A stretch of DNA of 41,401 nt, taken from Bacteroidota bacterium (lineage in GTDB: Bacteria > Bacteroidota > Bacteroidia > CAILMK01). The stretch covers positions 1 through 41,401 of the forward strand of contig JAPLCZ010000232.1 in assembly GCA_026391915.1 (NCBI GenBank). The letters run 5' to 3'. The notes beneath the pieces are model-generated. The model ran no database searches and had not been told where the DNA came from. It saw only the letters and a program-made list of their open reading frames with translations. Each line of letters begins with the position of its first letter. Position 1 is the stretch's first letter. The translations under genes and the position numbers were made by a program. Below, piece by piece: positions 1 to 41,401 of the stretch.

Positions 1-156
1 TTTTTTTCTGAGCTATGAAGGGCTCAAAAAAATTTAGAATAACTTTTTCTACTTACACACTTTGAGGGATAGTACCTAATAACCACGTTTGGCAACGGGA
101 TACTTTTGCCGTTTCCATCCAGCAGCGCCAAAGAATAGCCAACGGAAATCCCCGAT

Positions 157-172
157 TACTCATTCTTTTGCA
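157..172. repeat. Inverted copy of the 21-bp repeat unit (tactcattcttttgca), reverse complement of 294-309
   Basis: 16-nt exact inverted match: 157-172 is the reverse complement of tgcaaaagaatgagta at 294-309. Confidence 0.8.
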
Positions 173-216
173 AGGAGTACCGACATTTTGGCGGGGAATG
201 CTCAAAAAGTCGGACG

Positions 217-363
217 GAATGGCCACTCCCCGCAATTGAATGACCACTCCCCGCAACCGATTTACTACTCCCTGCAACGAAATTATCACTCGCTGCAAAA
301 GAATGAGTACTCCCCGCAACCGAATCATCATTCCCTATAAAAGAATGGCTACTCCCCACAGCG
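217..363. repeat. Degenerate tandem repeat, 7 units of 21 bp (consensus approx. gaatgaccactccccgcaacc)
   Basis: Units at 217, 238, 259, 280, 301, 322, 343, all 21 bp, sharing the core (a/t)(c/t)actcc(c)(c)(g)caa. Confidence 0.85.
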
Positions 364-474
364 GATTAACAATTCTATAAAATAAAAATGACATTCCTGC
401 ACCTAGGTTGATGGCACACCAACCGGAAATAATATGCGTTTGGTTTGCCGCTAACCACGGCAGCTGACAAAACA

Positions 475-507
475 AAACCTCGTAGGTTTTGAAAACCTAC
501 GAGGTTT
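475..507. repeat. Perfect palindrome AAACCTCGTAGGTTTT-g-AAAACCTACGAGGTTT (REP-like element / possible terminator for the minus-strand lolA-like gene)
   Basis: 16-bp arms, exact inverted repeat around one central base. Confidence 0.85.
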
Positions 508-525
508 ATAGATTGCTTTCTTGAA

Positions 526-557
526 GTGTCGGGACTGGCAGTGCCAGGCAATGACAC
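526..557. repeat. Small imperfect palindrome (gtgtc...ctggca-g-tgccag...gacac) just downstream of the lolA-like stop codon
   Basis: Paired arms 526-530/553-557 and 535-540/542-547. Confidence 0.6.
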
Positions 558-558
558 C

Positions 559-1200
559 CTATTTAGTAAGGTCAGTAACAATCACCTTGGGGAATTTGGT
601 TTTATCAAAGATGAAGAAGGCATTGTTTAGCGGGAAGTTGGGGGTAAAAGTGGTGATTTCGTAAGTGAAATTGCTGCCGTCTTTCTGAATTATTTTAGCG
701 CGGCGTATGTTACTGTTTATTTTATCAATAAAAAGTTTTACTTTAAAAATGCTTTGGGTTTTGTCCTTAGGGGTTAGCTCCACCAATTGCAATCCACCCT
801 CATCACCCATATAGGCATATATGTATCCTTTTTCGTAGATGGTAAAAATCTCAGCGGGGTTCAGTCCGTTTTTAGGGTTGAAGTTATCAATCTGCACTTC
901 GTTGGCTTCTTTTACGTACGTCCAAACTTTTTTGCCATCCGAGGTAATGGTTTGTGCGCCCATATCCACTTTATATTTGTTGGAATTGCTGCGTAGAAAG
1001 AAAGTGCCTTTTTGCTCTAAATTAATTTTGTCCTGCGGGCTATTCATCACTGATTTAAAGTCAGCTTTTACGGTAGTATAGCTTTTGTATTTCTTGCTTA
1101 CTTTGGCAAGTATTTCTTTGCCTTTATTGTAATCTTGGGCTTGTGTTTGGGTGGATAAAATGGAACTGAAAACGAAAGAGAAAAGTAAAAATTTATTCAT
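559..1200 (-). CDS. LolA-like outer-membrane lipoprotein carrier family protein
   Basis: 213 aa, N-terminal signal peptide, LolA-like pattern (YTTVKADFKSV...QKGTFFLRSNSNKYKVDMGAQTITSDGKKVWTYVKEANEV). Confidence 0.8.
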   Translation of the reverse strand: MNKFLLFSFVFSSILSTQTQAQDYNKGKEILAKVSKKYKSYTTVKADFKSVMNSPQDKINLEQKGTFFLRSNSNKYKVDMGAQTITSDGKKVWTYVKEANEVQIDNFNPKNGLNPAEIFTIYEKGYIYAYMGDEGGLQLVELTPKDKTQSIFKVKLFIDKINSNIRRAKIIQKDGSNFTYEITTFTPNFPLNNAFFIFDKTKFPKVIVTDLTK

Positions 1201-1224
1201 TCTGATAGTAAAAAACGGCGTTTA

Positions 1225-2130
1225 TTATTGACGTAGCTTTTTCAAAAGGTGTTCCAAAGAAACATCATCAGGGATTAAAACCTCACGGGGTTTACTGCCA
1301 AGGTTTTCGCCTACAATGCCGGCTTGTTCCAGTTGGTCCATCAGCCTGCCGGCGCGGTTATACCCTAAGTTCATGCGGCGTTGCAACATGGAAGTGGAGC
1401 CTTGCTGTGTGCGCACTACCATGCGGGCTGCATCATCAAACATGGCATCCATATCACCGCTATCAAAGTCAGCTCCTCCACCTTCTTCTCCCTCTTCAGG
1501 AATCAACTCTAAGCGGTAAGGCTCTGGGTAAGGCTGGTGTTTTATATGGTCAGTGATGCGGTCAATTTCATCCGTATCCAAAAATGGGCATTGCAAACTT
1601 ATAATGTCATTCCCTCTGGAGAAAAGCATATCTCCTCTACCAATTAGTTGGTCAGCGCCACCACCATCTAATATGGTTCTGCTATCCACTTTGGAGGAAA
1701 CTTTAAATGCAATACGTGCCGGGAAGTTGGCTTTAATAACCCCCGTAATAATATTTACGGATGGGCGCTGAGTTGCCACTATTAAATGGATACCTATTGC
1801 CCTAGCTAACTGCGCCAAACGGGCTATAGGCATCTCCACCTCTTTGCCTGCGGTCATCATCAAATCAGCAAGCTCATCTATCACTAATATTATATAGGGT
1901 ATGCGTTTATGGATGGTGGCATCCAACTGCCCGTGTTCAATTTTTTTGTTATATTCTTTGATATTGCGAACCTCAGCATCCTTGAGTTTGTCATAGCGTT
2001 CATCCATCTCAATACAAAGAGATTTAAGCACATTAACCACCAATTTAGTATCTGTGATAATGGCTTCTTGCCCATCCGGCAACTCAGGGAGGAAGTGTTT
2101 TTCTATATGTTTATAGAGGGATAGCTCCAC
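1225..2130 (-). pseudogene. ftsK: C-terminal part of FtsK/SpoIIIE DNA translocase, separated from its N-terminal part by a frameshift/deletion
   Basis: ELSLYKHIEKHFLPELPD..., Walker B-like VIDELADLMM, C-terminal winged-helix gamma domain (TSMLQRRMNLGYNRAGRLMDQLEQAGIVG). Confidence 0.9.
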
Positions 2131-3584
2131 CTTTTTTGGGTCTTCTTATATAATATAGATGCAATGATGGTATTGATACCAACTGATTTCCCCTGGCCTG
2201 TTGCACCTGCCATTAATAAGTGGGGCATGCCTGCAAGGTCTGCCACATACACCTCATTGCTGATGGTTTTGCCCAACACAATAGGCAAATCAAAATTATT
2301 ATTGATGAATTGCTTGGAGGAGATAGCATCTTTAAAAGACACTATTTCTGGGTGTTGATTAGGGACTTCAATCCCTATAGTTCCTTTGCCTGGCATAGGC
2401 GCAATAATGCGGATACCCAATGCGGCAAGACTAAGGGCAATATCATCTTCAAGGCTTTTGATTTTAGAAATGCGAACTCCTGCAGAGGGGATGATTTCAT
2501 ACAGCGTAACGGTTGGGCCTATAGTAGCCTCAATTTTATCAATGCTGATTTTATAATTGAGGAGGGTTTCCACAATCATGTTTTTGCGTTCTTCCAACTC
2601 TGCTTTATCCACCACTGCTTTGCCGCTGTTGTGGTCTTTTAATAAATCAACGGTTGGGTATTTATACCATGAGCCAGAAGAAGGCATTTCCTCATTTAGG
2701 TTTTTAGGAGAGCTGCTTTCAGTTTTGGCAGCTGGCTTTATTTCAAGGCTTATATCTGTAGGTAGGTGCGCATTTTTAAGTCTTGATTTCCTATCCAATG
2801 GTGGGGTTGGAGTATCATCCTTTTTAGATAAAACAAAATCATCGGGGTTGGGCTCATCTTCTATTACATCAGCATCCTTCATTACTTCATTAGGGATAAA
2901 TCCATCATAGTTGCTACCCAATTCTGCCCCATCTGATTCTTCTTTTTTATTGAAGATATTAGCAAGATTAAAACTGATATCATATCTGATGACTAAGAAA
3001 CTCATGAGTACTGCAATCAGCACAATGGCGACCCCAATATTACCTACCAACATCCTTATCCAACTAAATAATTCAAAGCCTAAAACCCCACCTAAATAAT
3101 CCAATTCAGAAAAGGATTGGGTGACATATGCCATAGTAACGCTGAGGAAAACCACTGAGAAAATCAACAAAACAAAAACCTTATTGCTGGCAATAAGGGA
3201 TGTGCCAAACATGAGTTTATATCCTAATAAAAAGATAAGAGGCAGCAATAAAAAACTCGCCACACCAAACCATGAATAGATAAACCAATGCCCGCTTATA
3301 GCACCCAGCAAGCCCATAAAATTTTCTATTTCCTTATGCTTACCACTAAAAAACTGCCCGAACTCCAATGCCGTAACCACACTCTTATCCACCTGCCACG
3401 TAAAAAGGTAGGATACAAAAGAAAGAAACAGAAAAAACGAAAGCAGAATAAGAACAATCCCCCCAATTTTGCGTTCTCTTTGCCAATCCCGCACAGGGGT
3501 TTCCACTTTTTTCTTGCGCCCCTTTTTAGGCTTTTCCTCTTGGAAATCTTCTCTAATCGTATTTTTAAGGGTATTCTCTGCCAT
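2103..3584 (-). pseudogene. ftsK: N-terminal part of FtsK/SpoIIIE DNA translocase (membrane domain, beta region, Walker A)
   Basis: Four-helix membrane domain; Walker A GATGQGKSVGIN; frame lost after ILYKK. Confidence 0.9.
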
Positions 3585-3646
3585 GGGTTTTCAATGGCAA
3601 AAGTACGGATTAAAGGTTTTTAAAATGTAGAATGAAATGATAAAGC

Positions 3647-4093
3647 CTAATAGGTTGACGCACCTGTAACATCTCCATATTGCCTTTGTAATTCTATAAT
3701 AGCCTCCCTGCACTTTTTTTCTAACGTAATTACTTTTGGCAAAACATCATCCATGGTAGCACCTCCTCTAAGCCTTACTTCAATATCATTAGCAAGACTC
3801 TTAGTCTCACCTGATACCCAATTTTCAATGTTTGATCTTATCTTATAAACACTATTGGCAAGATCTTCTGTATTTTTCTCATTGATTAATTTTAGAATGT
3901 CATCTAATTGTGTGGGTGTATAAGTCAACATTATCTCAACCAATTCTTTCATCATGCTTGGGTCATCATTGGTCAAATTCCTCAGTGTAGATAGGTCTAT
4001 TATATTTGTCAATGTTTGTATTTTTGATGAGTGATTCAGTAACTTGCACCTCTTTGGAAAAAGAGATATTATTTGTTCGCAAATTACTATCAA
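3647..4093 (-). CDS. HPt-like protein lacking the canonical phospho-acceptor histidine; true start may be TTG near 4017
   Basis: LSTLRNLTNDDPSMMKELVEIMLTYTPTQLDDI...DLANSVYKIRSNIENW aligns with the HPt pattern (A-H-K/R-I/L-K-P/G-S) with Y at the H position. Confidence 0.6.
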   Translation of the reverse strand: MIVICEQIISLFPKRCKLLNHSSKIQTLTNIIDLSTLRNLTNDDPSMMKELVEIMLTYTPTQLDDILKLINEKNTEDLANSVYKIRSNIENWVSGETKSLANDIEVRLRGGATMDDVLPKVITLEKKCREAIIELQRQYGDVTGASTY

Positions 4094-4115
4094 TCAGAGG
4101 AAATATTAAATACTA

Positions 4116-4499
4116 ATGGGAATGAAAATTTTAGTTGCTGAAGATGAACCTCTTTTACGTAGGTTGATTCAAATCCGTCTTGAAAAGGATGGTTATGAAA
4201 TCTTAACAGCCAAAAATGGACATGAAGCAATTGAAGTAATTACTAAAACTGATGACATTGATTTAATAGTAACGGATATTTTAATGCCATTTATGACAGG
4301 TTTAGAGCTTGTTAGTATTCTTAAAAGCATGAATAAAACAATTCCTATCATTGTTCTTTCATCCATGAGTGTTGAAAAGACAGTTTTAGAGGCTTTTAGA
4401 TTAGGAGCTAATGATTTTATCACAAAGCCATTCAGCCCTAATGAGTTAGCGGCTAGAGTTAAGCGCGTGCTTGAGGAAGTGGGTAACACTACCAAATAA
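4116..4499 (+). CDS. Single-domain response regulator (REC/CheY-like)
   Basis: KILVAEDEPLLRRL, phospho-Asp in VTDILMP, LSSM, TKPF motifs; 127 aa with no output domain. Confidence 0.95.
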   Translation: MGMKILVAEDEPLLRRLIQIRLEKDGYEILTAKNGHEAIEVITKTDDIDLIVTDILMPFMTGLELVSILKSMNKTIPIIVLSSMSVEKTVLEAFRLGANDFITKPFSPNELAARVKRVLEEVGNTTK

Positions 4500-4691
4500 T
4501 AATACACTCTGCTTTCATGCAGTTTTTAGATTGTTTTATCATAACTTCTTACACTTTCGTAAAAACACTATTTATTTATTCTTTTGCTCTACTTTCATGA
4601 GGGTAAGTTTGCATAAGGTTTTTTAAATCTGTCTATAAGCCTGTTTTATAGATTTTTTGAAATGCTAGTTTTTGAAACCAATAGAAGCTGA

Positions 4692-6527
4692 ATGAGGAAT
4701 AACACTACACTAAAAGGTAAATTCTATTTACTTTACAAACAGATTGAATGTCGGAAAGGATTTTTGAAAGGAGTTTTCATAGCTGCTTTTATACTATCTC
4801 TTCTTTTTAGTTTGCTACATCCAAGTATTGTAAAAGGAGGAGTTGCTTTAAAAAAGCATAAGGTAGCCCGTAAAGAAACACTATATAGTATTTCTACAAA
4901 ATATCACGTTAGTGTATCTGAAATACTTAAAGCTAACAATTTAAATTTATCTTCAAAAATTGATACGGGGCTACTTCTGATAATACCTTCAACGCAGCCT
5001 TCAAATGTTGACAGGGGTAATACAATAATTTATCATACAGTTGCAAAAAAGGAAACATTATTTAAGATTGCCACTAAATATGGTACTACCCCCAATAATA
5101 TAATTCAATTAAATAAACTTACAGGAAATAATTTGGAGGTGGGGGTAACATTAATTGTTGGATATAAGAATAATCAAATAACTCAACCCTTAAATGAAGC
5201 TGTAGTTCTTCCTCAGAAAGATAATACCGGAGATGGCAATTCTGTTAGCAACACTGCCACAGAAGTTGCTGATAAAATTGTTGGATTAGGAGAACCTGAT
5301 AAGGGTAAGAATAGGCAAGTAGAAGAGAAAGACCCTAACGGAGGCAGAACTCATGAGGTAAAAACAAGAGCTCCTCAAGATGACCCTAGAAATAAAAAGG
5401 GAGAATACAGAAACCTTGGAGACTATTTTAAATACTCTTCGCTTCCATTGTTGATTCTAAGAATTGGAGCTATTCTTTTCATTTTAGCTATTGTAATAAT
5501 TGCTGTTGTAATTCTAACCATGAGAACTAATAAAACTATTGATGATAATAAAAAACAGCAATTTGATAAGTTTTTTCAGGATTTAGTAGCTCAAATTATT
5601 TTTACTGATAAAGAAAATGAAACGGATGAATTTGAGGAGGAATTTACACACGAACAAGCAAAATTAATAGAAGAATTTGAACGCGAATTTTTAACTATTC
5701 CGTTTTTTCGACAAGTTGCTATAGACCGGTTAATTGAGGTTTATAAAAGCCTTAGCGGCCTTGCTGCCAAGAGGGTTGAAAACCTCTATTATGAATTTGA
5801 TTTGGTAAACGACACACTTCGTAAAATTAAAAGTGCTAGGTGGGAAGAGAAAGTTCGTGGAATTCGTGAGGTTGAACAAATGCATCTTCGTCAGGCATAT
5901 AAACAGGTATATGGATTAATTAACCATCCTAATGAAATGCTCAGATATGAAGCACAATTAGCGGTTTTAAGTCTTCGTAGGGCACGTCACCTCTCATTTC
6001 TTGAGAAACTTGACACACCACTTTCTGCATGGCAGCATATGAATTTAGTTGCAAAGCTTAAAAAGATTCCTAATTATGATGTCAGGAATTTAAATAAACT
6101 TTTAGACAGCCCAAACCCAAGCGTAAATGTTTTTGCTATCAGAATGATTCAAGATTTTAATATGGTGAAAAATGTACCTGAAGTGCAACGTATGCTTGAC
6201 CACCCAAATGAAGATGTAAAAGTGGCAGCGATTAAAACTTTAAGCTACTTACACAATGATAAGAGTATCCTTAAACTGCTATCTGCCTACCCGGGTGAAA
6301 GCGAAAGAGTACAATCAGAGATTTTAAAATATATTGGAGTAACGGGTTCTGGTGAGCATGGTGGAATGTTGAGGCAGCTAATAGGCAGCAGTAATACAAA
6401 TATCTCACACGCCGCCCAAGAAGCTTTAGCATTAATGAGCTATCAACCTCTTGATGAACTTAACCTTTTGCTTGATTCGAAAACTACAGAATCAACAAAA
6501 GCGTTACCTGAGTCAGGAAATATATAA
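4692..6527 (+). CDS. LysM (x2) - transmembrane - HEAT-repeat protein
   Basis: Two LysM-like segments (KKHKVARKETLYSISTKYHVSVSEILKANNL; YHTVAKKETLFKIATKYGTTPNNIIQLNKL), TM LPLLILRIGAILFILAIVIIAVVIL, C-terminal alpha-helical HEAT-like repeats. Confidence 0.85.
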   Translation: MRNNTTLKGKFYLLYKQIECRKGFLKGVFIAAFILSLLFSLLHPSIVKGGVALKKHKVARKETLYSISTKYHVSVSEILKANNLNLSSKIDTGLLLIIPSTQPSNVDRGNTIIYHTVAKKETLFKIATKYGTTPNNIIQLNKLTGNNLEVGVTLIVGYKNNQITQPLNEAVVLPQKDNTGDGNSVSNTATEVADKIVGLGEPDKGKNRQVEEKDPNGGRTHEVKTRAPQDDPRNKKGEYRNLGDYFKYSSLPLLILRIGAILFILAIVIIAVVILTMRTNKTIDDNKKQQFDKFFQDLVAQIIFTDKENETDEFEEEFTHEQAKLIEEFEREFLTIPFFRQVAIDRLIEVYKSLSGLAAKRVENLYYEFDLVNDTLRKIKSARWEEKVRGIREVEQMHLRQAYKQVYGLINHPNEMLRYEAQLAVLSLRRARHLSFLEKLDTPLSAWQHMNLVAKLKKIPNYDVRNLNKLLDSPNPSVNVFAIRMIQDFNMVKNVPEVQRMLDHPNEDVKVAAIKTLSYLHNDKSILKLLSAYPGESERVQSEILKYIGVTGSGEHGGMLRQLIGSSNTNISHAAQEALALMSYQPLDELNLLLDSKTTESTKALPESGNI

Positions 6528-6557
6528 GTAGAAATAAAATACTAAAACAAACCAAAA

Positions 6558-8042
6558 GTGGATTTAATACTTGAGTTTATAATTCAGCTAATAATAAACA
6601 GTATCCTTGTTTATTCAATAGCTATTTGTGTAGCATATGCTATTTTGGCCATCATATCAGCCATCAGTATTTCGGACTATTTGCGAAGGAATAAATACAT
6701 TGATTATTCTTCAATTCTTTCCTCATCATTAGCACCTTCAATTTCTATTGTAGCACCTGCGTATAATGAGGGTATGACAATTATACAAAATGTTCGTTCA
6801 CTTTTGAACCTGCAGTATGCTATTTATGAAGTTATAATTATTAATGATGGCAGCAAGGATGATACCTTGGAGAAATTGATGGAGGAATATGATTTGGTTC
6901 CAGTTGAAATACTTCCTGAATACGATTTACCTACTAAACAAGTGTATGGCGTTTATCAATCTAGGAATGCAGCTTTTGGAAAGTTAAAAGTTATTGATAA
7001 GCAAAATGGTGGAAAGGCAGATGCATTGAATGTTGGGTTAAATTACGCTACTCATAAAATAGTTCTATGTGCTGATGTTGATTGTATTATAGATGATTTA
7101 GCACTTTTGAAAGTTGTTAAACCTTTTATGGAAGATAGGAAACGATTAATAGCTTCTGGCGCCGTGGTTTCAATTGCTAATTCTTGTAAAGTTGAAAAAG
7201 GGAGATTGATGGAAGTTCATGTTCCCGAGAATTTTTTAGCGCGTGTACAAGTTCTTGAATATTTACGTGCATTTTTAATGGGAAGGATGGCATGGAGTAA
7301 ATTAGATGGATTATTACTTGTATCCGGAGCATTCGGATTATTTGATAAAGAGATAGCAAGAAACGCTGGTGGGTACGATACTGAAACGGTTGGGGAAGAT
7401 ATGGAGTTGGTAGTGAGAATGAGAAAATATATGATTGAAAATGGACTTGAGTATTCAGTGATTTATGTTCCTGACCCTCTTTGTTGGACAGAGGCCCCGT
7501 CATCCTATAAAGTATTGGGAAATCAACGTAGCAGGTGGACTAGAGGAACAATAGAAACATTGCTAAAACACAGGAAAATTTTCTTTAATCCTCAATTTGG
7601 GTTTTTAGGAATGGTTAGTTATCCTTTTTGGTTTTTCTTTGAATGGTTGGCTCCCTGGGTTGAAATATTTGGACTATTGTTTTTCATAGTTTTGGCACTT
7701 TTAGGATTTGCATATTGGTCATTCTTCTTTTCACTTTTGGCAATCGTATTTAGTTATGCTACTACGCTAACTTTATTATCAATCCTATTTGAAGAAATAT
7801 CATTTAACCAATATAAAGGCAAACGCGATATTGTTAAGCTTGCACTTACAGCACTTGTTGAGTCGTTTGTTTATCACCCGCTTACCGTATACTGGTCAAT
7901 TCGTGGAAATTATCAATTCTTTTCAGGGATGAAACAATGGGGAGAAATGATAAGAACCGGATTCGCAGAACAAAATACAAAAAGCCAGGAGACAGAGATT
8001 CACACTGTACCTGATGTGAACCTTCATCCATTAAACGGATAA
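6558..8042 (+). CDS. Processive family-2 glycosyltransferase (PgaC/IcaA-like membrane polysaccharide synthase)
   Basis: GTG start; SIVAPAYNEG, INDGSKDDT, DADCIID, GED, QRSRW motifs plus N- and C-terminal TM helices. Confidence 0.92.
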   Translation: MDLILEFIIQLIINSILVYSIAICVAYAILAIISAISISDYLRRNKYIDYSSILSSSLAPSISIVAPAYNEGMTIIQNVRSLLNLQYAIYEVIIINDGSKDDTLEKLMEEYDLVPVEILPEYDLPTKQVYGVYQSRNAAFGKLKVIDKQNGGKADALNVGLNYATHKIVLCADVDCIIDDLALLKVVKPFMEDRKRLIASGAVVSIANSCKVEKGRLMEVHVPENFLARVQVLEYLRAFLMGRMAWSKLDGLLLVSGAFGLFDKEIARNAGGYDTETVGEDMELVVRMRKYMIENGLEYSVIYVPDPLCWTEAPSSYKVLGNQRSRWTRGTIETLLKHRKIFFNPQFGFLGMVSYPFWFFFEWLAPWVEIFGLLFFIVLALLGFAYWSFFFSLLAIVFSYATTLTLLSILFEEISFNQYKGKRDIVKLALTALVESFVYHPLTVYWSIRGNYQFFSGMKQWGEMIRTGFAEQNTKSQETEIHTVPDVNLHPLNG

Positions 8043-8045
8043 AAA

Positions 8046-9371
8046 TTGAAGATGAAAACTGCTTATAAATTTAATGTCCTTGCTCTTATATTATTGTTCA
8101 GTGTATTGGGCAGCTATAAAGTTCAAGCGCAGGCTGATTCACTATTTACCAAGGCAAGAGATTATGCTTTTGTTGACAGTATGAAGAACAGAAACAAATC
8201 AAAAGAACTTTGTAAAAAAGCGTTGAAAATTTCACCCAAATATGCAGATGTTTCTGTGTTTTTGGCAAGGCTTTATTCTTGGGATGGAGATTATGATTCT
8301 GCAAGGCCGATACTTAAAGACGTAATTGAAAGAGACTCTTCTAATGAAGATGCTATCAATGCAATGTTTGATGTGGAATATTGGTCTGACCATCCTATTG
8401 GCGCAGAAGATTATGCCAATAAAGGCCTAAATATCAACCCCAAATCTAGAGAATTTCACATCAAAAAAGCAAGGGCTATTGCAGATCAAAAAAGGCTTAA
8501 GGATGCAATAACAGTCATTGATACTTTTCTTGTAAAAAACCCAGGGGATAAAGCAGCTGTAGATTTAAGAGAGACGCTACTTGAAAGAATGCGAGTTCAT
8601 AAAGCCGGTATCTCATATGATATTGATATTTTCAGTAATACCTTTACAAGCCCTTGGCACTCTTTATCCTTATATTATAGTAAACCTACCCCCAAATTAG
8701 GTACTGTGGTAACTCGTTTAAATATGTTTCAGAGATTAAATGAACCAAACTCAGTTCGTTCAGGACAACTTGAAGTGGACGCTTATCCATCGCTATCACC
8801 AAAAGCCTATATGTATTTAAATGCGGGTGTGTCATTTGATAAATGGATGTTTGCTAATAGTAATACAAGCAAGCCTTTTCCATATTACCTACCTTTATAC
8901 AGATTTGGAGCTTCTTACTACCGCAGTTTACCCCGTAGTTTTGAAGGTGAGCTAGGTTTCAGATTTTTAGGATTTGAAACTCCAGTAATCATTTTTACTG
9001 GGTCACTTGGTTGGTATTACAAAAATTTCTGGTTTTCAGCACGACCATTCATTACGCCCAACAGCCAATTCCCAAGTGTGTTTTCAAGATCAATCAATCT
9101 TTTAGGTAGGTGGTATTACACAGGAGAAGGGTTGGATTATTTTACAATATACTTAAGTACTGGATTATCTCCAGATGATCATATACCCGATATTGGTACC
9201 ATTAAGGGTACTCCACCGTTACATTCCTATAAAATTAGACTAGACTTTCAGAAAAAAGTTGGCAAAAGATATTTAATTGGGGGTAAGGTGGCTGATGAGT
9301 ATTTAGAATTACCGTTTAAGAAAATTAGATACGATTATACCTTTGGGGCTTACATCGATTATCTGTTTTAA
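8046..9371 (+). CDS. TPR-containing YaiO-family outer-membrane beta-barrel protein (ATG start likely at 8052)
   Basis: Signal peptide; TPR-like N-terminus (ALKISPKYADVSVFLARLYSWDGDYDSARPILKDVIERD); YaiO-like C-terminal barrel. Confidence 0.8.
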   Translation: MKMKTAYKFNVLALILLFSVLGSYKVQAQADSLFTKARDYAFVDSMKNRNKSKELCKKALKISPKYADVSVFLARLYSWDGDYDSARPILKDVIERDSSNEDAINAMFDVEYWSDHPIGAEDYANKGLNINPKSREFHIKKARAIADQKRLKDAITVIDTFLVKNPGDKAAVDLRETLLERMRVHKAGISYDIDIFSNTFTSPWHSLSLYYSKPTPKLGTVVTRLNMFQRLNEPNSVRSGQLEVDAYPSLSPKAYMYLNAGVSFDKWMFANSNTSKPFPYYLPLYRFGASYYRSLPRSFEGELGFRFLGFETPVIIFTGSLGWYYKNFWFSARPFITPNSQFPSVFSRSINLLGRWYYTGEGLDYFTIYLSTGLSPDDHIPDIGTIKGTPPLHSYKIRLDFQKKVGKRYLIGGKVADEYLELPFKKIRYDYTFGAYIDYLF

Positions 9372-9390
9372 TTGAAGAAAAAAATCAACG

Positions 9391-10566
9391 ATGAGAAGCA
9401 AATTTTTTAGAGTACTTTTTTATGTAATAATACTTACCCCATTATGGATGTGGTTAATATGGATGATAACACCCAAAAAGCCATTAAGGGTTTGTTTTGT
9501 AGATAAAACAGTTTTATCTACATTATGCCGTGAACACTCTTCATTTGGATGGGTGCTAAAATACAAAAGATTTTGTAGGCCTAATCACAATTGGTATAAC
9601 AAAAAGACAGACTATTACGGGTTTTTTCCAAAGGAGGATAGAAAGTTTTTGCTGCAAGATATTGATCATATGCAACAGGAACAAATTGACAAAGCATCTG
9701 ATAAGTATGATTTATTTTATTATACTGACACCTACGGTATTTATAGTAATGAGTGGTATGGGGATACTTTAATCAATGAACGGTCACGCCTAGTATATGG
9801 TGGGATGTCAAGCCATGATTTGAGTTTATTGAAAAGAGCAAAGGCAAGGCACAAACTAATTATCGCAGAGTTTAACACTATTGCAACTCCAACAAAAGCT
9901 GGGATTCGACATGAATTCGAAGACATGTTTGGCGTTAAATGGTCAGGGTGGGTAGGTAAATACTTTGATGTTCTAGACACTAATATTAATTACGATTTGC
10001 CATTATGGCTGTACAGAAACTATAAAAAACAACACAATGGTCAATGGCCTTTCAAGAGATCAGGAATTGCATTTGTAAATATTGATGACCACGTCGAAGT
10101 GTTGGAAAATATTAAAGATTTAAAAGTAGAAGTGCCGTATATTGTTACAGCCAAACGTGCTAACCGTGATAGATTCACAATACCTAGAAGGATGAAATAC
10201 CCTTACTGGTTTGACATCATGTACACTTCGCATAGGAACAATGTAATAAGTACCTATCTTATTGAACCTACCAAAAGGGGTGATTCAATTCTTAAACACT
10301 GGGGGATACTTAAAAAATTCCCTGCTGTTATTGAACATATAGATACCAATTATAGATTCTATTATTTTTCAGGGGATTTTTGTGACAACCCAATCCGTGA
10401 CCGCTTAAACAGCTTTAAAGGTATATGGTATTTTAAACCACTTTTTTATAATAAAAAGGAAATTGGAGAAACTGAAAGTTTTTTCTGGAAATTTTACATG
10501 CCCATGGTAACTCAAATCCTTGATGAATACTATCCAATTGTGAATTCCAAAAGGCATGAAAAATAG
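9391..10566 (+). CDS. Uncharacterised membrane-anchored protein of the exopolysaccharide locus
   Basis: Intact 391-aa ORF, N-terminal hydrophobic anchor (FFRVLFYVIILTPLWMWLIWMI), co-directional with the preceding EPS genes. Confidence 0.8.
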   Translation: MRSKFFRVLFYVIILTPLWMWLIWMITPKKPLRVCFVDKTVLSTLCREHSSFGWVLKYKRFCRPNHNWYNKKTDYYGFFPKEDRKFLLQDIDHMQQEQIDKASDKYDLFYYTDTYGIYSNEWYGDTLINERSRLVYGGMSSHDLSLLKRAKARHKLIIAEFNTIATPTKAGIRHEFEDMFGVKWSGWVGKYFDVLDTNINYDLPLWLYRNYKKQHNGQWPFKRSGIAFVNIDDHVEVLENIKDLKVEVPYIVTAKRANRDRFTIPRRMKYPYWFDIMYTSHRNNVISTYLIEPTKRGDSILKHWGILKKFPAVIEHIDTNYRFYYFSGDFCDNPIRDRLNSFKGIWYFKPLFYNKKEIGETESFFWKFYMPMVTQILDEYYPIVNSKRHEK

Positions 10567-10586
10567 TGGGGATTTAAAGTGCTAAC

Positions 10587-11243
10587 CTAATTTTGGTTAA
10601 ATACAAACTGGATAATATTAGCGCCAAACTTTAAGGCTTCTTGGCGCTTTTCTTCGGGGTCTTTATGTACCTCAAAATCCTCCCATCCATCACCAATATC
10701 TGTTTGGTAATTGTAAAGGCAAATCAACCTGCCATTATAAACCAACCCAAAAAGCTGAGCAGGTTTTTTATCATGCTCATGTATTTTAGGGATGCCATTA
10801 GGGAAGTTATATTTTTGGTGATATACAGGATGATTATATGGAATTTCTGCAAGAGTTAACTCCGGAAAAACTTTCTTTAGTTCATTACGGATAAACATAT
10901 CCATACCATAGCTATCATTAATGTTGAGGAAGCCACCACCCAATAAATAAGAACGAAGATTCGCTGCCTCAGCAGGGGAGAAAGTTACATTGCCGTGCCC
11001 TGTAAGATGTATTAGTGGGTAGTTGAAAATCTCTTGACTACCAACTTCTACCACATCCTCCTGAGGAGAAATATTAGTATTTAGATTTTTATTACAGTAG
11101 GCAATAAGATTGTTGAGGGAGGTAGGGCTGCAATACCAATCTCCACCACCATTGTATTTAAGGCGTGCTATTTTTATAGTAGGTTGGCTTGAGGAGAAGG
11201 ATAATAAAACCGATGAAAGAAGAATCAAAAACAGCTTTTTCAT
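10587..11243 (-). CDS. DUF4159-type secreted protein
   Basis: Signal peptide; LKYNGGGDWYCSPTSLNNLI..., LIHLTGHGNVTFSPAEAANLRSYLLGGGFLNINDSYG. Confidence 0.8.
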   Translation of the reverse strand: MKKLFLILLSSVLLSFSSSQPTIKIARLKYNGGGDWYCSPTSLNNLIAYCNKNLNTNISPQEDVVEVGSQEIFNYPLIHLTGHGNVTFSPAEAANLRSYLLGGGFLNINDSYGMDMFIRNELKKVFPELTLAEIPYNHPVYHQKYNFPNGIPKIHEHDKKPAQLFGLVYNGRLICLYNYQTDIGDGWEDFEVHKDPEEKRQEALKFGANIIQFVFNQN

Positions 11244-11279
11244 GGTTCGGCGTTTTGCAAAAGTGTTACCGTAAATCGG

Positions 11280-12266
11280 CTACAATGTTTTCAAATCCAA
11301 CTCAGTTTGTACACCGTTATCAGGATTGAAAAGAGAACTGATAGACCCATGTTTATAAACCAAATTAATAGCTGCGGCAAATAAGGGTGCTACACTCACA
11401 ACTCTAATTCTGCTTTCATGTGCATTAGGTGGGATAGGAATAGTATCACAAACCACCAACTCTTTTAATTGTGAGTTACGAATGGTTTCAAATGCTTTAC
11501 CAGAAAGCACGGGGTGTGTACAAAAAGCCCTCACAGTAAGAGCACCTTCTTTCAGCATTAAATCAGCAGCTTTGGCGAGTGTGCCTCCTGTGTCAATAAG
11601 GTCATCAATCAGTACTATATTTTTACCTTTCACATCTCCAATCAGGCGCATCTCATCAATCTGGTTAGCACGTTTGCGGTGCTTATCACAAATTGCCAAA
11701 TCAGCACCTAAATGTTTTGAATAATATCTGGCTCTTTGAGAGCCGCCCATATCTGGCGCAGCTATGCATAGGTTATCCAATTGCATTTTCCGTATCTCAT
11801 TTATAAAAACTACAGAAGCCTCAAGATGGTCAACAGGTACTTCAAAGAAACCTTGAATTTGTGCTGCGTGTAAATCCATAGTCATAATGCGATGGATGCC
11901 AGCCGCTGTTAAAAGATTTGCCACCATTTTGGCACCAATTGCCACGCGGGGTTTGTCTTTTCTATCCTGCCTTGCAAATCCAAAATATGGAATCACTGCA
12001 GTAATGTAATGTGCAGAGGCGCGTTTTGCAGCATCAATCATCAGTAATAATTCCATTAAGTTTTCAGCAGGTGGCATGGTGGATTGAATAAAGAAAACAT
12101 CACACCCACGCACTGTTTCCAATATGTTAGGCTGGAATTCTCCATCACTAAAATGTGTAACTGCTAACTCCCCTAAAGATTGTCCGTAATGGGTAGCAAT
12201 TTTTTCTGACAATACTCTGGAACCACTTCCTGAGAATATTTTTACTGGGTTAAAGCCTGATGGCAT
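11280..12266 (-). CDS. prs: Ribose-phosphate pyrophosphokinase
   Basis: FSDGEFQPNI, PYFGFARQDRKDKPRVAIGAKMVANLL, DLHAAQIQGFF, VLIDDLIDTGGTL. Confidence 0.97.
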   Translation of the reverse strand: MPSGFNPVKIFSGSGSRVLSEKIATHYGQSLGELAVTHFSDGEFQPNILETVRGCDVFFIQSTMPPAENLMELLLMIDAAKRASAHYITAVIPYFGFARQDRKDKPRVAIGAKMVANLLTAAGIHRIMTMDLHAAQIQGFFEVPVDHLEASVVFINEIRKMQLDNLCIAAPDMGGSQRARYYSKHLGADLAICDKHRKRANQIDEMRLIGDVKGKNIVLIDDLIDTGGTLAKAADLMLKEGALTVRAFCTHPVLSGKAFETIRNSQLKELVVCDTIPIPPNAHESRIRVVSVAPLFAAAINLVYKHGSISSLFNPDNGVQTELDLKTL

Positions 12267-12301
12267 ATTGTGGTTTTATTGTTTTTTTTGAATCATGTTC
12301 T

Positions 12302-12625
12302 TTACGCCATACCAGTTGGACCACCGAACTGCATCGGGAAGCCAACAGTAGTTTCATTGTCTTCTATCTTGCCATTTTGCTGCTCATATTTGGTGATGTT
12401 TTCTCCCAACGCATTCAGCAACCTTTTAGCATGTTGTGGCGTAAGAACAATCCTTGATTTTACTTTAGCTTGCGGCACACCCGGCATAATGCGAATAAAA
12501 TCTACCACAAACTCAGAGTGCGAGTGGGTGATGATAGCAAGGTTACTATAAATGCCTTCGGCAACTTCCTCAGGCAATTCTATATTAAGTTGATTTGGGT
12601 TTTCAGGATTGTTGTTGTCTTCCAT
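12302..12625 (-). CDS. DUF3467-family protein
   Basis: NIELPEEVAEGIYSNLAIITHSHSEFVVDFIRIMPGVPQAKVKSRIVLTPQHAKRLLNALGENI. Confidence 0.85.
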   Translation of the reverse strand: MEDNNNPENPNQLNIELPEEVAEGIYSNLAIITHSHSEFVVDFIRIMPGVPQAKVKSRIVLTPQHAKRLLNALGENITKYEQQNGKIEDNETTVGFPMQFGGPTGMA

Positions 12626-12799
12626 GTCTGTAGTTATTTACTGGCAAAATTAGTTGAATGGAATTGGAAAAGGTTTCCAGTAAATAGTTTTTATTTCTCA
12701 CCTCAGAATCTCAAATTGAAAGTTCTCTTTAACACCAAGTTTTTTAGGTGCCTCTATTTTTACAACATAAAAAATAATATTATATTTTATGGCTAATCA

Positions 12800-12832
12800 T
12801 TTGGCAATACCAAAAACATTCATTTAAATTTG
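12800..12832 (+). promoter_or_regulatory. Candidate Bacteroidota promoter (TTTG-N21-TAAATTTG) upstream of the giant T9SS gene
   Basis: -33-like TTTG at 12800-12803; -7-like TAAATTTG at 12825-12832. Confidence 0.5.
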
Positions 12833-12866
12833 TAAGTTACTAATTATAAAACTCAAACACAATAAT

Positions 12867-15800
12867 ATGAAAGTCAACATTTACGCAAAACAAACGGCTG
12901 GTATTCTAAGGAATATTACCCTTGCACTTGTCGCATTATTAGCTGTAAATACTGCTCAGGCTTCCCTAAGCGGTACTTATACTATTAACCCAAGTGCTTC
13001 GGCATCCTCTACCAACTACAAAGATTTTACTAGTGCAGTAGGAGACCTAATCAGCGGAACACGCGCTGATGGAGGAACTGCCAACGGCTCCGGCGTGTCG
13101 GGTGCCGTTACATTTAACGTTGCCAAAGGCACGTACAAAGAAGTTGTAGATATTACCGCCATCACAGGTGTATCATCAACCAAAACCATTACTTTTCAAT
13201 CGGCATCTGGAACTAATACAGATGTTATTCTGATTGATAATAGTGCCACAACTGGTACTGTACACACTGTTCATCTTGATGGTGCAGAGTACATCAACTT
13301 TAAAAACATGACTATTGCTAATACAAGCAATGGAGCTCACGTAATTGAAGTTGATAATAGCTCTAACATGAATAGCTTTACAAACAACTTATTGTTGATG
13401 CCTACAGCTACCGCAAATACAAATTACCCATCGGTTATTTACTCACCAAATGGTTCTTTTGATACTTCTAATACTTTTACAAATAATTATTGTAAGGGTG
13501 GTTATTATTGTGTTTTCTGGATTGGGGCAAGTGGAACTCCTGAAACTTATAATGTTTTTGAAGGTAACACTTTTGACTCAGCCTATTACTTAGGTGTTTT
13601 ATTAGATTATCAAAACTGGATGACCTTTAATAATAACACTATTAAAAACATTCAATATCTTTATGGTTATGGTATGTATATTTATTACGATGGCCCTGGT
13701 TGTAAAATAACTAATAATAAATTGAATCTTGAGAACTACATGGGGATGTATTTTTATCGCAGTGCTGGTGACGCTACTAATCCAATTCTTTGTGCTAATA
13801 ATTTCATCTCTAATAGTAGCACTTACTCATACTATGGTATGTATAACTATGGAACAGATTACATAAACTATTTCCACAACACAATTTATATGGGGGGGAC
13901 CAATACCTACTCATATGCATTTATGATGTATGGTACCGGTTCTAATATAGGTGATAGCGTATATAATAATAATATCTACAATAATCAACCTACCAATGGT
14001 TACGCAGTTTATTTATATAATGCGGGTGTTGATAGCATGGATTACAATAATTTATACGTTAATTCTTCTACAACAAATCTTGGATATTTCAATGGCTCTA
14101 ACTGTGCCACTTTTTCTGATTGGCAGCTAACTTCAAGTTGGGATCCTAATGGTCAAAATGTTGACCCAGGATTTAAATCAAGTACTAATCTGCATGTTAA
14201 AGCTATACTATTAAACGGAACTGCAAGACCAAGAAGCTTGGCTGGGGTTTCTGTTTTAAAAGATATTGATGGCGATACAAGAGATTCAAAAAACCCTGAT
14301 ATAGGTGCTGATGAATTCTTCCCTGCGCCAAATGATGCCGGTGTCGCTTCTATTGATAGCCCTGGTGTTGGCATTTGTGGAGGTAAGCAAGATGTTTATG
14401 TTACTGTTAGTAATAATGGAACAAATGCATTAACCAGCTTTACTGTAAACTGGAAAGTTAATGGAACTTCACAGACTGCATATTCTTATTCCAATGCTAC
14501 CGGTGTAGCTGTTGGAGGTAGCATACAAATTTTACTTGGTAGTTATACTTTTAGCAAAACATCTATTGATAACATTTTTGCAACCACAACAAAACCTAAT
14601 GGAACTACAGATGCTAACCCTATTGATGACTCTATGAGCCGTTCTGTAAGGAGTGGAATGCAGGGTACATTTACAATAGACCCTTCCAAATCAGCAAGTG
14701 CTACTAACTACCAAACATTTAACACAGCTCTTGCTGATGTAACTACAAGAGGTGTTTGTGGCGCTACTACATTTAATGTAGCAAATGGCACCTATACAGA
14801 ACAATTAAATGTTACTCCTATTGGTGGTGCTTCTGCTACTAATATGGTTACTTTCCAAGGTACTGATAGCACCAAAGCAATCCTTACCTGGCCTTTTGGT
14901 AGTGCAGCTAAAAACTATACAGTATCCTTTAATGGTAGTAGCTGGGTTAAGTTTAATAAATTAACAATTAGCCGTACTGGTTTTAGCACTACAACAGGTG
15001 CTACAAATGGTATTGCAGTAGAAGTTAAAAATTCCTCTAATGCAAATTGGGTAACTAATAGTATCATCTTAACTAACGTACCAACTTCAAGTAATTATTA
15101 CTATACTTATTATGCTATATATTCTCCACAAGGGAGCATTGATTCTGGTAATGTATTTAAAAATAATATCATCCGTGGTGGTGGTTATTATGGCATTTAT
15201 TGGATGGGTGGTAGTACAACTACCCTTGAACCTAATAACGTATTTGACCATAACCTTATAGACAGCGCTTACTATTATGGTATGCTATTATACTATCAAG
15301 ATGGTCTTAAATTTACAAACAATACTGTTCATGGAGGTATGTATACATATTCTATGGGTATGTATTGCTACTATGGTTATAGCCATATTATTACAGGAAA
15401 TAAAATATCAACACCTGGTTACTATGGCATGTATCTTTACAATTGCAATGGCGTATCTGGTGGCGATACAATGGTGGTAGCCAATAATTTCCTTACTGTA
15501 GAAGGTACCTATGCCTTTGGTTATGGAATTTATATGGGCTATAATGCTGATGTAATTCGCTTTGCTTATAACAACGTATTGATGCTAACTCCTGCAACTA
15601 CTAACTCAGCGTTATACATTGGAGGCTCTGCAGGTACGGTTGATATATTGAATAATTGCCTTTATAACTATGGTGGTGGATATGCAATTTATTATAGTAG
15701 CAGTTCTTTATTTGCTACAACTAACCATAACAATTTATATACTTCAGGAAGTAATTTAGGTTACCTTTCTGGTGCTCAGGCATTACTTTCTGATTGGCAA

Positions 15801-18800
15801 ACAGCAACTAGTCAAGATGCAAATAGTATTTCAGAAGACCCAGGTTATAAGAAAATGAAATATCCTTATGACCTCCATATTACCAATGTAAATTTAGATG
15901 AGTTAGGTACACCTGTTTATGGCATTACTACAGATATTGATGGGGATAAAAGAGATGCTACTTTACCTGATATTGGGGCTGATGAAATTAAACCTGCTGA
16001 TTATGATGCTGGTATTTCTTTAATTGATAGTCCAGCTGTTGGTTTCTGTGGTGGTACAAAAGATATTTGGGTAACGCTACAGAATTTCGGTAAAAAGACT
16101 TTGACCTCTGCTACTATCAGCTGGAGTGTTAACGGTACTTCTAAAACTTCGGTTTCATGGACTGGTACTTTAACTAAAGGTAGTAAAACTCTTGTTAAAC
16201 TTGGTTCATTATCCTTTACCGGAACTAACCAACACATTTTTGCGAGAACAGATAATCCTAACAGTGTTAAAGATGTAGTGCCAGTTAATGACTCAATAAG
16301 CCGTGATGCAAATACTGCTTTAAATGGCACTTATACAATAGGTGGTACTTCTCCTGATTATACTACTTTTTCTTCTGCAGTTATTGCTTTAAACACTAGA
16401 GGTGTTTGTGGTGCTGTGGTATTTAATGCACGCAATGGGGCCTATACTGAGCAATTATTATTGGGTTTCATTGGTGGTGCTAGTTTGGCTAATACAGTTA
16501 CTTTCCAAAGCCAAAGCGGGGATAGCTCTAAAGTAAATGTTGATTGGCCATCTACTAATAGCTCTAGTTACGCCCTTAGTTTAACAGGTTCAAGTTTCGT
16601 AACTTTCAAGAAATTAACATTTATGAGGTCAGGCACTAGCACAAGTGGTGGTTCTGTTGTTGAGTTTAAAGGTGCAAATAATTGTACAATTACTAATTGC
16701 CGCCTTATTGGAGTTAAAGATAATGCGTATAATCAATCAAACACCGTTATTAACTCAACGAGTTCAAATGATGAATATAATACCATTGCCAACAATAAAA
16801 TATGGGGAGGTTCCTTTAGTGTTTATTGGCAAGGTCCTTCCACGGCTAATATGGAATCTGGTAACACCTTCAGTGGTAACACGTATGATAGCTCTGGTTA
16901 TTATACAAATTATATGGCATATCAAGATTCATTTAAGTTCGTTGGAAATACAATTCAAAATAAATTCTATAGTGGTGGTGCAGCTCTTTATTACCAATAT
17001 ATTTATGGTCCAAGTTGGATTTCCAAAAATAAGTTCATTTTAAATAACACGACTTCTTATGGTCTTTATGGATTCTATTTCCAAGGCAATTCTACAGATA
17101 GTAACTTTATCAGTAATAACATGATTAGCTGTAATAGCTATTACGGCATGCTGCTTTATTACTCCGATTATACCAATTTATATTATAACAGCGTTGTAAA
17201 TAATAGTGCTAACTATACTGTACTTATGTACCACTATACCACAGTAAATAGTTTATTGTGTTATAATAATTCTTTCGTTTCTTTAGGTGGTGGTTATGCC
17301 ATTTATACATACCAAAACAACCCAACTTGGGGTGATTACAATAATCTTTACACTACAGGTAGTAATGTTGGTTCTTATAAAGGTACTGCTTGCCCTACTT
17401 TATCTGACTGGCAGTCCGCTACTGGCTTTGATGCTAATAGTATTACTTTAGATCCTAAACATATTAGTGCTACTAATTTACATTGCAAATCAACTCCACT
17501 AAATGGAAGAGGTGTAGTGTTAAATACTATTAAAGATGATATTGATGGAGAAAGCCGCGGCACAATTGCAACTGATATTGGAGCTGATGAATTCACTCCT
17601 CCAAATGACGATATGTCAGCACTTGCTTTAGAAACTCCAGTTTGCCCAACTTGTGGTGATTCATTTAGTTTAATTAGTGTGAGAATGAGAAACTGGGGTA
17701 TAAATAGCCAAACAAGTGTACCTGTTGGTTTCTCTGTAAAGAGCCCAACTGGTGTTACTACTACCGGCAGTGGAACCTTCTCAGGTACTGTTAATGGTGG
17801 ACAAGATACTAGCTTTACATTCACAACTAAAGTAAATACTTATGCTGGTGGTGTTTTCTCTTTCAAATTATGGACTGCACTAAAAGGAGATAATGATATT
17901 ACCAATGATACATTCACCACTACTGGTGAGTTCATTCCTCATTCTCCAAAACCAGTTGTTACCAACGCACTTACTTGCGGTGCTGGTTTAGCTACCATGA
18001 TTGCTAAAGGCCCTGCTGGTGATTCTGTTTATTGGTTTACAACAGCTAAAGGAACTTCTTATTTCCATGTTGGTGATACTTTAAAACAATCCATCAGCAG
18101 CAATGTTACTTATTGGGTAGAGTCTAAACCATATCTTGATTCAGCCGGTTTGGTTGATAACACTACCTTGGGTACTTCTTATGCGTTAGGCAATTACAAT
18201 TACGATTTAATTTTTGATGCCTTGCAGGATATGGTGATTGATTCACTTACTGTGTATCCACAAAACAATGGTATGTTGCAAATTAATATTAATGATGCGT
18301 CAGGTAAATCAATTGCTATGCGTCAGTTTAATATCACTACATCAACCAATCCTTATGACCCAATTACGGTTCCGGTTAAGCTAAGAATACCAAAGGGCAA
18401 AAATTATCACATAAACCCAGTGGGTAGTAGTGTTGGTAATATGTATTACAACTACTATGGTTCAGGCTATCCTTATTCTTATAAGAACTTAAACAAAAAC
18501 AATAAGATTGTTAGCATAACAGGTAACAGTTTAAATACTGCTATCTATTGGTTCTTCTTCTACAATTGGAGAGTTTCAACCAACCTTGCTTGCGTGAGTG
18601 AAAGAGTTCCTATCACTGCTACCGTGGGTTCTGGTCCTAAACCTACTATTAAGTTTACAGCTACTGCTTCTTGCGTAACAAGCAATGCCGCATTTGTAGA
18701 TGCAAGTACAATAAGTAGCGGAGCTATTGCTTCATGGAAATATGATTTTGGAGATGGTACTTCGTATGTTTCTACAACTTCTGGTACAACTACTCACAAA

Positions 18801-19889
18801 TATGCAAACCCAGGGACTTATAAAGTTACCTTAACTGTTATCTCACAAAAAGCTTGTGGTGATACATTGAGTCACTTCATTACTGTTCATCCAACACCTA
18901 AAGCTAAATTTAATGTTAGCCCATCAACGGTTTGCGAAGGCGGTCAAATTAACTTTGTTGATAGCAGCAAATACAGCGGTGGTACATTAAGTTATGGATG
19001 GGATTTCGGTGATAAAACAACTGATACCAAACAAAATCCAAGTCACGTTTATACTTCCTCTGGAAGCTTCAATGTAAGACTTGTAGCAAACAGTGGTACA
19101 TGTACTGATACTGCATACAGTGTTGTAAATGTTAACCCTGTGCCTAAAGTTGCATTTGGTGTTACTAACCCATGTGCGCAAAGGTTAACTCAGTACATTG
19201 ATTCTTCAACCATTGCTTCTGGTAGTATTAAATCTTACTCTTGGAGTTTAGGGGTTACTGGTATCACTGATACTGTTAAGAACCCTACTTATAAATACTC
19301 TAAAGCAGGTACCTATTCAGTTACTCTTTCTGCAACTTCGGATAAAGGATGTACCAAGTCTATCACCAAAGGTATTAACATTGATGCACCAATTCTTTCA
19401 AGCATTGGCGCTACAATTAAGAATGCTAATACTTATGACTTTGCATCTAACAATACTTCTGATTTCTATTTCTGGGATTTTGGAGATGGTAGCAGCACTG
19501 CATCTAGCAAAGCTGTAACACACTCTTTCTCTAACGGAACTTATACTGTAACTCTTGTTACTATCACTTCTGGTGGTTGCCCTGATACTTCTAAGAAAAC
19601 CTTCACTATCACTTCTATTGATAATGCAGCTTCTTCTGATGTAAATATCAGCGTATATCCAAATCCATTTAAAGAAAGCACCAATATTAATTATAGCCTT
19701 GGCAAAAAATCAAATGTACAAGTAGTAGTTTTTGATGTAATGGGCAGAACTGTTGCAACCCTTGCTGATGGTGTACAACCATCTGGTAATTACAATTTAA
19801 TGTTTAATAATAACACTGCCGGCATCTATATGCTAAAGGTAACTGTGGATGGCAAAACCATCAATAAGCAGATTATTGCTGTGAAGTAA
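12867..19889 (+). CDS. Giant secreted protein: three beta-helix/CARDB-like modules, PKD domains, T9SS type A C-terminal sorting domain
   Basis: 2340 aa; signal peptide; three GTYTI-type modules; PKD motifs (YDFGDGTSYVST..., WDFGDKTTDTKQNPSHVYTSSG); C-terminus VYPNPFKESTNINYSL...GIYMLKVTVDGKTINKQIIAVK. Confidence 0.92.
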   Translation: MKVNIYAKQTAGILRNITLALVALLAVNTAQASLSGTYTINPSASASSTNYKDFTSAVGDLISGTRADGGTANGSGVSGAVTFNVAKGTYKEVVDITAITGVSSTKTITFQSASGTNTDVILIDNSATTGTVHTVHLDGAEYINFKNMTIANTSNGAHVIEVDNSSNMNSFTNNLLLMPTATANTNYPSVIYSPNGSFDTSNTFTNNYCKGGYYCVFWIGASGTPETYNVFEGNTFDSAYYLGVLLDYQNWMTFNNNTIKNIQYLYGYGMYIYYDGPGCKITNNKLNLENYMGMYFYRSAGDATNPILCANNFISNSSTYSYYGMYNYGTDYINYFHNTIYMGGTNTYSYAFMMYGTGSNIGDSVYNNNIYNNQPTNGYAVYLYNAGVDSMDYNNLYVNSSTTNLGYFNGSNCATFSDWQLTSSWDPNGQNVDPGFKSSTNLHVKAILLNGTARPRSLAGVSVLKDIDGDTRDSKNPDIGADEFFPAPNDAGVASIDSPGVGICGGKQDVYVTVSNNGTNALTSFTVNWKVNGTSQTAYSYSNATGVAVGGSIQILLGSYTFSKTSIDNIFATTTKPNGTTDANPIDDSMSRSVRSGMQGTFTIDPSKSASATNYQTFNTALADVTTRGVCGATTFNVANGTYTEQLNVTPIGGASATNMVTFQGTDSTKAILTWPFGSAAKNYTVSFNGSSWVKFNKLTISRTGFSTTTGATNGIAVEVKNSSNANWVTNSIILTNVPTSSNYYYTYYAIYSPQGSIDSGNVFKNNIIRGGGYYGIYWMGGSTTTLEPNNVFDHNLIDSAYYYGMLLYYQDGLKFTNNTVHGGMYTYSMGMYCYYGYSHIITGNKISTPGYYGMYLYNCNGVSGGDTMVVANNFLTVEGTYAFGYGIYMGYNADVIRFAYNNVLMLTPATTNSALYIGGSAGTVDILNNCLYNYGGGYAIYYSSSSLFATTNHNNLYTSGSNLGYLSGAQALLSDWQTATSQDANSISEDPGYKKMKYPYDLHITNVNLDELGTPVYGITTDIDGDKRDATLPDIGADEIKPADYDAGISLIDSPAVGFCGGTKDIWVTLQNFGKKTLTSATISWSVNGTSKTSVSWTGTLTKGSKTLVKLGSLSFTGTNQHIFARTDNPNSVKDVVPVNDSISRDANTALNGTYTIGGTSPDYTTFSSAVIALNTRGVCGAVVFNARNGAYTEQLLLGFIGGASLANTVTFQSQSGDSSKVNVDWPSTNSSSYALSLTGSSFVTFKKLTFMRSGTSTSGGSVVEFKGANNCTITNCRLIGVKDNAYNQSNTVINSTSSNDEYNTIANNKIWGGSFSVYWQGPSTANMESGNTFSGNTYDSSGYYTNYMAYQDSFKFVGNTIQNKFYSGGAALYYQYIYGPSWISKNKFILNNTTSYGLYGFYFQGNSTDSNFISNNMISCNSYYGMLLYYSDYTNLYYNSVVNNSANYTVLMYHYTTVNSLLCYNNSFVSLGGGYAIYTYQNNPTWGDYNNLYTTGSNVGSYKGTACPTLSDWQSATGFDANSITLDPKHISATNLHCKSTPLNGRGVVLNTIKDDIDGESRGTIATDIGADEFTPPNDDMSALALETPVCPTCGDSFSLISVRMRNWGINSQTSVPVGFSVKSPTGVTTTGSGTFSGTVNGGQDTSFTFTTKVNTYAGGVFSFKLWTALKGDNDITNDTFTTTGEFIPHSPKPVVTNALTCGAGLATMIAKGPAGDSVYWFTTAKGTSYFHVGDTLKQSISSNVTYWVESKPYLDSAGLVDNTTLGTSYALGNYNYDLIFDALQDMVIDSLTVYPQNNGMLQININDASGKSIAMRQFNITTSTNPYDPITVPVKLRIPKGKNYHINPVGSSVGNMYYNYYGSGYPYSYKNLNKNNKIVSITGNSLNTAIYWFFFYNWRVSTNLACVSERVPITATVGSGPKPTIKFTATASCVTSNAAFVDASTISSGAIASWKYDFGDGTSYVSTTSGTTTHKYANPGTYKVTLTVISQKACGDTLSHFITVHPTPKAKFNVSPSTVCEGGQINFVDSSKYSGGTLSYGWDFGDKTTDTKQNPSHVYTSSGSFNVRLVANSGTCTDTAYSVVNVNPVPKVAFGVTNPCAQRLTQYIDSSTIASGSIKSYSWSLGVTGITDTVKNPTYKYSKAGTYSVTLSATSDKGCTKSITKGINIDAPILSSIGATIKNANTYDFASNNTSDFYFWDFGDGSSTASSKAVTHSFSNGTYTVTLVTITSGGCPDTSKKTFTITSIDNAASSDVNISVYPNPFKESTNINYSLGKKSNVQVVVFDVMGRTVATLADGVQPSGNYNLMFNNNTAGIYMLKVTVDGKTINKQIIAVK
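12966..17940 (+). repeat. Three tandem ~1.65-kb protein-level modules (starts near 12966, 14660, 16319)
   Basis: SGTYTINPSASASSTNYKDF / QGTFTIDPSKSASATNYQTF / NGTYTIGGTSPDYTTF, each followed by a beta-helix, DIGADE, and a CARDB-like segment (D(A/D)...S(P)..C(G)). Confidence 0.85.
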
Positions 19890-19913
19890 TTATTAAATAA
19901 AATAATCTTTTTA

Positions 19914-19942
19914 CGAAAGCCCCGCCTAAAGCGGGGCTTTCG
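19914..19942 (+). terminator. Rho-independent-type terminator hairpin
   Basis: cgaaagccccgc-ctaaa-gcggggctttcg: 12-bp perfect stem with 5-nt loop, immediately downstream of the T9SS gene. Confidence 0.85.
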
Positions 19943-19975
19943 CTTTATATTGCGCCTGAATTTAAAACCCATACA

Positions 19976-20680
19976 ATGAAAGAAGACAAAATAAGAGAAG
20001 CTTTTGAGGATAAAAGATGGAGTGATATTAAAGCAGAATCATCTTGGCAGATATTTAAAATAATGAGTGAGTTTGTTGATGGCTTTGATAAGCTTAATAA
20101 GATTGGACCTTGCGTTTCTATCTTTGGCTCTGCAAGAACCCCTGCCGATAATAAGTATTATATACTTGCCACTGAGATTGCCGGTAAACTTACCCACGAA
20201 GGCTATGGTGTGATAACCGGCGGTGGCCCCGGCATTATGGAAGCTGCCAACAAAGGCGCAAAACAAGCCGGCGGTAAGTCAGTGGGGTTGAATATTGATT
20301 TACCCTTTGAACAAGACCCCAATCCTTATATTGATAGTGATAAACTCATTAACTTCAATTACTTTTTTGTGCGGAAAGTAATGTTTATAAAATATGCCCA
20401 AGGCTTTGTTGTACTGCCCGGCGGGCTTGGCACTTTGGATGAACTCTTTGAAGCCCTAACCCTTATCCAAACAGAAAAAATTGGTAAGTTTCCCATAGTG
20501 CTTATTGGCGTTGCTTATTGGCAAGGACTTTTTGATTGGATTAAAACAACCATGTTGGATGAGCATAAGAATATATCACCTGAAGATATGGATTTGATTA
20601 TGATAACAGACTCCGCTGATAAGGCAGTTGAGCATATTAATAAATTCTACTCAAGGTATTTGTTATCTCCAAACTTCTAA
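19976..20680 (+). CDS. TIGR00730/LOG-family Rossmann-fold protein
   Basis: SIFGSARTP, GVITGGGPGIMEAANKGA, VLPGGLGTLDELFE. Confidence 0.93.
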   Translation: MKEDKIREAFEDKRWSDIKAESSWQIFKIMSEFVDGFDKLNKIGPCVSIFGSARTPADNKYYILATEIAGKLTHEGYGVITGGGPGIMEAANKGAKQAGGKSVGLNIDLPFEQDPNPYIDSDKLINFNYFFVRKVMFIKYAQGFVVLPGGLGTLDELFEALTLIQTEKIGKFPIVLIGVAYWQGLFDWIKTTMLDEHKNISPEDMDLIMITDSADKAVEHINKFYSRYLLSPNF

Positions 20681-20763
20681 TTTAGTTGATGCTGTATTGC
20701 AAATATCTGAATCATTTGGTATCAATTAACCTTAAAAGACGTTGGTACCACTAAATAAAAAAT

Positions 20764-20788
20764 GCTCCGAAATTTCGGAGCTTTTTTA
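20764..20788 (-). terminator. Bidirectional-type terminator hairpin downstream of rpsA
   Basis: gctccgaaatttcggagc palindrome flanked by A-tract and T-tract. Confidence 0.75.
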
Positions 20789-20806
20789 TGAAAAATATAT
20801 TTAATA

Positions 20807-23032
20807 CTATTCTTCTTTTTTGGTTTTAGCTGCTGCTTTCTTCTTTGGTTTTTCTTCCACAGAAGCTTCTGTTGCAGGAGCTTCATCTTCCACCTTTTTG
20901 GCTTTGGTAGCTTTCTTTGGTTTTTCTTCCACAGAAACTTCTGTGGCAGGTGCTTCATCTTCCACCTTTTTAGCTTTAGTAGCTTTCTTAGGTTTCTCCT
21001 CTGTTGCTATTTCATCAGCGGCAGGTGCTACAACTTCGGCAACAGGGGCAACCTCTTCATCGGCTTTCTTTTGCATAGAGTCCATTTTAGCAATGGCTTC
21101 TTTTTGCTTCACCTTATCCTGTTGTTCCATTTTAGATTTTAGCTGAGTAAGTACATCAAGCTCATCACCAATAGTGGTTTTTTCCACACCGGTATTTACT
21201 TTACTAATATCTTTCTTTTCGCGTTCTGCTGCTTTTTGGTTTTCAGCATAGTTAACATCATTTGCTGCTCTTTCTGCTTCTTTCCAAATATCAGTATGAG
21301 AAAGAATAATCTTTTTATTGTTTTTATCAAACTCAAGAACTTTAAAATCTAAAGTTTCATCAACCTTAAGTTTACTCTTATCGGCTTTTAACAAATGTTT
21401 TTTAGGAACAAAAGCTTCCACACCATACATCAAACCAACCACAGCACCTTTGTCATCAAAATGATGTACAACACCCTGATGGATTGTACCCTCTAAGAAG
21501 ATAGAAGAGAAAGTATCCCAAGGGTCTTCCTCAAGTTGTTTGTGACCAAGGCTAAGTCTGCGGTTTGTTTTATCAATATCAAGAATAACAACATCCAGTT
21601 TTTCACCTACTTTGGTGAACTCTGCAGGATGGTTATATTTTTTAATCCAAGATAAATCAGAAATATGTACTAAGCCATCAAAACCTTCTTCAAGTTCTAC
21701 AAACAACCCAAAGCCAGTAAGGCTTCTTACAGTTGCATGATGTCTTGAACCTACAGGGTATTTAGTCTCAACATCTTCCCAAGGATCTTTGGTAAGTTGT
21801 TTCATACCTAAAGAAAGTTTCCTTTCTTCCCTATCAATATTCAATACTTTAGCCTGTACTTCATCACCCACTTTTAAGTATTCATTGGGGCTCTTTAGGT
21901 GAGTACTCCAACTCATTTCTGATACGTGAATAAGACCTTCAACACCAGCAGCAATTTCTACAAATGCGCCATAGTCTTCAATATTTACAACCTTACCTTT
22001 GATAATAGAGCCATCAGCAATATCTGCTGACATGCTCTCCCATGGGTGAGGGGTAAGTTGTTTCATGCCCAAAGAAATTCTCTTTTTCTCTTCGTCATAA
22101 TCCAACACAACAATATTGATTTTTTGACCTACCTCAAGAATTTCCTCAGGGTGGTTAATACGTCCCCAAGAAACATCAGTGATATGGATAAGACCATCAA
22201 CACCACCAAGGTCAACGAAAACACCAAAGTTGGTTAGGTTTTTAATCACCCCTTCCAAGATTTGGCCCTTCTCTAATTTACCAAGTATCTCCAATTTTTG
22301 TACTTCTAATGAAGACTCAATAATTGCTTTGTGAGATACTACTATGTTGCGATATTGGGTATTTACTTTAACCACTTTAAGGTCTATAGTTTTCCCTACA
22401 TACTCATCATAATCTTTAATTGGGCGAATATCCAATTGAGAGCCCGGAAGGAATGCATCCAGCCCCATAAAGTCTACCACCATTCCGCCTTTAGTGCGGT
22501 CTTTTATATAACCTTGTACAATAGTTTCTTTTTCGTAAGCATCCATCACAACGCCCCAAGCCCTTTCAGCTTGTGCCTTTTTATGAGAGATAATCATCTG
22601 ACCATTTTGGTCTTCCTTTTCTTCAATGATTACTTCTACCTCATCACCAACTTTAAGCCCCGGCATGTGTTTAAATTCTGATAAAGGCACAAGCCCATCA
22701 GATTTAAAACCGATATTCAGCACCACATCTTTATCTGTGATTGCTGCTACCTTGCCCATAATTACTTCTTTCTCTTTTACATCAGAGAAGGTGTTGGAAT
22801 AAAGGGTTTCCATTTGTGCTTGTTGGTCTTTAGCATATCGGGTTCTACCACCTTCATACGCATCCCAATCAAACTCATCTTTTTTAGAAGCTAAAACTTC
22901 TTCTTTTAATGCTGTCTTATCAATGATGTCAGCACCAATGTCTTTGATTTCATCATCTTCCATTTTAGGAATTGTGATGTCAAAATCATCTTCGTCTTTT
23001 CCGAAATTGTCTGTTTTCTTTTTTTCTACCAT
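20807..23032 (-). CDS. rpsA: 30S ribosomal protein S1 with Lys/Ala/Pro-rich repetitive C-terminal tail
   Basis: Six S1-like domains (e.g. GVIKNLTNFGVFVDLGGVDGLIHITDVSW); tail EEKPKKATKAKKVEDEAPATEVS repeated. Confidence 0.95.
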   Translation of the reverse strand: MVEKKKTDNFGKDEDDFDITIPKMEDDEIKDIGADIIDKTALKEEVLASKKDEFDWDAYEGGRTRYAKDQQAQMETLYSNTFSDVKEKEVIMGKVAAITDKDVVLNIGFKSDGLVPLSEFKHMPGLKVGDEVEVIIEEKEDQNGQMIISHKKAQAERAWGVVMDAYEKETIVQGYIKDRTKGGMVVDFMGLDAFLPGSQLDIRPIKDYDEYVGKTIDLKVVKVNTQYRNIVVSHKAIIESSLEVQKLEILGKLEKGQILEGVIKNLTNFGVFVDLGGVDGLIHITDVSWGRINHPEEILEVGQKINIVVLDYDEEKKRISLGMKQLTPHPWESMSADIADGSIIKGKVVNIEDYGAFVEIAAGVEGLIHVSEMSWSTHLKSPNEYLKVGDEVQAKVLNIDREERKLSLGMKQLTKDPWEDVETKYPVGSRHHATVRSLTGFGLFVELEEGFDGLVHISDLSWIKKYNHPAEFTKVGEKLDVVILDIDKTNRRLSLGHKQLEEDPWDTFSSIFLEGTIHQGVVHHFDDKGAVVGLMYGVEAFVPKKHLLKADKSKLKVDETLDFKVLEFDKNNKKIILSHTDIWKEAERAANDVNYAENQKAAEREKKDISKVNTGVEKTTIGDELDVLTQLKSKMEQQDKVKQKEAIAKMDSMQKKADEEVAPVAEVVAPAADEIATEEKPKKATKAKKVEDEAPATEVSVEEKPKKATKAKKVEDEAPATEASVEEKPKKKAAAKTKKEE
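20820..21002 (-). repeat. In-frame 72-nt (24-aa) tandem repeat encoding the S1 tail, two copies plus partial
   Basis: (T/V)EEKPKKATKAKKVEDEAPATE(V/A)S twice, then VEEKPKK. Confidence 0.85.
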
Positions 23033-23041
23033 TTATTAGTT

Positions 23042-23047
23042 CCTCCT
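23042..23047 (-). promoter_or_regulatory. Strong Shine-Dalgarno (AAAAGGAGGA) 9 nt before the rpsA ATG
   Basis: Minus strand reads aaaaggaggaactaataaATG. Confidence 0.8.
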
Positions 23048-23066
23048 TTTAAAGGGATATAAGGTG

Positions 23067-23098
23067 CAAAGGTAATACTAGATGAATGTCTAAAACAA
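23067..23098 (-). promoter_or_regulatory. Candidate rpsA promoter (TTG-N21-TACCTTTG)
   Basis: -7 box TACCTTTG (plus-strand caaaggta 23067-23074) and TTG at 23096-23098. Confidence 0.55.
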
Positions 23099-23219
23099 GA
23101 AATTATTTTATACTTAAAAAGGACTCAAAGAGGTCTTGCATTTTGATATGGTGAATGCAAAAAGATTAATCATACTTTTGCAAACTGATTTCTGTAACAA
23201 TAGTGATTAAATCCCTCTC

Positions 23220-24146
23220 ATGAAAAAATGGATTCTTAAAGCCATCTTGCAAAAGGCAATTTCTTTTTTGCCTTACAAACATCAAATCAATTTTTTCTTT
23301 CAAAAATATATTACCAAAGGCGTTAACCTAGGTGATGATTATTTTTATGACCGCCTTGGTCATGCCCAAAAACATATTGAGAGTTTCTATAAATACTCCA
23401 AAAGCCAAAGCCTGCATACTACGCTGGAGTTGGGTACGGGTTGGTACCCCGTGGTGCCTATTAGTTTCTTTTTAAGTGGCGCTACGCAGGTGTATTCTTT
23501 GGATATTGTACTGCTCACTGATAAAGAAAAAACGCTTACTGCCATCCGCAAAATTCTGGAGGCGGCAGAGAAGGGGAAACTAAAAGCATACATTAATTAT
23601 GATGAGGGAAGGCTACAACTTTTAAAAGATATTTTAGCACAGGAAAAAGCACTTAGTTTTCAGGAGATATTAAAGAAAATAAACCTTGAATACCTTGTGC
23701 AAGATGCCAGAAAAATTAGTTTGCCGGCGCACTCCATAAGCCTCATTAACTCCAACAATACCTTTGAGCATATCTATCCTTTTTTGTTGGTTGATATACT
23801 CAAAGAGTTTAAGAGAATCCTTGCGCATACTGGCGTAATGAGCCATTTTATTGATATGAGTGACCATTTTGCCCACCTTGATAAAACTATTTCAATCTAT
23901 AATTTCCTAAAGTTTACCGAGGCAGAATGGCAATGGATTGATAACACAGTGCAGCCTTTAAATCGCCTCCGTATTTCGCAATACCGAGATATTTATAAAG
24001 AGGTAAATATCCCAGTTTCAGAAGAGATTTCCCGCCCCGGCAAGCCAGAAGAATTGGCTACCATAAAGCTTGCCCCTCCTTTTGATGCTATGAAAAAAGA
24101 AGATGTGGCGGTGAGCCATTCTTATTTTGTTTCGGTGGGGGATTAA
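23220..24146 (+). CDS. Class I SAM-dependent methyltransferase-like protein
   Basis: TTLELGTGWYPVVPISFFLSGATQVYSLDI; INSNNTFEHIYPFLLVDILKEFKRILAHTGVMSHFID. Confidence 0.75.
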   Translation: MKKWILKAILQKAISFLPYKHQINFFFQKYITKGVNLGDDYFYDRLGHAQKHIESFYKYSKSQSLHTTLELGTGWYPVVPISFFLSGATQVYSLDIVLLTDKEKTLTAIRKILEAAEKGKLKAYINYDEGRLQLLKDILAQEKALSFQEILKKINLEYLVQDARKISLPAHSISLINSNNTFEHIYPFLLVDILKEFKRILAHTGVMSHFIDMSDHFAHLDKTISIYNFLKFTEAEWQWIDNTVQPLNRLRISQYRDIYKEVNIPVSEEISRPGKPEELATIKLAPPFDAMKKEDVAVSHSYFVSVGD

Positions 24147-24205
24147 GTAATCTTTTAGCACCAAATCCGTTTGTTCTAAATTGCAGAAGTTTATCTGCCT
24201 ATACT

Positions 24206-24934
24206 TTGGATTTTACTGACCTCCTTTTTGAAAACAGAAATAAAGCCTACGGCGCTTATAACCTCCGCAAATGGTATCATAAAAATGCTGTTACCGGGTT
24301 TGTTATTGCTGTAACTCTGCTTTTACTAATCCTCTTCCTCCCCATGCTTTTTATGCATGATAAAATGTATGATAACCTCAATGGAGTTGGGAATACTTCT
24401 CATTCCACCGCTGTAACTTTACAAACGGATTTGCCGCGTATGCCTGAAACAGAAAATCCCGTTAAGGATAAAGAAATTAAAACCAATAACACCAAAGTTT
24501 TTGTTGCGCCCAAAGTGGTGGCTAAAGCCACCCAAAAAGATAGTGTGGGGTTGGTTAAAAGCACTTCCAACAAAACAGAAAAAACTACTTCCAACTCCAC
24601 TGGCAATAGCGGGGTATATGAAGCAGGAGGGGTGCAAATTCCACCTTCATTCCCAGGCGGGGAGGAGGAAATGAAACATTATTTAAGCCGCAGTATCCAT
24701 TATCCTGATGCCGCCATCAGAAAGAAAAAAGAAGGCAATGTAGTGCTAAGTTTTATTGTGTTGGAGTCGGGTAAACTTACTAATATCTCCATCTCAAAAT
24801 CCCTCTCACCAGAGATAGATGCAGAGGCACTAAGGATTGTAAATGCTATGCCTCTTTGGGACCCCGGCATCCAAAACGGAAAGGAAGTAAAAGTAAGTGC
24901 TAAGTTGGTAATTGAGTTTTCGTTGCCGAGGTAG
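24206..24934 (+). CDS. Energy transducer TonB-family protein
   Basis: LLFENRNKAYGAYNLRKWYHKN N-terminus, TM, TonB C-terminal domain (SFPGGEEEMKHYLSRSIHYPDAAIRKKKEGNVVLSFIVLESGKLTNISI). Confidence 0.88.
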   Translation: MDFTDLLFENRNKAYGAYNLRKWYHKNAVTGFVIAVTLLLLILFLPMLFMHDKMYDNLNGVGNTSHSTAVTLQTDLPRMPETENPVKDKEIKTNNTKVFVAPKVVAKATQKDSVGLVKSTSNKTEKTTSNSTGNSGVYEAGGVQIPPSFPGGEEEMKHYLSRSIHYPDAAIRKKKEGNVVLSFIVLESGKLTNISISKSLSPEIDAEALRIVNAMPLWDPGIQNGKEVKVSAKLVIEFSLPR

Positions 24935-25015
24935 AAGACTATTTATTTTGTCACCCTGATGATATAATTACCCAAAATAATCATTCCTGTAGTTGATGAC
25001 AATTGGCTGCAATTA

Positions 25016-25125
25016 GCCTCATCCGTCCTTCGGACACCTTCTCCAAAGGAGAAGAGAAAAAAACTCCTAAGTTGCTGCTTTTCCATCTTACCCCTCTCCT
25101 TGGGAGAGGGGTTGGGGTGAGGTCA
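25016..25125. repeat. Dispersed imperfect-palindrome element, intergenic copy
   Basis: Starts gcctcatccgtcc, ends cccctctccttgggagaggggttggggtgaggtcact; reverse complement resembles the 36710-36844 element. Confidence 0.75.
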
Positions 25126-25132
25126 CTTAAAA

Positions 25133-25384
25133 CTAAGCCTCTACCAACTCAAAACTATACTTCTCCATTATCAAATTAGCGAGAAGTTTTTTGCAGGCAG
25201 TATCCACCATTTCGCTGGCTGCGGTTTTATCAGCAGCATCCACCATAAGGGTTATGTGTTTGCCAATGCGCACATCAGCCACGCCGCTTAATCCCAATTT
25301 ATGCAGGCTGCTTGTTACCACCTTCCCTTGCGGGTCAAGGATTTCATTCATCGTCATGATGTCAATATTAGCTTTGTATTTCAT
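25133..25384 (-). CDS. purS: Phosphoribosylformylglycinamidine synthase subunit PurS
   Basis: MKYKANIDIMTMNEILDPQGKVVTSSLHKLGLSGVADVRIGKHITLMVDA, 83 aa. Confidence 0.88.
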   Translation of the reverse strand: MKYKANIDIMTMNEILDPQGKVVTSSLHKLGLSGVADVRIGKHITLMVDAADKTAASEMVDTACKKLLANLIMEKYSFELVEA

Positions 25385-26144
25385 GGTGTTTTTGTGCAGG
25401 TTTTATGATGATAGAAACTATAATATATAAGATTAGAATTACGGGAATGGCAGCCCACCAAAGCAAAGCTAAAAGGGCAGCACTCACCATTAAAAACAGA
25501 TACAATACTTTGTTTTCTGCAAAGCCGTAAGTCTCCATTTTAAGAGAAAAAAGAGGGAGGTTTGAAATCATTAACAGTGGAAGAATAACGCTTACCCCAA
25601 GTAGCAAATAAGTATTGGTAACCAACTCAGCAAGGTAGAGGGTATTGTTTTTTAGGAAGAAAACATTGTACTCCGCAATCAAAGGCAAAGCGGCTATAAA
25701 CATAGCAGAGGCGGGTGAAGGTAAACCCTTAAAATACTTTGCTTGCTCTGCATCCAGATTAAATTTTGCCAACCGCCACACAGCACCCGCCACTGTTAAA
25801 AAAGGAATTAAACTACCAATTGGGAAATAGGCAATATCTATAACATGTATCCACTCTTGCGTAGAAAAATGTTGAATCATATTGTGGAGAATAAGCCCCG
25901 GCAGCACACCAAAAGTTACGCAATCAGCCAAAGAATCCAACTGCCCACCAATGGGGGAATGTGCTTTAAAAAGTCTTGCTGCTAAGCCATCACCCACATC
26001 AAATAATGCCCCTACAAAAATCATTTCAGCGGCAAGAGGGATGTCTCCCATTCCACAAAAAAGAATGCCCATAAAACCACAAAAAAGGTTGCCTAAAGTA
26101 AATAGGTTAGGTAGGTGTTTTTCTATTCGGATAGCCTTAGCCAT
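25368..26144 (-). CDS. pssA: CDP-diacylglycerol--serine O-phosphatidyltransferase
   Basis: CDP-alcohol phosphotransferase motif DVGDGLAARLFKAHSPIGGQLDSLAD; multi-TM; LPNLFTLGNLFCG. Confidence 0.93.
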   Translation of the reverse strand: MAKAIRIEKHLPNLFTLGNLFCGFMGILFCGMGDIPLAAEMIFVGALFDVGDGLAARLFKAHSPIGGQLDSLADCVTFGVLPGLILHNMIQHFSTQEWIHVIDIAYFPIGSLIPFLTVAGAVWRLAKFNLDAEQAKYFKGLPSPASAMFIAALPLIAEYNVFFLKNNTLYLAELVTNTYLLLGVSVILPLLMISNLPLFSLKMETYGFAENKVLYLFLMVSAALLALLWWAAIPVILILYIIVSIIIKPAQKHHEIQS

Positions 26145-26215
26145 AGGTGGGCAAAGGTAGGATGAAGAATGGGAAAAATGAAGGTAGTTGCTTCTAAAGG
26201 ATTTCTGCCATAAAA

Positions 26216-29200
26216 TTATTTATTGATTTTTATGGCTCTTAAAAAATAAACACCTTCATCACTCTTTATTCTTATTAAATACATGCCCTCAGGTAGATTT
26301 ATTAATGACTGATTCAATTGAAGATTATAGTCACCAGCACCTTTGATTCCTTCAGTAAGTTGAATAATTTTATTCCCCATAACATCATAAAGTGATGCAG
26401 AGAAATAAGAGGTTTTATTTAATGAATAGGAAAGATTCAGTTCATCAAAAAATGGATTTGGGGCAATCTTTATTTTAAAATTGGAACTTTCATTTTTCTG
26501 AATTCCAACGGTAGAAAAATCTGCATCCAAAGAGTCAATAGAAGTACAGCCATCTGGATTGGTAACAGTGAGTTTTACCCTATAAGTTTTGGTAAGAAGT
26601 TTATATTTATGAGAAGGAGTTTTTATATTGTCTGCATATCCATCTCCAAAAGTCCAATCATATTTAAATCCTACGCTGCTTGTATCCTCAGGGGTAAGAA
26701 TAACTTTATTGGACGATGAGTCAACATGAAGGATTTTTATTTTAGCAGAGGGCGCAGCATTTATCCTGAATGACTTTTCAGCGGTATCCCCACAACCCCC
26801 ATTGTTCATGAGGATGAGCTTTACTTTATAAACACCAGACTGGTCAAAAATATGGGTAGGGTTTACTGAAGTAGAAGCATTGGTTGAGCTACCAACATCT
26901 CCAAAATTCCATAAATAATTTGTTAGGCTATCTGTTTTGCTGGAATCAGAGAATTTTAATGGAGTCCCTTCACAAAGAATTTTATCATAACCGAAATTGG
27001 CAGTAGGTATTGATGACACCTTAATATATCTCATAATATTTACAGGGCAAGAACCATCAGGGTTTGTAACCCATGCTGTAAGTATAAAAAGGCTATCAGG
27101 GGTATTGATTTTTTTAGGTGAAAATGAGATGGAAAAATCTTTGGAGGATGGATATTGGAGAACAGTATCTGTTGAGGAAATTCCAGTTTTCGTTTTTACA
27201 GATATATTCATAATTTTCCATTTCTTATTATAATCCGAATTAGTGTAACCTGTTGGTGAGGAGATAGAATAGTTGATAGTATTTCCTTGGCAAACCATAT
27301 CAGGGTCCGTTTTAGTTCCGCTTTTAAATGCGCCATTAAACAAACTTCCTTTGCTTACTGAAGAACCAGTAATATTTTTGTTAACATGCGCAGTTACCGC
27401 CACACGGTTTGGTCCTTCACAATCTCCAATTAACGAAACTTTCCAATTATAAAAGTAATAATAAGTGTATTGAGGGGAGGACTTATCTGTACTACCAATA
27501 ACATTTAAAATACCTAGGGTGGTATAAGGATATTTTAAGCTAGACCCAACCTCTGTAAAGAGATTAGGGCTTCCAGAAACTGGGGCATATTGCAAAGAGT
27601 AACTATTGCCCTTTTTTAAACTAAATCCCTTGGTGCTATTTGCCTTATCATACAATGCATACTTAATCTCCTTCCCTTTTGTTTTTGTAATGACGGTAGA
27701 GGTATCCCAACCAATAATATTACCTATGGAGTCAAGAAGATTTATAACAATTTTGCCAGAGGCATCTGGATAAATACTAACCGTATCTAATGAGAAATCT
27801 TGAAACGCCCTGAACATTAAACCAGCTTTGTAGGTATAAAAATAGCTTGAAGTTCCACCTGCTTTGTAGGGTGAACCTGCCTTATAATTTCTTACATTGG
27901 TAACTGAAGCATAGAAAGTAGAATCGCTATTTAAAGATGGTGTTAAAAAGGTATCTCCGCTTGCTAATATGGTTGAGGAAGTAGGACTACTATACCAATT
28001 GATTTTATAGTTTGGATCTTTACCTTTTGCAACAATTTTTACAACACCTGTTGAGCAATTAAATCCATCATAACCATTAGCTGCAATTGGTCCGGGATGA
28101 ATTGGTATGTACTCCAAAAGTGTATCGTTATTATGCAACATATCAGTTGATAAATCAGTATAGGATTTAAAAGAAAGCATCCCACCAGCATAAGTATTTA
28201 TGGTTCCAGAAAAAACTAGGGTATCTGATGCGCCGGGTGCAAGTGTTTTTGTACAAGTGATTTTGGTTGGTGCACCTCCATTTATTTTAGAATAAACATC
28301 AAAATTGGTTTCTGATTTTGTCCCTTCATTTTTTACAATAACCATGAGTTTGCTAAATGAATCACCACAAGAACTTGGTAATGGAAAAATGGTAGAAACA
28401 AATTTTAAATCATGCGGTATAAGTTGATATTCATGTGCGCCTATAAAGGTTATTTTAGTCCCTCTTGGCGAGTTATCAATATCATCTGTTATCCAAATTG
28501 GTTTTCCTTTTTGAACAGAATTCCCTTTAAGGTGTAAATCTGTTGTAGAAACAAAGCCAGGGTCAATGCTAATACTGTTAGAGTCAAAACCTGATTTTGA
28601 TTGAAAGTCTGCAAGTGTTTTATAATAAGCGGAATTAAATAATACCAGATCAGTTCCCTTGCAATAAATATCATTAAAGTCAGATTTAAACAAAGCATTA
28701 GACCCTATGTTTAAAGCAATACTTCCTGTCTTAGCAATAAATAAATTGTTATAAACTACAATTCCTTTTGAACCGTTCCCCTTAAGAGTAACCACGTATG
28801 AAGAATTATTACTACCAGTATATAATACTGAATTATATAAAAGACTCATTCCATTATATCCGCCATAATCCACATAAAGAGCTTTAGGGTTAATGCCAGC
28901 CAAAGAAATAAAGTTGTTATTTACTGCCATGGAATCAGTAGATGAGTTTTTATTTCCGCTTATATATAGACCATTTGAGCAAATTAACCCATTCAATTTA
29001 TTCTTATATATTTTGCAAAAACCCTCAGTGTAATCTATGTATATACCAGCCCCAGATTTATCAAGAATGTTTGTGATGGTATTATTATTAATGGTAAAAG
29101 AATAGTTGTATCGTAAATGAATTCCTTCATCATAAATGCTGTCCATGGTATTAAAACTGATTTCATGAAAAGCATGTGATTCTTTAAAATTGGAGTTGAG

Positions 29201-31276
29201 GTACATATACACCCCAACTGCTCCATACTTCATTAGGTTATTTCTTACTATAATTCCGGTATCACAATCATAGATTGTTTTTGAATAAACATGCGCTTGA
29301 TTCGTTACAGTGCTTGAAGAACTCATTACTATAGATTTCATGATGTTATTCTCAAAAACAAGATTCTTTGTATTGTTATTTAATACAATTATGGATGCAT
29401 AAGTATTGGTAGAAAGAAAGGTTCTTTGCAGTGTCATTTTTCTGAAAACATAATTGTAGGCATGGTCAAAAGATAGCAGATAATTTTTAGTTGAAGTGCT
29501 AGAAGCAGGGTAATAAAGGATCACCTTAGTGCTATCAAGATTTGCGGATTGAAAGGTTATGGTTTTTGTGGGTGAGCTACCTTTAACTTCTAATAAATCT
29601 ACTTGTTCTTTATAGGAGCCATCGGCTACATCAAAAATTATGGAGTTGCAAATTCCTCTGCTTACTACATCAGTTACAGCCGCCGCAAATGTGGTATAAT
29701 TACCTGATGAACCAATAGTATATTTTCCACTGATCCCAATAGAAAGTTTTGTTTTTTCAAGAGTGTCATTTCCTGTATAGCCATCTGCTTTTCCATTAGG
29801 GGAAGAGGAATAAACTTTTACAGTATGGGTTCCTGTACTTCCAAACGAATAGCTTCCAATATTGATGTTTGTTGAAGCACCAAAAGAAAGACTTCCTGAC
29901 CAACTATAAGCAGTTTGAGTTGTGCCATCAACCACCCAATTTATGGTTGCTGATTTTAATGTATCTGTTCCGGCATTTACAAGTTTTATATAAACCGACT
30001 TCCCACATATTACAATTGCAGGACTATCAATGTTTCTTATTTCTGCATCAGTTGCAGCAGGAGAAGTTGCTTTTTGCCATGTTGGTAAGTGCCTATAACT
30101 GTTCCCTGAACTAGAGCTTCCAATATATCCGTAAGTCCCTGGATAAAAACAATTAAAATCACATCTATATAATGTGGAGGAGGTTGATAAACAATATCCA
30201 CTATCCAACATGATACAGTTATTTAATACACTTGTTTTGGAACCCCAAGTATATATTCCATTGCCTCTGTTAGCTAGTATATTATTATTGTAAACACTTG
30301 TATAATAGCAGCTTGATATTGAAATTACATTGGGCATTCCGCTTTTGCGCCAGCAAGAAATCATATTATTAGAAACAACAAGCGTATCCTTTTTATTCAC
30401 TATCCCTGATAAATATATTCCATCTGCTTTTGTTGGAAGTGTAAAACTATTTTTAGATACCACACAAGCACCGGTTGAGGTGTAACCATATAACCCAAAG
30501 CCACCATAAACAATATTGGATATCTTATTCCCTGTAACAGTAAAACTCTTTTGATAACTTAAAACAATTGCGGAGTAAAAAGTACTATCAATGATGTTAT
30601 CTGTTATCACATTGCCATTTTCCCTACTTGTAGTTACTCCAAATAAATAGAAACCATGATAGCCATATTTTATAAAATTATTATGGAAGTTATTAAAAGA
30701 GTCAAAGGAATTTGTCACTTGTGGGGAGGCAATAACGGACTGTTCTGCTGTACCGTAAGTAGTCAGTTTTACACCTATCAATCTACAGTGTGAGATGGTA
30801 TTATAGCCAGACTTATTTCCAATATAAATGACATTTCCATAAGACAGTACTCCTGTCCTTATGATGGTTATTTTATCAAAAACAATTCTTGAACATCCAT
30901 TAAATTCTAATGTATAATTCCCTGATGAGGTTGTGCTGGAAGAAGCATATGTTAATATCACCTTTGTGCTATCATTGCTGGCAGAAGTAAAGGTGATAGT
31001 ATTGGTAGCAGAAGTTCCTGAAATTGCAGGTATGCTTATTTTTTCGGTATAAGTTCCGTCTGCAATTTTAAAAATAACAGCACCATTAACTCCGCTGTCT
31101 TTTAATTGTTTTATTGCGGCACCAAAGGTGGTAAAATTTGTACTGCCACTACCCGAGGCATCAATAGTATAAGTGCCACTAAGTTTTGCGGAGGCATTAA
31201 AAACTAAAAAAAATAAAAGAAGAAAAAGCATCACAAATTTTGAGTGATACAAAATTTTAACAAAAGTATTTTTCAT
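26216..31276 (-). CDS. Giant secreted protein: two beta-helix modules, PKD domains, T9SS C-terminal sorting domain (start revised to ATG at 31276; ORF track uses TTG at 31303)
   Basis: MKNTFVKILYHSKFVMLFLLLFFLVFNASA signal peptide; GTYTIDASGSGSTNFTTF and GKYTIGSSGNYTTF modules; PKD motifs; C-terminus IAPNPFFDELNLSYSL...GMYLIRIKSDEGVYFLRAIKINK. Confidence 0.9.
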   Translation of the reverse strand: MKNTFVKILYHSKFVMLFLLLFFLVFNASAKLSGTYTIDASGSGSTNFTTFGAAIKQLKDSGVNGAVIFKIADGTYTEKISIPAISGTSATNTITFTSASNDSTKVILTYASSSTTSSGNYTLEFNGCSRIVFDKITIIRTGVLSYGNVIYIGNKSGYNTISHCRLIGVKLTTYGTAEQSVIASPQVTNSFDSFNNFHNNFIKYGYHGFYLFGVTTSRENGNVITDNIIDSTFYSAIVLSYQKSFTVTGNKISNIVYGGFGLYGYTSTGACVVSKNSFTLPTKADGIYLSGIVNKKDTLVVSNNMISCWRKSGMPNVISISSCYYTSVYNNNILANRGNGIYTWGSKTSVLNNCIMLDSGYCLSTSSTLYRCDFNCFYPGTYGYIGSSSSGNSYRHLPTWQKATSPAATDAEIRNIDSPAIVICGKSVYIKLVNAGTDTLKSATINWVVDGTTQTAYSWSGSLSFGASTNINIGSYSFGSTGTHTVKVYSSSPNGKADGYTGNDTLEKTKLSIGISGKYTIGSSGNYTTFAAAVTDVVSRGICNSIIFDVADGSYKEQVDLLEVKGSSPTKTITFQSANLDSTKVILYYPASSTSTKNYLLSFDHAYNYVFRKMTLQRTFLSTNTYASIIVLNNNTKNLVFENNIMKSIVMSSSSTVTNQAHVYSKTIYDCDTGIIVRNNLMKYGAVGVYMYLNSNFKESHAFHEISFNTMDSIYDEGIHLRYNYSFTINNNTITNILDKSGAGIYIDYTEGFCKIYKNKLNGLICSNGLYISGNKNSSTDSMAVNNNFISLAGINPKALYVDYGGYNGMSLLYNSVLYTGSNNSSYVVTLKGNGSKGIVVYNNLFIAKTGSIALNIGSNALFKSDFNDIYCKGTDLVLFNSAYYKTLADFQSKSGFDSNSISIDPGFVSTTDLHLKGNSVQKGKPIWITDDIDNSPRGTKITFIGAHEYQLIPHDLKFVSTIFPLPSSCGDSFSKLMVIVKNEGTKSETNFDVYSKINGGAPTKITCTKTLAPGASDTLVFSGTINTYAGGMLSFKSYTDLSTDMLHNNDTLLEYIPIHPGPIAANGYDGFNCSTGVVKIVAKGKDPNYKINWYSSPTSSTILASGDTFLTPSLNSDSTFYASVTNVRNYKAGSPYKAGGTSSYFYTYKAGLMFRAFQDFSLDTVSIYPDASGKIVINLLDSIGNIIGWDTSTVITKTKGKEIKYALYDKANSTKGFSLKKGNSYSLQYAPVSGSPNLFTEVGSSLKYPYTTLGILNVIGSTDKSSPQYTYYYFYNWKVSLIGDCEGPNRVAVTAHVNKNITGSSVSKGSLFNGAFKSGTKTDPDMVCQGNTINYSISSPTGYTNSDYNKKWKIMNISVKTKTGISSTDTVLQYPSSKDFSISFSPKKINTPDSLFILTAWVTNPDGSCPVNIMRYIKVSSIPTANFGYDKILCEGTPLKFSDSSKTDSLTNYLWNFGDVGSSTNASTSVNPTHIFDQSGVYKVKLILMNNGGCGDTAEKSFRINAAPSAKIKILHVDSSSNKVILTPEDTSSVGFKYDWTFGDGYADNIKTPSHKYKLLTKTYRVKLTVTNPDGCTSIDSLDADFSTVGIQKNESSNFKIKIAPNPFFDELNLSYSLNKTSYFSASLYDVMGNKIIQLTEGIKGAGDYNLQLNQSLINLPEGMYLIRIKSDEGVYFLRAIKINK

Positions 31277-31300
31277 GTGATTGGTTTTAGAAATTCTAAT

Positions 31301-31330
31301 CAAAGGTAATAGTTTCTGTTTTGAAACAAA
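31301..31330 (-). promoter_or_regulatory. Candidate promoter (TTTG-N18-TACCTTTG) for the minus-strand T9SS gene
   Basis: plus-strand caaaggta 31301-31308 and caaa 31327-31330. Confidence 0.6.
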
Positions 31331-31442
31331 TTTTCAGAAGAAATTTTTCTCAGTGATGCAAGAAAAAAGACAGAAGTCAAAGCGACCTTCCACTTTTTAG
31401 ACTCCCAAAAAAGTTGTTAATTTGCACCATATTTAGAGAGTG

Positions 31443-31516
31443 CGGGGTGTGGCGCAGTCCGGTAGCGTACTTGCATGGGGTGCAAGGGGTCGTGGGTTCA
31501 AATCCCGCCACCCCGA
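31443..31516 (+). tRNA. tRNA-Pro (anticodon GGG)
   Basis: CGGGGTG/CACCCCG acceptor stem, anticodon arm CTTGC-ATGGGGT-GCAAG, T arm GTGGG-TTCAAAT-CCCGC. Confidence 0.95.
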
Positions 31517-31638
31517 CTCTCTTAAAAATAGTTTTCAGTAAACAGTTTTCAGTTGTCAGAAAAGAAAGCAAAGGCAACCTGTTTAAAAAAATTTGAACTA
31601 TGTTAGGAATAACATTAAACCTGAAACCTTCAACTTCT

Positions 31639-34600
31639 CTACCCTCCCAATTCCTCAAACACCATCAATGCTTCTCTTACTGTTCTCACTTCATTAATTT
31701 GTAGTGAAACTTCTGACGGGGTTTGGGTGAGTTTGCAGCGGATGGGGTGCAGTTGCAGATAGCTGAGGATTGCCCCAAACTTATCGGTATTAAAGAATTT
31801 CCCTTCTGCCCTTGTAGTAAAGAAAAGGCGCATACGGTTATTCTTTAAAGTAATTTTTTCTACCCCAAAATCTTTGGCTTTAAACTTTAATTCTACACTG
31901 CGCAGGAGTTCGTTTACCTGCTTTGGTAGTTTGCCAAAACGGTCTTCTAAGGATGCAATAAAAGCCACAATATCCTCATGAGTTTTCAGGTTGCCAATTT
32001 TATTATAAAGGTTGAGGCGTTCATTCACTGAGCCTACATATTCATCCGGAATCAGGATTTCAAGGTCGGTATCTATTTGGGTGTCCCGCACTAAAGGCGT
32101 TGGGTTTTCTTCATCATTAAAGAGTTCTTTAAATTCATCTTCCTTAAGTTCTGTCAGGGCTTCATCCAATATTTTCTGGAACATCTCCAAACCAATTTCT
32201 GCAATAAAACCACTTTGTTCTGCACCCAACATATTACCCGCCCCACGGATATCTAAATCCTTCATGGCAATGTGGAAACCGCTACCCAAGGCAGTGTGTT
32301 CTTCCAAAGCGGCAAGGCGTTTTCGTGCCTCAGATGTCACCACACTCATAGGTGGAATCAGCAAATAACAATAAGCCTTTTTATTGCTTCTGCCCACCCT
32401 GCCACGGAGTTGGTACAAATCACTCAAACCAAAATTCTGCGCCTGATTAATGATGATAGTATTGGCATTGGCTATGTCCAATCCACTCTCCACAATATTA
32501 GTAGAAACCAGCACATCAAAGTACCCATCCACAAAGCCAAGCATGGTTTCTTCCAATATGTGCGACTCCATTTGCGCATGGGCAACGGCAACCTTTGCGT
32601 GGGGTGAATTCCGTTTAATCATATCACCCATTTCAAAAATATCTTTAATGCGATTATGCACAAAAAATACTTGCCCGCCACGGGAAATTTCAGCATCCAC
32701 TGCATCACGGATAGTGTCAGTATTATATACCTCCACCCTTGTATTTACTGGCTGCCTGTTTGGTGGCGGGGTGTTGATGACACTCATATCTCTTGCACCC
32801 ATTAATGAAAATTGCAGGGTACGCGGGATGGGCGTGGCAGTGAGGAAAAGTGTATCAATATTCGTTTTTAAACTGCGGAGCTTTTCCTTTGCTTGCACCC
32901 CAAATTTTTGCTCTTCATCAATAATTAAAAGCCCCACATCTTTAAATTTTAAATCTTTGCTTAGGATACGATGTGTGCCAATCAGGATGTCCACTTTGCC
33001 TTCGGTTACTTTGCGCAAAGTTTCTTTGGCTTGTGCTGCAGTTTTAAAGCGTGAGATAAAATCAACAGTGCAAGGGAAATCCTGCAAACGTGCTTTGAAA
33101 GTTTTATAATGTTGCAGAGCAAGGATAGTTGTAGGCACTAAAACCGCCACCTGTTTGTTATCCGCCACTGCCTTAAAAGCAGCACGGATGGCAATCTCTG
33201 TTTTGCCAAAACCTACGTCCCCGCAAATCAATCTATCCATGGGGTAGCTAGCTTCCATATCGCGCTTAAAATCTATGGTTGCCTTGGCTTGGTCGGGGGT
33301 GTCTTCATAAATAAATGATGCCTCCAATTCGGTTTGCATATAGCTATCTCTGCTAAAAGCAAAACCATTTTGGGTGCGCCGTTTGGCATAAAGGGCAATC
33401 AAATCTCTGGCAATATCCTTAACCTGTTTCTTGGTTTTATTCTTTAAAGTTTCCCAAGTATTTGTACCAAGTTTATTGAGCTTTGGCTCTTTGCCCTCCG
33501 CACCAACAAAGCGGGTAATTTTATGCAGGGAGTGGATATTTACATACAATAAATCTCCACCTTTATATTTTAAACGCACTGCTTCTTGTTGCTTTCCCTG
33601 CGCTTCTATTTTCTCTAATCCTGAGAAAATTCCAACCCCATAATCAAGATGAGTTACATAATCGCCGGGCTTTAATTCGTATAGTTCTTTGAGAGAAATA
33701 GCCTCGTTTCTGGAGTAGGCCTTTTTGGTTTTGTACCGCTGATACCTACCAAAAACCTGATGCTCTGTATAGCATGCAATCTTATTTTCATCATCAATAA
33801 ATCCTTCATGCAGGGTTTTATAAATGGGGGTAAAATGGACACCAACCCTCAAATCTTCAAAGATGGCGTAAAGCCTTTCTACCTGTTTGGGCTGGTCAGA
33901 GAAAATGATATTTTGATATTTATTATCCTCATTCCTTTTGAGGTTGGCAGCCAGCAAATCAAAGTTTTTGTTGAAGTCAGGCTGTGGACTAATCTTCATT
34001 TCAAAACTTTGAGAAGATTTAAAAAATTCATCCCCACCCAAGCTGATGCAGCTAAACCTTTCCATGGTTTTCATGATGTTTTTATGGTCATCAAAAAAAC
34101 TTAGGGCTTCCTCATCTTTCAATTTTGTTTTTAATTTCTTTTGCAATTGATGCAGCACCTCTGCCACATAAGTAAAATTTTGCGCAAGGATTAGGGTGTT
34201 GGGAGAAAGGAAATCCAAGAACGGAATTCTGTTTTTATTATTGGTGGGCTCTTCCACATTGGGGATGATGGTTAGCCGCGTTAACCTCCTAGCAGAAAGC
34301 TGGGTTTCGGGGTCAAACATGCGGATGCTTTCCACTTTATCATCATCCAATTGTATGCGGTAAGGCAGGTCATTGGCAAAAGAAAAAACATCTATTATCC
34401 CACCGCGTATAGAGAAACTCCCTGCCTCATACACAAAGTCAGTTCTATCAAAATTGAATTCGGCAAGGAACTCAATCATAAAATCAATATCCAATTTATC
34501 CCCTACTGCAATCTCAAACATTTGCTCTTTTAGCGTTTCAGGGTTAATCACTTTTTCAAACAAAGCCTCAGGATAAGTGACTATGATATGATGCCCTCCT

Positions 34601-34641
34601 TTATTTTCACGGAGGTGATTGAGGACTTCTGTTCTCTCCAA
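31639..34641 (-). pseudogene. mfd: Transcription-repair coupling factor Mfd, apparently missing part of the N-terminal UvrB-like region through a frameshifting deletion
   Basis: CarD-like region (LKPGDYVTHLDYGVGIFSGLEKI), helicase motifs (GDVGFGKTEIAIRAAF, IIDEEQKFGV, TATPIPRTLQFSLMGARDMSVINTPP), TRCF domain; N-terminus begins only at (I)LERTEVLN. Confidence 0.92.
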
Positions 34642-34735
34642 GATGGCGTTCAGAGGCTTCCCGCAGAAATTTTGAGATTTCTGAAACTATATCTGTCCGT
34701 GAATAAGCCTCAAGCAGCTCAGCAATATTGAGCAT
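34607..34735 (-). pseudogene. mfd: Out-of-frame N-terminal fragment of mfd (MLNIAELLEAYSRTDIVSEISKFLREASERHL...)
   Basis: ATG at 34735; 42-aa reading frame directly upstream of and overlapping the main mfd ORF; resembles the start of Mfd proteins. Confidence 0.6.
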
Positions 34736-34832
34736 CCAATTCTGAAAAAGAGTGCAAGTTTAGGGAAAGGAAATGGAGTTTTAAATTCTTAATTTCTATC
34801 TACCCAAAACTGACAACTAATTTCGCCCTATA

Positions 34833-36176
34833 ATGCAATGGGAAAAACTTTTTAGCAGCAGGAGATTAGGGCAAAGTGATAGCAATGAAATTGCGCAGTT
34901 GCGCCCTGGCTTTCATAGGGATTTTGACCGCATTGTTTTCTCCACCGCATTCCGGCATTTGCAAAACAAAACACAGGTGGTGCCCCTACCCGAAACGGAT
35001 TTTGTACACACCCGCCTTACTCATAGTTTGGAGACCTCTTGCGTGGGCAGAAGTTTGGGCAGGATGGTGGGTAAAATTATTATAGAGAGGCAGCCTGAAC
35101 TCAATACCAAATTCAATATTACTGAAGACGATTTTGGAACTGTGGTAGCCACCGCTTGCCTAGCACATGATATTGGCAACCCCCCTTTTGGGCATAGTGG
35201 CGAGGATGCTATTTCCGATTTTTTTAGAGGAGATAAAGCCATAGATTTTATTACAGGATTGCCTGAAAATTTTATTGCAGAACTCCAAAACTTTGAAGGC
35301 AATGCAGCAGGTTTTAGATTGCTGACAAATACCAATGCTGACAAATCGGCACATAGCGGCGGGCTGAATTTAACGGCGGCGGTGCTGGGTGCTTTTACCA
35401 AATACCCAAAGGGGGTTACGCCAAATGCAACCTCAAAAAAGGCAAGTGAAAAGAAGTATGGATTCTTTGCATCGGACAAAGAAAATTTTAAAGAAGTAGC
35501 CACGGCCACAGGCTTAATTACTAATGGAGATTACCAATGGAAACGCCACTCTCTTGCTTTTTTAATGGAGGCTGCTGATGACATTTGTTACCACATTATT
35601 GACCTTGAAGACGGTACCAAACTCGGGTGGGTGGCGCAGGAGGAGGCAGAGGAATTATTGGGTGCAAATACATTGGACAAAAAGGATAAAACCAAACTGC
35701 AAAATATCTTTTCCTCTGATGAAAGAGTCGGCTACCTAAGGGCGAAAATCATCAACCAATTGGTTGATGAAACCGCCACTGCTTTTATCCAAAATATAGA
35801 TGGGATTTTGAGTGGGGATTTTGATGAAAGCCTTACCAAAAATATCCCTTCGCAGAGGCAGATGAAAGAGATTCAAAAAATATCATTAGAGAAAATTTAC
35901 CGCCACCCAAGTGTGTTACAGATTGAGGCAGCTGGCTTTGAGGTTTTGGGTGGATTACTCCAAATATTCTTGGATGCTTTGCTTGGCAAACCCACCCAAC
36001 GCAGAGAGAAAATAAAAATGCTTTTGCCCAATTATTCTATCCTCAATGGGGATATGCAAAACCCAGAAATCATGCAGCAACAAATACATTTAGTAGTAGA
36101 ATTTATAGCAGGAATGACGGACAGAACTGCCATATCTCTCTACCGAAAAATCAGTGGGATTTCCTTGCCATATTAA
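34833..36176 (+). CDS. dgt: Deoxyguanosinetriphosphate triphosphohydrolase (dGTPase, HD superfamily)
   Basis: FRHLQNKTQVVPLPETDFVHTRLTHSLETSCVGRSLG, ACLAHDIGNPPFGHSGEDAI, EAADDICYHIIDLEDG. Confidence 0.95.
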   Translation: MQWEKLFSSRRLGQSDSNEIAQLRPGFHRDFDRIVFSTAFRHLQNKTQVVPLPETDFVHTRLTHSLETSCVGRSLGRMVGKIIIERQPELNTKFNITEDDFGTVVATACLAHDIGNPPFGHSGEDAISDFFRGDKAIDFITGLPENFIAELQNFEGNAAGFRLLTNTNADKSAHSGGLNLTAAVLGAFTKYPKGVTPNATSKKASEKKYGFFASDKENFKEVATATGLITNGDYQWKRHSLAFLMEAADDICYHIIDLEDGTKLGWVAQEEAEELLGANTLDKKDKTKLQNIFSSDERVGYLRAKIINQLVDETATAFIQNIDGILSGDFDESLTKNIPSQRQMKEIQKISLEKIYRHPSVLQIEAAGFEVLGGLLQIFLDALLGKPTQRREKIKMLLPNYSILNGDMQNPEIMQQQIHLVVEFIAGMTDRTAISLYRKISGISLPY

Positions 36177-36178
36177 GT

Positions 36179-37276
36179 ATGCTCAACGCCAAAAAACTCC
36201 AACAGATTTTGCTTCCGTTTTTAAGGAGAGATTTTATTTTGCAATCACGGATTCATGAGGCAGGAGGTTATTTTAATCAACCCAAGAGGAGTTTATTTAT
36301 TAAGCGGGAAGATGAATTAAGCTCCGGAATTTGCGGCGGCAAATACAGAAAATTTGCATCATTACTCCAACATATTTCCAACAATAATTATGATGAAGTT
36401 TATGTGATTGGCAGCGCCAACTCAAACAATGTATTGGCGGCAGCGCAACTCTTTATTGAGGCTAAAATTCCAGCAAAGTATTTCCTTTTAGAATCTCATA
36501 ATGAACTGCCATTTGGCAACCACCAATTCTTAAAAATACTGGTTGATGATGGTGATATTTCATACATCAAAAGAGAAGATTGGAAAGAGGTTGAGGAGCT
36601 ATGCCATCAAGAAGCAAAAGCATCTAAGAAAAAGATATTTGTAATGCCGGAAGGTGGCGCAATGGTAGAAGCAATCACCGGGGCAATGACGTTGGCGGTG
36701 GATGTTTGTCACCCTGAAAGACCTCACCCCAACCGCTGGCTTCGCCGAACCCTCCAGGGTTCTCCAAAGGGAGAGGGGCAAGAATGCACAGAAGTAACCT
36801 CGGAGCTTAAAGTCCTCTCCTTTGGAGGGGATTTAGGTGAGGCCAACATCTTCATTGATTCCGGCACAGGCACCTCTGCCATCGGTTTAATACTTGGGTT
36901 AAGTATCATGCAATTGAACCCAAATATCCACATCACCCTTATTGCTGGCAATGAAAAAGAGTTCAGAACCAAACTTGAATTATTCAGAAAAAATATAAGT
37001 GTTTTACTGAAAACTGAAATAGAAATTTCTGCAGAATTGGTGTTTCATAAACCCGCTATTGCCCCTTCATTTGGGGTAGTGAATTCTTCAGTAATTAAAG
37101 AGACAAAAGCAATAGCCCAGCAAGAAGGAATCCTCGCAGACCCCGTGTATTCTGTAAAACATTTTTATACTGTAAAGAAGTTTTTAGAAAAAACTCAATT
37201 GGAAAGCCCTTCTTTAATTATTTACAATGGCGGCAGCTTGGGGTTGGCGGGGTTTCAGGATTTATTAGACTCATAA
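36179..37276 (+). CDS. PLP-dependent ACC deaminase/D-cysteine desulfhydrase-like enzyme, carrying a repeat-derived in-frame insertion
   Basis: FIKREDELSSGICGGKYRKFASLL, IGSANSNNVLAAAQL, MPEGGAMVEAITGAMTLA, SGTGTSAIGL. Confidence 0.85.
   Translation: MLNAKKLQQILLPFLRRDFILQSRIHEAGGYFNQPKRSLFIKREDELSSGICGGKYRKFASLLQHISNNNYDEVYVIGSANSNNVLAAAQLFIEAKIPAKYFLLESHNELPFGNHQFLKILVDDGDISYIKREDWKEVEELCHQEAKASKKKIFVMPEGGAMVEAITGAMTLAVDVCHPERPHPNRWLRRTLQGSPKGEGQECTEVTSELKVLSFGGDLGEANIFIDSGTGTSAIGLILGLSIMQLNPNIHITLIAGNEKEFRTKLELFRKNISVLLKTEIEISAELVFHKPAIAPSFGVVNSSVIKETKAIAQQEGILADPVYSVKHFYTVKKFLEKTQLESPSLIIYNGGSLGLAGFQDLLDS
36710..36844. repeat. Dispersed imperfect-palindrome element, copy inside the PLP-enzyme ORF
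   Basis: gtcaccctgaaagacctcaccccaacc...tctccaaagggagaggggcaagaatg...gtcctctcctttggaggggatttaggtgaggcc; boundaries approximate. Confidence 0.75.
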
Positions 37277-37359
37277 ACTCATCACCACAATACTTAATGA
37301 TTTTTATCAATGATTAAAATTAAGTAATAGAACCTACTCCACGTACTTTTGTAGCCGAA

Positions 37360-37623
37360 TTGTGCCCTATGGAAGTAGCGTTTGAGAACCAGATAATAAC
37401 ATTAGATACTTTAAAGAAAGGTGATGCGGGGGTTATTGAGGAGATTACTGACCCTTGGGCATCATTAAAATTAATAGAAATGGGTTGCCTGCCCGGTGGC
37501 AGATTTATCATTAAAATGCAGGCACCTTTCCGCGACCCTATTGCTATAGAAATAGCCGGAAACTTGATTTCTATTGGCAGGCAAGAGGCAAAAACCATTA
37601 GAGTTCGCAAACAAATATCCTAA
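37360..37623 (+). CDS. feoA: FeoA-domain ferrous iron transport protein A (ATG start likely at 37369)
   Basis: ITLDTLKKGDAGVIEEI...LKLIEMGCLPGGRFIIKMQAPFRDPIAIEIAGNLISIGRQEAKTIRV. Confidence 0.88.
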   Translation: MCPMEVAFENQIITLDTLKKGDAGVIEEITDPWASLKLIEMGCLPGGRFIIKMQAPFRDPIAIEIAGNLISIGRQEAKTIRVRKQIS

Positions 37624-37633
37624 CTAACAACCC

Positions 37634-39745
37634 TTGAAGCCCTCTATAAAAATAGCATTAATTGGCAACCCTAATACGGGTAAGTCATCGCTATTTAATG
37701 CGCTTACAGGCTTAAACCAGAAGATTGCCAACTTCCCCGGTATTACTGTAGAGAAAACTGTAGGGGAGATTTCCATTGCCAAAGATTTTAAAGGGGAAAT
37801 TATTGACATGCCCGGTACCTATAGCCTTTTCCCAAAATCAAAGGATGAGGCAATTCCGTATGAGGTGCTTACCAATCCTCACCATGCGCATTACCCCAAT
37901 ATGGTAATTTTTGTGGCAGATGCCTGCAACCTCAGGCGCAATTTGGTGCTGCTTACACAACTGATAGATTTAAAATTCCCTGTTATCCTTGCCCTCAATA
38001 TGATTGACCAAGCCAAGGCGCAAGGGATTGAGATTGATATTCCGTATCTGGAAAATGCACTTGGGATACCCGTAGTAACTACTAATGCCCGCAAAAAGAT
38101 TGGGATTGATGCCCTCAAAAAGAAGATAGAAGAGGGCATTGGCGTATCCGCAGAGAGTTTTTTGGATGCCACCAAACCCGTTATTGTTCCGTTGGAGGTG
38201 CTAAAATCTCAACTGCATTTGTGCAATAGTTATCAGGCATTGCTAAATGTGTATCAGGATACACTGAACAATAATAAGCTGGTTGATAAAAAGAAAATAC
38301 TTGCAGAACTAAGGGAGCATTACAATTTTGATAGCGGCACTTGGCAGCGCGAGGATTTGCTTTTCCGCTACAAAAAAGTAAATGCCATCTTGCAAAATAC
38401 ACTGAATGTGCAGGTAGGTTCTGCCTTTAAAAGAACACAAGAGAGGTTAGATAAAGTACTGGGGCATCCGTTCTGGGGTTATATTATTTTCTTCGGGATA
38501 TTGTTTGTCATTTTTCAGGCAATCTTTTCTTGGGCAGAGTACCCCATGCATAAAATTGAAGATTTAATAAGTTGGCTACAAGGCATCACAAGAACCAACC
38601 TACCCAAAGGTGTTTTGAATGAATTATTGGCAGAGGGAGTTCTGCCAGGCTTAGGTGGTGTATTGGTTTTTGTACCACAAATCGCTTTTCTCTTTGGCTT
38701 TATTGCCGTGATGGAGGATACAGGCTACCTTGCCCGTGTTGCCTTCCTAATGGATAAAATGATGCGGCGGTTTGGGCTTAATGGCAAATCAGTAATCCCA
38801 TTGATTAGCGGTACTGCCTGCGCAGTGCCGGCAATTATGTCAGCACGTAGCATAGAGCATAAAAAATCTAGGTTGATAACCATACTTGTTACCCCTCTTA
38901 TGAGTTGTTCTGCAAGGTTGCCTGTTTATATTTTATTGATAGGGCTGGTCATCCCCAACCAAGAAGTTTTGGGCGTGATGAACCTACGTGGTTTAACTTT
39001 AATGGGGATGTATCTCCTTGGTTTTTTGGCGGCAATTGGGGCAGGCTTTATTTATAAATTGGTTTTAAACATCAAAGAAAAACAGTATTTCATTTTAGAG
39101 ATGCCTGTGTATAGAATGCCTAATTGGCGCAATGTGGGCACTACTATGTTCCAAAAATCGCGGACTTTTGTTACTGAAGCGGGTAAAGTAATTGTTGCCA
39201 TTTCTGTTATTCTATGGTTTTTGGCTTCCTTTAGTATGCCGGGCAGGTTTGCAGCGGTAGATAAAAAATATCAAAAAATCAGTGTTGAGGGAAACATTTC
39301 ATTAGATTCCCTCAAGGGTAAAATAAAGGCGGAGAAATTAGAGAAATCCTTTGCGGGTATCATTGGCAAAAGCATTGAGCCAGCAATTGCCCCTCTTGGT
39401 TTTGATTGGAAAATTGGGATTGCCATCATCACCTCCTTTGCAGCAAGAGAGGTTTTTGTGGGTACTATGGCTACTATCTATGGTTTAGGTAGTGATAAGC
39501 CTGACTTCAACCAGCTAAAAAACCAAATGCTTAAAGATAGAAACCCCGAAACAGGCGCAAAGATTTATAGCTTTGCAACGGTTTTCTCACTCATGGTGTT
39601 TTATGCTTTTGCCTTGCAATGCATGAGTACCGTGGCAGTAACCTATAAAGAAACCGCCTCTTGGAAATGGACTTTATTGCAGTTTGCCTCTATGGCAGTG
39701 CTGGCGTGGGTGGCAAGTTTTTTGGTAAACCATGGGCTCAGTTAA
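37634..39745 (+). CDS. feoB: Ferrous iron transport protein B
   Basis: G1 GNPNTGKSSLFN, NFPGITVEKTVG, DMPGTYSLFP, multi-TM gate domains (SGTACAVPAIMSAR, VTPLMSCSARLPVYILL). Confidence 0.97.
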   Translation: MKPSIKIALIGNPNTGKSSLFNALTGLNQKIANFPGITVEKTVGEISIAKDFKGEIIDMPGTYSLFPKSKDEAIPYEVLTNPHHAHYPNMVIFVADACNLRRNLVLLTQLIDLKFPVILALNMIDQAKAQGIEIDIPYLENALGIPVVTTNARKKIGIDALKKKIEEGIGVSAESFLDATKPVIVPLEVLKSQLHLCNSYQALLNVYQDTLNNNKLVDKKKILAELREHYNFDSGTWQREDLLFRYKKVNAILQNTLNVQVGSAFKRTQERLDKVLGHPFWGYIIFFGILFVIFQAIFSWAEYPMHKIEDLISWLQGITRTNLPKGVLNELLAEGVLPGLGGVLVFVPQIAFLFGFIAVMEDTGYLARVAFLMDKMMRRFGLNGKSVIPLISGTACAVPAIMSARSIEHKKSRLITILVTPLMSCSARLPVYILLIGLVIPNQEVLGVMNLRGLTLMGMYLLGFLAAIGAGFIYKLVLNIKEKQYFILEMPVYRMPNWRNVGTTMFQKSRTFVTEAGKVIVAISVILWFLASFSMPGRFAAVDKKYQKISVEGNISLDSLKGKIKAEKLEKSFAGIIGKSIEPAIAPLGFDWKIGIAIITSFAAREVFVGTMATIYGLGSDKPDFNQLKNQMLKDRNPETGAKIYSFATVFSLMVFYAFALQCMSTVAVTYKETASWKWTLLQFASMAVLAWVASFLVNHGLS

Positions 39746-39766
39746 ATTAATAAGTTAGAATTAAAA

Positions 39767-40375
39767 ATGGGACTTGAGGCTTTAGATAAATATCTCCCGG
39801 CAGGGGCATACAAAATCATAGAACGGATGATTAAGCCGCATTCTGTTCTTATTAAAATAAAGAATGCACGTGCCACTAAACTCGGTGATTACAGATTGAT
39901 GAATGAAGATTGGAAACATCAAATTACCATTAATAACGATTTAAATAAATATGCTTTCTTAGTAACATTGGTGCATGAACTTGCCCACCTTTATACATTT
40001 GAAAAGCACCGTGACAGGGTAAAACCCCACGGCAACCAATGGAAAAACCAATACGTAACCATGATGTTAAAGTTTGTAGGCAATGATACTTTCCCTACTA
40101 AACTTGAGCAAGCCGTTATTGAGCATTTGGAAAGCCCTTCAGCATCCAGTTGCACAGATTTAAACCTCCACAAAGCACTTAGGAGGTATGATAGATACAA
40201 ATCAGATATTTTTACTATTGAGTCTTTGGAAGAGGGGGAACACTTTATCTGGAACAAAGACCGTGTGTTTAAGAAGGGTGAAATCCTCCGCACCCGCTAC
40301 AAATGTGTGGAGCTAAAAACCCGCAGAGCTTATTTCTTCCATCCACTTACAGAGGTAGAAAAGCACAGCCTTTAA
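39767..40375 (+). CDS. SprT-like zinc metallopeptidase-domain protein
   Basis: LVTLVHELAHLYTFEKHRDRVKPHGNQWKN (HExxH and following HG..W). Confidence 0.85.
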   Translation: MGLEALDKYLPAGAYKIIERMIKPHSVLIKIKNARATKLGDYRLMNEDWKHQITINNDLNKYAFLVTLVHELAHLYTFEKHRDRVKPHGNQWKNQYVTMMLKFVGNDTFPTKLEQAVIEHLESPSASSCTDLNLHKALRRYDRYKSDIFTIESLEEGEHFIWNKDRVFKKGEILRTRYKCVELKTRRAYFFHPLTEVEKHSL

Positions 40376-40378
40376 CTC

Positions 40379-41401
40379 ATGCAAAGGCTTTTTACTCTTT
40401 TCTTTTTATTGATGGCATCTTATTCTTTTGGGCAAAATGTAACCCTTGTGCAGATAGAGAGAGCAGGAATTCTCACCAATCGTTTTGTAGATGGTAAAGA
40501 AGTAAGGCTGTTAAAAAATGATGTTGCCTTCCGTCAGGGAGATGTATTTATGACTTGCGATTCTGCCTATCAATATGAGAAGGATAATAAGGTTACTGCT
40601 TTCGGGAATGTGCACATTACTCAACATGACACCCTAAATCTCTATGGGCAGCTATTGGATTATGATGGCAATACAAAATATGCCGTCATCACCCGCAATG
40701 TGAGGATGCAGGATAGAAGAATGACTTTACTTACAGAGAGGCTTGAGTACAATATGAAAAACAAAAACGCCTATTATAGTACTGGTGCTGTAATCACTCA
40801 AGATGATACAAAGCTTACCAGCAAAAAAGGAAACTATGTAGCAGCCACAAGAGATTTTTATTTTAAGGAGAATGTAATTCTCACCAATCCTAAGTATGTG
40901 ATTAAGTGTGATACTCTACAATATAATACTGCAACCAATACTTCTTATTTCCACGGACCTACTAATATCACCACTAAAAACGATTCCATTTATTGTGAAA
41001 CGGGGAGCTATAATACCACCTCAGGCGAGGCACATTTTGGGAAGAATGCATCCCTTACTTCAAAGGGTCAAATACTTTATGGGGATAGCCTTGAATACTA
41101 CCGTGATTTGCAAATGGGCAGAGCAAGGGGCAATGTTAGGATGATTGACACCACCGAAAAAATGACCGCCTTTGGTGCCTATGCTGAGCATTACGAAAAG
41201 ACCAACGAAACCTTTATCACAGGTAATCCATTGGTCAGTAAAAAGTTTGAGACAGATACCGTTTATATTACTGGCGATACTTTGCGCAGCCGTTATGATA
41301 GCATTGGCAAATACAAAATTATCCGTGCCCACAAACATGTAAAGGTTTATGGCAGGCAGTTTCAGGCAAAGTGTGATTCTCTTATTTATTCTTTTAATTT
41401 T
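40379..41401 (+). CDS. OstA/LptA-like protein, truncated by the window end (not in the supplied ORF track)
   Basis: Open frame from ATG 40379: MQRLFTLFFLLMASYSFGQNVTLVQIERAGILTNRFVDGKEVRLLKNDVAFRQGDVFMTCDSAYQYEKDNKVTAFGNVHITQHDTLNLYGQLLDYDG... Confidence 0.85.
   Translation, partial: MQRLFTLFFLLMASYSFGQNVTLVQIERAGILTNRFVDGKEVRLLKNDVAFRQGDVFMTCDSAYQYEKDNKVTAFGNVHITQHDTLNLYGQLLDYDGNTKYAVITRNVRMQDRRMTLLTERLEYNMKNKNAYYSTGAVITQDDTKLTSKKGNYVAATRDFYFKENVILTNPKYVIKCDTLQYNTATNTSYFHGPTNITTKNDSIYCETGSYNTTSGEAHFGKNASLTSKGQILYGDSLEYYRDLQMGRARGNVRMIDTTEKMTAFGAYAEHYEKTNETFITGNPLVSKKFETDTVYITGDTLRSRYDSIGKYKIIRAHKHVKVYGRQFQAKCDSLIYSFNF

Follow-up and report, generated by a model that had tools for sequence, protein, structure and literature searches.

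Here we describe a family of dispersed palindromic repeats in a genome of the Bacteroidota, copies of which are inserted in frame into protein-coding genes, together with longer elements of the same design that encode a DUF559 nuclease within the reading frames of housekeeping genes. The repeat family and the in-frame, hairpin-flanked nuclease elements are directly evident in the sequences; by a modest margin, we favor the interpretation that this is a family similar to the Rickettsia palindromic elements (RPEs), with a nuclease-coding long form that probably mobilizes it. The window, that is, the whole stretch of DNA that was analyzed (41,401 nucleotides), belongs to a metagenome-assembled genome of 3.29 Mb (hereafter G000; a draft of 325 contigs, 95.6% complete) and contains one copy of the repeat within a gene and one between genes (Table 1).

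Table 1. Positions in the window of the host gene, the inserted element with its arms, and the intergenic copy
Feature	Position	Strand	Size	Basis
D-cysteine desulfhydrase/ACC-deaminase-like PLP enzyme gene, host of the insert	36179..37276	+	365 aa	TIGR01275, orthologs, AlphaFold core
Palindromic element, core CCTCACC...GGTGAGG	36722..36842	+	121 bp	BLASTN family matches
Segment differing from orthologs	36719..36844	+	126 bp, 42 codons	Ortholog alignment
Left arm, type A, variant with extra GCTGGCTTCGCCGAACCC..GGGTT stem	36722..36780	+		Repeat matches
Right arm, type C in reverse complement, TAAAGTCCTCTCCTTTGGAGRGGATTTAGGTGAGG	36808..36842	-		Repeat matches
Intergenic copy of the same repeat family, arm B ... 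arm A'	25017..25122			Repeat matches

The product of the host gene matches TIGR01275 (E = 5e-23), and its reading frame continues across the palindromic element without a break, in the only one of the six frames of the element that is open. Residues 176-226 form an unusual, hydrophilic segment. At this position, the window protein has 45 residues, compared to 7-11 in 38 of the 39 orthologs from public genomes (11 residues in 35, 10 in two, 7 in one) and 21 in the single outlier, which amounts to a net gain of 34 residues (102 nt), the 42 codons standing in place of about 6-8 native ones. The segment is an insertion also with respect to the orthologs from the same family of genomes, which are 45-50% identical to the window enzyme. 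No relative of the enzyme was found in the viral contigs searched.

A preliminary description of the window, made without database searches, had proposed that a dispersed palindromic repeat of about 135 bp, free of stop codons, lies in frame within this gene and adds about 45 residues. The in-frame dispersed repeat held, given the family matches and the open ORF. Its size held only in part: the element is indeed stop-free in the host frame, but both the palindromic core and the differing segment are shorter than stated, and the insertion is confirmed with a smaller net gain. The same description named two observations that would refute it, namely, orthologs with a segment of the same length, which is not what the alignment contains, and two DNA elements of the window that do not belong to one family, which they do. 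It further considered the repeat domesticated, which has not been shown; given the predicted disorder of the insert, it is more prudent to call it tolerated.

In the AlphaFold model of the enzyme (39 sequences; mean pLDDT 88), residues 182-212, located between a helix and a strand, have pLDDT below 50, whereas the rest adopts the ACC deaminase/D-cysteine desulfhydrase fold (best match 1j0a, E = 4e-20; also 4d8t). According to the model, the insert, which the preliminary description proposed to examine as a possible surface loop, would thus be a flexible, disordered loop that leaves the enzyme fold intact. That the host enzymes remain active is an inference, and the activity of this one has not been tested.

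A trivial explanation would be an assembly artefact, that is, a repeat-driven misjoin or a chimera, for which the 325-contig draft leaves some room. This can be practically ruled out: the same orthologs are matched on either side of the insert, the frame is open over the join, and the same design is found in near-complete and single-contig genomes, in open frames of more than 1000 aa.

The phenomenon is genome-wide, beyond what the preliminary description had claimed. BLASTN searches of G000 yielded 77 matches with the insert as the query and 102 matches with a composite repeat query, and for the core hairpin TCTCCWWWGGAGA, 92 sites were found, compared to none for a reversed control pattern. 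In total, the family numbers about 100 matches in the genome, although some weak copies could have been missed; most copies are intergenic. The two-arm copies are 69-174 bp long and modular, consisting of an arm, a middle part of about 20-40 bp and a second arm in reverse complement. Three arm types form the inverted pairs: A (CCTCACCCCAACCCCTCTCCAAAGGAGAGGGGCAAGAA), B (CCTCATCCGTCCTTCGGACACCTTCTCCAAAGGAGAAGG) and C (CCTCACCTAAATCCTCTCCAAAGGAGAGGACTTTA). The in-gene copy of the window is arranged as A...C', its arm A being a loop variant that is also present in another contig (C124, locus L009), and the intergenic copy has the arrangement B...A'. The terminal motif CTCACCCCAACC is found in both (25110-25121 on the minus strand and 36723-36734 on the plus strand), with about 0.15 matches with at most one mismatch expected by chance in the window. 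The earlier claim that the in-gene element shares its architecture and sequence blocks with the reverse complement of the element at 25016-25125 thus held in part: the two copies belong to one family but have only one arm type in common.

No target-site duplication was detected in 36 two-arm copies (mean flank match 1.47, compared to 1.74 in shuffles). Outside the arms, the two flanks are slightly more complementary to each other than shuffled sequences (mean run 2.25 vs 1.15, reached in 2 of 2000 shuffles), which is partly due to end composition. Two copies in different contigs (C4 and C116) share flanking sequence (TTTTTTAG...CTAAAAGCAACCAATT), so this element was perhaps duplicated together with its surroundings.

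In-frame insertion of family copies into genes is not limited to the PLP enzyme. Translated copies were found in murF (35 aa), acsA (43 aa), mutS2 (49 aa) and an aminotransferase class I/II gene (38 aa) of G000, and a further in-frame piece lies between two FkbM-type domains; metG likely contains another short in-frame copy. For MurF, MutS2 and AcsA, the alignments with profiles or PDB homologs break at the insert. Copies near the ends of ORFs (thiL-like, CAP-domain, NUDIX, C40, C34, C282) were not counted because they might be terminal extensions. The usual reading frame of the in-gene copies encodes a hydrophilic hairpin peptide, for example, PSPKER, PLSKGEG or VLSFGEDLGE.

The long form of the element is represented in G000 by the leuS gene (contig C73), where an exact 38-bp arm A is followed by a DUF559 domain (PF04480, E = 2.8e-35), the only strong match to this family in the genome, and then by further arms on the 3' side. 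DUF559 is a Vsr-like PD-(D/E)XK nuclease domain of about 105 residues; in sequence comparisons with the PDB, the leuS-borne domain matches 3hrl (endonuclease-like, E = 1e-22) and 3r3p ('Mobile intron protein', E = 6e-4). The insert retains the leuS frame throughout, except for one TAG in a hairpin downstream of DUF559. This TAG, within the leuS gene (L103:412-3867), corresponds to a hairpin codon that is GAG in the family consensus, and leuS appears to be single in G000; the TAG could reflect a sequencing error, read-through, a mutation or a LeuRS that is naturally split.

The occurrence of a nuclease related to homing endonucleases in housekeeping genes could suggest a cryptic intein or an intron-like element that is excised before the host protein carries out its function. 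This alternative is next to excluded. Pfam scans of the loci detected no Hint/intein splicing domain, only the host domains and nuclease families (DUF559 and MTES_1575), and an Rfam scan at the gathering threshold of the window, the leuS locus of G000 and five other loci (L206, L211, L008, L085, L026) detected no intron RNA, yielding only a tRNA. Moreover, the short forms of about 100-125 bp seem, by inference, too small for either kind of element.

Across the class, DUF559 is present in 99 of the 197 genomes. Among the 150 listed matches, 63 are located in open frames of 300 aa or more, including 50 in frames of 700 aa or more; for the best loci, which were inspected, the hosts are leuS (two sites), metH (two sites), ileS, acsA, recJ and hsdR, and the inspected in-frame domains are mostly bracketed by arm-like hairpin peptides. 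Hairpins were detected within 220 bp on 31 of the 40 sides of the in-gene DUF559 copies, compared to 6% of the control windows. Stand-alone DUF559 genes have hairpins on all 20 of the 20 sides, which might be ordinary terminators. All 27 genomes that carry the arm-A motif also encode DUF559, compared to 72 of the 170 other genomes (Fisher p = 1e-9, without correction for phylogeny); some of the motif matches (in G183 and G184) represent a related but distinct GC-rich palindrome. Because the arms differ between lineages, the assignment of elements from different genomes to the same family rests more on architecture than on sequence. The divergence of the arms also explains the low yield of a composite peptide search of six other genomes, which, within long frames, recovered only the known leuS copy of G016. 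One genome, G017, has 34 repeat-family matches and no match to DUF559; these repeats might be a relic family or have another driver.

At leuS, the same site is found empty, short and full in different genomes. Between the NWIGKSxG and VFTTRPDT motifs (site 1), 27 of the 39 chosen genomes that were compared have 13-20 residues; nine, from six families, have the DUF559 form, with 152-382 residues; one (G090) has a short palindrome of 35 residues without DUF559; and two are intermediate. At site 2, the DUF559 form is present in G090, and the site is empty in its congeners G051, G121 and G197. Within another genus, site 1 is filled in G125, G153 and G200 and has the native length in G177. The native-length loop of G177 (L224, compared with L225-L227) reads LSP-GER (ctgtcccctggggagagg), that is, the codons at the two extremes of the element carried by its congeners, and this sequence is not found in the outgroups G059 and G013; it is conceivable, as an inference, that it is a scar of in-frame element loss. 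Where leuS site 1 is filled in four loci (L103, L206, L211, L231), about 10 of the 15 native residues are kept, which suggests the replacement of about five codons in several lineages; a comparable loss, of about six, is seen in the window enzyme. In G153, the insert is extended to its 382 residues by tandem units of the SPRGEGSGER type.

In a phylogenetic tree of 30 DUF559 domains, RecJ groups with AcsA (support 99/95), LeuS site 2 groups with AcsA (98/91), each from different genomes, and five label changes are required for LeuS site 1. Support is weak on many branches. That close relatives occupy different genes in different genomes speaks for movement of DUF559 from gene to gene rather than for descent at a single locus. 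The catalytic-type residues E-x-D-G-x-x-H are invariant in all 30 domains. Between G200 and G125, dN/dS is 0.13 (dS 0.19) for the leuS-borne DUF559 and 0.08 (dS 0.25) for leuS itself, indicating that this inserted nuclease is maintained under purifying selection.

These observations bear on a second alternative, under which the repeats are functional RNA or DNA hairpins (terminators or mRNA stabilizers) spread by recombination, with no specific mobilizer, and the in-gene copies are neutral accidents. The intergenic location of most copies and the folding of the intergenic copy of the window, which is better than that of its shuffles (z = -3.0), are compatible with this view. However, the in-gene copy shows no folding advantage over its shuffles (z = -0.76), insertions into housekeeping genes are recurrent, with a single leuS site used in six families, and the long forms encode a nuclease under selection, so we regard this alternative as very improbable. 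A structured RNA was considered as a candidate and rejected, given the lack of an Rfam match and the same folding result for the in-gene copy.

Under a third alternative, RPE-like or REP-like palindromes owe their spread to an unrelated enzyme (RAYT/TnpA_REP or another IS transposase), and a selfish DUF559 settled independently in existing palindromes. In its support, REPs and RPEs within ORFs have been documented without DUF559 (PMC3733652, PMC10969869), the repeats of G017 lack DUF559, and G000 contains a partial Y1_Tnp gene at a contig edge. Against it, DUF559 is present in every arm-bearing genome sampled, the sole strong DUF559 of G000 directly adjoins an exact arm, leuS site 1 contains the short or the long form depending on the genome, and no arm is found in the 1.7 kb around the Y1_Tnp fragment. 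We consider this scenario unlikely. RAYT itself was rejected as the driver in G000: this single, partial match (PF01797) is all that was found, and its other flank is absent from the assembly.

In the mechanism that we prefer, the window insert belongs to the short, non-autonomous copies of a modular family of palindromic repeats. Such copies enter intergenic DNA and, given an open frame and a surface loop, also housekeeping genes, where they would be translated and not removed. The long form carries the DUF559 endonuclease between similar hairpin arms and in frame with the host gene, and the nuclease would be made as part of the host protein. DUF559 would mobilize the elements through cleavage or nicking of DNA, recognizing the arms or using them as transfer ends, after which repair by the host would complete the insertion; in essential genes, only in-frame insertions in surface loops would survive. 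Short copies, such as that of the window, would be long forms after internal deletion. Both the role of DUF559 as the mobilizer and the derivation of the short forms from the long ones are inferred. No transposition has been observed, and DUF559 might merely accompany the elements or serve the host as a DNA-repair nuclease. A role in mismatch repair has been proposed for VsrA, a DUF559 protein of Caulobacter (PMC12907096), so that belonging to the DUF559 family does not by itself imply mobility.

Palindromic insertions that keep the reading frame have been on record in Rickettsia since 2000, and they are also known from other REP-rich bacteria. Both in-frame RPEs and in-ORF REPs are established (PMC10969869, PMC3767692, PMC3733652). 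The RPEs, an analogy drawn in the preliminary description that proved apt, are dispersed palindromes of about 100-150 bp that occur in intergenic DNA as well as in coding sequences, where they interrupt unrelated housekeeping genes without loss of frame (PMC10969869, PMC3767692). The family described here likewise consists of dispersed palindromes on the 100-bp scale, in frame in the genes for the PLP enzyme, murF, mutS2, acsA and the aminotransferase (and, with one TAG, in leuS). The likeness is by analogy, no RPE sequences having been compared; the sequence and the phylum differ, the arms here are modular, with three freely paired types, and long forms carry a nuclease, whereas no RPE is known to encode one. 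The REP/BIME elements and REPINs, which are mobilized by RAYTs, are also dispersed inverted hairpin pairs with many copies, few candidate enzymes and some occurrences in ORFs (PMC3733652), but REP units are only 20-40 bp long, and the partial Y1 transposase of G000 lacks flanking arms.

The Vsr-like (EDxHD) homing endonucleases, such as I-Bth0305I (which we take to be 3r3p), resemble the leuS-borne DUF559, which matches 3r3p in sequence (and also 3hrl), and are likewise borne inside genes; in contrast, the DUF559 element is not in an intron and is spread over numerous unrelated sites instead of a single one. Inteins with homing endonuclease domains also place a nuclease in frame inside housekeeping genes, but no splicing domains were detected here, and the insert appears, by inference, to be retained in the protein. 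As in MITEs, short inverted-ended copies of non-coding size outnumber the long coding form; unlike in MITEs, no target-site duplication was detected and no DDE transposase was identified.

We found no description of a nuclease-coding form of in-frame palindromes in the literature searched, in which subscription journals and bioRxiv were sparsely covered, so the novelty is provisional. A bolder reading, which at present we could argue either way, is that these are a new class of mobile elements: selfish hairpin arms with a DUF559 nuclease, translated in frame and unspliced as a surface loop of essential proteins, moving between genes across the Bacteroidota and leaving short palindromic in-frame derivatives. 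If so, the driver of RPE-like insertions would be identified. We found no driver described for in-frame palindromic insertions, and the candidate proposed here sits physically inside the elements. The question of the driver can now be tested, as the nuclease comprises about 105 residues, the arms are defined, and there is a leuS site that is empty, short or full depending on the genome. That LeuRS and IleRS, both essential proteins, carry a whole nuclease domain as an internal insert matters for annotation and for protein evolution, and possibly for finding sites in enzymes that tolerate insertions.

Two other repeats were observed in the window, namely, a 21-bp tandem repeat of at least seven units at 193-378 (consensus around GAATGACCACTCCCCGCAA) and a 72-bp direct duplication, 93% identical, at 20841-20984, in the part of a 741-aa ORF (20807-23032, minus strand) that encodes the C-terminal portion of the protein.
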